62,385 bases of DNA. It comes from a virus. Positions 1 to 62,385 of the stretch are shown here, in pieces. Below the pieces are notes generated by a model. That model was given only the letters and a program-made list of their open reading frames with translations. It did not search any database and was not told the origin of the DNA. The number at the start of each line of letters is the position of its first letter. Position 1 is the first letter of the stretch. Location of the stretch: IMG/VR virus record IMGVR_UViG_3300034106_004872, positions 1 through 62,385 of that record; one strand, given 5' to 3'. A program made the translations under genes and the position numbers.

Positions 1-111
1 TATATTAGTAAAGTTAGTAAAAATCAAAAAGTCAATGCATATAATTTTACAATGAATGCAATGGAAGTCGGAATTCAGGAACGAGATACTAATGATAAAC
101 CCAATAATTAA
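1..111 (+). CDS. C-terminal end of an upstream gene (partial)
   Basis: The frame is open from the first base for 36 codons and stops with TAA at 109-111. The visible tail is polar, contains an Asn-rich stretch, and ends in ERDTNDKPNN. No domain can be recognised from so short a piece. The next gene starts 14 bases later on the same strand, so it is probably the last part of a virion gene in the same operon as the fibre genes. The start and identity lie outside the window. Confidence 0.5.
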   Translation, partial: YISKVSKNQKVNAYNFTMNAMEVGIQERDTNDKPNN

Positions 112-124
112 AAGCACCAATAAT

Positions 125-244
125 ATGTCTCACAATCCTCAACACGAACCTATGGAACCTTGGATAATCTGGGCAGGAGTAGGAATTATGATGTTCACAG
201 TTATCATATTCGTCATATTTACTCTTTCAGTAATGTATTTTTAA
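125..244 (+). CDS. Small single-pass membrane protein (39 aa)
   Basis: I do not recognise a family. The protein starts MSHNPQHEPMEPW and then has one continuous hydrophobic segment (about residues 12-38, rich in Ile, Val, Phe and Met) that would span a membrane once. The frame is also open upstream to an ATG at 56, but the ATG at 125 gives a compact soluble head plus membrane segment and avoids overlap with the upstream gene. A second tiny hydrophobic frame follows 4 bases later. Small membrane peptides of this kind sit between virion genes in T4-like phages. A holin-like or antiholin-like role is possible but unsupported. Confidence 0.5.
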   Translation: MSHNPQHEPMEPWIIWAGVGIMMFTVIIFVIFTLSVMYF

Positions 245-248
245 GAAT

Positions 249-323
249 ATGTTTTTCATTCTCACAGTTTTCATACTCTTCGGAATCTTTATGTTTATAA
301 TGTCCCTCACACAAGATCTTTGA
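249..323 (+). CDS. Possible hydrophobic micropeptide (24 aa)
   Basis: A 24-codon frame starts MFFILTVFILFG and ends SLTQDL, almost wholly hydrophobic. It lies between another small membrane protein gene and the late promoter at 337. There is no good Shine-Dalgarno sequence, so translation is uncertain. It is listed because it is compact, in the same direction, and has the composition of a membrane segment. Confidence 0.28.
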   Translation: MFFILTVFILFGIFMFIMSLTQDL

Positions 324-336
324 TTTTTAATACAAT

Positions 337-344
337 TATAAATA
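337..344 (+). promoter_or_regulatory. Late promoter TATAAATA
   Basis: Exact match to the T4 late-promoter core, 24 bases before the start of the first fibre gene. In T4-like phages this motif is read by host RNA polymerase carrying the phage late sigma factor gp55 and the co-activator gp33. Confidence 0.75.
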
Positions 345-367
345 AAGAGTAGGGGAACATTTAAAAA

Positions 368-2002
368 ATGGCACCAGTATATGTAAATAATATAGTCATT
401 AATGCTGGCGCGGACTTTAGCCAAATTTTTTCATTAAAGGACTCCAATTCCAATTCTGCAATTGATTTAACCAATTATATTGTAGCTTCTCAGATGAGGA
501 AGTGGACTGGTAGTGCCGCTTCAGTAACTTTCGCAACTGTAATAGTAGATCCACCAACTCTTGGACAGGTTGAAATTTCTTTAACTTCAGAAGAAACTTC
601 AAACATAAAACCTGGAAGATACATTTATGACATCGTGATAGAAGATGTCAATGGTAATGTGACAAGAGTGTATGAGGGTATGGTTCATGTAAGAGAAAGA
701 GCAACTTATTATGGATCAAGTAATGGAGGATCTGGTGGTAATACAGGAATCGGAAGTGTCTTTGTAATTCAAATTGGATATGGTTGCTCAAATCCAATTA
801 TTTCTATTGGAGCAACAATAGGCATTACTTCGGCAAGTAATGCTTATGGGGCAAGATATATTTCTACAGAAGCACCAGTTGATCCTTGCGATGGTGATAT
901 ATGGTATCAACCGGGAATCAGCACTGTAGTTGGTGGTTCTGGTGCAATCATTGCCTGCTGCACTTCAAACTTTATTTCATGTAATACATCATTACCTTCC
1001 ATTACAAGTGCAGCAAATAATTTCTTTGTAGGATGTAATGCTGGTAATTGTACTACATTTGGAAGTAACAATAACTTCTTTGGTGCTTGTGCGGGACTTA
1101 ATAATACTTCTGGATCTCGTAATAACTTCTTTGGCATCGATTCGGGATTAAATAATAGTGATGGATCTGATAATAACTTCTTCGGTAAAGGTTCGGGATG
1201 TTGTAGTATTGCTGGATATCATAACAACTTTTTAGGTAAGTATTCTGGTAGATATAATACTCTTGGATCTTTTAATAACTTCTTTGGATATAATTCTGGT
1301 AATCTTAACACCACTGGAACTGATAATAACTTCTTTGGTTCTCAAGCAGGATTTGCCAACACAGATGGATCTTATAATAACTTCTTTGGTTATAATGCTG
1401 GATCATCATCTAATGGATCTTATAATAACTTCTTTGGTTATAGTGCTGGATCATCATCTAATGGATCTTGCAATATAGCGATTGGACATAATGTTCAACT
1501 CTACAATTCATCTGGTGATAATCAATTAGCAATTGGTGTAGGAAATAGTACTTGGATTATTGGAAATGAGAACTTTAATGTTGGTATAGGAACTAATAAT
1601 CCATCAGAAAGACTTGAAGTTCATGGAAATATATCGATCAATAATTTTGTCATTTATGGAAATTCTAATACTGCTGTTAGTCATGGCGATTTAAGTCCAG
1701 TTACAATAGATTCAACTCTTTCTATAGATGAATATGATTCTGTGGAGTATACCATTAGAGCAAGAAATCAACAAAATGTTATTCAAACTGCAAAGGTGAT
1801 TGCTGTTGGATATGGCATTACTGTATCTCATAATCAATATGGTACAACTTATGTTTCTACAAATACTCCATTAACATCATATTCTGTAGATTCTATTGAT
1901 AATAAATTTGTTCTTATTTCTACACCAACAAATTCTGAATTTATAAATTACATTATTTCTTTTGTTGCATTTAAGAAATATACTTATATTGCTTATGACT
2001 AA
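368..2002 (+). CDS. Tail fibre-like virion protein with NNFFG repeats
   Basis: A probable receptor-facing fibre or baseplate appendage of 544 aa. Residues 1-115 form a beta-rich head resembling phage baseplate-upper-protein (BppU-like) N-termini, followed by a Gly/Ser linker (about 118-128). A module reading NAYGARYI...GDIWY near residues 160-180 recurs near the C-terminus of the giant fibre at 37375. About residues 215-375 are tandem 16-17-residue repeats of the form NNFFG-x2-[A/S]-G-x2-N-T-T-G. A GIGTNNPSERLEV motif follows, typical of the shaft before the tip of many phage fibres. The last 100 residues resemble the C-terminus of the next gene (SIDEYDSVEYTI). Expression is from the late promoter at 337, with an AGGGGA ribosome site. 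Role inferred; adhesin specificity unknown. Confidence 0.75.
   Translation: MAPVYVNNIVINAGADFSQIFSLKDSNSNSAIDLTNYIVASQMRKWTGSAASVTFATVIVDPPTLGQVEISLTSEETSNIKPGRYIYDIVIEDVNGNVTRVYEGMVHVRERATYYGSSNGGSGGNTGIGSVFVIQIGYGCSNPIISIGATIGITSASNAYGARYISTEAPVDPCDGDIWYQPGISTVVGGSGAIIACCTSNFISCNTSLPSITSAANNFFVGCNAGNCTTFGSNNNFFGACAGLNNTSGSRNNFFGIDSGLNNSDGSDNNFFGKGSGCCSIAGYHNNFLGKYSGRYNTLGSFNNFFGYNSGNLNTTGTDNNFFGSQAGFANTDGSYNNFFGYNAGSSSNGSYNNFFGYSAGSSSNGSCNIAIGHNVQLYNSSGDNQLAIGVGNSTWIIGNENFNVGIGTNNPSERLEVHGNISINNFVIYGNSNTAVSHGDLSPVTIDSTLSIDEYDSVEYTIRARNQQNVIQTAKVIAVGYGITVSHNQYGTTYVSTNTPLTSYSVDSIDNKFVLISTPTNSEFINYIISFVAFKKYTYIAYD
1012..1480 (+). repeat. NNFFG-coding tandem repeats, fibre copy 1
   Basis: Degenerate tandem repeats of about 48-51 bp inside the fibre gene, each containing a variant of AATAACTTCTTTGGT. 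The same unit recurs in the fibre genes at 9148 and 54679. They are protein-coding repeats, not spacers of an array. Confidence 0.85.
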
Positions 2003-2003
2003 T

Positions 2004-2011
2004 CATAAATA
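2004..2011 (+). promoter_or_regulatory. Late promoter CATAAATA
   Basis: T4-type late-promoter core just after the stop of the first fibre gene and 22 bases before the next start. A strong GGAGGT ribosome site lies between (2021-2026). Confidence 0.7.
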
Positions 2012-2033
2012 TCAAAAATAGGAGGTAATAGAA

Positions 2034-3305
2034 ATGCCAGTTTTTGTGAGACAGGATGGGGAATGGATAGATACTGCCGGTAGTTCTGAAGTATCTGTGG
2101 GTGAATCATGTCAATGGGTTACTACATCATCAGGTATTCATACAACTTCTAATGTTGGTATAGGAACCACAGATCCTCAATACATACTCGATGTTAATGG
2201 TGATGCAAAAATAAGTGATCTTAAAATAACTGGAACTCAAATCATAGGTAACGGCACTGCTGGATATAATAATCTAGGTGATATTGAATTAATACCAAAC
2301 GAATCTTTACTGGGTCAGGGTCAATATTTAAGAATTCGTCCAACAGCAGTGACTCCTTCGGATCAGTCTCATATTCACATTGAGTCTGGTAATGTTAATA
2401 CCGCAGATCTGGTTATTGGTGATGATGATAGATTTGTTAAAATTGACCATACTGGGCCAGTTGTAATAGGTGTTCCAGATTCGACTACTACATCAACGAT
2501 TATTGCAGATAGTAATAGTACTACCGATTTTATTACTATTGATGCTTTTATTTATCCTTGGGCACGGTATCTTACAGTAGGAGACACTGTAGCTGTCTCA
2601 GCACCTGGATCTGAAGTCATAAATTACAATATTGTCAATACTTATATTTCTGGTACTTTTGGCAATTTAGTTGAAGTTACATTGGATGCTGCTGCATCTT
2701 ATTCAATCGGTGATGATTTAATATTCAGTTATCAACCAAGATCTGAGTGGAGGTTTAATCCAAATTCCAGTGCTACTTTTCCGGGTAATTTAGGTGTAGG
2801 TCTAGGTACAGGTATAAACAGTATAATAAACATACCTTCCCCAACAGAAAAACTTGTAGTTGGTGGTAATGTCTTCATAAAGGATAATGGATTGACACAA
2901 TATCCTCAACTGTATCCTTATGGTGGTGGAGTTCTATATGGATCTGAAATTGATATAGTTACTCAAACAACCGATCCCGTTGGCATTCATTCAAGATTTT
3001 CAATAGGAGAATATCGCTCAGTTGATTATACTATTATTAGCAATGCAGAACAAGTTGTTAAAATTTCTACAATTTGTACTAGTTCTAATAATGTTTATAG
3101 TGAAGTATATTCGGAAGTAAATTCTGGAATTGCAACATTTGCTGTTGATATTTCTGGTGGTAATATTAGATTGGTGGCAATTGCATCTACTAGTTCTCTC
3201 ATGTCTCATATTGTAAATTATGTTGCAACTAAAATACCAAATTATGTTGCTATTTCTGGATTATTAGCAATTTTTTGTACTGCTGCTTTTACTACTATAG
3301 TATGA
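2034..3305 (+). CDS. Fibre-like virion protein (423 aa)
   Basis: The start is fixed by a perfect GGAGGT ribosome site 7 bases upstream. Residues 1-15 (MPVFVRQDGEWIDTAG) look like a short attachment segment. QWVTTSSGIHTTSNVGIGTTDP at about 29-50 is nearly identical to a stretch in the fibre at 54679, and a further GIGT-like shaft motif follows. The C-terminal 110 residues, beginning SRFSIGEYRSVDYTI, match the C-terminal domain of the preceding fibre, so the two genes share a tip or multimerisation domain. No enzymatic motif is visible. The stop overlaps the next start as ATGA. A minor fibre or fibre-associated protein is the best reading. Confidence 0.68.
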   Translation: MPVFVRQDGEWIDTAGSSEVSVGESCQWVTTSSGIHTTSNVGIGTTDPQYILDVNGDAKISDLKITGTQIIGNGTAGYNNLGDIELIPNESLLGQGQYLRIRPTAVTPSDQSHIHIESGNVNTADLVIGDDDRFVKIDHTGPVVIGVPDSTTTSTIIADSNSTTDFITIDAFIYPWARYLTVGDTVAVSAPGSEVINYNIVNTYISGTFGNLVEVTLDAAASYSIGDDLIFSYQPRSEWRFNPNSSATFPGNLGVGLGTGINSIINIPSPTEKLVVGGNVFIKDNGLTQYPQLYPYGGGVLYGSEIDIVTQTTDPVGIHSRFSIGEYRSVDYTIISNAEQVVKISTICTSSNNVYSEVYSEVNSGIATFAVDISGGNIRLVAIASTSSLMSHIVNYVATKIPNYVAISGLLAIFCTAAFTTIV

Positions 3306-3748
3306 ACTATGAATTGATTCGAGTTTATAATCAACCTTATTTTTTAATCAGAGAAAAGATTGTTGATTTATGGGTAAGAAATGGAGCATTGAATTACCAG
3401 CAAGCATTGGAAAGAGTAAATCATGTAATTTATGTGATTAGAGATATTGATACTCAGCAAATTATTGGAGTAAGTACAGCAAAATTAAATTATCTTCCAA
3501 ATACTCAAGAATTGTATTATTTTTATGGAATGTTTATTGATAAAAATCATAGAGGAGAAAGACCTTGGTTATTGAAAAAAACATATGATGTATTAAATAC
3601 TCAGAGAAAGATAAAAAATATAAAGGGTCTTGCTGCCTTTTTGGAAAATAGCAAAATACCACATAAACTTTTTGATAGATACGGTTGGACAAAATTTAAC
3701 TGCGACGAAATAGAAAATGCAATCTTTTTTAAAAACTTTGACAATTAA
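3302..3748 (+). CDS. GNAT-like acetyltransferase (possible)
   Basis: A 148-aa protein starting MNYELIRVYNQPYF. The ATG at 3302 overlaps the preceding stop (ATGA), which favours it over the longer frame at 3275. Secondary-structure pattern and the segment YYFYGMFIDKNHRG followed by a helix resemble the acetyl-CoA-binding core of GNAT N-acyltransferases, where a strand is followed by an R/Q-x2-G-x-G/A loop. The loop here is imperfect (NHRGERPW), so this is a weak family call. It overlaps the desaturase gene by 32 bases, implying translational coupling. In cyanophages such proteins often sit among fibre genes; a target cannot be named. Confidence 0.4.
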   Translation: MNYELIRVYNQPYFLIREKIVDLWVRNGALNYQQALERVNHVIYVIRDIDTQQIIGVSTAKLNYLPNTQELYYFYGMFIDKNHRGERPWLLKKTYDVLNTQRKIKNIKGLAAFLENSKIPHKLFDRYGWTKFNCDEIENAIFFKNFDN

Positions 3749-4436
3749 ATTACCAAGAACTAAGAAAACATACTTGACTTTTTTTGCAATCAGTCATTTA
3801 TTTTTCTTTGCCTATTGTTATTTTTTTGGAATTTGGTATCTAATTATTTCATTTTTAATTGGATTGACTATTTTTAATTTGTCTGCGGAATTGTTTATGC
3901 ACAGAACAATTGCACATCAGCAGTTTAAATTTTCAAAAAGAATAAATGAACTTTTTTGTATATTATTTTCCATGTGTAATTTTGGAAGTGTTGCTGCAAA
4001 TTCTGCGATTCATATCAATCATCATAGATTTATTGATACAAATAAAGATCCACATAATTTTAGATATGTTGGTGTTCTTAATACCATTTTTAAAAATTGG
4101 AATGATGAACATCCACCAAGTCCTAAATTGACTTTAAAATTTATGAGAGATGATGTTATAAAAAAACAACATTATAATCATATGCAGTATTCTGTTATTT
4201 CTACAATCTTATTTCCGTTCATACCCGTAATTAGTTTTTGGATGATTAATCTTCTGTTTATTATCTCTCATTTGGGAAAACAAAATCCTTATAGTGCAAT
4301 TAATTTGAGATTATTATTTCCTCTAATGTGGGGAGCAGAAATGCATAAGGATCATCATAATTTTCCCACAAGAAAGAAAATGCATGAGTATGACATACTT
4401 TATTATTTTGGAAATTTATTGCAAGTCATATCATAA
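3717..4436 (+). CDS. Membrane fatty-acid/lipid desaturase
   Basis: Integral membrane di-iron desaturase of 239 aa. All three histidine clusters of the family are present: HRTIAH (62-67), HINHH (99-103) and HKDHH (210-214), with hydrophobic segments at about 22-53, 80-95 and 158-185. These residues bind two irons and introduce a double bond into an acyl chain. Box 2 has Ile-Asn where acyl-CoA/acyl-lipid delta-9 enzymes usually have Arg-x, and the protein is shorter than typical bacterial enzymes (about 260-300). Lipid desaturases are known as auxiliary genes in T4-like cyanophages. It probably changes membrane fluidity during infection. The start overlaps the preceding gene; a later TTG at 3738 is an alternative. 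Confidence 0.85.
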   Translation: MQSFLKTLTIKLPRTKKTYLTFFAISHLFFFAYCYFFGIWYLIISFLIGLTIFNLSAELFMHRTIAHQQFKFSKRINELFCILFSMCNFGSVAANSAIHINHHRFIDTNKDPHNFRYVGVLNTIFKNWNDEHPPSPKLTLKFMRDDVIKKQHYNHMQYSVISTILFPFIPVISFWMINLLFIISHLGKQNPYSAINLRLLFPLMWGAEMHKDHHNFPTRKKMHEYDILYYFGNLLQVIS

Positions 4437-4439
4437 ATA
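4432..4439 (+). promoter_or_regulatory. Late promoter CATAAATA
   Basis: Late-promoter core spanning the desaturase stop codon and lying 17 bases before the phosphoesterase start. Confidence 0.55.
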
Positions 4440-4456
4440 TTTAAAAATACTTTTTT

Positions 4457-5158
4457 ATGTACGATACAACTTTTATCAGTGATGTTCATTTAGGAACACC
4501 TAGATGTAATACTGAAAAGTTCTTAAAGTTTTTGAAAGAACTCAAAACTAAAAAGTTAGTAATGGTAGGTGATATAATAGACATCTACTGTATGGAAAAA
4601 TATAATACTCGTTGGACAAAAGAACATACTGAGTGTGTTCATCAAATATTAAATCTTGCTAAAAGGGGAACAGAGGTCATTTATATTCTTGGAAATCACG
4701 AAGGGCAAATTCGTCGCTACTGTGATTTTGAACATAAGAACTTCCGAATGGTAGATGAATATACGCATAAAGATTCAAAGGGAAATAAGTTTCTTTGTGT
4801 TCATGGAGATAAGTATTCCGAGTATTCATCCGGTTCCTGGAAACAATTAATGTTTAATAAAGGATATGAATTGATTACACCGATCAGTTTGTTACTGGAA
4901 AGATTCTTCAGATTCTCTTTGGTTTATGCACTGAAGAATAGTGTTCGGGGTAAGAACTATATCAATCAATATGAGACTGATATTGCATCATTTTGTGTTC
5001 AGAGAGATAAGAAATATGACGGAGTAATTTGTGGTCACATACATTCTGGAAATATTCGTAAGTTTAATAAAATTACTTATATGTGCTGTGGAGATTGGTG
5101 CGATACATGTTCTGCAATTGTGGAAAAGAATGGAATCTATTGCTTGGAAAAGTATTGA
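4457..5158 (+). CDS. LpxH-like metallophosphoesterase
   Basis: A 233-aa calcineurin-type phosphoesterase with the full metal-site set: D9-V-H11-L, G38-D39, G79-N80-H81-E82, H116-G-D118 and G193-H194-I-H196. Spacing and length match the UDP-2,3-diacylglucosamine pyrophosphatase (LpxH/LpxH2) group, which hydrolyses a lipid A precursor in the cytoplasm. Serine/threonine phosphatases are larger and less similar. Because cyanobacterial lipid A synthesis differs from that of enterics, the true substrate may be another nucleotide-sugar or lipid diphosphate. It sits between a desaturase and TalC and is followed by the hairpin at 5198, so it probably ends a transcript. Confidence 0.75.
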   Translation: MYDTTFISDVHLGTPRCNTEKFLKFLKELKTKKLVMVGDIIDIYCMEKYNTRWTKEHTECVHQILNLAKRGTEVIYILGNHEGQIRRYCDFEHKNFRMVDEYTHKDSKGNKFLCVHGDKYSEYSSGSWKQLMFNKGYELITPISLLLERFFRFSLVYALKNSVRGKNYINQYETDIASFCVQRDKKYDGVICGHIHSGNIRKFNKITYMCCGDWCDTCSAIVEKNGIYCLEKY

Positions 5159-5197
5159 ATAATATCTTCAAATCCCAACAATTCATAGACACTCTAA

Positions 5198-5236
5198 AAA
5201 GAACTTCTTATAATTACTAAGGAGTTCTTTTTCTTT
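5198..5236 (+). terminator. Hairpin that is both terminator-like and covers the talC ribosome site
   Basis: AAAGAACTTCTTA (5198-5210) pairs with TAAGGAGTTCTTT (5218-5230) with one G-U, loop of 7, followed by a T-rich stretch. This has terminator form for the upstream gene. The right arm contains AAGGAG (5219-5224), the only plausible Shine-Dalgarno sequence for talC at 5238, so the same hairpin would hide the site in RNA that reads through. Confidence 0.7.
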
Positions 5237-5237
5237 T

Positions 5238-5897
5238 ATGAAGATCTTTTTAGACACAGCAGACGTTTCAATGATTAGTTCAGCATATGATACTGGACTA
5301 CTGGATGGAGTTACTACAAATCCCACTTTGATTCTTAAAAGTGGTAGACAACTTCAAGAAGTTATTAGTGAAATTGGAAAAACATTCCCAGAGTTAGAAA
5401 GCATTTCGGCAGAAGTCGTTGCAGATACGGCAGAGGAAATGCTTACAGAAGCAAAAAATTATTATACAATCTCACCAGCAGTTACAATTAAAGTTCCTTG
5501 TACCGTAGAAGGATTGAAAGCATGTAAGCATCTTTCCTCACTTGGTATCAAAACAAATGTAACTCTTGTGTTCTCGGTAGCACAGGCAATACTTGCATCA
5601 AAGGCAGGAGCAACTTATATTTCACCATTCGTGGGTCGTTGGATGGATAATTCTGTAGATGGTATTGAACTTATCAAGAATATCCGTAAGGCATTTGATT
5701 ACTCAGGAACCAGCACACAGATTCTTGCCGCATCTCTTCGTGATGTAAGACAAGTAGAACAATCTGCACTTTATGGTGCTGATGTTGTTACAATTCCTCC
5801 AGTTGTATTCTGGGGAATGTATAAAAATATTTTAACGGATAAAGGACTGGAGTTATTCCAGAAGGACTGGGAGGAAGTTCTGAAAGGAAAAGAATGA
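5238..5897 (+). CDS. talC: Transaldolase TalC
   Basis: A 219-aa class I aldolase of the small (TalC/fructose-6-phosphate aldolase-like) transaldolase group. MKIFLDTADV at the N-terminus, TTNPTL (26-31) and the Schiff-base lysine in TIKVP (K85) are all present, and length matches the family. It transfers a dihydroxyacetone unit between sugar phosphates in the pentose phosphate pathway. Cyanophage TalC is a well-known auxiliary metabolic gene thought to push host carbon toward NADPH and ribose for nucleotide synthesis. Its ribosome site lies in a hairpin just upstream, which may delay translation. The stop overlaps the next small gene by ATGA. Confidence 0.96.
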   Translation: MKIFLDTADVSMISSAYDTGLLDGVTTNPTLILKSGRQLQEVISEIGKTFPELESISAEVVADTAEEMLTEAKNYYTISPAVTIKVPCTVEGLKACKHLSSLGIKTNVTLVFSVAQAILASKAGATYISPFVGRWMDNSVDGIELIKNIRKAFDYSGTSTQILAASLRDVRQVEQSALYGADVVTIPPVVFWGMYKNILTDKGLELFQKDWEEVLKGKE

Positions 5898-6100
5898 AAC
5901 GCGAAGATCAGTGCTGGAATTTCATAATGTCCTCATTTGCGAGAACTTATGGAGTTGAAAGAACTATGCGTGAGCAAAAATTTCATGAAATTGCATTAGA
6001 ATGGTGTGATGATCATAACTACACTTGTGATGTTCATCTGGATGATTTAGATGAAGTTGATTTGTATTTTAGAAACATTTATAAAAACTGGGAGAATTAA
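5894..6100 (+). CDS. Small conserved-type protein after talC (68 aa)
   Basis: Not recognised. It begins MKREDQCWNFIMSS and is acidic in its second half (DDLDEVDLYF), with no membrane segment and four aromatic-rich patches. The ATG overlaps the talC stop (ATGA), so it is translationally coupled to TalC. Whether it acts with TalC cannot be told from sequence. Confidence 0.6.
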   Translation: MKREDQCWNFIMSSFARTYGVERTMREQKFHEIALEWCDDHNYTCDVHLDDLDEVDLYFRNIYKNWEN

Positions 6101-6118
6101 ATTGTAGTGACTTGAGAA

Positions 6119-6126
6119 TCTAAATA
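6119..6126 (+). promoter_or_regulatory. Late-type promoter TCTAAATA
   Basis: The CTAAATA variant recurs before several genes in this window. It lies 22 bases before the HNH gene and is flanked by a short inverted repeat (GAATCT / AGATTC). Confidence 0.45.
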
Positions 6127-6147
6127 CTTAAGATTCGCACATTACGA

Positions 6148-6519
6148 ATGCTCTATTCAACCTCAGAAGAATTGCTTTATAATCTAGAAGCAACATCAAG
6201 TTCGGAGGCAAAAAGAAAATGGAGACAATCAATTAAAGAACAATGGAATTTCAAATGTGCATATTGTGAAAGTGAAGAAAATCTTACTTTAGATCACATT
6301 ACACCAAGAGCAAATGGTGGAACTGATAGAATTACAAATTTAGTTTGTGCCTGTAAAGATTGCAACAATTCAAAAGGTCATCAAAAGTGGAATGAGTGGT
6401 ATATGAACCAAGACTTCTTTACAACCGAAAGATTATCAGCAATCATAAAATGGCAGAATCAAATTGCCGAAAATGAATTGGTGGTTTATCGTCCAAGAAA
6501 AGTTCCTCCATTATTTTAA
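6148..6519 (+). CDS. HNH endonuclease
   Basis: A 123-aa free-standing HNH nuclease. Zinc ligands C37-x2-C40 and C69-x2-C72 frame the catalytic D49-H50 and N64 (core LTLDHITPRANGG...NLVCACKDCNNSKG), which is the McrA-like HNH pattern. The N-terminal 30 residues are a polar helix. Small HNH nucleases of this form in T4-like phages are usually selfish homing enzymes that spread by cutting phages lacking them. It is not inside an intron here; it lies in the accessory block between TalC and the sulfotransferase. Confidence 0.88.
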   Translation: MLYSTSEELLYNLEATSSSEAKRKWRQSIKEQWNFKCAYCESEENLTLDHITPRANGGTDRITNLVCACKDCNNSKGHQKWNEWYMNQDFFTTERLSAIIKWQNQIAENELVVYRPRKVPPLF

Positions 6520-6524
6520 TTATT

Positions 6525-6644
6525 ATGATTTCTACAACAACTCCTTATAAACTTGCAGAAATAATTCGTGATACTTGGCCACAACTTTACAGATCGCCAA
6601 AAATAATCTATAATAAGACAAATACCTTAAAAAAGAATGAATGA
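6525..6644 (+). CDS. Possible small protein (39 aa)
   Basis: A 39-codon frame starting MISTTTPYKLAEIIRD and ending LKKNE, starting 6 bases after the HNH gene and overlapping the next gene by 8 bases. It is basic and amphipathic. No family is recognised; the tight packing is the main reason to list it. Confidence 0.4.
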   Translation: MISTTTPYKLAEIIRDTWPQLYRSPKIIYNKTNTLKKNE

Positions 6645-6909
6645 CTATTGGGTGGTGATTGAAACTTCTACAGGAAGGGTAATTTCTCATTGTGGTGAGG
6701 AAACTGATGCAATAATGATGGTATCCTTTGATTCGCACAAAAGAACTTATAGAAAGCAAAAATTTATTATGGATCAGGTAATTGATATTTCTTCTACTAC
6801 AGATAAGCAATTACCTGGGCAACTTGGTCTTCCTTCAGGAAATATATCAATGTTAAATACATACAGAGAAAAACTTCCAGAGGGTGAAGGAATCCCAGTA
6901 AAAATATAA
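6637..6909 (+). CDS. Hypothetical protein (90 aa)
   Basis: Not recognised. It starts MNDYWVVIETSTGRVISHCGEE, suggesting a small beta-rich soluble domain, and lacks membrane segments or Cys pairs. It overlaps the preceding small frame by 8 bases and ends 5 bases before the promoter region at 6915, so it closes this transcription unit. Confidence 0.55.
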   Translation: MNDYWVVIETSTGRVISHCGEETDAIMMVSFDSHKRTYRKQKFIMDQVIDISSTTDKQLPGQLGLPSGNISMLNTYREKLPEGEGIPVKI

Positions 6910-6914
6910 AAAAT

Positions 6915-6943
6915 TTGATTTTATTCAATAAGTATCGTATAAT
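6915..6943 (+). promoter_or_regulatory. Sigma70-type promoter
   Basis: TTGATT (6915-6920), 17-bp spacer, TATAAT (6938-6943), placed 22 bases before the sulfotransferase start. This is an early or middle-type promoter usable by the host polymerase. Confidence 0.75.
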
Positions 6944-6965
6944 ATATTGAAAGTATATTCACTCT

Positions 6966-7874
6966 ATGAAATCACAGTTAATATTTCCTGAAAGAAAAAC
7001 ATATTATTTTATGGCAGGTCTTCCCAGAGCAGGAAGTACATTGCTATCATCAATACTTAATCAAAATCCAAGATTTTATTCTGGCCCTTCAAGTCCAGTA
7101 CTTTCTACAATGTTTGCTGTGGAAAATCATTTAACAAATGATGAACTTTTTCATGGTTATCCAAAACCAGATCAGGCACATTTAATTATTTCTAATATTA
7201 TCAATCAATTTTATAGTGATATTGATCGTCCAGTAGTCATTGATAAAAATCGTGCATGGACTGCAAGAGTATCTTATATTGAAGGTTACATTGGTCAGAA
7301 AGCAAAGATTATTTGTCCAGTCAGAGATGTTGAGGAAATTCTAACTTCAATGATTATGATGATTCGTCGTAATCCTTATGAAGAAGGTAATCCTAGAATT
7401 AATTTTATTGATGAACAATTAGTAAAACTGAATATTCCTATCAGTGATGATAATCGTTGTGAGTATATTGCTGGAGATCGTGGAATTCTTGGACAATCAT
7501 TAAGTTCAATAATGGAAGGTGTAAATCAAGGATTTGGTGATAGATTACATCTTGTTGAATATCAAGACCTTGTTAAAAAACCACAACAGACATTAAAAAA
7601 ACTTTATGATTTTCTTGATGAAGAATATTATGAGCATGAATTTAATGATTTGCAAAATCATAATAGGGAAGAAGATATGAAAACTTATGGTCTTTCTGAT
7701 ATGCATGAAGTTCGCAAGGAACTTCAAAATACTGCACCAAAACCAATAGATATTCTTTCATCATATGTATTGGAAAAATGTAATGGAATGAATTTTTGGA
7801 GAACTAATCCATATATTCAAACACTTCCTAAATATGTCAAGACAAGAAAAAATCAAATTCAAATAGTAAAATAA
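6966..7874 (+). CDS. Sulfotransferase-family protein
   Basis: A 302-aa protein with the PAPS-binding loop GLPRAGSTLLSS at residues 18-29 (the 5'-phosphosulfate loop) and a later PVRDVEEI segment at about 119-126 matching the 3'-phosphate-binding Arg region. These identify the sulfotransferase 3 / Stf superfamily, which moves sulfate from PAPS to a sugar, lipid or protein hydroxyl. The C-terminal half is variable and its acceptor cannot be named. It has its own sigma70-type promoter and sits next to a glycosyltransferase-like gene, so modification of a glycan or of phage fibres is a reasonable inference. Confidence 0.8.
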   Translation: MKSQLIFPERKTYYFMAGLPRAGSTLLSSILNQNPRFYSGPSSPVLSTMFAVENHLTNDELFHGYPKPDQAHLIISNIINQFYSDIDRPVVIDKNRAWTARVSYIEGYIGQKAKIICPVRDVEEILTSMIMMIRRNPYEEGNPRINFIDEQLVKLNIPISDDNRCEYIAGDRGILGQSLSSIMEGVNQGFGDRLHLVEYQDLVKKPQQTLKKLYDFLDEEYYEHEFNDLQNHNREEDMKTYGLSDMHEVRKELQNTAPKPIDILSSYVLEKCNGMNFWRTNPYIQTLPKYVKTRKNQIQIVK

Positions 7875-7875
7875 A

Positions 7876-8196
7876 ATGACAATCACACATACTTGGAAAA
7901 TTGATAGAATGGGAGAATTGAATAACGATTTGGGAATTGTTTCCGAAGTAAGTTATAGTGTACATAGTACCAATGGAAATATTTCTACTCAATCTGGTGA
8001 TACTGTTGAATTAAAAACAGAAAATATTGAGAATTTTATTTCTTATGAAGATTTAACTGAGGAAATTGTTCTCGGTTGGGTAAGACAAAGACTTGGTGAA
8101 AATCTTGGAAATCATGAAGTTAATAATGCTTCCTGGATTAATTCTATTGAAAATCCACCAGCACCTAAAACAATTTCAAAAGAACTTCCTTGGTAA
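7876..8196 (+). CDS. Hypothetical protein near fibre genes (106 aa)
   Basis: The N-terminus MTITHTWKIDRMG followed by beta-strand-like stretches (VSEVSYSVHST...VELKTENIE) and a helix (EEIVLGWVRQRLGE) resembles small cyanophage proteins commonly found among tail-fibre genes. No function is known to me. It starts 1 base after the sulfotransferase stop. Confidence 0.55.
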   Translation: MTITHTWKIDRMGELNNDLGIVSEVSYSVHSTNGNISTQSGDTVELKTENIENFISYEDLTEEIVLGWVRQRLGENLGNHEVNNASWINSIENPPAPKTISKELPW

Positions 8197-8212
8197 TTAT
8201 TGAGATTTTATA

Positions 8213-9118
8213 ATGAAAGACAAGTATAGTATTTTTCACGTTCAAGGCGGATTAGGAAAACACATTGCTGCAACAGCAGTTGCCAAATGTATAAAAAATA
8301 ATCATCCACACAGAAAACTTATTGTTGTGTGTGTTTATACTGATGTGTTTATGAATCTTCCCTTTGTGGATAGAGTTTATCAATTAAATAACACAAATTA
8401 TTTCTATCAGAATTATATTGAAAATCAAGACTCATTGATTTTTCATAACGAACCTTATTTTACAACGGATCATATTCACAAAAAACTTCCACTCATTCAA
8501 AATTGGTGTAAGATGTATGGATTAGAATACAAGGGTGAAATGCCAGAAATTGTATTCAATCCGTTACAGAAACAAATTTCAGAGAAAATTTGGAAAAAGA
8601 ATAAAAAACCTGTTATGGTAATTCATACAAATGGTGGATTGATCTCTTCTGATGCAAAACCTTATATGTGGGCAAGAGATATGCCCTATGATATTGCTCA
8701 ACAAATTGTAGATAAGTATCATAAGAAATATACAATTTATCAATGCACAAAAATAAATTCTTCTAAGTGTGTCAATGCAAATATTATTGAATATAATAAT
8801 GAAATGCAATTGAGCACATTAGAATTTTTAAGTATCATTCTTCAGAGTGATAAGAGAATATTAATTGATAGTTGTCTTCAACATGCTGCAGCAGCACTTA
8901 AAATTCCTTCTGTAGTTCTTTGGAACGGCACAAGTCCCAAAGTATTTGGATATGATATGCATACTAATATTGAAACTATCAAACCTCATAATTTTAAACT
9001 TCCTAAAAGTTATTTGTTTGACTTTGATTTTAATGGAGTAGAACATGAATATCCATTTAATGAGAATGAAGACTTGTATAATATTGATAAAATTTTTGAA
9101 GCGATAGAAAAAGAATAA
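8213..9118 (+). CDS. GT9-like (heptosyltransferase-type) glycosyltransferase
   Basis: A 301-aa protein with a two-domain Rossmann (GT-B) look. N-terminal FHVQGGLGKHIAATAVAK (8-25) corresponds to the acceptor-side GxGD/GLGxxL loop of ADP-heptose:LPS heptosyltransferases. Near 220-240 ILIDSCLQHAAAALKIPSVVLWNGTSP matches the donor-site pattern D-S-G/C-x-x-H-x-A-A-A-L-x-x-P. The usual Gly-Pro-Met of the family is replaced by Cys-Leu-Gln. It is likely to transfer a sugar to a glycan; donor and acceptor are unknown. It lies between the sulfotransferase and a large fibre gene, so decoration of fibres or of host surface glycan is possible. Confidence 0.65.
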   Translation: MKDKYSIFHVQGGLGKHIAATAVAKCIKNNHPHRKLIVVCVYTDVFMNLPFVDRVYQLNNTNYFYQNYIENQDSLIFHNEPYFTTDHIHKKLPLIQNWCKMYGLEYKGEMPEIVFNPLQKQISEKIWKKNKKPVMVIHTNGGLISSDAKPYMWARDMPYDIAQQIVDKYHKKYTIYQCTKINSSKCVNANIIEYNNEMQLSTLEFLSIILQSDKRILIDSCLQHAAAALKIPSVVLWNGTSPKVFGYDMHTNIETIKPHNFKLPKSYLFDFDFNGVEHEYPFNENEDLYNIDKIFEAIEKE

Positions 9119-9121
9119 ATA
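9114..9121 (+). promoter_or_regulatory. Late promoter AATAAATA
   Basis: Late-promoter core overlapping the end of the glycosyltransferase gene, 27 bases before the TTG start of the large fibre. Confidence 0.55.
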
Positions 9122-9147
9122 CTCTTATAGAATAAGAGGGAAAGATT

Positions 9148-12075
9148 TTGATTAGCACTCAAAATTTTAGAGTAGAACATGGACTTCAGGTAGGAGATGT
9201 TGTTATAGATGCCGCATCTGGCATCGTTAGCGCAACTTCATTTTTTGGTGATGGTTCTGGATTAACTGGGGTGGGTGGTAGTTCTGGTGCAATCATTGCC
9301 TGCTGCACATCAAACTTTATTTCATGTAATACATCATTACCTTCCATTACAAGTGCGGAGAATAATTTCTTTGTAGGATTTAATGCTGGTAATGGCATTA
9401 CATCTGGATCTTGTAATAACTTCTTTGGTTTTAATGCGGGAAGAGGAAGAAAAGGTATAACATCTATAGGTATCACAAGTTCCACCACATTAATAGGAGA
9501 AGCAAACAATACTTATTCTGATGTATCTGGAACTGGTGGTGATGGTTCTAATGCAACTTTCTCTGTTGAAAGAGATGGTAATGGTGATGTTTTTACAGTT
9601 GATATTGTAATAGGAGGTCAAAATTATAATGTAGGAAATACACTTACGATTGATGGTGCTGATGTTGGTGGTTCTTCCGGAACTGATGATATTACATTTA
9701 CTATTGATACTGTTGAAGGAAGCACTGGATCTGATAATAACTTCTTTGGTAGATGTGCGGGACTTAATAACACCACTGGATCTTATAATAATTTCTTTGG
9801 TGAGGGTGCAGGAAAAGACAACACCACTGGATGTGGTAATAACTTCTTTGGTAAGTATTCTGGTTATTGTAACACCACTGGATATGGTAATAACTATATT
9901 GGTGCTGGTGCAGGTCTTGGTAACACCACTGGATGTGCAAATACCTATATGGGTTATTTGGCAGGAGTTGCTAACAGCACTGGATCTTATAATAACTTCT
10001 TTGGTTTTGGTGCCGGTGTTGCTGCATCTGGATGTAGCAATAACTTCTTTGGTATTTTTGCGGGTTCTTCATTTCTTCCTTTTTTGAGTGAGGGAGAATA
10101 TAATTCTGGATGTTATAATAACTTCTTCGGTTCACAGTCAGGTATTCTAAACACCACTGGATGCAATAATAACTTCTTTGGAAATCTTAGTGGAGCAGCG
10201 AACACTACTGGAAGTAATAATAACTTTTTTGGATTTGGTGCTGGATCTAATAATACCACTGGATCTTATAACATAGCAATTGGAGATAATGTTCAACTTC
10301 CTAATGTATCTGGCAATAATCAATTAGCAATTGGTGTAAGTAATACTTCTTGGATTAATGGTGATGAGAACTTTAATGTTGGTATCGGAACCACAAATCC
10401 ACAAACAAAACTTGAGATTGGTGGTGTCTTAGGATTTAGTGATAGAAATGTAAGAATTGGTGATATATTTACTGGTTCTTCTATTACTACTGGCAATAAT
10501 AATAACTTTATTGGTGTTGGTGCAGGATCTTCCAACACCACTGGATCTTGTAATAACTTCTTTGGTCTTTATGCAGGATATTATAGTACCACAGGAAGTT
10601 GCAATAACTTTTTTGGATGTAGTGCAGGAAGATATAACACCACTGGAAGTAGAAATAACTTCTTAGGTACTAATGCAGGAAGAGGAAGAAAAGGTAGAAT
10701 AACATCTATAGGTATCACAAGTTTCACCACATTAGTAGGAGAAGCAAATAACTCTTATCTCAATGTATTTGGAACTGGTGGCGATGGTTTTGATGCAACT
10801 TTTAGTGTCATCAGAGATGGTAATGGTGATGTTACTATAGTTGATATTGTAATAGAAGGACAAAATTATAATGAAGGAAATACACTTACGATTGATGGTT
10901 TTACTGTTGGTGGTTCTTCAGTAACTGATGATATTGTAATTACTATTAATACAGTTGAAGGAAGCACTGGATCTTGTAATAACTTCTTAGGTTCTAGTGC
11001 AGGAAGAGAAAACACCACTGGATTTGATAATAACTTCTTTGGTTCTTGTGCAGGAAAATACAACACCACTGGATGTGGTAATAACTTCTTAGGTAATTGT
11101 GCAGGATTCTGTAACACTACTGGATGTTATAATAATTTCTTTGGTGCTTTTGCAGGATCTTACAACACCACTGGATCTTATAATAACTTCTTTGGTTATC
11201 AATCTGGAATTGCCAACACTACTGGATCTTCTAATAACTTCTTTGGTCGTAATGCTGGATCTAATAATACCACTGGATGTTATAATAACTTCTTTGGTAT
11301 TTGTGCAGGATTCTGTAACACCACTGGATGTTATAATAACTTCTTTGGTAGAAATGTAGGATGCAACAACACCACTGGAAATAATAACACTTTCTTGGGT
11401 AATTATTCTGGTATTTCTACATCAGCATCTAATAAGATTATTTTTGGTTCTGGAGTTGATGCTAATAATCTTTTTGACTCACCAGACGCCACAAAAGATA
11501 CTCAATTTGCCGTTGGTATAAGAACTGATGCTAATGACTCTAAGTATTGGTTAGTAGGAGATGAGAACTTTAATGTTGGTATAGGAGCCACAAGTCCAAC
11601 ATCTAAATTAACTGTTACTGGAGATGTTTTAGTTTCTGGTGTAGTAACCGCAACTTCATTTGTTGGTGATGGTTCTGGATTGACAAATCTTCCAACTCCA
11701 TCAAGAATAACTGTAACTGGAATTACTGAGATAATTTCTTCTAGTGGAATAGGAAATACTGATATTTTTGGATTTAAAACTTATAGTATTTTGAAGGTTG
11801 GTATTTCTACTGCCGCATGGATTCGCATATATACTGATAGTGATTCACGAAGTAACGATGCTTCTAGACCAATAAACATAGATCCAACTTCTGGAAGCGG
11901 AATTGTAGCAGAATTTGTTTCTGCTGGTGCAACAACCATTAAAACTGGTCCAGTTCCTATAGGATATAATGACGATGATCCGGAAGAAAATATAATTTAT
12001 ATGTCGGTAAATAATTTATCTGGAATTTCAACTTCAATAGAAGTTAATCTCACAATTTTAAAAATGGAGGAATAG
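9148..12075 (+). CDS. Large NNFFG-repeat tail fibre (975 aa)
   Basis: Starts with TTG, chosen because an AGAGGGAAAG ribosome site sits 6-15 bases upstream and no ATG is nearby. N-terminal ISTQNFRVEHGLQVGD is a short attachment segment. There are about 30 copies of NNFFG-x2-AG-x3-TTG-x2 (17 aa), broken by two copies of a 97-aa cassette (about residues 99-194 and 512-608). GIGTTNPQTKLEI occurs midway, and a GIGATSPTSKLTV shaft motif precedes a C-terminal tip of about 120 residues. The regular Gly/Asn/Phe periodicity suggests a solenoid or beta-roll shaft. The gene shares long near-identical DNA with the fibre at 54679. Late expression; probably receptor binding. Confidence 0.78.
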   Translation: MISTQNFRVEHGLQVGDVVIDAASGIVSATSFFGDGSGLTGVGGSSGAIIACCTSNFISCNTSLPSITSAENNFFVGFNAGNGITSGSCNNFFGFNAGRGRKGITSIGITSSTTLIGEANNTYSDVSGTGGDGSNATFSVERDGNGDVFTVDIVIGGQNYNVGNTLTIDGADVGGSSGTDDITFTIDTVEGSTGSDNNFFGRCAGLNNTTGSYNNFFGEGAGKDNTTGCGNNFFGKYSGYCNTTGYGNNYIGAGAGLGNTTGCANTYMGYLAGVANSTGSYNNFFGFGAGVAASGCSNNFFGIFAGSSFLPFLSEGEYNSGCYNNFFGSQSGILNTTGCNNNFFGNLSGAANTTGSNNNFFGFGAGSNNTTGSYNIAIGDNVQLPNVSGNNQLAIGVSNTSWINGDENFNVGIGTTNPQTKLEIGGVLGFSDRNVRIGDIFTGSSITTGNNNNFIGVGAGSSNTTGSCNNFFGLYAGYYSTTGSCNNFFGCSAGRYNTTGSRNNFLGTNAGRGRKGRITSIGITSFTTLVGEANNSYLNVFGTGGDGFDATFSVIRDGNGDVTIVDIVIEGQNYNEGNTLTIDGFTVGGSSVTDDIVITINTVEGSTGSCNNFLGSSAGRENTTGFDNNFFGSCAGKYNTTGCGNNFLGNCAGFCNTTGCYNNFFGAFAGSYNTTGSYNNFFGYQSGIANTTGSSNNFFGRNAGSNNTTGCYNNFFGICAGFCNTTGCYNNFFGRNVGCNNTTGNNNTFLGNYSGISTSASNKIIFGSGVDANNLFDSPDATKDTQFAVGIRTDANDSKYWLVGDENFNVGIGATSPTSKLTVTGDVLVSGVVTATSFVGDGSGLTNLPTPSRITVTGITEIISSSGIGNTDIFGFKTYSILKVGISTAAWIRIYTDSDSRSNDASRPINIDPTSGSGIVAEFVSAGATTIKTGPVPIGYNDDDPEENIIYMSVNNLSGISTSIEVNLTILKMEE
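9442..9730 (+). repeat. Fibre cassette, copy 1
   Basis: Encodes the first copy of a 97-aa module that starts GRGRKG, contains ITSIGITS, GTGGDG, RDGNGDV and NTLTIDG, and ends TVEGSTGS. Near-identical copies are at 10681-10972 and 57898-58189. Confidence 0.85.
10681..10972 (+). repeat. Fibre cassette, copy 2
   Basis: Second copy of the 97-aa module in the same gene, with several amino-acid changes (for example FGTGGDGFDAT in place of SGTGGDGSNAT). Confidence 0.85.
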
Positions 12076-12078
12076 TAA

Positions 12079-13008
12079 ATGGCTGTTGTAACACAAACTT
12101 GGAACACCACTGTAGATACAAACTGGATCACTAGCACCGGATGGGTTTCATCTGACCCTGCGTATAAACTACATCAAGAATTAGATGCTTGGGTAACTGC
12201 TATAGGTGATTCAAGTATTATTAATATTCAAGCAACTCCAAATGATGCTACATCTAAATCTGGTGCTTCTGGAGTTGCTTGGGTTTTGCAAACTCGTGAT
12301 GGGGATACTGGATCTGATTGGGGAATACTGTTTCATCCAAGAAGAGCGGATTCTAATCCTTCTTATTATACAGATCAATGGCCTAATTTAGGTGGTACTG
12401 GGCACAATTATTATGGAAGAACATCTGGAAGTTCAAATAATGGTTATGGATCATTCTCAGTATTTGGATATGCTGCATTAAGTGCTGAAACACTTGGATC
12501 TGCCGCAAACTTTTTTACTGCATATGATGCAACTGGAGATACTCCTTGGTTTTTATATTCTTATGAAAATTCTGCTAAAACTGATAGAAGAATATATGGA
12601 ATGTTTAGATTAAATACTGATGATTTAACTCCAAATTCGTATTATCCACCATCTGGTATTTCAAAATGGATATATTTCTATGCTGATAATAGTGGTGCAA
12701 TTTCATATTATTGGTCTCCAATAAAAAATCTAGGACTTCCTTTTAAAGGATTATATCTATCAGGATATTTGAATTTTGTGTCAAAAGGTCCTGTAAATAA
12801 TGCAAATACTGCTGGATTTTTCTTTAGAACATTACCTCAATATGGAGATGTTCATTATATTGGTAAGATAACTCAAGATCTTTTAGTTTCAAATTCATCT
12901 ACTGGTGTTTGGGGAGATTCAATTAATATTGAATCTTCAGATTATATTTGCTTAGGTAATTATACTGTTTCTGGTGTAGTTTCACAATTATGGATTAAAG
13001 TAAATTGA
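12079..13008 (+). CDS. Virion protein, duplicated copy A (309 aa)
   Basis: Begins MAVVTQTWNTTVDTNWITSTGWVSSDP behind a GGAGGA ribosome site 7 bases upstream. Residues 15-95 are almost identical to the next gene, and the two share a common plan throughout (FFRTLPQYGDVHYIGKI... versus FFRPYSQYGDVHYLGKI...). It is beta-rich and full of Gly, Ser and Tyr, with no catalytic motif. Its place directly after a fibre under late control suggests a virion adhesin or decoration protein. The central part (about 96-190) differs strongly between the copies and could be a specificity region. Confidence 0.62.
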   Translation: MAVVTQTWNTTVDTNWITSTGWVSSDPAYKLHQELDAWVTAIGDSSIINIQATPNDATSKSGASGVAWVLQTRDGDTGSDWGILFHPRRADSNPSYYTDQWPNLGGTGHNYYGRTSGSSNNGYGSFSVFGYAALSAETLGSAANFFTAYDATGDTPWFLYSYENSAKTDRRIYGMFRLNTDDLTPNSYYPPSGISKWIYFYADNSGAISYYWSPIKNLGLPFKGLYLSGYLNFVSKGPVNNANTAGFFFRTLPQYGDVHYIGKITQDLLVSNSSTGVWGDSINIESSDYICLGNYTVSGVVSQLWIKVN

Positions 13009-13020
13009 AAAATTCATCTA

Positions 13021-13028
13021 TATAAATT
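13021..13028 (+). promoter_or_regulatory. Possible late promoter TATAAATT
   Basis: One mismatch from the late core, in the 44-bp gap before the second duplicated gene. Weak. Confidence 0.3.
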
Positions 13029-13052
13029 AAAATACAAACTAAGGATAGCAAA

Positions 13053-13976
13053 ATGGCAATCGCAACTACAACTTGGACCACCGCTGCAGATGCAAACTGG
13101 ATCACTAGCACCGGATGGGTTTCATCTGATCCCTCATATAAACTACATCAAGAATTAGATGCTTGGGTAACTGCTATAGGTGATTCAAGTATTATTAATA
13201 TTCAAGCAACTCCAAATGATGCTACATCTAAATCTGGTGCTTCTGGAGTTGCTTGGGTTTTGCAAACTCGTGATGGGGATACTGGATCTGATTGGGGAAT
13301 ACTGTTTCATCCAAGAAGAGCGGATTCTACTAGTGGTACTACATCTCAATCAACCCCTTTAAGACCTTCAGGACTCAGTTATTATGGGAGAACTCCTGGA
13401 AGTGAAATTAATGGGTATGGTTCATATTCATATACTCCGGGTGGTGGAGAAGGAACTGGCGCAGAAGAATTTGGTACAAATGGTTCAGAATCTTTTGTCG
13501 CATATGAAGCATCTGGCAATCTTCCATGGTTCATTTATGCTTTTAGTAGTCCAAATGGAAATATTGTTCGTGGAATTTTTAGACTTGATACGGATGATTT
13601 AGAATCAGGATCTTATTATCCGTCTTCTGGAATTTCGAAGTGGATTAGTATTTCTCTTGGTTCTAACTATGCTAATTTTAAAGTTCCCATTAAAGATGTT
13701 GGAATTCCTCAAAAAGGATTATTTTTAAGTGGAACACGTAGTTTAGATTATCCATCGCCGTTTGATGGTGCAAATACTTCTGGATATTTCTTTAGACCAT
13801 ATTCTCAATATGGTGATGTTCATTATTTGGGAAAAATCTCACAAAGTCTTCTGATATCTAATAGTTATACTGGTGTTTGGGGTGATACTGTAGAACTTAA
13901 TGGTATAACTTATACTTGCTTGTCAAACTATAATACCAATAGACCTATTGATCTTTGGATTAGGACATCTAACTGA
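13053..13976 (+). CDS. Virion protein, duplicated copy B (307 aa)
   Basis: Tandem paralogue of the preceding gene. DNA at 13093-13329 matches 12119-12355 almost base for base (only a few changes near codons for the SSDP segment). The N-terminal and C-terminal parts are conserved and the middle is diverged (SYTPGGGEGTGAEEFG here). The final TGA overlaps the next gene's ATG. It is likely to have the same virion role as copy A with a different exposed region. Ribosome site AAGGAT 7 bases upstream. Confidence 0.62.
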   Translation: MAIATTTWTTAADANWITSTGWVSSDPSYKLHQELDAWVTAIGDSSIINIQATPNDATSKSGASGVAWVLQTRDGDTGSDWGILFHPRRADSTSGTTSQSTPLRPSGLSYYGRTPGSEINGYGSYSYTPGGGEGTGAEEFGTNGSESFVAYEASGNLPWFIYAFSSPNGNIVRGIFRLDTDDLESGSYYPSSGISKWISISLGSNYANFKVPIKDVGIPQKGLFLSGTRSLDYPSPFDGANTSGYFFRPYSQYGDVHYLGKISQSLLISNSYTGVWGDTVELNGITYTCLSNYNTNRPIDLWIRTSN

Positions 13977-14443
13977 TGGCATATTTGGGAATAGGAACTA
14001 TTTCAGTTGGTTCTACAGAAACTGGATTTACTCAAACTGTTGCAATAGGAGCAACGATGATGATGGTTTCTGTAGGATCTACAGAAACCGGATTCACTCA
14101 AACTGTTTCTGCAATAGGAGCAACGATGATGATGGTTTCCGTAGGATCTACAGAAACCGGATTCACTCAAACTATAGGTATTGTTGGTCTGAATACTAAT
14201 GCTTCAATTTCAATTGCCAATTCTACTACTGCCTATTCTGCACCATTTATATTGAATAGTGGAGTTACTGAAACTATACAAATCAGTGGAATATTGTCTA
14301 CTGTATCTTATGGATCAACCGAAATTGATCGTAGCACCATGCTTCCAATTTGGAAAAATAGTATTTTTGTTGGAGTAGGAACTACTGGAGGTGGAGTGGT
14401 AGTGAGACCAAGTGTTGGACAAGTATTCCCAAGAGGTTTATAA
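13976..14443 (+). CDS. Small repeat-containing virion protein (155 aa)
   Basis: The start overlaps the preceding stop (TGATGG). Residues 8-65 hold three copies of a unit ending GSTETGFTQT, two of them preceded by AIGATMMMVSV. The rest is Ser/Thr/Gly-rich and hydrophobic and ends VGQVFPRGL. No family recognised. Its position after two putative adhesins under late control suggests a virion component. It closes this block: the next gene has its own sigma70-type promoter. Confidence 0.55.
   Translation: MAYLGIGTISVGSTETGFTQTVAIGATMMMVSVGSTETGFTQTVSAIGATMMMVSVGSTETGFTQTIGIVGLNTNASISIANSTTAYSAPFILNSGVTETIQISGILSTVSYGSTEIDRSTMLPIWKNSIFVGVGTTGGGVVVRPSVGQVFPRGL
14042..14173 (+). repeat. Two 63-bp direct repeats with 69-bp period
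   Basis: GCAATAGGAGCAACGATGATG... runs at 14042-14104 and again at 14111-14173 with a single obvious base change. A diverged partial copy of the second half precedes them (from about 14010). All three are in frame. Confidence 0.85.
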
Positions 14444-14457
14444 AATTCTCTAATTTA

Positions 14458-14486
14458 TTGCATACTGCATTAAAATGTGGTATAAT
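14458..14486 (+). promoter_or_regulatory. Sigma70-type promoter before glutaredoxin
   Basis: TTGCAT (14458-14463), 17-bp spacer, TATAAT (14481-14486), 26 bases before the glutaredoxin start. Confidence 0.75.
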
Positions 14487-14512
14487 ATTAACCATAAAAA
14501 TTTTGCCGAAAT

Positions 14513-14749
14513 ATGAATTTTACCGTATATACCAAAGATAATTGCCCATACTGCTATAAGATTAAACAAGTTTTGGAGTTGACAGGAAGTAACTTTGTGG
14601 TTTATAATCTAAATGAAGACTTCACCAGAGAAGAATTTTATTCTGAATTTGGTGAAGGATCAACATTTCCTCAAGTGCTTTGTGATGATAAGAAACTAGG
14701 TGGTTGTACAGATACTATTGAATATCTTAAAGAACAAAAAATTGTCTAA
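14513..14749 (+). CDS. Glutaredoxin
   Basis: A 78-aa thioredoxin-fold redox protein with the active site C11-P-Y-C14 near the N-terminus, the cis-proline segment TFPQV at about 52-56 and the GGCTD loop at about 63-67. These are all hallmark glutaredoxin features, and length is typical. In T4-like phages glutaredoxin (nrdC type) supplies electrons to ribonucleotide reductase for dNTP synthesis. It has its own sigma70-type promoter, in keeping with early expression. Confidence 0.93.
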   Translation: MNFTVYTKDNCPYCYKIKQVLELTGSNFVVYNLNEDFTREEFYSEFGEGSTFPQVLCDDKKLGGCTDTIEYLKEQKIV

Positions 14750-14755
14750 TACAAA

Positions 14756-14763
14756 CCTAAATA
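14756..14763 (+). promoter_or_regulatory. Possible late-type promoter CCTAAATA
   Basis: CTAAATA variant just after the glutaredoxin stop. It would drive the following small membrane-protein gene or the doubtful frame at 14767. Confidence 0.3.
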
Positions 14764-14766
14764 ATA

Positions 14767-14868
14767 ATGACCACAGAAATCGTGGTGTTGAAGTTTTACT
14801 CCATGGAGGAAAAAGAAAGCAAATTCAACCATTTCATATTATTTTTGAAAAGATATTTTGCTTTCTAA
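14767..14868 (+). CDS. Doubtful small frame (33 aa)
   Basis: A 33-codon frame starting MTTEIVVLKFYSMEEKE. There is no clear ribosome site. The 195-base gap between glutaredoxin and the gene at 14945 holds no better candidate. It may be a truncated remnant of a larger gene or not a gene at all. Confidence 0.22.
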   Translation: MTTEIVVLKFYSMEEKESKFNHFILFLKRYFAF

Positions 14869-14944
14869 ATCGGGAAGTAACTATCTATTTTGAATTTTCC
14901 TTAAAGTCTAGGAACAAGAAAAAGTAATTTCCCGGAGAAAAGAA

Positions 14945-15175
14945 ATGTTAGCAGTTAGTTTAGTTCTCGGTTCTTTTTTAATTGTAATGTTTCTCATAGT
15001 CGGACTTATTGGTGGTTGGGTTGCGAGAGAATATATGATGAATTATCAAGATAGACCAAAACTTCATCCAGAATTTTTTGATGATAATGGAAATGTTATT
15101 CCTGATGAGGTTCTTGCAATAAGTTTCAATCCAGACTTTTTTGATGATGAAGAACTTGATGATGAAGAAGACTAA
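14945..15175 (+). CDS. Small membrane-anchored acidic protein (76 aa)
   Basis: Starts MLAVSLVLGSFLIVMFLIVGLIGGWVAREY: one N-terminal transmembrane helix (about 3-26). It is followed by a cytoplasmic tail with strong acid runs at the C-terminus (FFDDEELDDEED). A CCCGGAGAAAAG ribosome site precedes the ATG. This plan is common among conserved small proteins of T4-like cyanophages; function unknown. Confidence 0.68.
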   Translation: MLAVSLVLGSFLIVMFLIVGLIGGWVAREYMMNYQDRPKLHPEFFDDNGNVIPDEVLAISFNPDFFDDEELDDEED

Positions 15176-15178
15176 ATA
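15171..15178 (+). promoter_or_regulatory. Late-type promoter ACTAAATA
   Basis: CTAAATA variant over the stop codon of the small membrane gene, 30 bases before the next gene. Confidence 0.4.
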
Positions 15179-15207
15179 TTTTTAAATTAATATAAACTTT
15201 GATTTTT

Positions 15208-15813
15208 ATGAGTATGACAGTAACAAAAAAAACTACTACTAAACCAAAAACAAATCAGTTGAAAGTAGTAAATTCTGAAAATTTAGAATTACCAAAAAAT
15301 CCTTTTATTTTTGAAGTACTAAATTTTGTTTCTAAGCAAAGAACAAATTCTAAGAAAGTAGAAATTTTAAAGAAATACGAAGATAGTTCTTTAAAGGCAA
15401 TTTTTATTTGGAATTTTGATGAAACCATAGTATCATTGCTTCCTCCAGGGGAAGTTCCATATTCTAGTGTTGGTGAGCAAAATTCTTTCAGTGGAACTCT
15501 TTCTGAAAAAATTGATGATGCTGTAGTAAAAATGCAAGAAATTGGAAGTAATTCACTTGGATCTCAGGATCAAGGAAGATCTACAATTCGTAAAGAATAT
15601 ACAAAATTATATAATTTTGTAAAGGGAGGAAATGATTCATTGAGTTCTCTTCGTAGAGAAACGATGTTCATTAATATTTTAGAAGGTCTTCATCCTTTGG
15701 AAGCAGAAATTTTGTGTCTTTGTAAGGATAAGAAACTTCAAACTAAGTATAAAATTACCAAGGAAATTATTTCTGAAGCATATCCCGACATTCAATGGGG
15801 GGGTCGTTCGTGA
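15208..15813 (+). CDS. Conserved-type cyanophage protein (201 aa)
   Basis: Not assigned to a function. The N-terminal 15-20 residues are Lys/Thr-rich (KKTTTKPK). A folded region follows with an F-I-F-E-V-L helix, a linker, and a C-terminal helical part (ETMFINILEGLHPLEAEILCLCKDKKLQTKYKITKEII). The segment after ILEGLHP looks like a DNA- or protein-binding helical bundle. The ATG at 15208 is preferred over the TTG at 15199; an ATG at 15214 is also possible. The stop overlaps the next gene. Confidence 0.6.
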   Translation: MSMTVTKKTTTKPKTNQLKVVNSENLELPKNPFIFEVLNFVSKQRTNSKKVEILKKYEDSSLKAIFIWNFDETIVSLLPPGEVPYSSVGEQNSFSGTLSEKIDDAVVKMQEIGSNSLGSQDQGRSTIRKEYTKLYNFVKGGNDSLSSLRRETMFINILEGLHPLEAEILCLCKDKKLQTKYKITKEIISEAYPDIQWGGRS

Positions 15814-16157
15814 GCACAGTTAGTAGTGTAAAAGAGGAAACACTCAAAATGGAATGGACACCAGAAGAAAAAAAAGATATTCCTCCCAAATATGGATGTG
15901 AAATTTTACTAGAAAATGCTACAAATGAAACTATAAAGGATCCATCTTTTCCTACTGATGCTTATATTGTAGTTTACGAAGTTGATGGAAATAGATGCAT
16001 GGATCTTTGTAGAGGAACAAGAGTTCGCATCTTTGATTTGTATTATGATAAATTTGGCCCTAACGCCGTGAAAAAAATTGATTGGGGATACGGTAGAGTT
16101 AATCCAAGACTTTGGGGATATAAATCTTCACCCTCCAAAACTAAAAAGCGAAAGTGA
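15810..16157 (+). CDS. Conserved-type small protein (115 aa)
   Basis: Likely starts at GTG 15810, which overlaps the preceding TGA (GTGA), rather than at the ATG at 15795. The central part (AYIVVYEVDGNRCMDLCRGTRVRIFDLYYD) is beta-rich and the C-terminus is basic (TKKRK). No family function is known to me. It is probably co-translated with the preceding gene and is followed by the hairpins at 16167 and 16213. Confidence 0.58.
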   Translation: MSTVSSVKEETLKMEWTPEEKKDIPPKYGCEILLENATNETIKDPSFPTDAYIVVYEVDGNRCMDLCRGTRVRIFDLYYDKFGPNAVKKIDWGYGRVNPRLWGYKSSPSKTKKRK

Positions 16158-16166
16158 TTTCCCTGA

Positions 16167-16186
16167 GGGGGCAAAAAATTTCCCCC
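16167..16186 (+). other. GGGGG/CCCCC stem-loop
   Basis: Five G-C pairs with a 10-base A/T loop, just after the stop of the preceding gene. There is no U-tract, so it may be a 3'-end stabiliser rather than a terminator. Confidence 0.35.
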
Positions 16187-16212
16187 AAAAATTTCTCACG
16201 CGATAGTTTTTT

Positions 16213-16260
16213 AAAAAGGTAGCAGCATGATACAGTTTTGGTATCAGTTGCTACTTTTTT
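16213..16260 (+). terminator. Strong intrinsic terminator
   Basis: Long hairpin AAAAAGGTAGCA ... TGCTACTTTTTT with an inner GATAC/GTATC stem, ending in six T. It ends the transcript from the left and directly abuts the promoter of the riboswitch unit. Confidence 0.85.
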
Positions 16261-16276
16261 GATTTTATGCTAATAT
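16248..16276 (+). promoter_or_regulatory. Promoter for the riboswitch unit
   Basis: TTGCTA (16248-16253), 17-bp spacer, TAATAT (16271-16276). The predicted start (about 16283) coincides with the first base of the riboswitch. The -35 box lies in the terminator's right arm. Confidence 0.55.
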
Positions 16277-16283
16277 ATACAGT

Positions 16284-16331
16284 ACGTTGATCGCACACGC
16301 GACGGAAGTACCATTTGGGAAGCAACGCACC
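16284..16331 (+). promoter_or_regulatory. Glutamine riboswitch (glnA/Downstream-peptide type)
   Basis: The core matches the known glutamine aptamer. P1 is CGTTG (16285-16289) with CAACG (16323-16327), enclosing a CGC-ACAC-GCG hairpin, the diagnostic GACGGAAGTA (16301-16310), and GGGAAG before the closing strand. The Downstream-peptide version of this RNA is known from cyanobacteria and marine cyanophages, where it precedes very short genes, exactly as here. It sits immediately after a predicted transcription start and 30 bases before the DUF4278-like gene. It would let expression follow cellular glutamine, that is nitrogen status. Confidence 0.85.
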
Positions 16332-16360
16332 AATACCTAAAAAGTAAAGGAGCAAACCTA

Positions 16361-16498
16361 ATGTCCAAAGTCGTATATCGTGGTGTTGAATATGATACCC
16401 AAAAGCGTATTGAATACCAACAGCAAATGATGCAGCAACCCCAACAATACAACGAAACCTATCGTGGTATTAAGTATGTAAAGGAGGGGCACAAATGA
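16361..16498 (+). CDS. DUF4278-like small protein (45 aa)
   Basis: Two YRG motifs, VVYRGVEYD at 4-12 and TYRGIKYV at 33-40, flank a Gln-rich middle (YQQQMMQQPQQY). This is the layout of DUF4278 proteins found in cyanobacteria and cyanophages; function unknown. An AAGGAG ribosome site lies 8 bases upstream. It is the first gene under the predicted glutamine riboswitch and overlaps the next gene by ATGA, so both are probably made in step with nitrogen status. Confidence 0.75.
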   Translation: MSKVVYRGVEYDTQKRIEYQQQMMQQPQQYNETYRGIKYVKEGHK

Positions 16499-16596
16499 AC
16501 ACTTATTTCGTTCGCTATCTTAAAAGAAAAGCAAAGAAGGAAAAACTCCTTCAAGTAGCACAACTGAATATGGCAAAAAAACCACAAGTTGCCTGA
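16495..16596 (+). CDS. Small basic peptide (33 aa)
   Basis: Starts MNTYFVRYLKRKAKKEK and is strongly basic with one amphipathic helix. A very strong AAGGAGGGG ribosome site (16479-16487) and the ATGA overlap with the DUF4278-like gene make translation likely. The unit ends directly at a perfect terminator (16601). Function unknown; basic peptides of this size from cyanophages could bind RNA or a host protein. Confidence 0.6.
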   Translation: MNTYFVRYLKRKAKKEKLLQVAQLNMAKKPQVA

Positions 16597-16600
16597 AACT

Positions 16601-16627
16601 GGGAGGATTGACATCCTCCCTTTTTTT
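16601..16627 (+). terminator. Perfect intrinsic terminator
   Basis: GGGAGGAT / ATCCTCCC (8 bp, tetraloop TGAC) followed by seven T. It ends the riboswitch operon. Confidence 0.92.
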
Positions 16628-16636
16628 ATGTAAAAT
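16608..16636 (+). promoter_or_regulatory. Promoter nested in the terminator
   Basis: TTGACA (16608-16613) is made by the loop and right arm of the terminator hairpin. After a 17-bp spacer comes TAAAAT (16631-16636). It would drive the next small genes and thyX. Confidence 0.7.
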
Positions 16637-16657
16637 AAGACGAGAGTATTGCAAGAT

Positions 16658-16831
16658 ATGGACAAAGAAAAATTAAAACTTATCGTTCGTAATATGGAAT
16701 TGCTTGTGGATTCATTAAAGGCAGAAATCTATTCTGATGTTTCTGCTTATACTCCTATGGAACCGATGAGAAAACGGGCAGTTTTAGATTATGACGAAAT
16801 TTTTGAGGATAGTGATTTAGATGACGAATAG
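16658..16831 (+). CDS. Small acidic protein (57 aa)
   Basis: The ATG at 16658 is preferred over TTG at 16649. It starts MDKEKLKLIVRNMELLVDSLKAEIYSD, a single amphipathic helix, and ends in an acidic run (DEIFEDSDLDDE). First gene of a tightly overlapping set (this gene, the next coiled-coil gene, thyX). No function recognised; small acidic helical proteins of this kind are widespread in T4-like cyanophages. Confidence 0.6.
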   Translation: MDKEKLKLIVRNMELLVDSLKAEIYSDVSAYTPMEPMRKRAVLDYDEIFEDSDLDDE

Positions 16832-16988
16832 AGCAAAAGAACTGGTAAAGTTGCTTGAAAGATTGAGTAAACAAGATCATCTTTATTCTGATGAGCAACT
16901 GGTAGAAATGAAACAACAATTGCGAGTTGTAAAACAAGAACTTGCAGAACTTGAAGCAAAAACATCAAAAGGATTTGGAAAGAAATGA
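16821..16988 (+). CDS. Small coiled-coil protein (55 aa)
   Basis: A 55-aa helical protein, MTNRAKELVKLLERL at the start and a heptad-rich EQLVEMKQQLRVVKQELAELEA helix in the centre, so probably a coiled coil. It overlaps the preceding gene by 11 bases and thyX by ATGA. Function unknown. Confidence 0.65.
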   Translation: MTNRAKELVKLLERLSKQDHLYSDEQLVEMKQQLRVVKQELAELEAKTSKGFGKK

Positions 16989-17737
16989 GACCTATTAAAG
17001 CAAAAGATCTTCTTGAACTTGATAAGAGACTTGAAGTAGTAAAACTTCAAGGATATCCAATTCCAGAGCAGGTAATTTACCAAGCAGGAAAGTGTGACTA
17101 TTCGGAAATTCCTATTCATCATCAACAAATTCCTACACCGCAGAAGTGTGGTGAGTGGATTGTGGAGCAACTTCTAAGCAACGAGAGAGGGCACTGGGGA
17201 CCTGTAGAACACCCCGGTATTACATTCTCGGTGTCTGGGTATGTCCACAACGTTATGGTGCAAGCAAGGACTCACAGGGTAGGTGTGACGTTTGATGTTC
17301 AATCTCAACGATACACTGGTAAGAGAGTTGTGAAGGTGGCACAAGGAGAATTGAAACCTGATGAAGTTTTCTATTCTCGTCCTCCTGGTTTCTATACCAA
17401 TCGTAAGGGTAAGAAGTATGAATGGACTCAAGAAGATTATGATGATGAGATGAAATGGTATGTAGAAGGATGTAAGCGTTATGCTGTGAAGTATGAAAAG
17501 GGAATGTGTGAAGAACATATTCGTGATGGTCTAGCACAAGGAATTCGTCAAAACTTTGTAGTTTCTTGCAATCTTCGTTCTATTCTTCATATTCTTGATC
17601 TTCGTGCTAAGTTGGATGCTCAACTTGAAATTCAGGCATTAAGTGAACAAATTGCTCCCGAAATTCAAAAATGGGCACCAAATGTTTGGGGTTATTATGA
17701 AGAAAAGCGTCTTCATAAAGCACGGTTGAGTCCATAA
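16985..17737 (+). CDS. thyX: Flavin-dependent thymidylate synthase ThyX
   Basis: A 250-aa FAD/NADPH-dependent enzyme that methylates dUMP to dTMP. The signature region R95-T-H-R98-x8-Q-S107-Q-R109-Y matches the ThyX motif (canonically RHR-x7-S). The N-terminal GHWGPVEHPGITFSVSG (about 69-85) and the C-terminal ...LRAKLDAQLEIQ segment are also typical, and length is normal. It is unrelated to the T4 thymidylate synthase (td), as in many cyanophages. It supplies dTMP for an AT-rich genome. The start overlaps the preceding small gene (ATGA). Confidence 0.96.
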   Translation: MRPIKAKDLLELDKRLEVVKLQGYPIPEQVIYQAGKCDYSEIPIHHQQIPTPQKCGEWIVEQLLSNERGHWGPVEHPGITFSVSGYVHNVMVQARTHRVGVTFDVQSQRYTGKRVVKVAQGELKPDEVFYSRPPGFYTNRKGKKYEWTQEDYDDEMKWYVEGCKRYAVKYEKGMCEEHIRDGLAQGIRQNFVVSCNLRSILHILDLRAKLDAQLEIQALSEQIAPEIQKWAPNVWGYYEEKRLHKARLSP

Positions 17738-17743
17738 TAAATA
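17736..17743 (+). promoter_or_regulatory. Late promoter AATAAATA
   Basis: Late-promoter core overlapping the thyX stop, 22 bases before the gene at 17766. Confidence 0.45.
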
Positions 17744-17765
17744 AATTATCTTGAATTTGTAACTT

Positions 17766-18014
17766 ATGGCAACATATCCTGTAGTGAATACAAAAACTGG
17801 TGAACAGAAAGAAGTGGAAATGAGTGTCCACGCCTGGGATCAGTGGAAAATAGATAATTCAGACTGGACTCGTGACTGGTCTGATCCTTCTACTTGCCCT
17901 TCTCCCGGAGAAGTCGGTGAATGGAAAGATAAACTCATCGCAAGAAATCCAGGATGGAATGAAGTTTTAGATCGTGCAAGCAAAGCACCAAAATCAACTG
18001 TAAAGAAAATCTAA
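17766..18014 (+). CDS. Conserved-type small protein before phoH (82 aa)
   Basis: MATYPVVNTKTGEQKEVEMSVHAWDQWKIDN resembles the first strand-turn-strand of FmdB-like zinc-ribbon proteins, but the Cys pairs are absent, so it would not bind zinc. A Trp-rich middle (DWTRDWSDPS) and a basic tail (KSTVKKI) follow. The stop and the phoH start share an A (TAATGG). Its genomic position next to phoH is shared by many cyanophages; function unknown. Confidence 0.6.
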   Translation: MATYPVVNTKTGEQKEVEMSVHAWDQWKIDNSDWTRDWSDPSTCPSPGEVGEWKDKLIARNPGWNEVLDRASKAPKSTVKKI

Positions 18015-18766
18015 TGGCAAGAAGAAAAAGAGCAGATCAACCAATCGGTGTTGGTCTTACCACTCGTCAATCAAAGCGTAAAAAACCATTAAGTAGTGAA
18101 TATTTAATTGATATTGATCCTCTTACTAATAATCAAAGAAGACTTTTTGATTCTTATGCCGAAGGTAAACATGTTGTTGCTTATGGATGTGCCGGAACTG
18201 GTAAAACTTTTATTACTCTATTCAATGCTTTGAAAGATGTTCTTGATGAAAGAACTCCTTATGAAAAAATTTATCTTGTTCGTTCATTAGTTGCAACCCG
18301 TGAGATCGGGTTTCTTCCAGGAACACATGATGATAAGGCAGATATCTACCAAATTCCTTATAAGAATATGGTGAAGTATATGTTTCAGATGCCTTCCGAT
18401 GTTGACTTTGAAATGCTCTATGGCAATCTAAAATCACAAGAAACGATTAAGTTCTGGAGCACTTCATTTCTTCGTGGAACAACTCTTGACAATGCTATTA
18501 TTATTGTAGATGAGTTTCAAAATCTTAATTTCCATGAATTGGATTCTATTATCACTCGTGTTGGTGAAAATACAAAAATTTGTTTTTGTGGAGACGGAAC
18601 TCAATCAGATCTTGTAAAAACAAATGAGCGTAATGGTATTGTAGATTTTATGACAGTCTTGCGTAAAATGCCTTCTTTTGATATAATTGAATTTGGTGTA
18701 GAAGACATTGTTCGTTCTGGACTTGTTAAAGAATACATTATTGCAAAAATAGATGCTGGATTTTAA
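18014..18766 (+). CDS. phoH: PhoH-like ATPase
   Basis: A 250-aa P-loop protein of the PhoH family. Walker A GCAGTGKT is at residues 58-65 and Walker B IIIVDEFQN at 162-170. An SLVATREIGFLPG segment (91-103) is characteristic of PhoH, as is the later CGDGTQSDL. PhoH proteins are RNA-helicase-like ATPases; in phages they are near-universal markers but their role (RNA metabolism, phosphate stress) is still unsettled. Coupled to both neighbours by overlapping stop and start codons. Confidence 0.93.
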   Translation: MARRKRADQPIGVGLTTRQSKRKKPLSSEYLIDIDPLTNNQRRLFDSYAEGKHVVAYGCAGTGKTFITLFNALKDVLDERTPYEKIYLVRSLVATREIGFLPGTHDDKADIYQIPYKNMVKYMFQMPSDVDFEMLYGNLKSQETIKFWSTSFLRGTTLDNAIIIVDEFQNLNFHELDSIITRVGENTKICFCGDGTQSDLVKTNERNGIVDFMTVLRKMPSFDIIEFGVEDIVRSGLVKEYIIAKIDAGF

Positions 18767-19491
18767 TGACAAACTCTTTGATTGAAAAATATAATGAAAT
18801 TCATGGTCAAAAATTTAATCATGTTGATATTGAACTCCCTAAGTTAGAAAGGGAGACTATAGATGGCATTCGATATTATAAGGTTCCAGATTTAGATCAA
18901 CTTTTAAGATTAGTTTCGATTACTTCTGTTACCAGTCATAAAAATCGCCAGGTATTTGTTAAATGGCGCAAAAAGGTTGGCGACAAAGAAGCAGACAAGA
19001 TCACGCAACAAGCAACTAGTCGTGGAACAGATATGCACACGCTAGTTGAGCATCATTTGAAGAATGATGATCTTCCAGAAGTTCAACCTTTATCTCAGTT
19101 TTTATTTGATATTGCTAAGAAAGATCTGAATCGTATAAATAATATTCATGCTCTTGAAGGGTCTTTATACAGCAAAGTTCTTGGAATTGCAGGTACTGTT
19201 GACTGTATAGGGGAGTTTGATGGCGAACTGGCAATAATTGACTTTAAAACTTCTAAAAAACCAAAACCACGCGAGTGGATTGAACATTATTTTGTTCAAT
19301 GTATGGCATATGGTTGTATGCTGTATGAACTAACAGGTATTTCTGTTAAAAAACTGGTAATCATTATGGCTTGCGAAAATGGAGAATGCGTCGTCTATGA
19401 AGAATATGACAAATCAAAGTACATCAAACTACTCACCGAATACATTAGAGAGTTTGTTAGAGATAAACTGGAACAGTATGGAACAAAATAA
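18766..19491 (+). CDS. PD-(D/E)XK exonuclease (RecB/MGME1-like)
   Basis: A 241-aa nuclease with the PD-(D/E)XK core: RGTDMHTLVEHHL (86-98) as the conserved alpha helix, then D146 in AGTVDCIGEF and D159-F-K161 in IIDFKTSKK. This layout, with a preceding R-G-T-x2-H motif, is that of the RecB-like/MGME1 exonuclease group. It would trim or degrade DNA ends during replication, recombination or host DNA breakdown. T4-like cyanophages commonly carry it between phoH and gp33/gp59. It overlaps gp33 by 14 bases. Confidence 0.82.
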   Translation: MTNSLIEKYNEIHGQKFNHVDIELPKLERETIDGIRYYKVPDLDQLLRLVSITSVTSHKNRQVFVKWRKKVGDKEADKITQQATSRGTDMHTLVEHHLKNDDLPEVQPLSQFLFDIAKKDLNRINNIHALEGSLYSKVLGIAGTVDCIGEFDGELAIIDFKTSKKPKPREWIEHYFVQCMAYGCMLYELTGISVKKLVIIMACENGECVVYEEYDKSKYIKLLTEYIREFVRDKLEQYGTK

Positions 19492-19738
19492 AGAACTAGA
19501 AAAAGCAATAGAAAATAAGTTTTTAACTCCTTCTAAATTTGCTCTGGAAATCGAAAGCATTGTGGCACTTGAAAAAATGAATTATATTGATGCAATATGC
19601 CATTATTGTGAAATTAATAATCTTGAAATAGAATCAGTTACGAAACTTATTTCAAAACCTCTTAAAGAACGACTGAAGTGGGATGCAATTCGTCTCAATT
19701 TTATGAAAAAGACCTCCCGTGCTTGTTTGCCTATCTAA
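19478..19738 (+). CDS. 33: Late transcription co-activator gp33
   Basis: An 86-aa protein starting at the ATG within the end of the exonuclease gene, MEQNKELEKAIENKFLTPSKF. The remainder (MNYIDAICHYCEINNLEIESVTKLISKPLKERLKWDA...FMKKTSRACLPI) matches the pattern of cyanophage gp33. In T4, gp33 links the sliding clamp gp45 to RNA polymerase at late promoters. The position directly before gp59 also follows the T4 neighbourhood. The longer upstream extension of the frame (from 19379) is not needed. It would act on the NATAAATA promoters seen here. Confidence 0.85.
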   Translation: MEQNKELEKAIENKFLTPSKFALEIESIVALEKMNYIDAICHYCEINNLEIESVTKLISKPLKERLKWDAIRLNFMKKTSRACLPI

Positions 19739-20328
19739 TGAGTCCCTTTGAATGCTATCAACATTATCTTTCACTAAAAAACCACTTTACTAACTCTAAA
19801 TATGATTTTTTCAAATATGGTGCAAAAACTAGAGCATCAGTCACTTCTTTTAACAAACGGCGCGATAAATATTTTTTTGAGAAAACTTCAAGAAAGTATA
19901 ATGATAAAGAAGTCGTAGACTTTTTAGTAGCAAATTTCATATCAACAGACAACCCGCAGAATTTATGGATTGGACAAATTATCAATTCTGGAGAAAGAAC
20001 ATATGCAGAGTGGATGCGAAGACAGCAGAGTTTGAGTTACTTGTTCAAGGAGCAATCGACAGAATTGTTCTCGGAAACCGAATTGAACGATGTCTTCAAT
20101 TGCACCAAAGGTCATCCACCAATTCTCAAAAGGTTTCTAAGCGGGAGATTATTTATCGAAAACTTCGTAATCTACGACAAAATATTTCACTTTTCAAAAG
20201 ATTTTGATAAGAAACTTTTGGATCCTGTATGGGAAACCGTAAGTTTAAAAATATCAAAATACAAACCCTTTCTAAATATTGACGTGTTCTCATACAAAAA
20301 AATCTTACGGGAAATTATAGATGAGTAA
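19738..20328 (+). CDS. 59: DNA helicase loader gp59
   Basis: The start is the ATG in the TAATG junction with gp33, giving 196 aa beginning MSPFECYQHYLSLKNHFTNSKYDFFKYGAKT. That N-terminal helical block, with Y-x-Y-LK-HF and YDFFKY, is the recognisable gp59 pattern. The rest is helical (RDKYFFEKTSRKYNDKEVVDFLVANFIS). gp59 loads the gp41 replicative helicase onto gp32-coated forked DNA. gp33-gp59 and the nearby gp32 reproduce the T4 grouping. Confidence 0.85.
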   Translation: MSPFECYQHYLSLKNHFTNSKYDFFKYGAKTRASVTSFNKRRDKYFFEKTSRKYNDKEVVDFLVANFISTDNPQNLWIGQIINSGERTYAEWMRRQQSLSYLFKEQSTELFSETELNDVFNCTKGHPPILKRFLSGRLFIENFVIYDKIFHFSKDFDKKLLDPVWETVSLKISKYKPFLNIDVFSYKKILREIIDE

Positions 20329-20650
20329 ATTTTTTGATTCTGAAATTATTCAGGATGAACTGAAAGAAATTAACAAATTACAAGAAGAACTTTACGGAAG
20401 TATTCTTACTTTTGCTATGATGGATCGTGAAGAAAAATTAGAACATATTGAAAAACTTACAATTTTGCTTGATAAACAACGTATAATGTATACTAGATTA
20501 TCTCTTTCTGATGACCCAGCAGCATTAGAAATGAAAGAGAATTTGAGAAAATCAGTTGCTATAATGGGATTTCCTCCTGAAACTGATATTCAGGTTTTGT
20601 TCACAAGTATGAACAAAACGATTGAATCTCTCAAGAAGTATCTTGACTAA
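20321..20650 (+). CDS. DUF1825-like protein
   Basis: A 109-aa helical protein that begins MSKFFDSEIIQDELKEI, followed by DREEKLEHIEKL and a PPETDIQVLF tail. FFDSEIVQ-type starts, a central D-R-E helix and a C-terminal M-x2-T-x2-x-L-K helix are the marks of DUF1825, a family of cyanobacteria and cyanophages with unknown role. It overlaps gp59 by 8 bases, and its stop overlaps the gp32 promoter. Confidence 0.75.
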   Translation: MSKFFDSEIIQDELKEINKLQEELYGSILTFAMMDREEKLEHIEKLTILLDKQRIMYTRLSLSDDPAALEMKENLRKSVAIMGFPPETDIQVLFTSMNKTIESLKKYLD

Positions 20651-20671
20651 TCTAGCAATCTTTGCTATACT
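20643..20671 (+). promoter_or_regulatory. Sigma70 promoter of gp32
   Basis: TTGACT (20643-20648), 17-bp spacer, TATACT (20666-20671), 43 bases before the gp32 start. Close to consensus, as expected for a highly expressed early gene. Confidence 0.88.
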
Positions 20672-20713
20672 ATACAAGTAATCCAACGAATCCAATTTAT
20701 CCGAGGTATCTAA

Positions 20714-21640
20714 ATGGGCTTTGCCGATCTTAAGAAACAATCCAAACTTGGTTCTCTCACCGCCAAACTGGTGAAAGAAGTCGAAAAAATGAATACTACT
20801 AGCGGTTCTTCTGATGACCGTCTTTGGAAGTTAGACGTTGATAAAAGCGGTAATGGTTATGCCGTAATCCGTTTTCTTCCTGCTCCCGATGGAGAAGATC
20901 TTCCCTTTGTGAAGGTTTATTCTCATGCCTTTCAGGGGCCTGGTGGTTGGTTGATTGATAACTGCCTGACCACTCTGAATGGGCAAAAGTGTCCTGTTTG
21001 TGAGTATAATTCTAGTCTGTGGAACAACGGCACTGATGCTGGTAAAGAAGTTGCACGTAAGCAAAAGCGCAAACTGACTTATGTAAGCAATATCTATGTT
21101 GTGAAGGATCCTGCAAATCCTGATAATGAAGGTAAGGTCTTCCTGTTCAAGTATGGTAAGAAAATCTTTGACAAACTTACTGAGGCAATGCAACCTGAAT
21201 TTGAAGATGAGTCTCCTATTGATCCATTTGATTTCTGGCAAGGTGCTAACTTCAAACTGAAGGCAAAGAACGTTGCTGGTTATCGTAACTATGACTCCAG
21301 CGAATTTGCCGCTCAGGGTGCTCTTCTGGACGATGATGATGCTATGGAAGCAATCTGGAAGAAGCAGTATTCTCTTGCAGAATTCACTTCTCCTAGCGAA
21401 TACAAGACTTATGATGAACTGAAGAAGCGTCTTGATTCTGTTCTGGGTGCTAAAACTTCGAATCGTATTGATGAAGAAGTTGAGGATGAAGATGATTATC
21501 GCGGTTCCACAAAGGAACTCAATGATGATCTTCGTAGCGAACTGAATAATCTGAAACCAACCCGTGCAGTTTCTGCACCTGTGGAGGATGATGATGACGA
21601 TGCTCTTTCATATTTTGCAAAATTAGCATCTGATGATTGA
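20714..21640 (+). CDS. 32: Single-stranded DNA-binding protein gp32
   Basis: A 308-aa homologue of T4 gp32. The basic N-terminus (MGFADLKKQSKLGSLT) is the cooperativity region. The zinc site H71, C84, C93, C96 is complete and arranged as in T4 (His-Cys-Cys-Cys). The middle part carries the OB-fold with aromatic and basic residues. The C-terminus is strongly acidic (EDDDDDALSYFAKLASDD) and would contact replication partners. It coats ssDNA in replication and recombination. Own sigma70-type promoter and a terminator at 21658. Codon use looks more host-like than neighbouring genes, in keeping with high expression (by eye only). Confidence 0.96.
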   Translation: MGFADLKKQSKLGSLTAKLVKEVEKMNTTSGSSDDRLWKLDVDKSGNGYAVIRFLPAPDGEDLPFVKVYSHAFQGPGGWLIDNCLTTLNGQKCPVCEYNSSLWNNGTDAGKEVARKQKRKLTYVSNIYVVKDPANPDNEGKVFLFKYGKKIFDKLTEAMQPEFEDESPIDPFDFWQGANFKLKAKNVAGYRNYDSSEFAAQGALLDDDDAMEAIWKKQYSLAEFTSPSEYKTYDELKKRLDSVLGAKTSNRIDEEVEDEDDYRGSTKELNDDLRSELNNLKPTRAVSAPVEDDDDDALSYFAKLASDD

Positions 21641-21657
21641 TTAGTTGCTATAATCTG

Positions 21658-21683
21658 GGGAGTTCAAGGGACTCCCTTTTTTT
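21658..21683 (+). terminator. Terminator after gp32
   Basis: GGGAGT (21658-21663) pairs with ACTCCC (21671-21676), 7-base loop, followed by seven T. It also touches the end of the oppositely oriented gp53, so it separates convergent transcripts. Confidence 0.9.
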
Positions 21684-22368
21684 ATGAATTTAATATTCTG
21701 GTATTTTCGGTTTTAATCAATCTGTTGTTTATATATTGCGATGACCTATCATAAGTCATTGCTTTTCTTGTATCATTAATTATTTGCTGCAAGTAAGTTG
21801 GTTTTAGGACATAGATTGTTCTTTTCTCATCATTTTTTCTTACTTCATATTCATAATTGCTAATACCTACTATTGGATTTGGAATACTTATAATGTTTTC
21901 ACCTAAACTAATATCATTTGTATAAATTTTTCCTTTATCGTAATAAGATATTTTGAAGTTTGAATCAACTATTTTTCCTGCAGGAAGAATCAAACAACCT
22001 TGAGAATCTCTAACTTCAATTGTTTCATAATGGTGAATTGAATTTAAATCATTACCATAAAGTTCCTCAGCATACTGGTAAAGTTGATAATTTGAAAGTG
22101 GCCATTGATCTCTAACTCTGGTAATTTCCGCACATACTAAGACTACCCAATCATATTGACTACTTCCATAAAGTTCTTCAGCCACAAGATCTGGTCTTGA
22201 TCCATCTGTAATTTGATATTTGTTAAAGATAGTAAAAACATTTTGAAGATCATCACGAAGTTTTACGCGACGAAATAAATTCTTTACAAGCAAATAATTA
22301 TCAACAGACTGTTTATCTGAGAGGAAAGATTGATATTCTAAATTTGGTAGTTCTCTAAAGTAAGACAT
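21682..22368 (-). CDS. 53: Baseplate wedge protein gp53
   Basis: A 228-aa protein, MSYFRELPNLEYQSFLSDKQ..., with the conserved N-terminal FRELPNLEYQSFL and YDWVVL (WVVLV at about 75-79) followed by WPLSNYQLYQYAEELYG. These mark the gp53 wedge family, which joins wedges to the central hub during baseplate assembly; T4 gp53 is of similar size. It abuts gp48 by a one-base overlap. Transcribed leftward, opposite to the genes on either side. Confidence 0.86.
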   Translation of the reverse strand: MSYFRELPNLEYQSFLSDKQSVDNYLLVKNLFRRVKLRDDLQNVFTIFNKYQITDGSRPDLVAEELYGSSQYDWVVLVCAEITRVRDQWPLSNYQLYQYAEELYGNDLNSIHHYETIEVRDSQGCLILPAGKIVDSNFKISYYDKGKIYTNDISLGENIISIPNPIVGISNYEYEVRKNDEKRTIYVLKPTYLQQIINDTRKAMTYDRSSQYINNRLIKTENTRILNS

Positions 22369-23270
22369 TAGTAACCAACTCCAGTTCTACCTTCTTCTGT
22401 ATTATCATATTCCTCCGCATAAATTGGAGATAACTCTTGAAATTGTAATGTCAGTTGCATATGTACTGGTGTTGCATCAGGATATGTTGAATATTGTGCT
22501 GAACCATTATAATTTACATTCATTTGTGTTAGAGCACATGGTTTAAAACGATGTAAGAATGGATGTTGAATTCCTCCACTCATGTACTGCAATTTAAAGA
22601 CATTTGGTGCTTTAACGAAAAGACCTCCACCTGAATTTTCGGGAGTTCCTTTTCTTGGAGTCATATTTTGCTTAAAACTTCGAATTATCTTTTTAATCAT
22701 GTCACTTTCTTTTTTAGATCTTGGAACCATATCAAAAGTGAAATTAAATGCTGGACGCAGTGTTACACCATTGAAGAGTAGTTCAACATTCTGGTTAAAT
22801 ACATTTCCTCTTGCTCTTGATATTATTTGATTTATATCTCCTTGACCTAATGCTGCTGACAATGCCGCAGCGGCAGTTCCTGCTGCTATTGCTTGCTGCC
22901 CTTCTCCACTTTGTATTGCGCTGTCAAGATTGGATCCAAATTTTTTAAAAGACTCTGCAAGAGATCCAAATAGATTTGAACTTAGAGTAGCGGAAGAGGC
23001 AGCATTGACAATTGCTCCTTGAAGAGGATTCATTGATCCAGAAGTCCAATCCGCAGCATTATTATCTTGAATATTTGCTGGCATTGGAAGTATAATAGTT
23101 TCTATCGCAGTTTTAACACCTTTTAGTGCATTTTCTGTTGTCTGTAATGCAAAACCTCCGGTTAAACCGAGACCAGGTGGTTCATATTTAATAATTTGAA
23201 TTTTAAAATAATCGTCTTGATTGCCAATATTTTTTATTGGATATCTTAAAAAAGGTTTTGGATCCGACAT
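22368..23270 (-). CDS. 48: Baseplate tail-tube cap protein gp48
   Basis: A 300-aa protein of the tail-tube-related family. The C-terminal part (NVELLFNGVTLRPAFNFTFDMVPRSKKESDMIKKIIRSFK...) and the HMQLTLQFQELSPIY end are typical for T4 gp48, which caps the hub and starts tube growth with gp54. The N-terminal FLRYPIKNIGNQDDYFKIQIIKYEPP leads into a Gly/Ala-rich middle (GEGQQAIAAGTAAAALSAALG). Slightly shorter than T4 gp48 (364 aa). A minus-strand AATAAATA late core lies upstream at 23284. Confidence 0.75.
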   Translation of the reverse strand: MSDPKPFLRYPIKNIGNQDDYFKIQIIKYEPPGLGLTGGFALQTTENALKGVKTAIETIILPMPANIQDNNAADWTSGSMNPLQGAIVNAASSATLSSNLFGSLAESFKKFGSNLDSAIQSGEGQQAIAAGTAAAALSAALGQGDINQIISRARGNVFNQNVELLFNGVTLRPAFNFTFDMVPRSKKESDMIKKIIRSFKQNMTPRKGTPENSGGGLFVKAPNVFKLQYMSGGIQHPFLHRFKPCALTQMNVNYNGSAQYSTYPDATPVHMQLTLQFQELSPIYAEEYDNTEEGRTGVGY

Positions 23271-23283
23271 TTATTTTTTTAAC

Positions 23284-23291
23284 TATTTATT
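23284..23291 (-). promoter_or_regulatory. Late promoter AATAAATA (minus strand)
   Basis: Late-promoter core read leftward, 14 bases before the gp48 start codon. Confidence 0.5.
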
Positions 23292-23292
23292 A

Positions 23293-23874
23293 TTAGTTCT
23301 GAACTAATTTTCCGTAAGGAATTGTTAATAGAGTTTTAAATTCTTCTCTACTTAATTCATATAATCCACTCACTAATCGATCACCATCTTGTGTATTATA
23401 TTGTCTGATTTTTCCAAGATGAAAATTAAACCCTCTGAATCCTCTTGGTAGAATATCACCTGCACGAATCAGTGGATGTCGATCATAACGAATTCTTGGT
23501 GTTTTTGCATAATAGATGTAAGTATAATATTTTCCTGGAGTTGGAAAAGAGACTTCACTTCCACTCAATCTTGTTAATATTTCATTCATAAGTTCTTCTG
23601 GTCTTTCACCTCCTAATAAAGATTCTTTTAAATTTTTAAGCTGATTTGTTTTTTTCTTCGAACCAACTCTTCTTGGTAATTGTGGATTTGCTTCAACATA
23701 ATCAAGATCAGTTTTGATAATATTAATCAATACTTCTTTAGTTAATCTATCATATCCACTAAGTTTTCCTATCCCACTCGCTGTTTGATAATAAACTGTA
23801 TATGATTTTGCTATCTCAACCAACTGTTTCTTTGTATAATCCTTTAATGGTTTTTCGTATCCTGTGAGTGCCAT
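23293..23874 (-). CDS. Virion-associated hypothetical protein (193 aa)
   Basis: The N-terminus MALTGYEKPLKDYTKKQLVEIAKSYTVYYQ looks like a short helical domain with a L-V-E-I-A-K motif (SAP-like). A K-rich linker (KKKTNQLKNLKESL) follows, then a C-terminal beta-rich domain with YYTYIYYAKTPRIRYDRHPLIRAG. It lies between gp4 and gp48 in one leftward operon, so a structural or assembly role is likely. I cannot place it in a named T4 family. Confidence 0.6.
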   Translation of the reverse strand: MALTGYEKPLKDYTKKQLVEIAKSYTVYYQTASGIGKLSGYDRLTKEVLINIIKTDLDYVEANPQLPRRVGSKKKTNQLKNLKESLLGGERPEELMNEILTRLSGSEVSFPTPGKYYTYIYYAKTPRIRYDRHPLIRAGDILPRGFRGFNFHLGKIRQYNTQDGDRLVSGLYELSREEFKTLLTIPYGKLVQN

Positions 23875-23878
23875 TTAA

Positions 23879-24316
23879 TTAACGGATGTTTAGGTTATCT
23901 TCTGTGATGATTTTAAATTCATAACCACGATCAGCACACCATTCTTTTGCTGCCTCCCATTTTGCCTGATTCTTAGCATATTCATAAACTTCACTAATAT
24001 ATCTTTTTGTTTGTCTTTGAGGTTTAGGAGGGGGTGCAGTTTGCTTTTTAGGTTTAACCTCAATCATATATTTTTTGATTGAACCATTAGGTTCTTTTAC
24101 TTTTATGAGAAAGTCGGGGTAGTATCTGTGAATTTTTCCGTCTATTGGTGAGCGATAAGGAATTGCTTTTTCTTCAGATTCCCAAGATATGATGTTTTGA
24201 TTTGTATCACAATAGACACAAAACTTTCTTTCCCATAAAGACCTATAGATGATATTTGTTGGATCACCATTATATTTTTCAGGAAAGGATGGTTGATATT
24301 TTCCCTTATATGACAT
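23879..24316 (-). CDS. 4: Head completion protein gp4
   Basis: A 145-aa protein with the nuclease-like fold of the T4 gp4 (gp50) family. YRSLWERKFCVYCD (25-38), WESEEKAIPYRSPIDGKIHRYYPDFLI (50-76) and YMIEVKP (85-91) are the core, with D73 and E88-x-K90 arranged as in a PD-(D/E)XK site. In T4 it completes filled heads before tail attachment. First gene of the leftward operon; the divergent late promoter is at 24349. Confidence 0.87.
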   Translation of the reverse strand: MSYKGKYQPSFPEKYNGDPTNIIYRSLWERKFCVYCDTNQNIISWESEEKAIPYRSPIDGKIHRYYPDFLIKVKEPNGSIKKYMIEVKPKKQTAPPPKPQRQTKRYISEVYEYAKNQAKWEAAKEWCADRGYEFKIITEDNLNIR

Positions 24317-24323
24317 CTAAATA
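24316..24323 (+). promoter_or_regulatory. Late-type promoter TCTAAATA (rightward)
   Basis: Rightward CTAAATA-type core 33 bases before the gp54 start; its first base is the first base of the gp4 coding region on the other strand. Confidence 0.5.
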
Positions 24324-24348
24324 CTTACAATAAGAAACTCACAATAGG

Positions 24349-24356
24349 TATTTAGA
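24349..24356 (-). promoter_or_regulatory. Late-type promoter TCTAAATA (leftward)
   Basis: The same TCTAAATA on the minus strand 32 bases before the gp4 start. The rightward and leftward cores face each other across 40 bp, so each gene's promoter lies at the edge of the other gene. Confidence 0.5.
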
Positions 24357-25172
24357 GTGGCAACGCCCCGTAAAATATCAGATATAAGACCTTTATTTAC
24401 TAATCTTGCTCAAACTTCTCATTATCAAGTTAAATTTGGAGGTCTTCCTAGTCAACTAACTGGATATCTTCTTCAGAGAGGAGTTACATCTAGATTTATT
24501 GCAGAAGATGCTGGTTTATTATGTAATAATGCTGTTCTTCCAACAACTCAAATTGCTACAGTAGATGTTGCTGGAAATTATATAGGAATTACCGAAACAT
24601 TTGCTCATCGTAGACAATATCAAGATATAAGTCTTGAATTTTATGTTGATAAAAATTATAATACTTTGAAATTTTTGGAGCATTGGATGGAATTTGTGGC
24701 GAGTGGTTCTACATATCCAATAGATGGAACAAATCCTCCAATTAGTGATAATGTGGATAGTGGATATTTTATAAGAATGCAATATCCAGAATACTACAAG
24801 TCAAATAGAACTAGTATTATAAAATTTGATCGTGATTATAATAAAGAAATTGAATATACCTTTATAGGACTATATCCTTATTCGATTGCATCAATTCCAG
24901 TCTCATACTCTCAGTCTGATATAATGAAAATGCAAGCAACATTTAAGATTGATCGTTATGTAATTGGAAAATCTTATAGTTTAAATATTTTTAGAGGAGA
25001 AAATAATAATAATGATCCGAAGCAACCAAAACAGGAAGCACCAAGGCAACCTACTCCAAGATTGGTTCCAAGATCTCCAGGATCAATACCTTCAAATGGA
25101 GTTGAATTATATCCTGCTGGAGAAACATTATACGAATCTCTCTATGGTAAAGGACTTCAAAAGTACAGATAA
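24357..25172 (+). CDS. 54: Baseplate tail-tube initiator gp54
   Basis: GTG start, the first in-frame start after the late core. The 271-aa protein has a tail-tube-like fold (SHYQVKFGGLPSQL...GYFIRMQYPEYYKSNRTSIIKFDRDYNKEIEYTFIGLYPYSIASIPVSYSQSDIMKMQATFKIDRYVIG), which is shared by gp19, gp48 and gp54. Together with gp48 on the other strand it fits gp54, which seeds tube polymerisation. The last 60 residues are Pro-rich (PKQPKQEAPRQPTPRLVPRSPGS) and probably disordered. Assignment between the tube-like members is by context. Confidence 0.68.
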   Translation: MATPRKISDIRPLFTNLAQTSHYQVKFGGLPSQLTGYLLQRGVTSRFIAEDAGLLCNNAVLPTTQIATVDVAGNYIGITETFAHRRQYQDISLEFYVDKNYNTLKFLEHWMEFVASGSTYPIDGTNPPISDNVDSGYFIRMQYPEYYKSNRTSIIKFDRDYNKEIEYTFIGLYPYSIASIPVSYSQSDIMKMQATFKIDRYVIGKSYSLNIFRGENNNNDPKQPKQEAPRQPTPRLVPRSPGSIPSNGVELYPAGETLYESLYGKGLQKYR

Positions 25173-25175
25173 ATA
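25168..25175 (+). promoter_or_regulatory. Late promoter GATAAATA
   Basis: Late-promoter core spanning the gp54 stop, 26 bases before the next gene. Confidence 0.45.
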
Positions 25176-25200
25176 ATTTTATCTGATTTTATGGGTTATT

Positions 25201-25920
25201 ATGCCATTACCTACAATTGCAACTCCTTCGTATACTTTAGAAATTCCATCTATTAAAAAAGAAATTAAATTTCGTCCCTTTCTGGTAAAGGAAGAAAAGA
25301 TTTTAATTATTGCAATGGAAAGTGAAGATTCGAAGCAAATTGCTGATGCGGTTAAAACTGTAATTAGTAATTGTATTTTGACAAAAGGAATTAAAGTTGA
25401 TCAACTTGCAACTTTTGATATTGAATATTTGTTTTTAAATATTCGAGGAAAATCTGTTGGAGAAAGTGTAGATGTTTTGATCACTTGTCCTGATGATGAA
25501 AAAACTCAAGTTCCAGTTAGCATTAATCTTGATGAGATTAAAGTAACGATTGATGAAAATCATTCTAAAGATATTAAACTAGATGATAATCTAACTCTTA
25601 GAATGAAATATCCATCAATGAAAGAATTTATTAAGACAAACTTTGGAAACAATTTCAATATGAGTGTTGATGATACCTTTGATCTAGTCCTATCTTGTAT
25701 TGAGCAAGTTTATAGTGAAGAAGAATCTTGGTCTGCATCTGATTGTACAAAAAAAGAACTTTCGGAATTTATTGAACAATTAACATCTAATCAGTTTAAA
25801 GAAATTGAAAGATTTTTTTCAACTATGCCTAAACTTTCTCATATACTTAAAATTAAAAATCCAAATACACAAGTTGAAAGTGAAGTGATTCTGGAAGGAT
25901 TAACAAGTTTTTTCGCCTAG
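25201..25920 (+). CDS. 26: Baseplate hub assembly protein gp26-like
   Basis: A 239-aa protein, starting MPLPTIATPSYTLEIPSIKKEIKFRPFLVKEEKILIIAMES. The P-F-L-V-K-E-E-K-x-L-x-x-A-x-E-S segment is the recognisable mark of the T4 baseplate family that includes gp26. T4 gp26 (208 aa) is needed for hub assembly. Its neighbour gp51 supports the call. A helical C-terminal half (ELSEFIEQLTSNQFKEIERFF) follows. Confidence 0.68.
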   Translation: MPLPTIATPSYTLEIPSIKKEIKFRPFLVKEEKILIIAMESEDSKQIADAVKTVISNCILTKGIKVDQLATFDIEYLFLNIRGKSVGESVDVLITCPDDEKTQVPVSINLDEIKVTIDENHSKDIKLDDNLTLRMKYPSMKEFIKTNFGNNFNMSVDDTFDLVLSCIEQVYSEEESWSASDCTKKELSEFIEQLTSNQFKEIERFFSTMPKLSHILKIKNPNTQVESEVILEGLTSFFA

Positions 25921-25922
25921 GA

Positions 25923-26096
25923 ATGGCTCATGAAAATCTTGAGTCATACTATAGAACTAATTTTTCCCTCTTGCAGCATCATAAATATTCATTGACTGAA
26001 CTTGAAAACATGATGCCTTGGGAGAGAGAGATTTATATTGCCCTTATTAAACAATATATTGAAGAAGAAAACCTAAAAAACAGTACAAATGGCTGA
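25923..26096 (+). CDS. 51: gp51-like baseplate hub assembly catalyst (57 aa)
   Basis: Starts 2 bases after gp26. MAHENLESYYRTNFSLLQHHKYSLTELENMMPWEREIYIALIKQYIEEE matches the short cyanophage gp51 pattern (Y-S-L-T-E-L-E-N-M-x-P-W-E-R). It overlaps the next gene by 8 bases. In T4, gp51 acts catalytically in hub assembly and is not part of the finished particle. The CATAAATA inside the coding region (about 25982) may be chance. Confidence 0.75.
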   Translation: MAHENLESYYRTNFSLLQHHKYSLTELENMMPWEREIYIALIKQYIEEENLKNSTNG

Positions 26097-27741
26097 GTTA
26101 GATCCGGAAAAAGTTAGTACTACAGGATTTGATCCAGTTACTGGTTCTCCTTTGTCTCAGGAAGTTAGGAATACTCTTTTAAAAAAATCTACAATTGATA
26201 GATCTGTTTTCAGAAATGAATTACTAGAATCTGAAAATAGAAAAAAAGAAGTTGACACACAAAATACCAGAGTTATTCAATCTCAAGAGCAAGCACTTTT
26301 GGGATTTAGTTCTAATATTCAGGCATTAAGAACTGATATTGGTAAATTAGGAACTGGTCTTGCAAGTATTGCACTACTTCTTCAACAAGATAATACTCAA
26401 GAAATATCAAAAACGAAAGAAGAACAAGAAAGAGAAAGAAGATTAACTGAAAGGAAAATTAGAATTGGTAAAGAAAGTGAGATTGAACAGAATATACAAA
26501 ATGCAATTGCTGCCCCAGTTCAAAGATTAGTTCCAAAAGTAAATGATGTTTTTGTAAATATTAAAAATGCTCTTGCAATTTTATTTGGTGGTTGGTTAAC
26601 TAAGCAAGTTGTAGATGCCATGAGGGCATCTGAAGAAAATAACACAAAATTATTTAATGATATTAAGTTTAATATTCTGAAGAATTTGGCAATAGTTGGT
26701 GGTGGATTATTGGCGATTAGAACTGGATTTTCTTTAGTTAAGAATACGATTGGTAAAATTGCTTCTGGATTAACAAGATTACTAATTGCAAAACCACTAG
26801 CAATTGCTGCAGCATTATTACCTAGAATTCCTTCACCAGGAGGAAACCCAAAAGCAGGTGGGATGCTTGGGGGAGTTGGTAAATTTGTTACCTTTTTAAG
26901 TGGATTAATGAATCTTAACAATAAAGAATTTGTTGATGCTACTTTATCTGCCCTATCTTTTGCTGCTAAAGCACCTGGTCCACTTGGAGCAATTGGAACA
27001 GTAGCTGGTATTGCCTTTACTGCTGATGAAATTGCTGAAGCATTTGGTAAAAACATTTTTACTGATTCTGCATTAAATCAAAAGGTTGATGAGATTGCAA
27101 AAATTTTTATAAGTGGTAATCAAAATAATAAACTACCAACATCTTCAAAAAAATCACCCGATGCTTCACCAAAAACGGCACCATCGGCACCAATAACACC
27201 AACACCAGTAGCAACACCACAAACACCAATGATGGGGAGCCCAGAATCTTCTGCTGCTCCTGCTCCTGCTCCAGCAACAGCACAACCGAGTGCTGATATG
27301 GTTTCAAAATTTGAGCAAGCATGGCAATATAGAAATAATTCTTTCGCAAGAGGTAGAATTGAAAGTGCATGGAATCAGATGAGTCAGGAAGAAAAGCAAC
27401 AAGCAAAAGATTGGGCAAAAACGAAAGGATATGATTGGAATGAAATGAAACTGAAAGATCCATCTCCTGCGGTGGTTTCTCCACAACCAAACACTCAAAC
27501 TTCAGAAACAACTCCATCACCAGCACAAGTATCAATACCACTTAAAATGCCTCAACAAGTTGGACAATTGCCAGAACCAAAACCATCGTTGACAATGATC
27601 AAAACATCAAATAATTCAAATCAACCACCAATTGCTCCATTAACAAATGGAGCATTATCTGATGTTCCTTTAATCAACTCTGCAAACCCCGATAATTTTT
27701 ATGTTTTATATTCTCAGTTAAGTTATAATGTGGTGATGTAA
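26089..27741 (+). CDS. Tape-measure-like/hub protein (550 aa)
   Basis: Helical N-terminal part (about 25-155, charged and coiled-coil-like, ENRKKEVDTQNTRVIQSQEQALLGFSSN), then hydrophobic segments around 160-260 (NALAILFGGWLTKQVVDAM, KNLAIVGGGLLAIRTG, KPLAIAAALLP, GPLGAIGTVAGIAF). A Pro/Ala-rich low-complexity tail (about 350-475) follows. This is the layout of tail length-determining proteins: helical rod plus membrane-active stretches. In T4 the equivalent is gp29 (590 aa), which similarly sits among hub genes. Identity is inferred from composition and position, not from clear homology. Confidence 0.55.
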   Translation: MAELDPEKVSTTGFDPVTGSPLSQEVRNTLLKKSTIDRSVFRNELLESENRKKEVDTQNTRVIQSQEQALLGFSSNIQALRTDIGKLGTGLASIALLLQQDNTQEISKTKEEQERERRLTERKIRIGKESEIEQNIQNAIAAPVQRLVPKVNDVFVNIKNALAILFGGWLTKQVVDAMRASEENNTKLFNDIKFNILKNLAIVGGGLLAIRTGFSLVKNTIGKIASGLTRLLIAKPLAIAAALLPRIPSPGGNPKAGGMLGGVGKFVTFLSGLMNLNNKEFVDATLSALSFAAKAPGPLGAIGTVAGIAFTADEIAEAFGKNIFTDSALNQKVDEIAKIFISGNQNNKLPTSSKKSPDASPKTAPSAPITPTPVATPQTPMMGSPESSAAPAPAPATAQPSADMVSKFEQAWQYRNNSFARGRIESAWNQMSQEEKQQAKDWAKTKGYDWNEMKLKDPSPAVVSPQPNTQTSETTPSPAQVSIPLKMPQQVGQLPEPKPSLTMIKTSNNSNQPPIAPLTNGALSDVPLINSANPDNFYVLYSQLSYNVVM

Positions 27742-27742
27742 T

Positions 27743-29617
27743 ATGACAATAGTAACAGATTCTCTTAAAAAATCTACTATTAACATTAACAATATTTCTA
27801 AGTCTTTATCTGAGACGAAAAGAAGTGTTTCTACAGTTAATGATTCTGTATCCAATATTTCTAAAATTATTTCATCAAATACAAGAATTAAAAAGGAATT
27901 ATTTGCAAATTCTGAAATTATTAGTTCTCGAAGAAGAGAGGCATCTAAAAGGCAAGAACTCGAAGATCAAATTGAGTCTGCAAAAGTATCAACTAAACCA
28001 TCATTAGGACTTGCTTTTGCTGGAAGAAGTGATAAGGGGCCTTTTGGTAGATTATTAGGATTTCTGGGATTTACATTTGCTGGTTGGATCGCAGAGAATT
28101 TACCCACATGGATTTTTATGGGAAAGGAATTTATTTCCAGAATTCAAATGTTTGGAAAATCAATGTATAATATGGTTGGTAATATGGAATTGATACTACA
28201 ATCTTTTGGATCTGTTTTGAAAAATTCTTTTAGTGCGATTATTAATCTTGATCTGAATGAGTTTAGTGACGGAAGTGTGGCAAAATCTTTTAATGAATTA
28301 AATCTTGCAGTTCAAGGATTAGGTGATGACCTTACAGAAACATTCAAATTGTTTACAACACCACTGAATAAGTCTTTAGAAACTGGTGAAGAAGCACCAG
28401 CACTTGATGAAGATAGACCTGATACGATGTTTCCTCCTACATCTCAAGGAGAAATGAGAACAGTAACTGGTATTCATAAAGAAGCACTTGATATTATTGC
28501 AAAATATGAATCTGTTAGTAGTGATAGAACTGGTGATGGATATAATGCCATGAATCAAGGTGGTAATGGAATGAGTGGAATTTATGGATCTGGAAGTTCA
28601 ACATCACCCCTATTACTTAGTAAAAAATTAACTGATATGACAGTAGGTGAAGTTATGGAAAGGCAAAGAAAAAATAATCAGTATTCTGGTCCAAATAAAG
28701 TTGGTATATTTGCTGCTGGAAGATATCAAATTATTCCAGACACCTTAAAGGGTATTGTTGATAATAAAATAATTAAAGTCTCTGATAGGTTTGATCAACA
28801 AACACAAGATAAAGCTGGATTATATTTAATTAAAACAAGAGGAATACAACCTTGGGGATGGGATGCTGCCAGTAAGGCAAGATTTACTGGAAGAGAACAA
28901 TCTATAATTCAACAGGCAAGAAAAACACCTACTACATTTTCTCAACAAACAGTTTCTACTCCTTCAATACAACCACAAATACGACAAGTTCCTGTGGGAA
29001 ATATAAATCCAAAAGTTGGTGATCGTCTTGGTGCTGGAAGAAATCATGGTGGGGTTGATTTGCTAGTTCCTTCGGGAACCCCATTAAGAGCAATTTCCGA
29101 TGGTCAAATTGTCGATTCAGATTATGAAAAAGGATGGGGAAACTTTTTAGTAATGAAAGATAATCTTGGAATTTATCATTTATATGGGCACATGCAATCT
29201 GGATATAAGCGTGGAGGTCCAGTCAAGAAAGGTGAGGTAATAGGAAAAGTTGGTATGACTGGAAGGGCAACAGGACCTCATCTTCATTGGGAAGCAGGAA
29301 CTGGATGGGATAAGTATCAATTATCCGGAAGATTTGATGCACTTACAAAATATAGCAAATTTGCACCATTTAATACTCAAGCAAGTAAAGAAACACCTGC
29401 ACAAATTACAACACCACCTTCAAGAGTAACACAACCTGATGCAATGACTCCCGAAAGAAAAGGGCCTCAACTTTTAATCATTGAAGATATTCAACCACAA
29501 ATGCCTCAAGTATCTTATTCTTCTCCACAACAATCACAAACACCAACAATCAGTGAATCTAAATTGTTAAATAATTTTATCAAGAATAAACTTCTACTCG
29601 ATCTTGCGTACCTATAA
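27743..29617 (+). CDS. Tail lysin: tape-measure-like protein with lysozyme-like and M23 peptidase domains
   Basis: A 624-aa protein. The N-terminal 80 residues are helical and coiled-coil-like, and residues 100-140 hold a hydrophobic stretch (LLGFLGFTFAGWIAENLPTWIF). About 240-375 is a lysozyme-like fold with a candidate catalytic Glu (AKYES, E256) and the substrate loop FAAGRYQIIPDTL. About 425-525 is an M23 metallopeptidase with H435-x3-D439, H483 and H513-L-H515. Such domains cut glycan strands and peptide cross-links during tail penetration. T4 puts lysozyme in gp5; here gp5 lacks it, so this protein probably takes over. The C-terminal tail is Gln/Pro-rich. Confidence 0.82.
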   Translation: MTIVTDSLKKSTININNISKSLSETKRSVSTVNDSVSNISKIISSNTRIKKELFANSEIISSRRREASKRQELEDQIESAKVSTKPSLGLAFAGRSDKGPFGRLLGFLGFTFAGWIAENLPTWIFMGKEFISRIQMFGKSMYNMVGNMELILQSFGSVLKNSFSAIINLDLNEFSDGSVAKSFNELNLAVQGLGDDLTETFKLFTTPLNKSLETGEEAPALDEDRPDTMFPPTSQGEMRTVTGIHKEALDIIAKYESVSSDRTGDGYNAMNQGGNGMSGIYGSGSSTSPLLLSKKLTDMTVGEVMERQRKNNQYSGPNKVGIFAAGRYQIIPDTLKGIVDNKIIKVSDRFDQQTQDKAGLYLIKTRGIQPWGWDAASKARFTGREQSIIQQARKTPTTFSQQTVSTPSIQPQIRQVPVGNINPKVGDRLGAGRNHGGVDLLVPSGTPLRAISDGQIVDSDYEKGWGNFLVMKDNLGIYHLYGHMQSGYKRGGPVKKGEVIGKVGMTGRATGPHLHWEAGTGWDKYQLSGRFDALTKYSKFAPFNTQASKETPAQITTPPSRVTQPDAMTPERKGPQLLIIEDIQPQMPQVSYSSPQQSQTPTISESKLLNNFIKNKLLLDLAYL

Positions 29618-30960
29618 TGTCAATTAAAAAGTCTTTATACAATGAACTTATTTTAGAATCAAATGATGGATCTAGAACGATTGATCTGATAGGAGGTGCA
29701 ATTCTTTTTGAATATTATGAAGATATTTTTTCCCCAACAATTACTGCAAAAATTAAAATAATTGATAATGGTAATGTAATTGCTCCAGCAGATAATCCAG
29801 ATGGAGATCGTCAATCAATTTACAATGGATTGCCGTTGAGAGGTGGTGAACGACTTTCTTTAAAAATTGCAGGAAATTCTTCAACAAATCCTGGTCTTGA
29901 CTTTTCAAAAAGATCAGAAGATTATTTTTATGTTTCTAGTATTACTGATGTTATTTCCGAAACTAATAGAGAAACTTTTACATTACATTTAACATCAAGA
30001 GAAGCAATTACCAATGAAACATCAAGAGTATCTAAAAAATTTCCAACATCTCTTAGAATAAGTGATTCAGTTCAAAATATCTTAAAAGATTATTTAAAGA
30101 CAACTAAAATTGGAACCATAGATAAATCTTCAAATAAGTATGGTTTTATTGGTAACTTAAGAAAACCATTCACAGTATTAGTTTGGTTAGCATCAAAAGC
30201 AGTTCCAGAAAGTTCGGGAAATGCTACTGCTGGATTTTTATTCTATCAAACGCAAGATGGATTTCAGTTTAGATCTCTTGATGATTTATTATTACAAAAA
30301 CCCAAAGCAATTTATACTTATACTGAAGCGCAAGAATCTTATGATGGAGATGAGAAAAAAGTTAATAATGATTTTAAGATTCTAAATTATTACACTGATA
30401 AAAATCAAAACTTAATTGAAAAACTTCGTTTAGGAACTTATGCAAGTCATAGAATGTTTTTCAATCCACTAAATTTTTCTTTTTCAAAACCTGAAGAAGG
30501 AATATTTAAGCAAAGTGATTATGTAGATAAGGCAAAAAATCTTGGTGATCGTCTTAAACTCCCACCATTATCTCCAGGATCTGATAAAACATTAGGTGAT
30601 GTTCCCACAAGAATTATAACTGCTGTTCTTGATATTGGAACAATGGAAAAGGATGCATCTACTAGTGCAAATTCGGATCCTTCTTTGCACCAAGCTCAAT
30701 CTCTTATGAGATATAATACTATGTTTACCCAGTCTGTGAATATTGTGGTTCCATCAAATACTAATTTAAAGGCGGGAGATATTATTGAGTGTAATTTTCC
30801 AAAAATTACAAATTCAAATGCCAAAGAATTTGATAAGGAACAAAGTGGACTATATATGATTAAAGAAGTATGTCATCACTTTGATGTTGAAAATTCATAT
30901 ACTTCTATGAAACTCATCCGTGATACTTTTGGCGTCAATGTAGAGGCAAGAAAAACATAA
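29617..30960 (+). CDS. Baseplate hub protein gp27-like
   Basis: A 447-aa protein with the gpD/gp27-like start MSIKKSLYNELILESNDGSRTIDLIGGAILFEYYEDIFSPTITAKIKIIDNG. It is followed by a second repeat-like beta domain, a helix-rich middle (RISDSVQNILKDYLK, CKPFTVLVWLASK-like) and a C-terminal domain (GLYMIKEVCHHFDVENSYTSMKLIRDTFGVN). These elements are shared by T4 gp27, phage Mu gp44 and VgrG N-terminal domains, which form the trimeric hub ring under the tail tube. The position before the gp5-like gene reproduces the T4 hub pair. The stop shares an A with the preceding start (TAATG). Confidence 0.78.
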   Translation: MSIKKSLYNELILESNDGSRTIDLIGGAILFEYYEDIFSPTITAKIKIIDNGNVIAPADNPDGDRQSIYNGLPLRGGERLSLKIAGNSSTNPGLDFSKRSEDYFYVSSITDVISETNRETFTLHLTSREAITNETSRVSKKFPTSLRISDSVQNILKDYLKTTKIGTIDKSSNKYGFIGNLRKPFTVLVWLASKAVPESSGNATAGFLFYQTQDGFQFRSLDDLLLQKPKAIYTYTEAQESYDGDEKKVNNDFKILNYYTDKNQNLIEKLRLGTYASHRMFFNPLNFSFSKPEEGIFKQSDYVDKAKNLGDRLKLPPLSPGSDKTLGDVPTRIITAVLDIGTMEKDASTSANSDPSLHQAQSLMRYNTMFTQSVNIVVPSNTNLKAGDIIECNFPKITNSNAKEFDKEQSGLYMIKEVCHHFDVENSYTSMKLIRDTFGVNVEARKT

Positions 30961-32961
30961 ATGTTAGATCAATCATTACTTCAGAGTCATTTTATCGGTA
31001 GAGATGGATTTCGTTGGTGGATCGGTCAGATTCCTCCACTTTCTTCTATGGGAAAACAAATATCTGGAGGTGGTTGGGGAAATCGCTTTAAGGTTAGAAT
31101 TATTGGATATCATCCTTATAGTGAAGAAGAATTGCCAAATGAAGATCTTCCTTGGGCACAGTGTTTGATTCCAACCACAGCAGGAAGTGGAGCAGCAAAT
31201 GTTGTTACTGGTGTTCAATTACAACAAGGTGATGTAGTTCTCGGATTTTTCTTAGATGGTGATAATGCTCAAATTCCTGTAATTTTAGCAACCTTCGGTA
31301 GAACTGATTCAGTCCCATCATTAAATTATAGATCTCCATTTGAAGGATTTACAGGATTCTCTGATCCGGTGAAAAAAAATAGTAAATTAACTTCATCAAT
31401 AGAATCTAATGAAGTAAAGGATAATTCAAATCCATCGCCGCCAAGTGTTACTACAGCACAGGCAGATGCAATATCTCAAAAAGTTGGGTATCAAGTTTTT
31501 TCTGAAAATTCTGCAATTGGATATCAGGTTCCATTAGCAAATACTGTTAAAAATACAAGAATTGATAAGATAAGATCAATTGTCAAAAATCTTTTAAGAA
31601 AATTAAAAACTCTTCAGGGAAATATTGCGGCTATAGGACAAACAATTCGTCAAGCAGCAGATAAAATTGTAACTTTATGTAATGATTTGATTGGTGGTAT
31701 GTTTGATTTTCTAATTAAACAGTTAATAAAACTTTTAAATGAAGGGTTAAAGTTACTTTATAAATTAATTTTTGCACTAGTTCTTGCTGCAACAGGATCT
31801 CCTGTTGCAGCACATGCTGCTGGTGTTGCTGCACAACAGGCAATGCTAATACCTGTAAAAGCACTTGAAGAGGAATTTTCATGCATTGCTGGCAAAGTAA
31901 TTGAAAAGATGAAGGGTTTAGTTTTTGGTATTTTAAATACGGCAATAGAGGAAGTAGATCGTTTTGTAAGTTGTGTTGCAGATCAATTTGCTGGTACACT
32001 TCTCAATACAATTATTGGTGTTGTGGAACCTTTATTCGAAAAACCTTTAGCAGGAGTGGCAAATCTTCTTCAATTCTTTTCCGATTTTAATCTTGGTAAT
32101 ATACTCCGCGAAGGAATTGGGATGCTGTCAGAAATGGGAGCAGGATTTGGATGTGATCAGAGTTTAGATAATTACAAAGGTCTTGTAAATGAATGGACGG
32201 TAGGTGTTGGACCTTCTGGATCTGTTTCGGCACTAACAAATTCTCTGGTTGACACTTATACTAATGTTCGTGACATAACAAATATTATTAGTTCTGGTGT
32301 AGATATTACTTCTGTGCAGGAATGTTTTACTAAAGCTTTGGAGTTTGCAAGTCCACCAATTATTAATATTTTTGGTGGAAGAGGATCTGGTGCAACAGCA
32401 ATTCCAATTTTTGGCAATCTTGTAACAAATCCAGATGGAAATATAACAGCAAGTGTAATTGGAGTGCAATTAACAAATCCAGGATCTGGATATGCTTTCC
32501 CACCATTTATTGAAATTGTAGATGATAATGAACAGGGATATGGTGCTGTAGCAAGGGCGATTATCAATCAGAATAATGAAATTGAATCTGTCTATATGGT
32601 TTCTGAGGGTGAAAATTATTCAGTTGGAGATATTGCAGAATTCTCTGTCTTGAAAGTGTTGGTTGAGAATGGTGGAAGTGGGTATGATGATTTAACAACT
32701 GTTATAACTGATAATCTTGGAAACGAATATAATTATCAAATTATTGATGGAAGAATCTATCAAGTCACACCTCTAAATAATATTGTTGATAGTTTGCCTA
32801 CTCTCAGTATTGAATCTGATGAAGGATTTGGTGCAATTTTACGCCCCGTAATTGGTGCTCTAAAAGGTTCTGGAAATGTTCCTGCTTCTCCAGATGCAAA
32901 TTCAAATTCTACAAATCTATTCACACAACAAGTTCAAACATCCATAGATTGTCCAATATAA
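30961..32961 (+). CDS. 5: Baseplate hub gp5-like protein without lysozyme domain (666 aa)
   Basis: The N-terminal 115 residues are the OB-fold domain of gp5/VgrG (FIGRDGFRWWIGQIPP...RFKVRIIGYHPYSEEELPNEDLPWAQCLIPTTAGSGAAN...GDVVLGFFLDGDNAQIPVILATFGRT). After a spacer comes a long helical, partly hydrophobic region (about 200-390). A beta-rich C-terminal region contains GSGYAFPPFIEIVD and GGSGYDDLTTVITD repeats. No lysozyme catalytic motif is present, as in other T4-like cyanophages. The C-terminal beta-helix spike also seems to be missing and is probably supplied by the next gene. Confidence 0.78.
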   Translation: MLDQSLLQSHFIGRDGFRWWIGQIPPLSSMGKQISGGGWGNRFKVRIIGYHPYSEEELPNEDLPWAQCLIPTTAGSGAANVVTGVQLQQGDVVLGFFLDGDNAQIPVILATFGRTDSVPSLNYRSPFEGFTGFSDPVKKNSKLTSSIESNEVKDNSNPSPPSVTTAQADAISQKVGYQVFSENSAIGYQVPLANTVKNTRIDKIRSIVKNLLRKLKTLQGNIAAIGQTIRQAADKIVTLCNDLIGGMFDFLIKQLIKLLNEGLKLLYKLIFALVLAATGSPVAAHAAGVAAQQAMLIPVKALEEEFSCIAGKVIEKMKGLVFGILNTAIEEVDRFVSCVADQFAGTLLNTIIGVVEPLFEKPLAGVANLLQFFSDFNLGNILREGIGMLSEMGAGFGCDQSLDNYKGLVNEWTVGVGPSGSVSALTNSLVDTYTNVRDITNIISSGVDITSVQECFTKALEFASPPIINIFGGRGSGATAIPIFGNLVTNPDGNITASVIGVQLTNPGSGYAFPPFIEIVDDNEQGYGAVARAIINQNNEIESVYMVSEGENYSVGDIAEFSVLKVLVENGGSGYDDLTTVITDNLGNEYNYQIIDGRIYQVTPLNNIVDSLPTLSIESDEGFGAILRPVIGALKGSGNVPASPDANSNSTNLFTQQVQTSIDCPI

Positions 32962-32962
32962 A

Positions 32963-33538
32963 ATGACAGAAAGAAATAAAAATATATTTAAAAGACAACT
33001 AATCAGTTTCAACCCTAATTTTAGAATTGATACTGCCAATCCCCAAATGGGGGGATCTGGAACCGATGTTTATAAAATTTATGGAGTAACTGATAGTGGC
33101 GATAATCAGTCTTCGATTAGTTTAAGTAGTAGCGGATTGTTTTCGATTTATAACGACCACACAATTCAAATTTCTGGTGGCACTAAAAATCAGGAAGGAA
33201 GAGAAGATATAGTTATTATTGGAAACAATGGTAATGTTTCTATTTCTGCAAATGGAATGATTCGCTTATATGCAACGAACATTATGATTGAGGCTGAAGA
33301 GGACATTCATTTTAAAGCAGGAAGAAATATTACAATGATGGGTGGTGATGGTCGAGTCATGGTTAAGGGTCAAAGAGTTGATTTAAAAGGAACTAGTGGA
33401 AACATTCCATCCTTATTAAATATAGATTTTACAAGTAGAGTTTTTGAGGGTAGTTTTGTTGGAGTTGATTTTATTAATGGTGCAGTTAGTGGAATTGTTA
33501 GTAAGGTTATAGATACTGTAATTGACTCGGTAATATAG
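32963..33538 (+). CDS. Spike-like beta-helix protein (191 aa)
   Basis: Contains short strand repeats (IQISGGTKNQEGREDIVIIGNNGNVSISANGMIRLYATNIMIEAEEDIHFKAGRNITMMGGDGRVMVKGQRVDLKG), the periodic pattern of the triple-stranded beta-helix in gp5 C-termini and VgrG spikes. It starts 1 base after the gp5-like stop. The simplest reading is that the gp5 spike is encoded as a separate polypeptide here. C-terminal residues are hydrophobic (IVSKVIDTVIDSVI), perhaps for attachment. Metal-binding tip not visible. Confidence 0.68.
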   Translation: MTERNKNIFKRQLISFNPNFRIDTANPQMGGSGTDVYKIYGVTDSGDNQSSISLSSSGLFSIYNDHTIQISGGTKNQEGREDIVIIGNNGNVSISANGMIRLYATNIMIEAEEDIHFKAGRNITMMGGDGRVMVKGQRVDLKGTSGNIPSLLNIDFTSRVFEGSFVGVDFINGAVSGIVSKVIDTVIDSVI

Positions 33539-33539
33539 T

Positions 33540-34220
33540 ATGGCAGATCAAAATAATTGCGAAAAACCAAGAAAGATTATTGAAGAAGAAATTGAAAGTA
33601 GTATAGAAGAACAAAATCAATCTTTTTATGAAGAACCCTCAGAGAATAGTAAGTTTTATGGATTAGAATCACATTTTAATGAAACTGTAGTTTTTTATAA
33701 AAATGTTAGAATTCATGGTGAATTAAAGTTTAATAACGCTAATTTTTTATCGAAAAAAATAACATTTAAAAAAATAAATGTTCTAGAAGATTCTGATTTT
33801 TATGGTGATGTATATATTGATAAAAATTTAAATGCTGGAATTGTTACTGCAAGAAAAAGACTAGATGTTGGTTGTGGTGGAACAACATTAAGAGCTGATG
33901 CATCAACTAGTCGTGTTGGAATTGGAACAACAACTCCTAGAGAAAGACTTGATGTTATTGGAACAACAATTGTTAGTGAAAGAGTTGGAATTGGAAGCAC
34001 TCAACCACAACAGAGATTAGATATTGCGGGAAGCGTAAAAATAGATGAGACAATCTATGATTCTGCGAATGCTCCAGGAAGAAATGGATATTATTTGGTT
34101 AGAGATGATACTGGAGTTAGATGGATACCTCTAATCGCGGAGGCTATTCCTGGAGTTCCTGGAATATCCACAGATGGAATTTTTGTTCTCGATGAAGGAG
34201 TCCCTCTTTACCCATCATAA
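33540..34220 (+). CDS. Hub-adjacent virion protein with GIGTT motifs (226 aa)
   Basis: An acidic N-terminus (EKPRKIIEEEIESSIEEQNQ) precedes beta-strand repeats and two shaft motifs, VGIGTTTPRERLDVIG and VGIGSTQPQQRLDIAG. A short C-terminal region follows (VRDDTGVRWIPLIAEAIPGVPG). The GIGTT-x-P-x-x-x-LD motif is the same as in fibres elsewhere in the window. It starts 1 base after the preceding stop, in the hub operon, and is followed by a late promoter. A short fibre or a connector between hub and fibres is plausible. Confidence 0.58.
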   Translation: MADQNNCEKPRKIIEEEIESSIEEQNQSFYEEPSENSKFYGLESHFNETVVFYKNVRIHGELKFNNANFLSKKITFKKINVLEDSDFYGDVYIDKNLNAGIVTARKRLDVGCGGTTLRADASTSRVGIGTTTPRERLDVIGTTIVSERVGIGSTQPQQRLDIAGSVKIDETIYDSANAPGRNGYYLVRDDTGVRWIPLIAEAIPGVPGISTDGIFVLDEGVPLYPS

Positions 34221-34228
34221 TATAAATA
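34221..34228 (+). promoter_or_regulatory. Late promoter TATAAATA
   Basis: Exact late-promoter core directly after the preceding stop and 20 bases before the next start. Confidence 0.75.
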
Positions 34229-34248
34229 TTTCATTATAAAGAAGTAGA

Positions 34249-36690
34249 ATGACAAGATTTTACGTTCAAGATCAGGGAGTATTTATTCCAACAGATGACT
34301 TAGCACAAGCGTTTGCTGCTTTAAATTTTAAACAAATCAATAGTCTTGGCGTAGGAACGGATACTTTAATTCCTGTCGTTAATCCAAGTAATCCAAACTG
34401 GATTGCAGATATTCAAACACAAGATTTATGGGGATATGTTGGATTTGGATCATCTGCTCCAATTTATAGACTCACTAATGTCGGTATTGGAACTACAAAT
34501 CTATTCAATAGATTTCAAGTAGGTCTTACTGGACAAGATTTAGTTGTTACACCTGTCGGATTGACTGGTCTTGGATTGACAAATCCAGCGTATAAATTAG
34601 ATATTACTGGAGATCTTCATGCTACGCAAAGAGTTGAATTTGATGCAACTTTAGATGTTGATGGTGCTACGACTCTTAATGATACTTTAGATGTTGATGG
34701 TGCTACGACTCTTAATGCTACTCTAGATGTTGATGGCGATACAACTCTTAATGCTACTCTAGATGTTGATGGTGCTACGACTCTTAATGATACTTTAGAT
34801 GTTGATGGCGATACAACTCTTAATGCTACTCTAGATGTTGATGGCGATACAACTCTTAATGCTACTCTAGATGTTGATGGTGCTACGACTCTTAATGATA
34901 CTTTAGATGTTGATGGTGCTACGACTCTTAATGATACCGTAGAACTTAATTCTTCTCTAATTGATATTAATAATAGTACAGCAACTGGAAAATTTGATTA
35001 TCGCTTATCGTCTGTTGGAACAGGAGTTTCTTGGAGACCTCCTGGCGTTCAAACTCAAAACATCATTTATGTTACAAAAGATGGTGATGATACGAACAGC
35101 GGATTGCTTGAAGGTGATGCAAAAGCAACTGTGGGTGCCGCCGCATCAATAGCACAAGATGGGGATACAATTTATGTTCGTCCTGGTGTTTATTATGAAA
35201 ACAATCCAATCGGTCTTCGTACTGATGTAACTGTCTCTGGGCAAGATTTGAGACTTGTTACAATTATACCAAATAATCCAACAAAGGATGTTTTTCATGT
35301 AAGAAGAGGTTGCTTAATTGAAAACTTAAACTTTGCTGGTTCAAGTATTGGAGTTGCTCATACTGGTTGTGGTGCAGTTGCGTTTCCTCCAACAAATCCA
35401 ACAAATTATGCAAATACTGGATATATTTCAGCAGGACCAGCACTAGAGGGTCCATCTGGGAGATGGAGAAGTCCATATGTGAGAAACTGTACCAATTTTA
35501 TGACTAAAAGTATTGGTATGAAAATTGATGGAAATCATGCAAGTGTTTCAGATCCTGAAAATAATATTGGAAATGATCTTAAATGTATGGTTTGTGATTC
35601 ATTTACTCAATATAATGAAAATGGTATAGGAGTTTCAATTACAAATAATGGATATGCACAATTAGTTTCTATTTTTACAATTAACTGCGATATTGGAGTT
35701 TATGCTGCTACTGGTGGTGCTTGTGACCTTACAAACTCAAACTCATCATTTGGTAATTATGGTCTTTATGCAGTTGGATTGGGTGCAACCGAATTTACTG
35801 GATATGTGGATCCTTCTCCACAGAATTTTGGTCCAGTCATTACAAGAGTTGAAAATGGAGTAAATGCTGATAGTGATAAAGTTACTCTTATGGATGTAAG
35901 AGATGTTGCTTATGGTAACGTGAGAAGACCTTATGATGGGCAAGCATTATTTTTTGAAATTAGTAATTTAGATGGAAGATATGCAGATGTTCCAGCATTT
36001 TCAACATTAACTGAACCTATGATTAGAGTTCAAGAAATTAAGATAACAAATGGTGGATCTGGATATAGTGCAGCATCTCCACCAAATGTGTATATTTACG
36101 ATTACAATGATAATACACGCGAACCAAAAGGTCCTCAAGGAATTGTTGCAGAATTAAGTCCAACAGTTGATGATTCTGGAGCAATTATTGGAATTGATGT
36201 TATAAGTAGCGGAAGAAATTATCTTCCATCACAAGATTTGAGAGTTGAAATTGATGGTAGTGGTGGTGCAGCAGCAACTGTAGTTACTCAACCAATTTAT
36301 TATACTGTAGATGTTGCGACAAGTCCAACAACATCTGGATTAACAACCGTAACATTTAATGAGAGAATTCCATATGAACTTTTTGGGAATGAACAAATTT
36401 CATTAAAGAGAATCAGTAGAATTCTTACCAGTTCTCATTCGTTTGAATATATTGGTACGGGAACAAGTATAAATACATCAACACCCTTTCAGGGTGCAGT
36501 TCCGATAAAAGAAAATGAAATTGTTGCATTAGATGGGGCACAAGTTCCGTTCACAAGTACCGATCAAAAAGGTAATTTTGATATTGGAGAGGGTCTTCAA
36601 ATTAATCAACCAACAAGAACGATTAGAGGAAGAGATTTCAGTAGAGCAATTCAGGCAGAAGTTACACCATTAATTTTAGCATTAAGATAA
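34249..36690 (+). CDS. Beta-helix fibre protein with 12-residue repeats (813 aa)
   Basis: N-terminal MTRFYVQDQGVFIPTDDLAQAF may be an attachment segment, followed by a GIGTT motif. Residues 133-228 are eight repeats of 12 aa (T-L-D-V-D-G-[A/D]-T-T-L-N-[D/A]). From about 270 a pectate-lyase-like right-handed beta-helix begins (IYVTKDGDDTNSG...DGDTIYVRPGVYYE...). Part of it (ITNNGYAQLVSIFTINC...LTNSNSSFGNYGL) is shared with the large protein at 48019. The C-terminus adds a GGSGYSAASPPNVYI motif and a basic tail. No pectate-lyase catalytic residues could be assigned. Late-expressed virion fibre or baseplate appendage. Confidence 0.7.
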   Translation: MTRFYVQDQGVFIPTDDLAQAFAALNFKQINSLGVGTDTLIPVVNPSNPNWIADIQTQDLWGYVGFGSSAPIYRLTNVGIGTTNLFNRFQVGLTGQDLVVTPVGLTGLGLTNPAYKLDITGDLHATQRVEFDATLDVDGATTLNDTLDVDGATTLNATLDVDGDTTLNATLDVDGATTLNDTLDVDGDTTLNATLDVDGDTTLNATLDVDGATTLNDTLDVDGATTLNDTVELNSSLIDINNSTATGKFDYRLSSVGTGVSWRPPGVQTQNIIYVTKDGDDTNSGLLEGDAKATVGAAASIAQDGDTIYVRPGVYYENNPIGLRTDVTVSGQDLRLVTIIPNNPTKDVFHVRRGCLIENLNFAGSSIGVAHTGCGAVAFPPTNPTNYANTGYISAGPALEGPSGRWRSPYVRNCTNFMTKSIGMKIDGNHASVSDPENNIGNDLKCMVCDSFTQYNENGIGVSITNNGYAQLVSIFTINCDIGVYAATGGACDLTNSNSSFGNYGLYAVGLGATEFTGYVDPSPQNFGPVITRVENGVNADSDKVTLMDVRDVAYGNVRRPYDGQALFFEISNLDGRYADVPAFSTLTEPMIRVQEIKITNGGSGYSAASPPNVYIYDYNDNTREPKGPQGIVAELSPTVDDSGAIIGIDVISSGRNYLPSQDLRVEIDGSGGAAATVVTQPIYYTVDVATSPTTSGLTTVTFNERIPYELFGNEQISLKRISRILTSSHSFEYIGTGTSINTSTPFQGAVPIKENEIVALDGAQVPFTSTDQKGNFDIGEGLQINQPTRTIRGRDFSRAIQAEVTPLILALR
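34645..34932 (+). repeat. Eight 36-bp tandem repeats
   Basis: Eight consecutive 36-bp units in frame (12 aa each), two main variants (GGTGCTACG and GGCGATACA) alternating. The high DNA identity points to recent expansion. Confidence 0.95.
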
Positions 36691-36694
36691 GAAT

Positions 36695-37372
36695 ATGGCA
36701 GTCGCACCACTTAATAAATATTTGACAATTGCAGTTCCTGTTGCTCCCGGAGAACAGACAGTTTATACTGTTCCGACAGGGCAATCTGCCATTTTACTAT
36801 ATGCTCAAGTTGCGAATGTTGGAGTTAATACATATCCAACTGTTACTTTAACTCATAGAAGAAGAAGTAGTTCTCAAAGAACTGCTGGAAATGTAAGAAA
36901 TATAAGAATTGCTAAGAATGTAGAAATTCCTCCGAATGATGCAGTTATTTTAATTGATGGTCGTTTGGTATTGGAAAAAAGTGCAATTATTACCGATTCA
37001 GTTGTTCTCACCGGAACACAATCTGGTATTATTTCTGTAACTGATTGTCAGTATGACAATAATACTGGAATTACCACAGTTACAACTTTTAGTGCTCATA
37101 ATTTTGTTGCTGGTGATGAAGTTACAATGAGTGGACTTGCCTTCACTTGCCCAAGTAATATTGCAATCACCACTTCAATTTTTCCATCACCTCAACAGTC
37201 TTTTGTAGTTGATTCTATTATTGGTAGTGTTGGAACTTCAAAAACTTTTATAACTAATTCTGGTAGAGTTACTGGTATTGCTCATACTTATATGAGTGGA
37301 GGTCTTGTTGGACCACTTCATATGGAATTTATTTGTAGCATTCTTGAAACTAATGTATCTGGTATTGCGTAA
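36695..37372 (+). CDS. Virion protein (225 aa)
   Basis: Begins MAVAPLNKYLTIAVPVAPGEQTVYTVPTGQSAILLYAQVANVGVNTYPTVTLTHRRRS, a beta-sandwich-like segment typical of small phage structural proteins. The middle reads ITDSVVLTGTQSGIISVTDCQYDNNTGITTVTT and the C-terminus is hydrophobic. No motif suggests an enzyme. It lies between two large fibre genes with only a 2-base gap to the next, so probably a fibre partner or joint. An AATAAATA at about 36712 lies inside the coding region and is ignored. Confidence 0.55.
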   Translation: MAVAPLNKYLTIAVPVAPGEQTVYTVPTGQSAILLYAQVANVGVNTYPTVTLTHRRRSSSQRTAGNVRNIRIAKNVEIPPNDAVILIDGRLVLEKSAIITDSVVLTGTQSGIISVTDCQYDNNTGITTVTTFSAHNFVAGDEVTMSGLAFTCPSNIAITTSIFPSPQQSFVVDSIIGSVGTSKTFITNSGRVTGIAHTYMSGGLVGPLHMEFICSILETNVSGIA

Positions 37373-37374
37373 TT

Positions 37375-40300
37375 ATGCCTAAGTATTTAAGCGGAAGATC
37401 TAAAAGAACACCACAATCTGCATTAAAAACTGATATAGACAGATATTTGTCAGTTGGTGATGCAGAACCAAACTTAAGAGATCCCATTGCACCTGGAGAT
37501 ACTCCACCTTTTGGGCAACAATATCAGATTGTTTCTGTAGAAGGATTTCCTGGGCAAAGATTTTGGAGACCTGTTGGTGGAGGAGTAATTCCTGGTTCTA
37601 TTAGTGTTTATGATGAAAATTTTACTAATCTTGTTGGAGGACCCAGTAGTACAACTCAATTAATATTTAAAGGTGCTGCAATAACCGCAACGGGATCTGG
37701 AAATGGAAGTCCATCAAATCCTTATGGCGTTGGAGTTACTATTACTGTATTTTCTCCAGGAAATGACCAAGAAATTTTATTCAACACCGCGAATGAATTT
37801 TCAACATCTTCAAAGTTAAAATTTGATACATCTAATGGATTATTAACTGCAGGAGATAGAATTAATGTTGGTTTTGGTGGCACTGTAATTGCTACGACAG
37901 GAATTGGATCTGTAGGAATTGGAACTTCAAATCCAACACAAAAGTTAGATTTGAACGGAGATTTGAGATTAAGAGGAACCATTTACGATTATACGAATAG
38001 TCCTGGAACAAACACACAAGTTTTAATCAAAAATAATTTAGGTGGTGTTCTTTGGGTTAATCAAAGTACAATAAGAGCGGGTGCGGGCGGAACCTATCAG
38101 AATGTTCAGTTTCACAATAGTTCTGGATTAGTTGATGGATCTCCAAATTTTGTGTATGATGAAGTTAATGGTAGAATTGGTATTGGAAGTACAGCACCAA
38201 AAACAACATTAGATGTTTTGGGAATATCTAGTTTTAGGGGCGGATCTTTTGTTGATAATCTTACAGTAACTGGTATTACAACAACCTCAACTCTTGCAGT
38301 TTCTGGAACTTCCACTACGCGCAATCTTGTAGTTACTGGAGTTACTACACTTGGATTTTTAACAGGAACTAGTGCATTTTTTACGGGAATTGTAACAGCA
38401 ACAAAATTTATTGGATCAATTGATGTTACTAATTTATTTGTAAGTGGAATATCAACCTTTAAACAGAAAGTTAATATTGATAGTGATCTTGGAGTTACTG
38501 GTTTTACAACAACAAGAGATCTTCAGGTCTATCAATCTACGACATTAAATCGTTTAAATGTTTCTGGAGTTTCAACATATACTTCTCAAGTTAATATCAA
38601 TAATTTGAATGTTACTGGTGTAGGAACTTTTGATAATATTAAATTAGATTCAAATACAATAAGTGCTATCAGTGGGAATTTAATTATTCAATCATTGGGT
38701 GGAACAACTCAAATCAATGACACAATTTATTTAAATAATACTACAAATTCTACTAGTAAAGATACCGGAGCCCTTATAGTAGAAGGTGGTGTCGGTATTG
38801 AGAAAAATCTATACGTTGGTGGCGACATATATGGTAATGGAATTATTGTTGGAACTGCTACAAGTTCAAACACCATCAGAACCTTAGGGATTTCAAATAA
38901 TGCTTTATATTATCCAACATTCGTTGACAGTAATAATTCCCCTGCCGCTTATGAGTCAGTTTATACTAGTGGTGGTCTAGTTTATAATCCTTCTACTGGT
39001 AATCTTGGTATTGGAACCACAAATCCAACACAAAAATTATCCGTATATGGTGTGATAGAATCACTTAATGATGGTGCCAATGAAGGTGGTAACTTAGTAT
39101 TGAGAGGGCAACCTGGAACTAGTAGTCGTTGGAATATTGATAATCATACAAGTATTTCGGGTAGTATTAAAAATCAGTTTAGAATTTTTAGAGAAGATGA
39201 GCAGACTGGTCTTAATGGATCAACATATCTTGGAATTACTACTGTTGGTGAAGTTATAATTGGAAATGCACCTATTAATGTTTATCTAACATCAACAGGA
39301 ACTTCAAATCAGCAACTTCAAGTTCAAAGTGGTGCTTATGTTTCTGGTAATCTTGGTATTGGAACCACAAATCCAGTTGCAAATTTGGAGGTTTCTGGAA
39401 ATTCCCCAACATTAAGAATTTCTGGATTTTCTAGCAGTACAACTAGATTAGATTTATCTTCTAGTACTGGAATAAAGTGGAGCTTAGTAGGAAATCCTAC
39501 AGGAAGTAATGGTGCTCTTACTATTCAATCTAATGATGTTGAATTCATACGAGTATCTAATAACACTGGAAATCTGGGTATTGGAACCACAAATCCAACT
39601 TCTAAATTACAAGTTGCAGGAAATGTAACACCTTCTGTTAATAATGCATATGATTTAGGTAGTCCTTCATTAAGGTGGAAAGATGTATATTCCAATACTT
39701 TTAATGGATCTTTTGTTGGAACCGCTTCAAGTTCAGATACTGTCAGAACAGTAACGAATTCAACTAATGCAACATTCTATCCAACATTCGTTGATAGTGA
39801 TAATGGATCTGCAGCATATGAATCAGTTTATACTGATGCTGGAATTTCTTATAATCCATCAGCGAATTTATTATCATTAGGAAATCTTCTAGTAACTGGT
39901 ATTAGTACATTCACTAACTATATTGATGCTAATGGTGGTGCTTATATTGATAATATTCAAATAGGAATTACTGGTGATAATGAAATTGATACTACAACGG
40001 GCAATTTAACAATTGATTCTGCTGGAGGAACCACTACTATTGATGATAGGTTAGTAGTAACAGATATTGCTACTTTTAATAGTAATGTAATTTTAGGTGA
40101 TGCTTCAGCAGATACTATAACATTTAATGGTAGAGTTGGTAGTGGAATCACTCCAGCAACTAATGGCGTTACTGATTTAGGTAGTCCTTCATTAAGGTGG
40201 AAAGATGTATATTCCAATACTTTTAATGGACAATTTATAGGAAATGCTGATACGGCAACCAAATTAGCAAATGCTAGAAACATAGCAATTACTGGAGACT

Positions 40301-42726
40301 TATCTTGGAATGTTAACTTTGATGGAAGTACAAATGTAACTGCAGCAGGAATTTTAACAACCACTGGTGTGACAGCAGGAACTTATGGATCTTCTACTCA
40401 AGTCGGTATTGTAACTGTAGATTCTAAAGGTAGAATTACTGCTGCTTCTAATATTGATATTAATTTTGGTGCTGCCACAGTTGCTCAGTCTGATAAGGCA
40501 ACTATATTGAGTCCAAGAACTACTTCACCATATACCACTATTGATACACAAGGTTCTTATATTCATTGGAATAGGGCTAATGGTGATGGAGCAACTTGGT
40601 TAATAAATCAAAGAGGTGCTGGTGCTGGTGGATTTTACTTTGCAGATTCTACATTAAGTGCATCTAACGTTAATGGAGGAACTGTTGGTCTTACTACAAC
40701 ACTTAGAGTAGATGCTATTGGGAATGTAACTCCTACTGGTGATTTTATTGGTCGTTTAACCAATACAATGCTGACTGGAACAAATACCACTGAATTGATT
40801 CGTGGTCAGATGGCAAATAATGATTACTTTAGAATTCTTGTTGGAGGAACTGCAGATGATGTTGGTTATGTTGAACTTGCCACTTCTGATAATGGAAATG
40901 AACCAATTTATGTAAGACAATATACCGGTGTTTTCTCAACTCTACAAAGAACAGCATCTCTTCTTGATGGTTCTGGTGATACAAGATTTCCAGGAACTGT
41001 TTATGCAGCAGCATTTAATGGACCTTTTACTTCAAATTTAAATGTTACTGGAATAGCAACATTTGAAAATACCGTTAGATTCAAAGCAGACATAGAACTT
41101 GATGCGACCAAAATTATGTATTTTGGTCGTGAAGAATCTTTTGGTGGTACAGATACTGGTGGGGGAGATTATGGATATATTACTTGGGATAATGATAATA
41201 ATACTTATGCAATAACACCCAGCAGTACTGAAAATGGATGTCTCCGAATAGGAACTCAAAATGATGGTGAAGGTTTAAATAGTGATAATATGGCACTGGA
41301 ACCAGCATCATCTTTATACTTAAATCCCGGAGGAGATCTCTACAAAGGTAATGCTTCAAATAGATTGAGTATTTGGTATGGTTCCGGAACCAGTGGAAAT
41401 ATTTCTGATAATTCTGTTACTTTATCAGAATCACTGCGATCAAATGTAAACATTAATGGTGGTGGAAATATTACTGTAAACGCATCTGGATTTGTTAAAT
41501 GGGATACTAGATTTATTGTTATTTCAAATGGTAGAGGAAATAATTTTTCAACTGAAGGACATTTTAATATTTCCTGCCCATTGTCTGGAACCATCACTGG
41601 AGTTGGTGGTGCTGCAAATGCAACTGCAACAACTGATGGAATTCCATTATCAAACTGGCAGGCACTTTATTACATTCTTCCACTTGGATCTGGAAATGTT
41701 TCATTAGCAGATAATTTTAGAATTTCTGATTTTACATCTAATGTAGATATTCCTTACAATTGGGTATTAATTTGCGTTCGTAATGGTGACGATGGAAAGT
41801 ATTATTTCCCAAATCGTGGAACACTGTCAGCAGGAACATCTGCTGTTCCAGGAACTATTGGTGGTATTACTATTAGAGATGAGGGAAATCTTCAAGGAAC
41901 CGCAGGGGCAATCAATACGATTAATTTTATTGGCGATGGTGTTACTGCCACAGCTTCTGGTAATGAAGCAACACTAACTTTTGTCCAACAAACAGGTCCT
42001 CCTGGTCCTCCTGGTCCTAGTGTTACTGGTCCTCCTGGTCCTCCTGGTGATCCTTCAAGTGTTGCTGGTCCTCCTGGTCCTCCTGGTGATCCTTCAAGTG
42101 TTGCTGGTCCTCCTGGTCCTCCTGGTGATCCTTCAAGTGTTCCTGGTCCTCCTGGTCCTCCTGGTGTTACCAATATAACTGTAACACAAACTGGATATTC
42201 TTGCCCACCACCAATATCTGCAAGTGGATCAACCATTACGGTTGCTTCAAATAGCAATGCTTATGGCGCAAGATATATACAATCAACTGCACCATTAAGT
42301 GCTTGCGAAGGTGATATTTGGTATGATACTCAGATTACTACTAAACTAGTACAAGTTGTTCAATCACAGACGCAGACACTAGTAGGAACTACTTCGGTTA
42401 ATTTTGTTTCTAGTGGATTTAGTGCCACGATTACTCCCACTAATGCTAATAGTAAAATATTAATTCTATTAAGTGGAGGGATTCAAAATGACGCCGTTAA
42501 TGGTGGTGTCGTTACTAGTATTTTTAGAGGTGGTGTTTCAATCTGGCCTGGTTCAACATTACACCAATTTAGTGCGGGGGGAAATAATATATGTGGTTTA
42601 TCTATTAATTATATGGATTCACCTGGAACAACTTCTCCAATAACTTATACATATTATCATGCTACCTACAATACTGGTACTGCATATCTTAGATGGGGAG
42701 CTTTTCAATTAATAGAGATTCTATAA
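37375..42726 (+). CDS. Giant tail fibre with collagen-like segment (1783 aa)
   Basis: The N-terminus [33 protein letters not shown] is followed by many [18 protein letters not shown] shaft motifs and internal duplications. The block [12 protein letters not shown] occurs twice (about 770 and 940), and YPTFVDS...YESVYT...NPS occurs twice. A segment at 1541-1597 is collagen-like, with five GPPGPPG runs separated by short DPSSV linkers. This is followed by NAYGARYI...CEGDIWYD (also in the fibre at 368) and a C-terminal tip. The size matches the long distal fibres of T4-like cyanophages. It is followed by a probable chaperone and a Gly-rich adhesin, as in T-even fibre operons. The stop shares bases with the next start (TAATG). 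Confidence 0.8.
41995..42165 (+). repeat. Collagen-like GPPGPPG-coding repeat
   Basis: GGTCCTCCTGGTCCTCCTGGT recurs with linkers coding DPSSVA. Encodes 57 residues with five GPPGPPG runs, residues 1541-1597 of the giant fibre. Confidence 0.95.
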
Positions 42727-43040
42727 TGATTACTATAATTTCTGCATTAAATTCACTAAGACCGGGTGCAATCTGGAGTGTACTTGGAGATACATATGAG
42801 GATATACAATGGTTAGATGAAAATCAAACTAAACCGACCAAAAAAGAGATTTCTACTGAACTAGAAAGATTAAAGGTGGATTATGATTTAAAAGAATATC
42901 AAAGATTAAGGGCTCCAGAATATCCACCAAAAGAAGATTTTATTGATGCTTATTATTGGTCACAGAGAGGTGATAATACTAAAATGAATGAATATCTTGA
43001 AAAATGTGATGATGTAAAAATAAAATATCCAAAACCTTAG
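42726..43040 (+). CDS. Possible fibre assembly chaperone (104 aa)
   Basis: Starts with the ATG shared with the giant-fibre stop ([21 protein letters not shown]). The latter half (PTKKEISTELERLKVDYDLKEYQRLRAPEYPPKEDFIDAYYWSQRGD) has the Y-x2-x-R-x-x-E-Y-P-x-x-E-x-x-D-A pattern of small phage tail-fibre assembly and XkdW-like proteins. In T-even phages a chaperone (gp57A/gp38) helps fibre folding. Coupling to the giant fibre fits such a role. Not proven. Confidence 0.6.
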   Translation: MITIISALNSLRPGAIWSVLGDTYEDIQWLDENQTKPTKKEISTELERLKVDYDLKEYQRLRAPEYPPKEDFIDAYYWSQRGDNTKMNEYLEKCDDVKIKYPKP

Positions 43041-43060
43041 TAGGAAAAATGGTGTAAATT

Positions 43061-44050
43061 ATGAAACTAAGGCAAGGTGGTGTTTGGGCTAATGTAGATA
43101 CTTATATTCGTGAAGGTGGACAATGGAAATATGTTAATTTTATAAGAGATGCAAGTGAACTTTTATTAATTATCTCCATCACAACTGTTGATCTAAATCT
43201 ACAAACTGCCTTCAATAATGCCTTTGGTATAACTGCATGGACTTCATCAATAAAAAAAAGAGTTATCATTAATCCTGGAGTTATTGTCGGATCATCAAGT
43301 GCTTCTCCTTTTAATTATGCATTAACTATACCAACTGGATTAGGTGGGACTTTAAGAGTTGAGAATTATGGTTCCATTCAAGGTGCTGGAGGTCTTCCAA
43401 ATGGTGGAAATGGTGGAAATGCTATATTTGCCGGTTCTCCAGTCACTTTCGATAATCAAGGAACCATTTATGCTGGTGGTGGTGCCGGTGGGCTTGGTGG
43501 AACTGGAGGACTGGGAGTTTATGATTGCTCCTATACAGCATATTTAGGTGCATCTAATGTTTGTGTTAATATTTTGTTTGACGAAAATGGAAACGTCTGG
43601 CCTGGCGCACAAGGAAGTGCAGATTTATCCTGTAGTAGACAATTTGGTTCTGGAAGTTATTGTACAATTGGGTTTCCAAATGCTACTACTTTGTGCATTA
43701 TCCAGCCCATCTTTCTGTATTATAAATGTAATAATTGTTATAGGTTTATTTCCCAATTATGTTACACTGGTGGAGGTGCTGGTGGTGCTGGTGGTCTAGG
43801 ACAAGGATTTAATCAAAATTTAACAGGTGGTTCTGGTGGAGGTGGTGGTGGTATTAATGCTGGTACTGGAGGAACTGGTGGAACAGGTGGTAATTGGGGA
43901 GAAGTTGGTGGTAATGGATTTCCCGGATCTAATGGAAACTATACTGTAGGTAGTGGTGGTGGTTCTGGTGGTCTTCCTGGTTATTATATTGTAAATAGTG
44001 GACTTGTAACTTGGACTAATCTAGGAGCAGTAGCAGGATTTGCAATTTAG
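43061..44050 (+). CDS. Gly-rich receptor-binding protein (gp38-like adhesin)
   Basis: A 329-aa protein. The N-terminal MKLRQGGVWANVDTYIREGGQWKYVNFIRDA resembles fibre-attachment segments, and a beta-rich part with a second attachment-like TIPTGLGGTLRVENYGSIQGAGG follows. Several glycine-rich tracts (GGLPNGGNGGNA, AGGGAGGLGGTGG, GGGAGGAGGLG, GGSGGGGGG, GTGGTGGTGG, GSGGGSGG) resemble the polyglycine helices of T-even gp38 adhesins, which cap the long fibre and touch the receptor. Between them lies a Cys-rich variable loop (CSYTAYLGASNVCVN ... CSRQFGSGSYC). It follows the giant fibre and chaperone, as gp38 follows gp37. Confidence 0.72.
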   Translation: MKLRQGGVWANVDTYIREGGQWKYVNFIRDASELLLIISITTVDLNLQTAFNNAFGITAWTSSIKKRVIINPGVIVGSSSASPFNYALTIPTGLGGTLRVENYGSIQGAGGLPNGGNGGNAIFAGSPVTFDNQGTIYAGGGAGGLGGTGGLGVYDCSYTAYLGASNVCVNILFDENGNVWPGAQGSADLSCSRQFGSGSYCTIGFPNATTLCIIQPIFLYYKCNNCYRFISQLCYTGGGAGGAGGLGQGFNQNLTGGSGGGGGGINAGTGGTGGTGGNWGEVGGNGFPGSNGNYTVGSGGGSGGLPGYYIVNSGLVTWTNLGAVAGFAI

Positions 44051-44081
44051 AACAAATAATATAATGAAAATGCTGTTAGGG

Positions 44082-44090
44082 TGATATAAT
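44082..44090 (+). promoter_or_regulatory. Extended -10 promoter
   Basis: TGATATAAT: TATAAT (44085-44090) with the TG extension one base upstream, 33 bases before the next gene. No good -35. Confidence 0.45.
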
Positions 44091-44123
44091 ATATACTATA
44101 CAATTTAAGTTTTATAAAATTTT

Positions 44124-44624
44124 ATGAAATATACAATTTTAGAGATTCTTCCTGGACAAATTCGTGTTGAGTTTGAAGATAACTCTTGGGCAATAGTTCC
44201 AGTTAAACCTAATGCTACATTGGATGAAATTGATGATGCAGTATCTAAATATGATCCTGATTTTATCTTAAAACCAGAAAGTATTATAAATCCAGATATT
44301 TCAATTGGTGATCAAAGAGAATCTAAGAAAGTAGATAATATTCAACCAGTAGAAAATCAGTCTACACCACAAAGTAATACTCAAGATAATTCCTTATTAT
44401 TAAATATTATATCACCAATTAATCTAGCATTATCAGAATATTTTCATAGACATGGAGATTCTAGACTTAGAGATTTATTAGATACAAAAATTTCAGAATA
44501 TATTTCATCTTCGCAAATTTCAGCAGATCTATTAATAACTAACATATCTAATATGTCTGAAATGTATACTCCAGAAGATATAATGGCACAAGCGGAGGCA
44601 GAATTGAATGCAGAACAATCCTGA
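44124..44624 (+). CDS. Hypothetical protein (166 aa)
   Basis: The N-terminal MKYTILEILPGQIRVEFEDNSWAIVPVKPNATLDEIDDAVSKYDPDF suggests a small beta domain, followed by a Ser/Asn/Gln-rich linker (QPVENQSTPQSNTQDNSL) and a helical C-terminal part. It looks like a virion-associated or chaperone protein. No family recognised. The next gene overlaps it by 17 bases. Confidence 0.5.
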   Translation: MKYTILEILPGQIRVEFEDNSWAIVPVKPNATLDEIDDAVSKYDPDFILKPESIINPDISIGDQRESKKVDNIQPVENQSTPQSNTQDNSLLLNIISPINLALSEYFHRHGDSRLRDLLDTKISEYISSSQISADLLITNISNMSEMYTPEDIMAQAEAELNAEQS

Positions 44625-44769
44625 AAATCGTCAAGCAATTGATAAAATGAAAATCTGTCTACAATGTGAGCATTTTTTCAAACCCACCAGACAATGTAAA
44701 AAATGTGGATGTTTTATGCCTGCTAAAGTAAGAATTCCTAATCAAAAATGCCCTGTTGATAAATGGTAA
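44608..44769 (+). CDS. Small zinc-ribbon protein (53 aa)
   Basis: Contains ICLQCEHFFKPTRQCKKCGCFMPAKVRIPNQKCP, that is C17-x2-C20, C30-x2-C33-x-C35 and C48, a zinc-ribbon or rubredoxin-like knuckle. Such tiny zinc-ribbon proteins occur in T4-like cyanophages, next to 2OG oxygenases in several cases as far as I recall. Function unknown. The start overlaps the preceding gene; the gene ends 4 bases before the first oxygenase. Confidence 0.6.
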   Translation: MQNNPENRQAIDKMKICLQCEHFFKPTRQCKKCGCFMPAKVRIPNQKCPVDKW

Positions 44770-44773
44770 TTAA

Positions 44774-45370
44774 ATGAATAATTTAATTCAAGTTATTAAA
44801 GTTCTTGATGAACATGAACTGAAAATTGTTAACTCATATGTTGATGAATTGCCATTTCAACAAAATACAGTATTTAATTCTGATGGAAAATTAAGAACAG
44901 ATACTTCAGTAAGGTCTAGTTTTGGTTCTTCCATGAATGAGGATCATCAAGCAACTAAACTTTTGCACAGTAGAATAAATGAATCTCTCTTAGTTTATAA
45001 AGAAAGAGTTATTCCAATTAATTCTATGTTTCAGTATTATCCTGTCCCTATAGGATATAGTACTACTTGTTATAGAGAATCAATTCAAGTCTTAGAATAT
45101 TCTCCAAATCAAGAATATAAGTTTCATCATGATACTTCAAATGATCCAAATTCAAAGGAATATCATAGAATCATAAGTATTGTTTTATATTTAAATGATG
45201 ATTTTGAAGGTGGTGGAACAGAATTCCCACATAAGACTTATAAACCTTCTCCAGGATACGGATTAATTTTTCCATCTAATTGGTGCTTCCCACATTCAGG
45301 ACAAAAGGTTTTATCTGGCAAAAAACGAGTCGCTGTTACTTGGTATTATGTGAACGATACTAGTGCTTAA
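44774..45370 (+). CDS. 2OG-Fe(II) oxygenase (prolyl-4-hydroxylase-like) 1
   Basis: A 198-aa dioxygenase of the double-stranded beta-helix fold. Metal ligands H118-x-D120 (KFHHDTSND) and H174 (CFPHSGQK) and the 2-oxoglutarate-binding R185 (GKKRVAVTWYY) are all present, with ISIVLYLNDDFEGGGTEF between them, which is the P4H pattern. These enzymes hydroxylate proline or other side chains using O2 and 2-oxoglutarate. It is one of two in tandem, 0.7 kb after the Gly-rich adhesin and 2.6 kb after the collagen-like fibre. Substrate unknown. Confidence 0.88.
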   Translation: MNNLIQVIKVLDEHELKIVNSYVDELPFQQNTVFNSDGKLRTDTSVRSSFGSSMNEDHQATKLLHSRINESLLVYKERVIPINSMFQYYPVPIGYSTTCYRESIQVLEYSPNQEYKFHHDTSNDPNSKEYHRIISIVLYLNDDFEGGGTEFPHKTYKPSPGYGLIFPSNWCFPHSGQKVLSGKKRVAVTWYYVNDTSA

Positions 45371-45376
45371 TTTTTT

Positions 45377-45916
45377 ATGGAACAAATATTCGAACAAGAT
45401 AATTTTATAACCCTTGATGAATGTAAAACCTTGATAAACTATCAAGAAAGTCATTCACCTAACGATGCATCTAAAGGATTTTGGGATAGTAGAATTGTCA
45501 CTTCCTACGGCGAAAGTATCAAAGATTTAACAAATATCATTCATCAAAGAATAATTAATATTTGTATGAAATTTTATGAGGAAGAAAATATATACCTCGA
45601 ATTTACAAATCTAGTTTATTGGGGAGTTGGAATGAAACTAGAAGCACATGCTGACAATTTTTGGATTGATGACCCACAAAAACCACATTATTCTTCAAAT
45701 CGTGATTATTCTTCTGTATTATATTTGAATGATGATTTTACTGGTGGAGAAACTTATTTCCGAGATTATAATTATAGTATCATTCCCAAACCTGGAAAAT
45801 TAGTGATTTTTACATCAGGAGCAAAACATATTCATGGTGTAACGGAAATATTGAGTGGAAAAAGATATACTATGGCAACTTGGTACACAAAAAATATAAA
45901 TAATCGAATTGCTTGA
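45377..45916 (+). CDS. 2OG-Fe(II) oxygenase (prolyl-4-hydroxylase-like) 2
   Basis: A 179-aa paralogue-like oxygenase with H91-A-D93 (KLEAHADNF), H153 (HIHGVTEI) and R163 (SGKRYTMATWY), plus YSSVLYLNDDFTGGETYF between. All iron and 2OG ligands are intact, so both copies look active. Sequence between the motifs differs from the first copy, so the substrates may differ. Downstream is a consensus sigma70 promoter. The family in cyanophages is known but its role is not settled; nitrogen-status or protein modification has been proposed. Confidence 0.88.
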   Translation: MEQIFEQDNFITLDECKTLINYQESHSPNDASKGFWDSRIVTSYGESIKDLTNIIHQRIINICMKFYEEENIYLEFTNLVYWGVGMKLEAHADNFWIDDPQKPHYSSNRDYSSVLYLNDDFTGGETYFRDYNYSIIPKPGKLVIFTSGAKHIHGVTEILSGKRYTMATWYTKNINNRIA

Positions 45917-45941
45917 CACCCTGCTCCAGATGCCCTATAAT
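45913..45941 (+). promoter_or_regulatory. Consensus sigma70 promoter
   Basis: TTGACA (45913-45918), 17-bp spacer, TATAAT (45936-45941). The hexamers are perfect matches. It drives the next small gene. Confidence 0.95.
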
Positions 45942-45966
45942 GCTTGAGTAACGAAGAAATGCCCAA

Positions 45967-46158
45967 ATGTCCCATAAGACGGAAGAGTTCCTAACTAAAT
46001 GTGTAGTTGATACACTTGCTCGTAAGTTTTATCTCTACTCTAGTGAAGGAAATGAAAAGGTGGTAGAATGTGAAAATATTGAACAGTTTATGAATGTTCT
46101 TGAAGTTGTTCGTGATCAAGTAAATGAAGATAATCTAGTTTATTCTAATCCATTCTGA
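45967..46158 (+). CDS. Small conserved-type early protein (63 aa)
   Basis: Starts MSHKTEEFLTKCVVDTLARKFYLYSSEGNEKVVECENIEQFMNVLEVVRDQVNED. A short mixed alpha/beta protein with one Cys pair, no membrane segment. It has a perfect consensus promoter, so it is expressed early and probably strongly. T4-like cyanophages carry similar short proteins before the tRNA region; function unknown. Confidence 0.65.
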   Translation: MSHKTEEFLTKCVVDTLARKFYLYSSEGNEKVVECENIEQFMNVLEVVRDQVNEDNLVYSNPF

Positions 46159-46161
46159 CAA

Positions 46162-46169
46162 ACTAAATA
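46162..46169 (+). promoter_or_regulatory. Late-type promoter ACTAAATA
   Basis: CTAAATA variant 10 bases before the antitoxin-like gene. It may be by chance in AT-rich spacer. Confidence 0.3.
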
Positions 46170-46179
46170 AAAAACAAAA

Positions 46180-46350
46180 ATGGAAGTTTTTACCGTGGAA
46201 GAATTTCAAGAACGCTTTGACGAACTTATCGAACGAGTCGAAAATGGAGAGCACATCGGAATTGTTGGTGAAAATGGAAATGCAGCAGTGATGATGCCTG
46301 CCGATGATGACCTTGTTCGAATATATACAGACCACGAAGAAGGTTGTTGA
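46180..46350 (+). CDS. Phd/YefM-like antitoxin protein (56 aa)
   Basis: The 56 residues (MEVFTVEEFQERFDELIERVENGEHIGIVGENGNAAVMMPADD) follow the N-terminal half of the Phd/YefM family, with the conserved helix ending E-x-V-E-x-G-E and a strand-turn of the I-V-x-E-N-G-N-x-A-V type. That half binds DNA. The toxin-binding C-terminal extension is short. No toxin gene is adjacent, so it may neutralise a host toxin or act as a DNA-binding regulator. Confidence 0.68.
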   Translation: MEVFTVEEFQERFDELIERVENGEHIGIVGENGNAAVMMPADDDLVRIYTDHEEGC

Positions 46351-46375
46351 CAGAGAGTTCCAGATCCTCTATAAT
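46347..46375 (+). promoter_or_regulatory. Consensus sigma70 promoter for tRNAs
   Basis: TTGACA (46347-46352), 17-bp spacer, TATAAT (46370-46375). Both hexamers are consensus; the -35 overlaps the antitoxin stop. It drives the tRNA cluster. Confidence 0.95.
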
Positions 46376-46390
46376 TGATCTGGATTTTAC

Positions 46391-46478
46391 GCCAGTCAGA
46401 ACAGGTGTTCAGAGTCGCCTTATAAGCGATTTGCCCCAGATTAGGGCCTTTGGGAGGGTTCGATACCCTCGGCTGGTA
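46391..46478 (+). tRNA. tRNA-like gene with long variable arm; apparent anticodon UAU
   Basis: Acceptor GCCAGTC pairs with GGCTGGT (46471-46477). The T arm GAGGG/CCCTC has loop TTCGATA, and the anticodon stem GTCGC/GCGAT (46414-46430) holds loop CTTATAA, giving UAU at 46421-46423 (Ile, AUA). An 11-bp-spaced GCCC/GGGC makes a long variable arm, as in Leu, Ser or Tyr tRNAs. The D arm is unusually short (GAA or GAAC stem). So the class II variable arm and the Ile anticodon conflict. It may be a decayed or specialised tRNA. CCA is not encoded. Confidence 0.5.
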
Positions 46479-46505
46479 TTGCTATTCGTTATTTGCGAAT
46501 AGCAA
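46479..46505 (+). other. 10-bp perfect hairpin between tRNAs
   Basis: TTGCTATTCG (46479-46488) pairs exactly with CGAATAGCAA (46496-46505) around a 7-base loop. There is no T-tract, so it is probably a processing or spacer stem rather than a terminator. Confidence 0.6.
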
Positions 46506-46507
46506 AT

Positions 46508-46581
46508 GCAGGTTTAGCTCTCTGGTCGAAAGCACCGAACTCATAATTCGGCTAAGGTGGGTTCGATCCCCACAACCTGCA
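46508..46581 (+). tRNA. tRNA with CAU anticodon (Met or Ile2)
   Basis: Canonical cloverleaf: acceptor GCAGGTT/AACCTGC (7 bp, ends A), D stem from GCT/AGC, anticodon stem CCGAA/TTCGG with loop CTCATAA (anticodon CAU), T arm GTGGG/CCCAC with loop TTCGATC. CAU reads AUG as tRNA-Met; if C34 is lysidinylated it would read AUA as tRNA-Ile2. No initiator-specific features are clear. Confidence 0.85.
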
Positions 46582-46582
46582 C

Positions 46583-46611
46583 TTGACCACTATGACTTTC
46601 TGAGTTATAAT
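46583..46611 (+). promoter_or_regulatory. Sigma70-type promoter before the split tRNA
   Basis: TTGACC (46583-46588), 17-bp spacer, TATAAT (46606-46611), 13 bases before the split tRNA. Confidence 0.85.
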
Positions 46612-46623
46612 GGTCTTATACAC

Positions 46624-46895
46624 GCCCGTGTAGCCCAGCGGAAGAGGCAAGAGACTTATGTAAAATTGAGCCTCATTTGGGAAACCTTATGAGTGTAATT
46701 CCTCAAATTCGGTGAAACCTGTAAAATGGCAATACCGAGCCAAGCATCGCAAGATGAAGGTGTAGAGACTAGACGGGGAACACCTAAACCGAAAGGTATG
46801 GTGAAGGTATAGTCCAGACCACAAACTGAAAAGGCAACGAAAGTTGTAGTGGTAAGAAAATCTCTCAAGCGGTGGTTCGAATCCACTCACGGGTA
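46624..46895 (+). tRNA. tRNA-Leu(UAA) split by a group I intron
   Basis: The exons 46624-46657 and 46857-46895 join to a 73-nt tRNA. The acceptor is GCCCGTG with CACGGGT (one G-U) plus A73, D stem GCC/GGC, anticodon stem AGAGA/TCTCT, loop CTTAAAA (anticodon UAA), variable loop CAAGC of 5 nt, T arm GGTGG/CCACT with loop TTCGAAT. The intron (46658-46856) interrupts the anticodon between U34 and A35, the same site as in the cyanobacterial trnL(UAA) intron. A short variable loop is atypical for Leu, so charging with Leu is inferred from the anticodon only. It would read UUA, common in AT-rich DNA. Confidence 0.85.
46658..46856 (+). ncRNA. Group I self-splicing intron (199 nt) in tRNA
   Basis: The intron starts after a U (CTT/ATG) and ends in G (GTAAG). 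P1 pairs the exon GAGACTT with GAGCCTC (46668-46674), giving the required U-G at the splice site. P3 is TTCCTC (46699-46704) with GGGGAA (46775-46780). P4 is TCGGT (46709-46713) with ACCGA (46734-46738). P7 is GACTA (46767-46771) with TAGTC (46810-46814). P8 is a CACC...GGTG hairpin with a GAAA loop, and P9 contains CAAC-GAAA-GTTG. There is no internal ORF. Position and core match the subgroup found in cyanobacterial and plastid trnL(UAA). Confidence 0.93.
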
Positions 46896-46901
46896 TGAAC
46901 C

Positions 46902-46938
46902 GATAAACTTATATAAATAACTATATAATGCGTTTATC
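46902..46938 (+). other. Inverted repeat GATAAAC / GTTTATC around a late promoter
   Basis: 7-bp inverted repeats (46902-46908 and 46932-46938) enclose the TATAAATA at 46912. It could form a hairpin in the leader or be an operator-like element. Confidence 0.4.
46912..46919 (+). promoter_or_regulatory. Late promoter TATAAATA
   Basis: Exact late core 22 bases before the HNH homing-endonuclease start. Confidence 0.6.
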
Positions 46939-46941
46939 AGT

Positions 46942-47655
46942 ATGAAACATTCATATACAATAGAAGAATTTAAAAACGCTGTTCAAGGAAGTTATTCTAT
47001 TGCTCAGGCACTTACTAAACTTGGCGTCTCCCCAAGAGGAGGCAATTATAGAGTATTTAAAAAATTTGAAAAACTATATGCAATAGATACTTCCCACTTT
47101 ACTGGTCAAGGTCATTTAAAGGGAAAAACACATAACTTTAACACTATTCCATTAGATGAGATATTGGTTAAAGATTATGGGTATAGTTCAAATAAACTGA
47201 GAAAAAGATTAATAAGTGAAGGAATAAAGGAATATAAATGTGAATGTTGTGGTCTAAGTGAGTGGTTAGGTGAACCAATACCATTAGAACTAGATCATAT
47301 TGACGGAGACCATTATAACAATATATTAGAAAATTTAAAAATCTTATGCCCAAATTGTCACGCTAAAACACCAACATATCGTGGTAAAAATAAAAGAAGT
47401 AAAAATTCACAAACATTAAAAAATAAAAATCAAATAGAAAAAATTAAAAAAGTTTATAATTGCTCTTCTTGTGAAGTTGAGTTAAAAACAAAATCCAAAA
47501 CTGGTCTTTGCTTTTTATGTCATTCAAAATCTCAAAGAAGAGTTGAAAGACCACCGATAGAACAATTACTTATAGAGTTACAAGAAAGTTCTTATGTTGC
47601 CGTTGGGAAAAAATATGGTGTTAGTGACAATACTATTCGCAAATGGTTAAAATAA
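46942..47655 (+). CDS. HNH homing-endonuclease-like protein
   Basis: A 237-aa protein starting 46 bases after the split tRNA. N-terminal residues 1-45 form a helix-turn-helix-like segment (YSIAQALTKLGVS). The HNH core is C100-x2-C103...PLELDHIDGDHYNN (D118-H119)...N131...C136-x2-C139. A second zinc ribbon C164-x2-C167, C180-x2-C183 and a C-terminal helix-turn-helix (206-237, VAVGKKYGVSDNTIRKWLK) follow. This is the structure of HNH nucleases associated with phage introns. Proximity to an ORF-less intron suggests collaborative homing into intron-less tRNA genes. Cutting specificity unknown. Confidence 0.9.
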   Translation: MKHSYTIEEFKNAVQGSYSIAQALTKLGVSPRGGNYRVFKKFEKLYAIDTSHFTGQGHLKGKTHNFNTIPLDEILVKDYGYSSNKLRKRLISEGIKEYKCECCGLSEWLGEPIPLELDHIDGDHYNNILENLKILCPNCHAKTPTYRGKNKRSKNSQTLKNKNQIEKIKKVYNCSSCEVELKTKSKTGLCFLCHSKSQRRVERPPIEQLLIELQESSYVAVGKKYGVSDNTIRKWLK

Positions 47656-47664
47656 ATATAAGAT

Positions 47665-47973
47665 ATGGGAACAACTCCTATGTCTTTAAAGTATAAAATC
47701 ACTCACGCATATTGCTGGTATAATGAAGGTAGTATGATAGTGAAAATGTACTTCATCAACGAGATTCCTTTTACCTTTGATGAATTACCAGATGGGCACT
47801 TATACGACCAAGAACTCTGTAAATTGGCAGATAAGTATCGTGCATTTGAACCAGAAGACTTATATAAAAACTCTTTCTATCTGATAGATGAAGAAGTCCA
47901 TCCATGCTTCTTTCCAGTTGAGTTAGAAAACCCTGAAGATATGCCTGATGATATAGAACCACTCTATGCTTAA
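47665..47973 (+). CDS. Hypothetical protein (102 aa)
   Basis: Starts MGTTPMSLKYKITHAYCWYN; an alternative start is the ATG at 47680 (MSLKYKITH). Beta-rich N-terminal half (MIVKMYFINEIPFTFDELPDGHLYD) and acidic C-terminus (ENPEDMPDDIEP). No family recognised. Confidence 0.5.
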   Translation: MGTTPMSLKYKITHAYCWYNEGSMIVKMYFINEIPFTFDELPDGHLYDQELCKLADKYRAFEPEDLYKNSFYLIDEEVHPCFFPVELENPEDMPDDIEPLYA

Positions 47974-47977
47974 GATT

Positions 47978-47985
47978 AATAAATA
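47978..47985 (+). promoter_or_regulatory. Late promoter AATAAATA
   Basis: Late core 33 bases before the TTG start of the 2018-aa protein. Confidence 0.6.
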
Positions 47986-48018
47986 AAGGATAGAAGAGAG
48001 TAAAAAGAGGACAGAATT

Positions 48019-51000
48019 TTGCCACTCAACAAATTATCTAATTTCATCAAGAATACTGATGGACGCACACTATATGTAAATCCTTATGATCTTGATTCTA
48101 CAGATTCAATTGAAAATACTGGAAATTCTCTTGCACAACCTTTTAAAACCATTCAAAGGGCACTCTTAGAAGCAGCAAGATTCTCTTTTGTGAATGGAAG
48201 AGATAATGATCTTGTAGAAAAGACTACAATCTTAGTTTTTCCTGGAGAACATTTAATTGATAATAGACCTGGATATGCAATTTATGATAATATAGGAACT
48301 GCTTTTGCGGTTCCACCAACTGGAGGAGTAGGAGCACCAGCACTTACAACATTATCTTTAGAACTAGATTCTAATTTTGATCTTACACAAGAAGATAATA
48401 TTCTCTATAAGTTTAATAGTGTCAGAGGTGGAGTTATAATTCCAAGAGGAACTTCAATTGTTGGATTAGATTTAAGAAAAACAAAAGTTCGTCCAAAATA
48501 TGTTCCAAATCCAACTGATAATGCAGTTAAAAAGTCTTCAATTTTCAGAGTAACTGGTGCTTGTTATTTCTGGCAGTTTTCATTTTTTGATGGTGATGAA
48601 AGTGGATTAGTTTATACTCATCCATCTCTTTTTAATACTAATTACCAATCTGTTCCAAGATTTTCTCACCACAAACTCACTTGCTTTGAGTATGCTGATG
48701 GTGTAAATGAAGTTGGAACATATGGTCTTACCGACCTTGATATGTATTATAGCAAATTATCCAATGCTTTCAATACATATCGTCAAATTCCAGCAAGTTC
48801 AAAGTTTCCGAGTGGTGAAGAAAACTTTGCGAAAAGAGATCCTGAATGGGAAATTGTAGGTGCATTTGCTACCGATCCAATTGAAATTCAAACAATTATT
48901 TCTGGTAATGGAACTACAGCAAGCACTCAAGTTACAGTTACCACAAATAGTGATCATAATTTGAATGCTGGAACTCCAATTAAAATTAAAGGAGTGTCAG
49001 TACCTGAATATAATATTTCAACAAAAGTTCAAAATGTTATAAATCAGAATCAATTCACATACTTATTGGAATCATTTCCAATTACATTGGATCCTGCTCC
49101 AGTTGCTACGGGAGCAACTGTAACAGTTGAAACCGATACAGTATCTGGTGCTTCTCCATATATCTTTAACTGCTCTTTAAGATCGGTATGGGGAATGAAT
49201 GGAATGCACGCAGATGGTGCTAAAGCATCAGGTTTCCGTTCAATGGTTGTTGCACAATTTACTGCGGTTTCATTGCAGAAAGATGATCGTGCATTTGTAA
49301 AATATGATCCAGTAACAAGGTCTTATAATGGTGTTACCCCTGTAGATAATGCAGTTTATGGTTCAGCATTACCTACCGGAGCATCGCAAACAAATACGCA
49401 AAAGGTATATCATCTAGATCCTAACGCAATTTATAGAAAAGGTTGGGAATCAAGTCATATTAAAATTTCTAATGATTCGTTTATTCAAATTGTTTCTGTT
49501 TTTGCGATTGGATTTAATAAACACTTTGATATTGAATCTGGTGGAGATGCATCCATTACAAACTCAAATTCAAACTTTGGACAAATATCTTTAAACTCCG
49601 ATGGATTTAAAGCAGAAGCATTTGATAAAGATAATAATGCCTTTATTACTTCCATTATTCCACCAAAGCACATTGTTAATGCGGAAGAGGACATTGAATG
49701 GTTGTCAATTGACGTTGGATTAACAACTAACTCAACTTATAATCCATTAGGAGATAAGATATATCTTTATGGATTGGCGGCAAGAGATAGTCTTCCAGTT
49801 AATATAACACAAGGATATAGAATTGGTGCAAGAGTAAATGATAAATTATATCTTCCGATTAACAATACTGAATATTCTGCAAACATTTACATGCAGGATG
49901 GATTCACCAGTTCGTATAAAGTGTATGATGTTGCAAGTGTTACCAATTCTATTCTCACTTTAACCACAAATCACAATCTTTCAGATGGTGAAAAAATTAT
50001 TATCAATAGTGAAACTGGAGATCTTCCAGAAAACGTAACTCCACATGTTATTTTCTATGCAATTGTTTCTGGTATTGATCTCAACGCCGATCAAATCAAA
50101 TTAGCAACTTCATATACAAATGCTCTAAATGGAGAAGATCTTCAAATTTATAAAGGAGCACAACTCAAGATTTACAGTAGAGTTTCTGATAAGAATGCGG
50201 GAGAAATTGGTTCTCCAATTCAATTTGATGAAACTGCAGGAAACTGGTATATTCAAGTAAATTCATCAAATGCAATTTATAATCAATTGAATGCCTTGGG
50301 TGTTTCTGTATTAAGTGAGACTACAGATTTAACTTATATTAAGAGAATCGTTGATGATCGTAGTTTAGACGAAAAAATTTATAAAATCCGAGTTGTAATT
50401 CCAAAGGAACTTCCTGGATCAAAAAATCCAGAGGATGGATTTATTATTCAAGAATCTAGTACAACTGGTGTAGGAACAAATTATTTCACTCAAACCGTCA
50501 TTTCGGGGGTAGATTATGAATATGATAAAAATCCAAGATTCATTACTACTTGTACTCTAGCAACAAATACAGTTACGGTATTAACATCTCTTCCTCATGA
50601 TTTGAATGTTGGTGATTTAGTTATCATTCGAAATGTAACTGATGATAATAATCCTAGTGGTTTATATGATCGTGGTTACAATGGTAAATTTGAAGTTAAA
50701 ACAATTGTAAATGATATGTCATTTACATATGAAACTACTGACGTAAATGAGAAAATACATACACCTGCAGCAACAAGCACAAACAATATTAACTTAAGAA
50801 CAACTGCTGAACAAGTTAGAGATCTTCCTCGCTTTGAAAAAAATGATTGTCAATCAAATCTTTATGTTTATAGAAACGAGGTCATTTCACCTTATGTTGA
50901 AGGATCTCAAGATGGAATCTATCATTTATATGTTTTAAATGCAAGTAATGCAATTACTGAAGAATTTACAAATCTTGAATATTCTCAAAGTCCAGTTGAT

Positions 51001-54000
51001 CTTTATCCACAATTAGATAGAGACAATATTGAATTTAATCCACCTTCAGCAAAAACTTTTGCGCTTCGTTCTCCAATTGGCGATACAAATACAAGTGATT
51101 TGAAAAAAAGTATTACTAGAGAAACAATTGATAAGTTAGTAACTTCTCTAGGAATCGGAAAACCAATAACATCAGTCACATCATCTTCCACAAGTGCAAC
51201 ATTATCATTTGGAAGGAGACATGGATTAGGTGGAATTATAGAAGGAACTTTTGATACTGTTGGTGATGCTGCTTACATTTCAGGAACTCATTATGATGTA
51301 AAACTTCTAAATGGAGATCCAAATCCATCAGTTGGAACATGGAAGGGTGCAACTACAAAGGTAGTTGTATCTGGTGGTTCTGTAGATTCAGTTACAATTC
51401 TTTCATCTGGATCTGGTTATGCAAATGGTGAAGTTCTTTATCTAGATTCGTCCAGAGTTGCTGGTAATGGTAGAGGATATACAGTTACAACTGCTGGTAT
51501 TTCTACAAGTATTGGGGATGTAGTTCAAATTACTGGTATTGGAACAGTAACGGATGGGTATTATAGAATTAGTAATATTGTATCTGATACTCAAATTTCA
51601 ATTGCAAAAACAGGAAGTGATCCAACACCAATCTCTGGTCAGTATGTGTTTATTACTGGACCATCCTTTAAAATTACTTCAAGTTCTTATAATTCTACTT
51701 CACAAATTACTACTTTCGTAACTCAAACTCCTCATGGATTATTGAAAGGTAATAAATTCAGAGTCATTGACTCAAGTAACAATAACGTTGGGGATTATGT
51801 TGTTGAAGAAAAAATAAATGTAACTTCATTTACTGCCATTACTTCACAATCCTTAAGTGTTACAAATGGTCATATTCTGAAGCATGGATTTTCTGCCAAT
51901 GATGCAATTTCTGATATTGGGCAAGAAAATATTGGATCTCGCCATACTATACTTTATGATAATGAAGTTGTTAAACTTTCAAATGCAATTACAACTGAAT
52001 CTACCATAAATGTAGAAACTATTAATTCAGGAATTGCCATTGCGAAAAGATTTTCATTAGGATCTTATATTCAGATTGATAATGAAATTATGAGAATTAC
52101 TTCTTCAGGTAATGATTCTCAATTTAATGTTATTCGTGGTGCTTTTGGAACTCGTCAAGAATCTCATGCTACTGATTCTTTAATTCGTAAAGTCAAACCA
52201 GTTCCAATTGAATTCCGCAGACCATCAATTCTTCGTGCTTCGGGTCATACATTTGAATATCTTGGATATGGACCAGGGAACTATTCAACTGGATTACCTC
52301 AAGTTCAGGTTAAATCACTTTCAGAAAGAGAAGATTTCTTAGTTCAGTCTCAAGAAAGATCTGGTGGTGTAGTTGTTTATACTGGTATGAATAATAATGG
52401 AGATTTCTTTAGTGGAAACACTAAAACATCTTCATCTTCTGGAGAGATCACTTCTTATGATATTCCAACTCCAACAATTACCGGAGAGGATGCTTCAAAA
52501 TCAAGTGTTGTTTATGATGAAGTTACAGTAAAAGAAAGACTTCTTGTAGAGGGTGGTGATTCTGGAACGGTTCTTTCTCAGTTTGACGGTCCAGTTACGT
52601 TTAACCAACAAACTAGATTTAAAAATACTGCAAACTTCAGTGGTCAAATTAGAGTTACTAATACAACATCATCAGATTCAATTGGAAAGGGTGCTCTAAC
52701 TGTTAAAGGTGGAGTTGGAGTTGGTGAAAATCTGAATGTTGGAGGAAATTCCACATTTACTGGAAGTGTTCAAATTTCAAACATCACAGAATCTACATCA
52801 ACTTCAATTGGTGCTCTTCGTGTTCTTGGTGGAATTGGAGTTGCTAAAAAGTTAAATGCAGCATCCTTAGGAATTGTTAATTCCGCTACAATTGGAGATA
52901 TTCTTACAGTTACAGGTGCTGAAGGAGTTACATCACCAAAGTTTAAGGCAACAACTCCACAATCTTCGGTTTTAAATGGAATTCTCACTTATAAGATGCT
53001 TCGTGCTGATGGAAACCAAGATTTCATTAGTTTCCGTGAAGTTACCAATGCTCTTGGATATACTCCTGCAGATAGTGCATCAATCTCTGGAGATTTTCCA
53101 CTTGGAAATTCATTAATTTGTGATGATATTTCCGGATCCTTTAATGGATCAACGACTGACTTTACTCTTAGAATTAATGGAACTGCATTTATTCCTGCGG
53201 GAAGTTCAGCAAATCTAATTGTATCCATTGGAGGTGTCATTCAAAGACCTGGTGCAGACTTTATAGTTGTTCAATCTGGTGGTCAGAATACTAGTACCAT
53301 AAGATTCACAACTGCTCCTGCATCTGGTGTTTCATGTTTTATTATTGCTCTGGGTGGTCAAGGTTCTCTTATTTCAAATATTGACTGGGAGAATAAAGGA
53401 GAAATTCTTGTTGCAACTGGAAATAATGCTGCTGCAAGACTACAAGTTGGTTCAAATGGACATGTTTTAACTGCAGATAACACACAATCTTCTGGAGTTA
53501 AATGGGCACCGGGAATTCCTGTTGGTTCAGTATTTTATATGGCAGCATCTTCTTTAGACACTACAACAGGTGGTTCTGCAATTATTGGAGCAACACAATA
53601 TGATGCGCCAGAGGGTTATTTGATTTGTAATGGTGGAGTAATTCCAACTAGTGGAACTTTCCAAGGAGTAAATGCTTCAATATTACAAAGTCTAAGATCT
53701 TTCTTAGGAACTACTTATGGTGCCACTGGAACTCTTCCAAATCTAATTAATAATTTTGTAGGATACTCCGCAATTCCTGGAGATGCTAGTGGTACTGCTG
53801 ATGCAATAATTCCTTATCATAATCATACTGCAACTTCCTCTGTTGGCGATCCTGGACACGATCACACATCAGTTAATAGTGATATTGCTAGAAATACTGG
53901 TGGATATGGTAGTGGTTCCGGCGGTGGAGGTCTTGGCGGAAACCAAATTACAATGAATCCTAATACTACCGGGATTACTGTTTCAACAACAGTAAATTAC

Positions 54001-54075
54001 GCAGGAACTCCAGGTAACATAACCAACGCAAACCTTCCACCATATGTTGGAATGCTTCCAGTGATTAAATACTAA
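48019..54075 (+). CDS. Giant beta-helix virion protein with tail-collar C-terminus (2018 aa)
   Basis: TTG start, supported by a purine-rich AAGAGGA 8-14 bases upstream and late core. The N-terminal part (GRTLYVNPYDLDSTDSIENTGNSLAQPFKTIQRALLEA) is pectate-lyase-like beta-helix. Near residue 485 the block SFIQIVSVFAIGFNKHFDIESGGDASITNSNSNFG is shared with the protein at 34249. A GSGYANGEVLYL motif lies near 1134. The C-terminal 190 residues are a phage tail-collar domain with VGSVFYMAA...APEGYLICNGG and two H-x-H metal motifs (HNHTA, GHDHTS) as in T4 gp12-like short fibres. It is probably a long baseplate-attached fibre or a wedge protein. Confidence 0.75.
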   Translation: MPLNKLSNFIKNTDGRTLYVNPYDLDSTDSIENTGNSLAQPFKTIQRALLEAARFSFVNGRDNDLVEKTTILVFPGEHLIDNRPGYAIYDNIGTAFAVPPTGGVGAPALTTLSLELDSNFDLTQEDNILYKFNSVRGGVIIPRGTSIVGLDLRKTKVRPKYVPNPTDNAVKKSSIFRVTGACYFWQFSFFDGDESGLVYTHPSLFNTNYQSVPRFSHHKLTCFEYADGVNEVGTYGLTDLDMYYSKLSNAFNTYRQIPASSKFPSGEENFAKRDPEWEIVGAFATDPIEIQTIISGNGTTASTQVTVTTNSDHNLNAGTPIKIKGVSVPEYNISTKVQNVINQNQFTYLLESFPITLDPAPVATGATVTVETDTVSGASPYIFNCSLRSVWGMNGMHADGAKASGFRSMVVAQFTAVSLQKDDRAFVKYDPVTRSYNGVTPVDNAVYGSALPTGASQTNTQKVYHLDPNAIYRKGWESSHIKISNDSFIQIVSVFAIGFNKHFDIESGGDASITNSNSNFGQISLNSDGFKAEAFDKDNNAFITSIIPPKHIVNAEEDIEWLSIDVGLTTNSTYNPLGDKIYLYGLAARDSLPVNITQGYRIGARVNDKLYLPINNTEYSANIYMQDGFTSSYKVYDVASVTNSILTLTTNHNLSDGEKIIINSETGDLPENVTPHVIFYAIVSGIDLNADQIKLATSYTNALNGEDLQIYKGAQLKIYSRVSDKNAGEIGSPIQFDETAGNWYIQVNSSNAIYNQLNALGVSVLSETTDLTYIKRIVDDRSLDEKIYKIRVVIPKELPGSKNPEDGFIIQESSTTGVGTNYFTQTVISGVDYEYDKNPRFITTCTLATNTVTVLTSLPHDLNVGDLVIIRNVTDDNNPSGLYDRGYNGKFEVKTIVNDMSFTYETTDVNEKIHTPAATSTNNINLRTTAEQVRDLPRFEKNDCQSNLYVYRNEVISPYVEGSQDGIYHLYVLNASNAITEEFTNLEYSQSPVDLYPQLDRDNIEFNPPSAKTFALRSPIGDTNTSDLKKSITRETIDKLVTSLGIGKPITSVTSSSTSATLSFGRRHGLGGIIEGTFDTVGDAAYISGTHYDVKLLNGDPNPSVGTWKGATTKVVVSGGSVDSVTILSSGSGYANGEVLYLDSSRVAGNGRGYTVTTAGISTSIGDVVQITGIGTVTDGYYRISNIVSDTQISIAKTGSDPTPISGQYVFITGPSFKITSSSYNSTSQITTFVTQTPHGLLKGNKFRVIDSSNNNVGDYVVEEKINVTSFTAITSQSLSVTNGHILKHGFSANDAISDIGQENIGSRHTILYDNEVVKLSNAITTESTINVETINSGIAIAKRFSLGSYIQIDNEIMRITSSGNDSQFNVIRGAFGTRQESHATDSLIRKVKPVPIEFRRPSILRASGHTFEYLGYGPGNYSTGLPQVQVKSLSEREDFLVQSQERSGGVVVYTGMNNNGDFFSGNTKTSSSSGEITSYDIPTPTITGEDASKSSVVYDEVTVKERLLVEGGDSGTVLSQFDGPVTFNQQTRFKNTANFSGQIRVTNTTSSDSIGKGALTVKGGVGVGENLNVGGNSTFTGSVQISNITESTSTSIGALRVLGGIGVAKKLNAASLGIVNSATIGDILTVTGAEGVTSPKFKATTPQSSVLNGILTYKMLRADGNQDFISFREVTNALGYTPADSASISGDFPLGNSLICDDISGSFNGSTTDFTLRINGTAFIPAGSSANLIVSIGGVIQRPGADFIVVQSGGQNTSTIRFTTAPASGVSCFIIALGGQGSLISNIDWENKGEILVATGNNAAARLQVGSNGHVLTADNTQSSGVKWAPGIPVGSVFYMAASSLDTTTGGSAIIGATQYDAPEGYLICNGGVIPTSGTFQGVNASILQSLRSFLGTTYGATGTLPNLINNFVGYSAIPGDASGTADAIIPYHNHTATSSVGDPGHDHTSVNSDIARNTGGYGSGSGGGGLGGNQITMNPNTTGITVSTTVNYAGTPGNITNANLPPYVGMLPVIKY

Positions 54076-54094
54076 TATAAGGAGATAAACGATT

Positions 54095-54658
54095 ATGTCA
54101 GTTACAAAAGCAAGTTTATTGGGAGATACATTAGGAAATAAAGCATCAGGAACTATTCCAGTTGGTGGAATTATTATGTGGTCTGGAACTGAGATTCCAA
54201 CAGGATGGCAATTGTGTAATAATTCATTAATTACATCAGGTTCACTTGCTGGGCAATTTACTCCAAACTTAGTAGATAAATTTATTGTATGTTCTGGTGG
54301 TGCTTATCAAACAGATGATAGTGGTGGTAGTGCTGATGCTGTTGTAGTTTCTCACTCTCACACTGGAACAACAAGTGATCCGGGTGGTCACATTCACTCT
54401 ATTAATCATCAAACAAAGCGGGTAGAGGATACTGGAACAGCTTATGTAAGTGATTTAACATTTAGAAATGGTGATGGGGATGGGGGTTCAACTAATGTTA
54501 CTACTACTTGGGCTGGAGATAATCCATCTAATGGTCCTATTATAAATGCTGCTGGAGATCATACTCACACAGTTACAATTAATCCGTATGGTGAATCTGG
54601 AACAAACAAAAACCTTCCTCCATACTATGCACTGGCATTCATTATGAGAGTTTCATAA
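54095..54658 (+). CDS. Tail-collar domain protein (187 aa)
   Basis: Strong AAGGAG ribosome site upstream. The N-terminal attachment segment MSVTKASLLGDTLGNKAS is followed by IPVGGIIMWSGTEIPTGWQLCNN, then FTPNLVDKFIVCSGG and H-x-H motifs (HSHTG, HIHS, HTHTV) and the end LPPYYALAFIMR. This is the microcystin-dependent/tail-collar domain of T4 gp12-type short fibres and related adhesins. It resembles the last 150 residues of the preceding protein, so the two may form related metal-binding knobs. Confidence 0.78.
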   Translation: MSVTKASLLGDTLGNKASGTIPVGGIIMWSGTEIPTGWQLCNNSLITSGSLAGQFTPNLVDKFIVCSGGAYQTDDSGGSADAVVVSHSHTGTTSDPGGHIHSINHQTKRVEDTGTAYVSDLTFRNGDGDGGSTNVTTTWAGDNPSNGPIINAAGDHTHTVTINPYGESGTNKNLPPYYALAFIMRVS

Positions 54659-54661
54659 ATA
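54654..54661 (+). promoter_or_regulatory. Late promoter CATAAATA
   Basis: Late core over the stop of the collar gene, 17 bases before the next start. Confidence 0.6.
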
Positions 54662-54678
54662 CTTAAAAAGTCTCCAAG

Positions 54679-57600
54679 ATGGCAAATTATAACAAATCAT
54701 TTAATTTTAGAAATGGTGTTCAGGTAGATACTGATAATTTCATAGTTAATCAAAATGGTTTGGTTGGAATTGGAACAACTATACTGAAAGATTATATTTT
54801 GAATGTTTTTGGGGATGTTAGAATAGTTGGAATTTTAAGTGTCTCAGAAATAAACACTGGAAATCTTAATCTATCAGGAATTTCTTCATTTACAACCCTA
54901 AATGTTGGTGTCACTTCAATTACTTCTGGAATTGTAACTGCAAGTTCTGGAGTTGTTACTTACTATGGGGATGGATCAAAACTTTCTAATCTTCCAACAT
55001 CTCAATGGGTTGATGTAAATACTGGAATAGGTGTCAGTAGCATTTATGCAGTAGGAAATGTTGGAATAGCTACTACAAGTCCATCATTTACCTTTCAAGT
55101 TGGAGCAAATCCACTTGTTTATTCTACTGGTATTGGAATTAATTCTACTGGTGATGTATATTCAAATGGAATCGTAACTGCAGTATCTTTTTCTGGAAAT
55201 GGAAGTAATCTAACATCATTAAATGCATCCAACATTACTTCTGGTACAATAAGTACATCCAGATTTCCATCCAATATTACTCTATCGGGAATTATTACCG
55301 CATCATCATTTGTTGGATCTGGTGCTTCTCTTACTTCCTTGAATGCATCTAATATTACTTCAGGAACATTAAGTACATCCAGACTACCATCAAACATTAT
55401 AGTATCTGGCATTGTAACTGCATCTGGTTTTGTTGGTAACTTAACAGGAACTGCATCAACTGCTAATAGTCTTTCTTCTGGTGGAAGTATTTCTGTTAAT
55501 TCTGTAAATAGTCAATTCAGTTCAACTGGTGTTGCTACAGTAACTGATACTCTTTATGTTGTCGGATTTCCTGCAAAAATTGGAGTAGGAACTAATACAG
55601 CACCTCAAGCAGATATAGAAGTTCGCAAGTCAGGAATTTCATCTATCAGTGTAATAAGTGATAATAATGTTTCTACGATTGGAATTGGAAGAAGTGCAGA
55701 GATAAGAACTGGAAACACAAATACATTTTATTTGTATAGTACTCCAACTTCTTTAGATATTATAAACTCAAATACTGGAAATGTCAACTATTACCTTGAC
55801 TATGGTTCTGCTGGATTAGGAACTGGCGCTTTCCATTGGATTTATGGTCAGAATCCATCAAATCCATTGATGTCTCTTACTTATGATGGAAAACTTGGTT
55901 TAGGTATAACCAATCCACCAACAAAACTTTATGTTGTAGGTTCTTCTTATTTTACTGGTGTAACAACAATTGCAAGTAACTTAACTGTTTCAAATAATTT
56001 AAATGTAAATGGAAATATTACATTTAATGGATCAATTACAGGTAATCTGGGAATTACAACTATAGCAAGATTAGGAATTGCCACAGATACAATTTTAAGT
56101 AATTCTTATGAATTTTTTGTAGGTGGAGATCCTATTTTTGGTGATGGTGTAGCAATTACAAAAACTGATATAAGAGCTTCTGGATTAATTCAATCACAAA
56201 CTCTAACTACTCAAACTTTAACCACTCAAAATGCAACAGTTGCTAATATAAACAGCACTGGTATTATTACTGCCAATTCCTTCAGGGGTGATGGTTCTCA
56301 ATTAACTGGTATTGTTGCCTCGGGTTCTGGTATTGGTATTGGTATACGGGATGATGAAGTTTTAGTTGGAACTGCTACAACAATTAATTTTGGTAATAAT
56401 TTAATAGTATCTCCAGTTTCTTCTGGTGTTGTAACTGTTACTGTTTCGGGTGGAGGAGGATCACAAACATTAGATCAAACACTTGGATATGGAAATACCT
56501 CATCAGAAGGTATGAGTGTTGGTGTTTCTACTTTTAATAATGTTACTGTCGGTGGAGCAACAACTTCTCTGATTGTAAATGGAGATGCAAGAATTACTGG
56601 AATATTGACGATAGGAACATCATCAATCACTCTTGATGGTTCTACTAATACTATTGTAGTTGGATCTGGAATAACTATTGATGGAAATACTGGAATTATC
56701 AGTGCAACATCAATCTCTATCAATGGTGAAACAATTACTGGAGTAGGAGTAACTTATATTGCCGCAGGATCTGGTATTTCGGTAGATCAGAATACTGGTA
56801 CGGTAACAATTAGTGCAACTGGGGGTGGAGGTGGTGGTTCATCTCAGTGGGTTACAACATCCGCTGGAATTCATACAACCTCTAATGTCGGTATTGGAAC
56901 CACAAATCCAGTAACTGAACTTGAAATATATGGTGGAGTATTAGGATTTGGTAGTGGTAATATAAGAATTGGTGATTCCACTACTGGTTGTTCAGTTTCA
57001 TCATCCCAACATAACTTTTTTGCTGGTATAGGCGCTGGAAGTTCTACCACTAGTAATGAAGGTGATGGGCAGAATATTTTTATTGGTCTTTCTGCTGGAT
57101 ATTATAATATTAAAGGTGGTGATAATATTTTCCTTGGATGCGAATCTGGTTATTTTAATAATTGTAATGGTGGTTATAATGGTGGTTTTAATAATAACTT
57201 CTTTGGTAATAGAGCAGGATATTCCAACATTGATGGATCTTATAATAACTTCTTAGGTGCTGGTGCAGGATGTTCCAACATTGATGGATCTTATAATAAC
57301 TTCTTTGGTAATAGAGCAGGATGTTCCAACATTGATGGATCTTATAATAACTTCTTTGGTCGTTATGCAGGATTTGCAAACACCACTGGATCTTATAATA
57401 ACTTCTTTGGTAATAACGCAGGACGTAACAACACCACTGGATATTATAATAACTTCTTTGGTTATTGTGCAGGAAGTTATAATACCATTGGAAGTGATAA
57501 TACCTTCTTTGGTGCTTTTGCTGGAGCAGCGAACACTACTGGAAATCATAATAACTTCTTTGGTGCTGGTGCAGGTGGTGGTAACACCACTGGATCTTAT

Positions 57601-58827
57601 AATAACTCCTTTGGTCGTTCTGCAGGACAAAATAACACCACTGGATGTTATAATAACTTCTTTGGAAAGGACGCTGGATTTGCAGCAGAACTGGGATATG
57701 ACTATGAAGGATCTGATAACAACTTGTTTGGTAGGTCTACAGGAGCAGAGATTAGCACAGGATCTTTTAATAACTTCTTTGGTGCTTGTGCAGGACTCCA
57801 CAACACCACTGGATCTAATAATAACTTCTTTGGTAAGTATTCTGGTTATTGTAACACCACTGGATGTTTTAATAACTTCTTAGGTGTTTATGCAGGGCAA
57901 GGAAGAAAAGGTAGAATAACATCTATAGGTATCACAAGTTCCACCACATTAGCAGGAGAAGCAAATAACTCTTATCCTGATGTATCTGGAACTGGTGGTG
58001 ATGGATCTGGGGCAACTTTCTATGTTGAAAGAGATGGTAATGGTGATGTTACTATAGTTAATATTATAACAGAGGGTCAAAATTATAATCAAGGAAATAC
58101 ACTTACGATTGATGGTTCTGCTGTTGGCGGTTCTTCTGGTACTGATGATATTACAATTACCGTTGATACTGTTGAAGGAAGCACTGGATCTGATAATAAC
58201 TTCTTTGGTAGATGTGCGGGACTTAATAACACCACTGGATCTTATAATAATTTCTTTGGTGAGGGTGCAGGAAAAGACAACACCGATGGAAGACGTAATA
58301 ACTTCTTAGGTGCTAGTGCAGGATGTTCTAACACCACTGGATGTAATAATAACTTTTTTGGTAATAGAGTAGGACTTAACAACATCACTGGAAATTATAA
58401 TAACTTCTTTGGTAAGTATTCTGGTTATTTTAATACCACTGGATCTAGTAATAACTTTTTTGGACAAAATGCTGGATCTAATAATACCACTGGATGTTAT
58501 AATAACTTCTTTGGAAAGGACGCTGGATCTAATAATATCACTGGATCTTGCAATATAGCGATTGGACATAATGTTCAACTCTACAATTCATCTGGTGATA
58601 ATCAATTAGCAATTGGTGTAGGAAATAGTACTTGGATTATTGGAGATGAGAACTTTAATGTTGGTATTGGAACCACAAGTCCAACATCTAAATTAACTGT
58701 TACTGGAGATGTTTTAGTTTCTGGTGTAGTAACTGCAACTTCATTTAGTGGTGATGGATCTCAATTAACTGGTATCACTGGTTCTGGTTCTGGTATTAAT
58801 GCTGTTGTTGCTTCCTTTATGTTCTAG
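54679..58827 (+). CDS. Large NNFFG-repeat tail fibre (1382 aa)
   Basis: N-terminal MANYNKSFNFRNGVQVDTDNFIVNQNGLVGIGTTILKDYILNVFGDV, then many beta-repeat shaft modules (VTASSFVGSGASLTSLNASNITSGT). From about residue 775 come NNFFG-type repeats interrupted by one copy of the 97-aa cassette (about 1074-1170). The C-terminal shaft GIGTTSPTSKLTVTGDVLVSGVVTATSF is identical to that of the fibre at 9148, but the tip is cut short (ITGSGSGINAVVASFMF). QWVTTSAGIHTTSNVGIGTTNP is shared with the fibre at 2034. It probably acts with the two following proteins. Confidence 0.75.
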   Translation: MANYNKSFNFRNGVQVDTDNFIVNQNGLVGIGTTILKDYILNVFGDVRIVGILSVSEINTGNLNLSGISSFTTLNVGVTSITSGIVTASSGVVTYYGDGSKLSNLPTSQWVDVNTGIGVSSIYAVGNVGIATTSPSFTFQVGANPLVYSTGIGINSTGDVYSNGIVTAVSFSGNGSNLTSLNASNITSGTISTSRFPSNITLSGIITASSFVGSGASLTSLNASNITSGTLSTSRLPSNIIVSGIVTASGFVGNLTGTASTANSLSSGGSISVNSVNSQFSSTGVATVTDTLYVVGFPAKIGVGTNTAPQADIEVRKSGISSISVISDNNVSTIGIGRSAEIRTGNTNTFYLYSTPTSLDIINSNTGNVNYYLDYGSAGLGTGAFHWIYGQNPSNPLMSLTYDGKLGLGITNPPTKLYVVGSSYFTGVTTIASNLTVSNNLNVNGNITFNGSITGNLGITTIARLGIATDTILSNSYEFFVGGDPIFGDGVAITKTDIRASGLIQSQTLTTQTLTTQNATVANINSTGIITANSFRGDGSQLTGIVASGSGIGIGIRDDEVLVGTATTINFGNNLIVSPVSSGVVTVTVSGGGGSQTLDQTLGYGNTSSEGMSVGVSTFNNVTVGGATTSLIVNGDARITGILTIGTSSITLDGSTNTIVVGSGITIDGNTGIISATSISINGETITGVGVTYIAAGSGISVDQNTGTVTISATGGGGGGSSQWVTTSAGIHTTSNVGIGTTNPVTELEIYGGVLGFGSGNIRIGDSTTGCSVSSSQHNFFAGIGAGSSTTSNEGDGQNIFIGLSAGYYNIKGGDNIFLGCESGYFNNCNGGYNGGFNNNFFGNRAGYSNIDGSYNNFLGAGAGCSNIDGSYNNFFGNRAGCSNIDGSYNNFFGRYAGFANTTGSYNNFFGNNAGRNNTTGYYNNFFGYCAGSYNTIGSDNTFFGAFAGAANTTGNHNNFFGAGAGGGNTTGSYNNSFGRSAGQNNTTGCYNNFFGKDAGFAAELGYDYEGSDNNLFGRSTGAEISTGSFNNFFGACAGLHNTTGSNNNFFGKYSGYCNTTGCFNNFLGVYAGQGRKGRITSIGITSSTTLAGEANNSYPDVSGTGGDGSGATFYVERDGNGDVTIVNIITEGQNYNQGNTLTIDGSAVGGSSGTDDITITVDTVEGSTGSDNNFFGRCAGLNNTTGSYNNFFGEGAGKDNTDGRRNNFLGASAGCSNTTGCNNNFFGNRVGLNNITGNYNNFFGKYSGYFNTTGSSNNFFGQNAGSNNTTGCYNNFFGKDAGSNNITGSCNIAIGHNVQLYNSSGDNQLAIGVGNSTWIIGDENFNVGIGTTSPTSKLTVTGDVLVSGVVTATSFSGDGSQLTGITGSGSGINAVVASFMF
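57010..58550 (+). repeat. NNFFG-coding tandem repeats, fibre copy 3
   Basis: 48-51-bp units like those at 9358, with the cassette at 57898-58189 in the middle. 58177-58280 is essentially identical to 9715-9820. Confidence 0.88.
57898..58189 (+). repeat. Fibre cassette, copy 3
   Basis: Third copy of the module also found at 9442 and 10681, embedded in the same way between NNFFG units. Confidence 0.85.
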
Positions 58828-58835
58828 TATAAATA
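58828..58835 (+). promoter_or_regulatory. Late promoter TATAAATA
   Basis: Exact late core directly after the fibre stop and 22 bases before the next gene. Confidence 0.7.
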
Positions 58836-58857
58836 TCCATACACATATAGAATAATA

Positions 58858-59232
58858 ATGACTGCACCAAATCTTAAAAATCCAACTTCAATTGTCGGAT
58901 TTACAACTATTGTCGGTATTAGTACTACAGACATGGTTGGAATTGTAACAAATCTTTCTGATAGTAATAGTTCTTATAAAATTAATTGTATTTTTGCCGC
59001 AAATGTAGATGGTTCAAGTGCTGTAGATATTAGTGTAAGTATATTGAGAAATAGTATTGATGGATATATTGCAAAAACTATTGCTGTTCCTGCTGATGCC
59101 ACACAGGTAATTAGTACGAAAGAAACTTATTTTTATTTGGAAGAAGGAGATGAACTTAGAGCACAGGCAAGTTCTGCTAATGATATTGATATTACTGTTT
59201 CCGGTGAGATAATTTATCAGGAGATCCTCTGA
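58858..59232 (+). CDS. Small virion protein (124 aa)
   Basis: MTAPNLKNPTSIVGFTTIVGISTTDMVGIVTNLSDSNSSYKINCIFAANVDGSSAVDISVSILRN... is beta-rich, with an N-terminal segment resembling fibre-shaft motifs. No family recognised. It is short enough to be a fibre cap or connector. The stop overlaps the next start (TGATG). Confidence 0.5.
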   Translation: MTAPNLKNPTSIVGFTTIVGISTTDMVGIVTNLSDSNSSYKINCIFAANVDGSSAVDISVSILRNSIDGYIAKTIAVPADATQVISTKETYFYLEEGDELRAQASSANDIDITVSGEIIYQEIL

Positions 59233-60017
59233 TGTTGGGCTTCAACGGCGGATTGATTGGTGTCAGGCGTGTGCCAACAGGCAGCGCAGCAACCGGGCTC
59301 TGGTTCCAGAATGAGCAGAGCGTGGCAAGGCGTGCGGCGATTTGGCCATCAGCTGGTGATCCAACGCCAGGGCTATCTCCAGTTCTCTGGTACGACTTTG
59401 CCGATGAGACTACCGTCACCACATCGGGAACGGAAATCACTGCGGTTACCAGCAAGGGCAGCAGAGCATGGACGCTATCAAAAAGCGCAACAGGTCCGCA
59501 GTACGTGACAGGCATCAACAGCAAAAAATGCTTGGATTGGGGCAGTAGCAATCACAACAATTATCTGCGAAATACAGACACGACGACAACGGCTATAGCT
59601 GAAATCTACGTTATCATGGATGGGGCATTTGGCGGAACTTATACTAGCTTTGGCGGATTGATTACTAGCTCAAATGATCCCGGGTGGCGCATTAGCGGCA
59701 ACAGCACTTCTTACAATCAGGACGGCACCGGCTTTGATCGCGCTTACATCAATGGCGGAACAACCGACAGATTCAGCACATCGCATTTCACTTCGCCAAG
59801 CGTTGACGATCCCTCGATCATCCGAATCTTAAATAATGGCTCGGCCTCATTTAACGCGACTCAAGGAGTTCAATTAGGTAACGATAGAACAAACGCCGGT
59901 CGTGGCTGGCTTGGCTTGATCGGTGAGGTTATATGTTTCTCCTCTGTGTTGAACAGCACTGATCGAGACTCACTGCAGGCATGGTTGGCCTTCAAATGGG
60001 GCATCACGATGGTCTAA
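59232..60017 (+). CDS. LamG/concanavalin-A-like lectin protein (261 aa), GC-rich
   Basis: MLGFNGGLIGVRRVPTGSAATGLWF...SPVLWYDFADETTVT, then a jelly-roll pattern and the end LIGEVICFSSVLNSTDRDSLQAWLAFKWGI. The I-G-E-x-I-x-[FY]-x-x-x-L and W-L-x-x-K-W-G-I pattern is typical of LamG/concanavalin-like domains in surface proteins. These bind carbohydrate or act as structural modules. The coding region is visibly richer in G and C than its neighbours (codons GGC, GCC, ATC), and the start overlaps the preceding gene (TGATG). Probably a receptor-binding or decoration module acquired by transfer from another phage or host. Confidence 0.68.
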   Translation: MLGFNGGLIGVRRVPTGSAATGLWFQNEQSVARRAAIWPSAGDPTPGLSPVLWYDFADETTVTTSGTEITAVTSKGSRAWTLSKSATGPQYVTGINSKKCLDWGSSNHNNYLRNTDTTTTAIAEIYVIMDGAFGGTYTSFGGLITSSNDPGWRISGNSTSYNQDGTGFDRAYINGGTTDRFSTSHFTSPSVDDPSIIRILNNGSASFNATQGVQLGNDRTNAGRGWLGLIGEVICFSSVLNSTDRDSLQAWLAFKWGITMV

Positions 60018-60019
60018 CC

Positions 60020-60088
60020 ATGCTCTACTCCCACAACGCCATCACCCCTGCACCCCTCCCCCACCGCATCCGCTTTGCGGACGATTGA
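60020..60088 (+). pseudogene. Truncated start of a tail-fibre assembly-type gene
   Basis: A 22-codon GC-rich frame (MLYSHNAITPAPLPHRIRFADD) resembles the conserved N-terminus of small cyanophage or Synechococcus fibre-assembly proteins (A-x-L-P-x-R-I-R-x-x-D-G). It stops at 60086-60088 exactly where the AT-rich phage backbone and a TTGACA promoter begin, so it looks like the broken end of an imported module. The similarity is recalled, not searched. Confidence 0.45.
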
Positions 60089-60113
60089 CACTTTACTAAA
60101 ATACTGCTAGACT
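60085..60113 (+). promoter_or_regulatory. Sigma70-type promoter
   Basis: TTGACA (60085-60090), 17-bp spacer, TAGACT (60108-60113). Confidence 0.75.
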
Positions 60114-60119
60114 AGGTTT

Positions 60120-60200
60120 GTCTCCGTTGAAGATGAGAATCTAAGCTTCTATAGGACACCTGAAGAACCGTCCACACCATCCCCTACAAGGGGATTTTTT
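60120..60200 (+). ncRNA. Candidate small RNA (about 81 nt)
   Basis: A predicted transcription start near 60120 and the terminator at 60179-60200 bracket an 81-nt stretch without a credible ORF (ATG AGA ATC then stop). Short stems such as GGAC/GTCC occur. It may be a small RNA or an attenuated leader of uvsW. Confidence 0.4.
60179..60200 (+). terminator. Intrinsic terminator
   Basis: ATCCCCT (60179-60185) pairs with AGGGGAT (60189-60195), 3-base loop, followed by a T-tract of six. It lies between the upstream promoter and the uvsW promoter. Confidence 0.85.
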
Positions 60201-60202
60201 AT

Positions 60203-60211
60203 TGCTATAAT
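60203..60211 (+). promoter_or_regulatory. Extended -10 promoter of uvsW
   Basis: TGCTATAAT: TATAAT with TG extension (60206-60211), 23 bases before the ATG at 60235. No good -35. Confidence 0.6.
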
Positions 60212-60234
60212 ACGTGAAGTCAACCAATCACCCC

Positions 60235-61464
60235 ATGATTCAGTTTCGTCCTCATCAGCAAAGTGCTCTTGACATGCTCTCCAAATATTCCAGAGGTGTT
60301 GTCTGTGCCGTGACTGGTGCAGGTAAGACTCTGATTGGTATCGGAGATACTATTCGTGAGTATAAGAAGTCTCAGCATCAAACTGTTGTTGTGATTTCTC
60401 CACGAATCCTGTTGACTTCTCAGTTGTGTTCGGATTACATCAAGTACATTAATAATGCTCACATTCTTCATGTGCATTCTGGTGATACTGATCATTTCTG
60501 CACTACCAGTCCTAAGATGATTCGTGAATGGCATGAGAATGTTGAAGGTCATAAACTGATCTTTACAACGTATCATTCTCTTCATCGTCTGATTGAGTCT
60601 GGTATTGAAATTGATACCGTTCATATGGATGAGGCACATAATTCCGTTCGTAAGGATTTCTTTCCTTATGTGGAGCAATTGTCTCAGAAGTCCAAGCGAT
60701 TCTATTCTTATACTGCAACTCCAAAGTATTCTAATGTTTACAACAAACCTGGTATGAACTGGAGTCATGTGTATGGTCAAATGATTACGAATATTTCTGC
60801 TTCTGATATGGTTAAGGAGGGATTCATTGTTCCTCCACAAATCAATACTCAGGAAAGGAATGTTGTTCGTAATAAAGAATTTGGTGCAGAACATGATTGC
60901 ATGACTCTTCTGGATACTATTCTGAATGAAGAGAACATGGAAAAGGTTCTGGTTGCAGCACCGAATACTAAGGTAATGATTCGTATGCTTGCCGAAACTG
61001 ATTTTATGACTGAGATTCAGTCTCATGGTTATGAGATTCTGTGGATTACTGCTAAGCATGGTGCATTCATTAACAATCAAAAAGTCAAGCGTGATGTATT
61101 CTTTGAAACTCTCAAGGAATACGGTGCAGATTCTACCAAGAAGTTTGTTCTTCTTCACTACTCCATTCTTTCTGAGGGTATTGATTGCCCAGGATTGACC
61201 TCCTGCATCCTCATGAGGAACATGGACTATACTTCTATGGTGCAAACCATTGGGCGTGTGGTGCGCCTTCATCCAGAGGATTCTAGGCGTCTCTCAGAGG
61301 GGTCTCTGACTCCTGGTAAAACCGAAGATTATGTGAAATCCTATGGTTTTATTCATGTTCCGGTGTATGCTAATACTGGGATTGCAACCGCACGACGACT
61401 GCAATCTGTTGCTGATATGGCATTTGTTCAGGGGCAACCTGTAATTTCTACAATTAACAAGTGA
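60235..61464 (+). CDS. uvsW: UvsW-type DNA helicase
   Basis: A 409-aa SF2 helicase; the ATG at 60235 is preferred because a GTG at 60214 lies only a few bases after the -10 of the promoter. Motif I GAGKT is at residues 28-32, motif II DEAH at 132-135, motif III YSYTATP near 163-169, and SEGIDCPGLTSCILMRN plus QTIGRVVR form motifs V/VI. In T4 UvsW rewinds and branch-migrates recombination intermediates and unwinds R-loops, which helps the switch from origin- to recombination-dependent replication. Own promoter. Confidence 0.93.
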   Translation: MIQFRPHQQSALDMLSKYSRGVVCAVTGAGKTLIGIGDTIREYKKSQHQTVVVISPRILLTSQLCSDYIKYINNAHILHVHSGDTDHFCTTSPKMIREWHENVEGHKLIFTTYHSLHRLIESGIEIDTVHMDEAHNSVRKDFFPYVEQLSQKSKRFYSYTATPKYSNVYNKPGMNWSHVYGQMITNISASDMVKEGFIVPPQINTQERNVVRNKEFGAEHDCMTLLDTILNEENMEKVLVAAPNTKVMIRMLAETDFMTEIQSHGYEILWITAKHGAFINNQKVKRDVFFETLKEYGADSTKKFVLLHYSILSEGIDCPGLTSCILMRNMDYTSMVQTIGRVVRLHPEDSRRLSEGSLTPGKTEDYVKSYGFIHVPVYANTGIATARRLQSVADMAFVQGQPVISTINK

Positions 61465-61474
61465 GGTTTAAATT

Positions 61475-61615
61475 ATGAAGCATCGTGTTACTTGCATGGT
61501 CAGTGGTCAAACTTTCTATGTTGACTGTTATGCCCGCAATCGTCAAGAGGCAATTCAAGTTGCTCTTGCACAATATCCGAATGCACGGGTAATGTCCTCT
61601 ACAATTATCTACTGA
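61475..61615 (+). CDS. Small conserved-type protein (46 aa)
   Basis: MKHRVTCMVSGQTFYVDCYARNRQEAIQVALAQYPNARVMSSTIIY: a short beta-alpha protein. It resembles small cyanophage proteins in which a beta-hairpin precedes a helix with A-L-A-x-Y-P. It overlaps the next gene by one base (TGATG). Probably one operon with uvsW and the next four genes. Function unknown. Confidence 0.6.
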   Translation: MKHRVTCMVSGQTFYVDCYARNRQEAIQVALAQYPNARVMSSTIIY

Positions 61616-61848
61616 TGAACACTCAAAACGAAGGTATTCTGAATCCGAAACCTGGAGATCCAAATGGATATGTAAGTAAGGATATGGAATGGGCAGCAGT
61701 TCCTTGTGGAAATAAGTTTATTATTGTTCACAAGGGACAGCAAGTTCATACTACTAACAACTATAAGACTGCAAAGACTTATATTGAAAAACAAGTTAAA
61801 ATGTCCAGAAAGAAAACCACATCTAGTCTTGAAAACTTCCTAAAATGA
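61615..61848 (+). CDS. Conserved-type small protein (77 aa)
   Basis: MNTQNEGILNPKPGDPNGYVSKDMEWAAVPCGNKFIIVHKGQQVHTTNNYKTAKTYIEKQ. Polar and mixed alpha/beta, with a basic C-terminus (KMSRKKTTSS). Starts within the preceding stop and ends with an ATGA overlap to the next gene. No function recognised. Confidence 0.6.
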   Translation: MNTQNEGILNPKPGDPNGYVSKDMEWAAVPCGNKFIIVHKGQQVHTTNNYKTAKTYIEKQVKMSRKKTTSSLENFLK

Positions 61849-62048
61849 AAAAAGCACTTCTTATTCCATTCATTGTTCTTTGCAACAATCCTGTTTTTGC
61901 AGAAGACATGATGATTCGTATAAATGTCAATCGTGTTTGTGCCACAGTTGTTGGTATTCCTTATGCATCTGATAATTTCTCAGATGATGAATGGAGGAAA
62001 TTTAAGAATTGTGTTCGTTTCATGAGGAAGTTTGATGGTATTGAGTAG
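61845..62048 (+). CDS. Small secreted protein with signal peptide (67 aa)
   Basis: MKKALLIPFIVLCNNPVFAEDMMIRINVNR begins with KK and a short hydrophobic core, and A19-E20 after VFA fits signal peptidase cleavage. The mature part has two Cys and an amphipathic helix (DDEWRKFKNCVRFMRKF). It would be exported to the periplasm of the host. ATGA overlap with the preceding gene. Function unknown. Confidence 0.62.
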   Translation: MKKALLIPFIVLCNNPVFAEDMMIRINVNRVCATVVGIPYASDNFSDDEWRKFKNCVRFMRKFDGIE

Positions 62049-62244
62049 TTTTTCTTGTACATCTGATGCTCCTTATGATAGACATACCTATGAAATCACT
62101 CTAAAAAATGATACAAAGGTAATTTTTGATAACTGGGAGGATACTCAGGTGTATTGGTGGCAGCATTGTCAGATTCCAGATTTTTTGGATCTTATAAATG
62201 TTATAGATAAGAAGAAATCCAAATCTAAAGGATTTGGTGCATAA
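62035..62244 (+). CDS. Conserved-type small protein (69 aa)
   Basis: The ATG at 62035 overlaps the end of the preceding gene by 14 bases; a later start is possible. The core HTYEITLKNDTKVIFDNWEDTQVYWWQHCQIPDFLDLINVIDKKKSKSKGFG contains a Trp-rich middle and a basic end. I recall similar small proteins in T4-like cyanophages; no function is known to me. Confidence 0.58.
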   Translation: MVLSSFSCTSDAPYDRHTYEITLKNDTKVIFDNWEDTQVYWWQHCQIPDFLDLINVIDKKKSKSKGFGA

Positions 62245-62258
62245 AATCTGAAATCACT

Positions 62259-62385
62259 ATGACCTATTACTACGCCTGGTTTGCACTCTTTGCAATTGTT
62301 GCCTATCTTATAGCAACAGACAATTCCATAGCGAGGGCATTTTATATGCTGACACAACTTGCAAGAGTGCAATACGAAAAGGTTA
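62259..62385 (+). CDS. Small membrane protein, cut by the window edge
   Basis: MTYYYAWFALFAIVAYLIATDNSIARAFYMLTQLARVQYEK... One transmembrane segment (about 4-20) followed by a short amphipathic region. The frame is open at 62385, so the C-terminus lies outside the window. Similar small membrane proteins occur near uvsW in cyanophages. Confidence 0.58.
   Translation, partial: MTYYYAWFALFAIVAYLIATDNSIARAFYMLTQLARVQYEKV

What the first reader, a model, noticed from the sequence alone, without database searches (positions are those of the whole stretch)
16248..16596. Glutamine riboswitch controlling two tiny phage genes
The motif (P1 CGTTG/CAACG, GACGGAAGTA, GGGAAG) begins at the predicted transcription start and is followed by a DUF4278-like 45-aa gene and a 33-aa basic gene, then a perfect terminator. 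It is a self-contained 350-bp unit sensing glutamine. The peptides may be the effectors with which the phage responds to host nitrogen status, and they are small enough to be missed by annotation.
Basis: partly seen in the sequence, partly recalled or inferred. Interest (0 to 1): 0.78.

Follow-up and report, generated by a model that had tools for sequence, protein, structure and literature searches.

The report
Phage glutamine switch driving mini-genes
A virus of freshwater cyanobacteria carries a small RNA sensor for the amino acid glutamine in front of two tiny protein genes, and in sister viruses the same sensor has whole protein genes tucked inside its folded loops, a gene layout I could not find described before.

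Summary
Confirmed. The window has a type I glutamine riboswitch aptamer (RF01739, 43.1 bits against a gathering score of 35) at 16283-16331. It is followed by a 45-aa DUF4278-like gene, an overlapping 33-aa basic gene, and a strong terminator. Both ORFs are under purifying selection (pN/pS 0.31 and 0.17). Phage S-SRM01 has both genes, annotated, at the same place. The 33-aa protein is homologous to a helix that marine cyanophages fuse to the same DUF4278-like domain, so the two probably act together. In host cyanobacteria the same riboswitch drives DUF4278 fused to GS-inactivating (IF7A) or PII-binding (PirA) helices. The phage helix matches neither, so its target is open. In the sampled viral contigs, all 89 ribosome-site-led genes behind such riboswitches encode fewer than 70 aa. 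The main surprise lies in relatives, not in the window. Many cyanophages (S-SM2, Syn1, S-RIM2, S-IOM18 and others) carry an expanded aptamer with genes of 49-75 aa inside its P2 and P3 loops. Start codons sit in helix strands, and the helices covary (0 of 5000 shuffles for two of three). I found no earlier report in the held literature. Glutamine binding, ON/OFF sense and protein targets are untested.

The parts
16219..16259 (+). upstream intrinsic terminator (GTAGCAGCATGATAC / GTATCAGTTGCTAC then T6) that insulates the unit; its 3' arm overlaps the putative -35
   Evidence: fold -14.8 kcal/mol, z -4.61, 0 of 200 shuffles
16248..16276 (+). putative promoter: TTGCTA - 17 - TAATAT with TG before the -10; start expected near 16283
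   Evidence: read by eye from sequence; below the scan threshold; S-SRM01 has a similar sequence at the same place; inference
16283..16331 (+). type I glutamine riboswitch aptamer (P1 16285-16289/16323-16327, P2 16291-16294/16299-16302, P3 16311-16312/16317-16318)
   Evidence: RF01739, 43.1 bits, gathering 35, E 4.5e-6
16328..16360 (+). leader with ribosome-binding site AGGAG 16348-16352; weak SD-masking hairpin (CC..UAC/GUA..GG) next to P1
   Evidence: the equivalent hairpin is strongly conserved in simple viral leaders, weak in this one
16361..16498 (+). ORF1, 45 aa, DUF4278-like, two YRG motifs
   Evidence: PF14105 E 5.5e-4, 20.7 bits (below gathering 25.3); phrog_5049 E 1.9e-10; pN/pS 0.31 over 32 sequences
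16495..16596 (+). ORF2, 33 aa, basic helix, overlaps ORF1 stop by ATGA
   Evidence: pN/pS 0.17 over 7 sequences; hhalign to the N-terminal helix of marine DUF4278-like fusion proteins, probability 92%, E 5.6e-7
16601..16627 (+). downstream intrinsic terminator GGGAGGAT-TGAC-ATCCTCCC-T7
   Evidence: z -4.06

Best explanation
This is a glutamine-responsive cassette of a freshwater T4-like cyanophage, a relative of Synechococcus phage S-SRM01. A promoter that abuts the aptamer starts a short mRNA. The type I aptamer binds L-glutamine (inferred from the family) and changes access to the ribosome site of a translationally coupled gene pair: a DUF4278-like mini-protein and a basic helix. By analogy with the cyanobacterial genes under the same riboswitch, where DUF4278 is fused to a helix that inhibits glutamine synthetase (IF7A) or binds PII (PirA), the two phage proteins most likely form one small regulator that adjusts host nitrogen assimilation when glutamine is plentiful. 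Shown here: the aptamer match, the coding nature of both ORFs, the conserved position before thyX and phoH, and the link between ORF1 and ORF2 through fusions in both orders. Inferred: ligand binding, the ON sense (taken from work on cyanobacterial gifB, PMC6316151), translational control, and the target.
For: Aptamer RF01739 43.1 bits. Same order (riboswitch, DUF4278-like, helix ORF, thyX, phoH) in S-SRM01, which is also the closest isolate to the window at 77% identity over 46% of a 20-kb query. pN/pS 0.31 (ORF1) and 0.17 (ORF2). ORF2 is homologous to the helix fused in front of the DUF4278-like part in marine phages. A 43-aa protein in L012 has a YRG motif followed by the same helix (BLAST 5e-7 to separate ORF2-like proteins; hhalign E 8.9e-8 to the marine fusions). 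Host genes behind RF01739: DUF4278+IF7A (E 4e-13), IF7A-like alone (E 3.6e-9), DUF4278+PirA (E 1.8e-16). In 72 simple viral leaders an SD-masking hairpin next to P1 pairs far better with its own partner (-7.4 kcal/mol) than with others' (-5.1, sd 0.17), which fits translational control.
Against: ORF2 matches neither IF7A nor PirA and lacks the three conserved arginines of the IF helices. The SD hairpin in the window itself is weak, and forcing the aptamer did not change SD accessibility in the folding model (0.42 against 0.43), so the switching mechanism is not explained. The direction (ON or OFF) is not tested. The structure model of ORF1 is low confidence (pLDDT 61).
Confidence: 0.6

Rival explanations
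1. The riboswitch is real but the peptides do not act on nitrogen metabolism. Glutamine serves only as a gauge of host condition or of infection progress, and the peptides act elsewhere (host takeover, lysis timing, other enzymes).
For: Phage glutamine riboswitches precede many unrelated tiny families, all under 70 aa. In marine phages the locus borders thyX, nrdC, talC or speD, not nitrogen genes. ORF2 matches no nitrogen regulator.
Against: DUF4278 is the domain that cyanobacteria themselves attach to IF7A and PirA under this same riboswitch.
Confidence: 0.3
2. ORF1 plus ORF2 is a split phage version of IF17 that directly inactivates glutamine synthetase.
For: Same riboswitch and same DUF4278-plus-basic-helix composition as host IF17-type genes.
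Against: ORF2 gives no IF7A match, lacks the conserved arginine triad, and hhalign gives about 1% probability. IF-mediated control of GS is said to be ruled out so far in marine picocyanobacteria (PMC6316151).
Confidence: 0.12
3. The aptamer is a remnant acquired with a host gene and no longer switches; expression of the pair is constitutive.
For: The SD hairpin in the window is weak and the folding model shows no switching. P1 differs from the usual one (CGUUG/CAACG rather than CGUUC/GAACG).
Against: The P1 change is compensatory, the core GACGGAAGUA and GAAG are intact, and the element is kept across distant cyanophages.
Confidence: 0.1

Closest known systems
Type I glutamine riboswitch (glnA RNA, RF01739), with cyanobacterial gifB/IF17 as the studied case (PMC6316151)
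   Same: Aptamer consensus met; followed by a DUF4278-like gene
   Different: Phage-borne; DUF4278-like part stands alone (45 aa) with a separate 33-aa helix; no IF7 helix; borders thyX and phoH
Glutamine-II riboswitch (Downstream-peptide, RF01704) in marine picocyanobacteria
   Same: Short downstream proteins; some nested relatives score near or just above this model's threshold
   Different: The window does not match it. In the nested relatives the second half of the binding site comes after an internal gene, with the glnA-type GAAG and P3
Glutamine riboswitch of phages Melnitz, Mosig and AG-345-P14 (PMC9004378), and mentions in cyanophages (PMC9964418, PMC9602691)
   Same: Glutamine riboswitch in a marine phage, T4-like in the cases read
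   Different: Reported there with tmRNA; no DUF4278-like/helix pair and no gene inside the aptamer is described in the passages I read
PirA and IF7A small regulators
   Same: Small helical proteins joined to DUF4278 under RF01739 in hosts
   Different: ORF2 does not match either model

Membership tests
RF01739 type I glutamine riboswitch | covariance-model score at or above gathering | tested here: met
   43.1 bits against 35
RF01739 type I glutamine riboswitch | P1, P2, P3 with conserved GACGGAAGUA and GAAG | tested here: met
   alignment to model positions 1-53 with no broken pair flagged
RF01739 type I glutamine riboswitch | binds L-glutamine and controls the downstream gene | not testable with these tools
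   needs in-line probing and a reporter
RF01704 Glutamine-II riboswitch | model match at or above gathering in the window | tested here: not met
   no match in the window
DUF4278 (PF14105), ORF1 | score at or above the Pfam gathering score | tested here: not met
   20.7 bits against 25.3, E 5.5e-4; therefore called DUF4278-like
DUF4278 (PF14105), ORF1 | YRG repeats shared with riboswitch-linked cyanobacterial proteins | tested here: met
   Y6 R7 G8 and Y34 R35 G36 invariant in alignment A2; YRG repeats in host proteins
IF17/IF7A glutamine synthetase inactivating factors, ORF2 | match to the IF7A model NF052599 | tested here: not met
   no match at E up to 5, while a host gene matches at E 4e-13
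IF17/IF7A glutamine synthetase inactivating factors, ORF2 | three conserved arginines (columns 7, 20, 27 of alignment A3) | tested here: not met
   hhalign probability about 1%
PirA PII-interacting regulator, ORF2 | match to NF050139 | tested here: not met
   no match at E up to 5; Aphanocapsa DUF4278-PirA protein matches at 1.8e-16

The most novel reading that the evidence does not exclude
At this locus and its equivalents, cyanophages have turned a glutamine aptamer into a nested gene holder. In many relatives the single aptamer has an expanded P3 loop, and often an expanded P2 loop, that contain complete genes of 49-75 aa. Start codons lie in helix strands, and stop codons lie in or next to the closing strand. 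Glutamine binding would close the helices around these genes, while ribosomes on them would open the aptamer. One RNA would thus toggle between internal genes (low glutamine) and the downstream DUF4278-like regulator (high glutamine). The window carries the simple allele. The architecture is supported by covariation; the toggle is inference.
Probability: 0.55. Interest if true: 0.85.

Novelty: new variant of a known kind. Interest (0 to 1): 0.6.

Why it matters
It ties a metabolite-sensing RNA in abundant cyanobacterial viruses to a defined pair of tiny proteins, and gives host parallels (DUF4278 joined to IF7A or PirA) that suggest where to look for the target. The nested relatives, if confirmed, show that a riboswitch aptamer can hold protein genes in its loops, so that translation and ligand sensing share one fold. 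Rfam scored most of the nested isolate copies that I scanned below its gathering threshold, and many cultured phages of marine Synechococcus and Prochlorococcus carry the internal gene, so the idea can be tested at once.

Tried and rejected
RF01704 as the class: no match in the window. Fold energy as evidence for the aptamer: no better than shuffles. ORF2 as IF7A or PirA: no match, and hhalign about 1% for IF7A-type helices. ORF2 as kin of the common 'W..YC' 28-38 aa family behind other viral glutamine riboswitches: hhalign 0.3%. A simple SD-release mechanism computed by forcing the aptamer: no change in SD accessibility in the window or in 95 leaders. Tandem aptamers as the reading of the nested elements: in 15 hairpin-only elements the outer fold is more stable than the tandem fold in all 15, and joining the outer halves scores a median 22.2 bits against 14.6 and 10.3 for the separate halves. 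The SD-hairpin test on nested leaders was negative (-4.38 against -4.35).

Full report
What is in the window. cmscan places a type I glutamine riboswitch (RF01739) at 16283-16331 with 43.1 bits against a gathering score of 35. It is the only riboswitch above threshold in the 62-kb record. A promoter-like -10 (TAATAT with TG before it, 16271-16276) would start transcription at the first base of the aptamer; this is read by eye and is below the scan threshold. After a short leader with AGGAG come ORF1 (45 aa) and ORF2 (33 aa), which overlap by ATGA, then a terminator (z -4.06). An upstream terminator at 16219-16259 (z -4.61) makes the unit insulated on both sides.

Are the genes real? ORF1 has relatives in isolates: DSL-LC02 (96%), S-SRM01 (69%), P-SSM2 and P-SSM5 (47%). 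In S-SRM01 both genes are annotated at the same place, before thyX and phoH. S-SRM01 is also the closest isolate to the window (77% identity over 46% of a 20-kb query). Across loci, ORF1 has pN/pS 0.31 (32 sequences) and ORF2 0.17 (7 sequences). Both are protein-coding.

What are the proteins? ORF1 is DUF4278-like: two YRG motifs, PF14105 E 5.5e-4 but 20.7 bits, below the 25.3 gathering score. ORF2 matches no library family with confidence. Marine cyanophages have a 55-aa protein, helix plus two YRG motifs, behind the equivalent riboswitch. The ORF2 profile matches that helix at 92% probability, E 5.6e-7. A 43-aa protein in L012 has the reverse order, YRG then helix. Fusion in both orders is good evidence that ORF1 and ORF2 work together. 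The model of the marine fusion gives a confident helix (residues 3-23, block pLDDT above 80) and low confidence for the rest.

Host parallels. RF01739 was found in 31 of 146 cyanobacterial genomes. Among the loci that I read, many genes behind the aptamer are DUF4278 repeats followed by an IF7A-type helix (one tested: NF052599, E 4e-13), some are short IF7A-like proteins alone (one tested: E 3.6e-9), and one, in an Aphanocapsa MAG, is DUF4278-type repeats followed by a PirA domain (NF050139, E 1.8e-16). The link between DUF4278 and glutamine riboswitches was already published (PMC6316151). ORF2 itself matches neither IF7A nor PirA, so 'nitrogen regulator' is an inference from composition, not a family assignment.

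What phage glutamine riboswitches control. Of the distinct ones with more than 400 bases downstream, 89 had a ribosome-site-led ORF, and all 89 were under 70 aa. The same scan in genome contigs gave 45 such ORFs, 18 of them 70 aa or more, including ammonium-transporter-like and glutamate-synthase-like genes by sequence appearance. The promoters differ by type: 50 of 87 simple viral elements have a T4-late-like [TC]AAATA just upstream, while 55 of 90 nested elements have a TTGAC-N16-20-TANNNT promoter.

The nested relatives. In S-SRM01, DSL-LC02, P-SSM2, P-RSM6, ACG-2014h and S-SM2 the aptamer is not compact. The order is: P1 strand A1 (CGTTC), P2, GACGCAAGTA, P3 strand X1, B1 (GGAACG), short loop, A2 (CGTTC), ATCCC, an ORF, GGGACGCAA, P3 strand X2, GAAG, B2 (GAACG), then the DUF4278-like gene. 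A pattern scan found at least 120 stretches; 94 distinct elements were parsed. In 71 an ORF of 49-66 aa lies between the strands of helix P4 (UCCCA/UGGGA); in 23 a short hairpin takes its place. In 31 a second ORF (ORF0) of 61-75 aa lies in the P2 loop.

Tests of the nested structure. The P4 strands that bracket the ORF pair better than any of 5000 reshufflings (paired fraction 0.90 against 0.75), with changes such as UCCC/GGGA, UCUA/UAGA and UCCU/AGGA; the two outermost letters of the 3' strand were fixed by the search pattern, the others were free. The P3 strands X1/X2 also exceed all 5000 shuffles, with AGUCG/CGACU, AGUCA/UGACU and GG../..CC exchanges; one position of P3 is often a C-A mismatch. 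Pairing of P2 around ORF0 is weaker (104 of 5000). In the AGUC type the short loop before A2 reads GAG (making a GGAG ribosome site) in 43 of 44 elements with an ORF and in 0 of 8 without (Fisher p 1.2e-8). Tight groups of ORF0 and of the internal ORF have pN/pS 0.32 and 0.43; looser groups reach 0.6-0.7 with synonymous change near saturation. The search was circular for the P1-like strands, which the pattern required. As an independent route, tblastn with the S-SM2 internal protein hit 311 phage records; all five that I examined (S-H38, S-RIM2, S-IOM18, Syn1, ACG-2014d) carry the nested element, none reaching Rfam's gathering score. I did not examine the other 306. Among the earlier isolates DSL-LC02, P-SSM2/P-SSM5 and P-RSM6 just reach a gathering score on the first half alone, while S-SRM01, ACG-2014h and S-SM2 do not.

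Reading of the nested form. The only complete type I aptamer uses A1 with B2 and X1 with X2, with the internal gene in its P3 loop. The outer fold is more stable than two tandem aptamers in 15 of 15 hairpin-only elements. DSL-LC02 is nearly identical to the window between the aptamer's end and the start codon of ORF1, so the window and DSL-LC02 look like simple and nested alleles of one leader, although in DSL-LC02 the cassette lies elsewhere in the genome. A toggle between internal and downstream genes is my inference.

Literature. Glutamine riboswitches in marine phages are known (PMC9004378, PMC9964418, PMC9602691). Weinberg et al. 2010 noted short downstream ORFs, tandem glnA RNAs, and a conserved peptide sequence discussed in a supplement I could not read (PMC2864571). 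Klaehn et al. 2018 and Ames and Breaker 2011 are not held. Searches for genes inside a riboswitch aptamer found nothing relevant. So 'not described before' means not found in the library held here.

Verdict. The window's element is a glutamine riboswitch with a phage-specific gene pair. Its interest comes mainly from what it leads to: the fusion evidence for the pair, the host parallels, and the nested relatives.

Noticed in passing
L251, L374:629-875, L372:623-875, L373:449-878, L249 and others: Glutamine aptamers of cyanophages with whole protein genes inside the P2 and/or P3 loops (S-SM2, Syn1, S-RIM2, S-IOM18, P-RSM6); at least 120 stretches in viral contigs.
   Followed up: yes
L232 / L377 (Aphanocapsa MAG): Glutamine riboswitch followed by a 129-aa protein with DUF4278-type YRG repeats and a C-terminal PirA domain (NF050139, 59.8 bits): a riboswitch-controlled DUF4278-PirA fusion.
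   Followed up: partly
L002-L121: Viral glutamine riboswitches lead several unrelated tiny families (28-38 aa with W..YC, 49 aa ending NPFYP, 50 aa ending DPRLQKI, 64 aa with GTSGY); the three longer ones had no Pfam match above cut-off. Many sit right behind a terminator-like T run or a tRNA end and a late-type TAAATA promoter.
   Followed up: partly
L155, L160, L164, L167 and others (SAR86): Glutamine riboswitches in SAR86 genomes lead a conserved 71-aa protein (MTKWEYKIVDHSNSTAMGYS...) of unknown role.
   Followed up: no
L249:1956-2141: A manA RNA (RF01745, 188 bits) lies between the nested glutamine element and the transaldolase gene in cyanophage P-RSM6, two regulatory RNAs in a row.
   Followed up: no
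window 14945-15175: A 76-aa DUF2973 protein (PF11189, 24.4 bits, above its cut-off) upstream of the cassette; S-SRM01 has a DUF2973 gene at the same place.
   Followed up: no
window 46508-46581: A tRNA, the only other RNA family match above gathering in the window.
   Followed up: no
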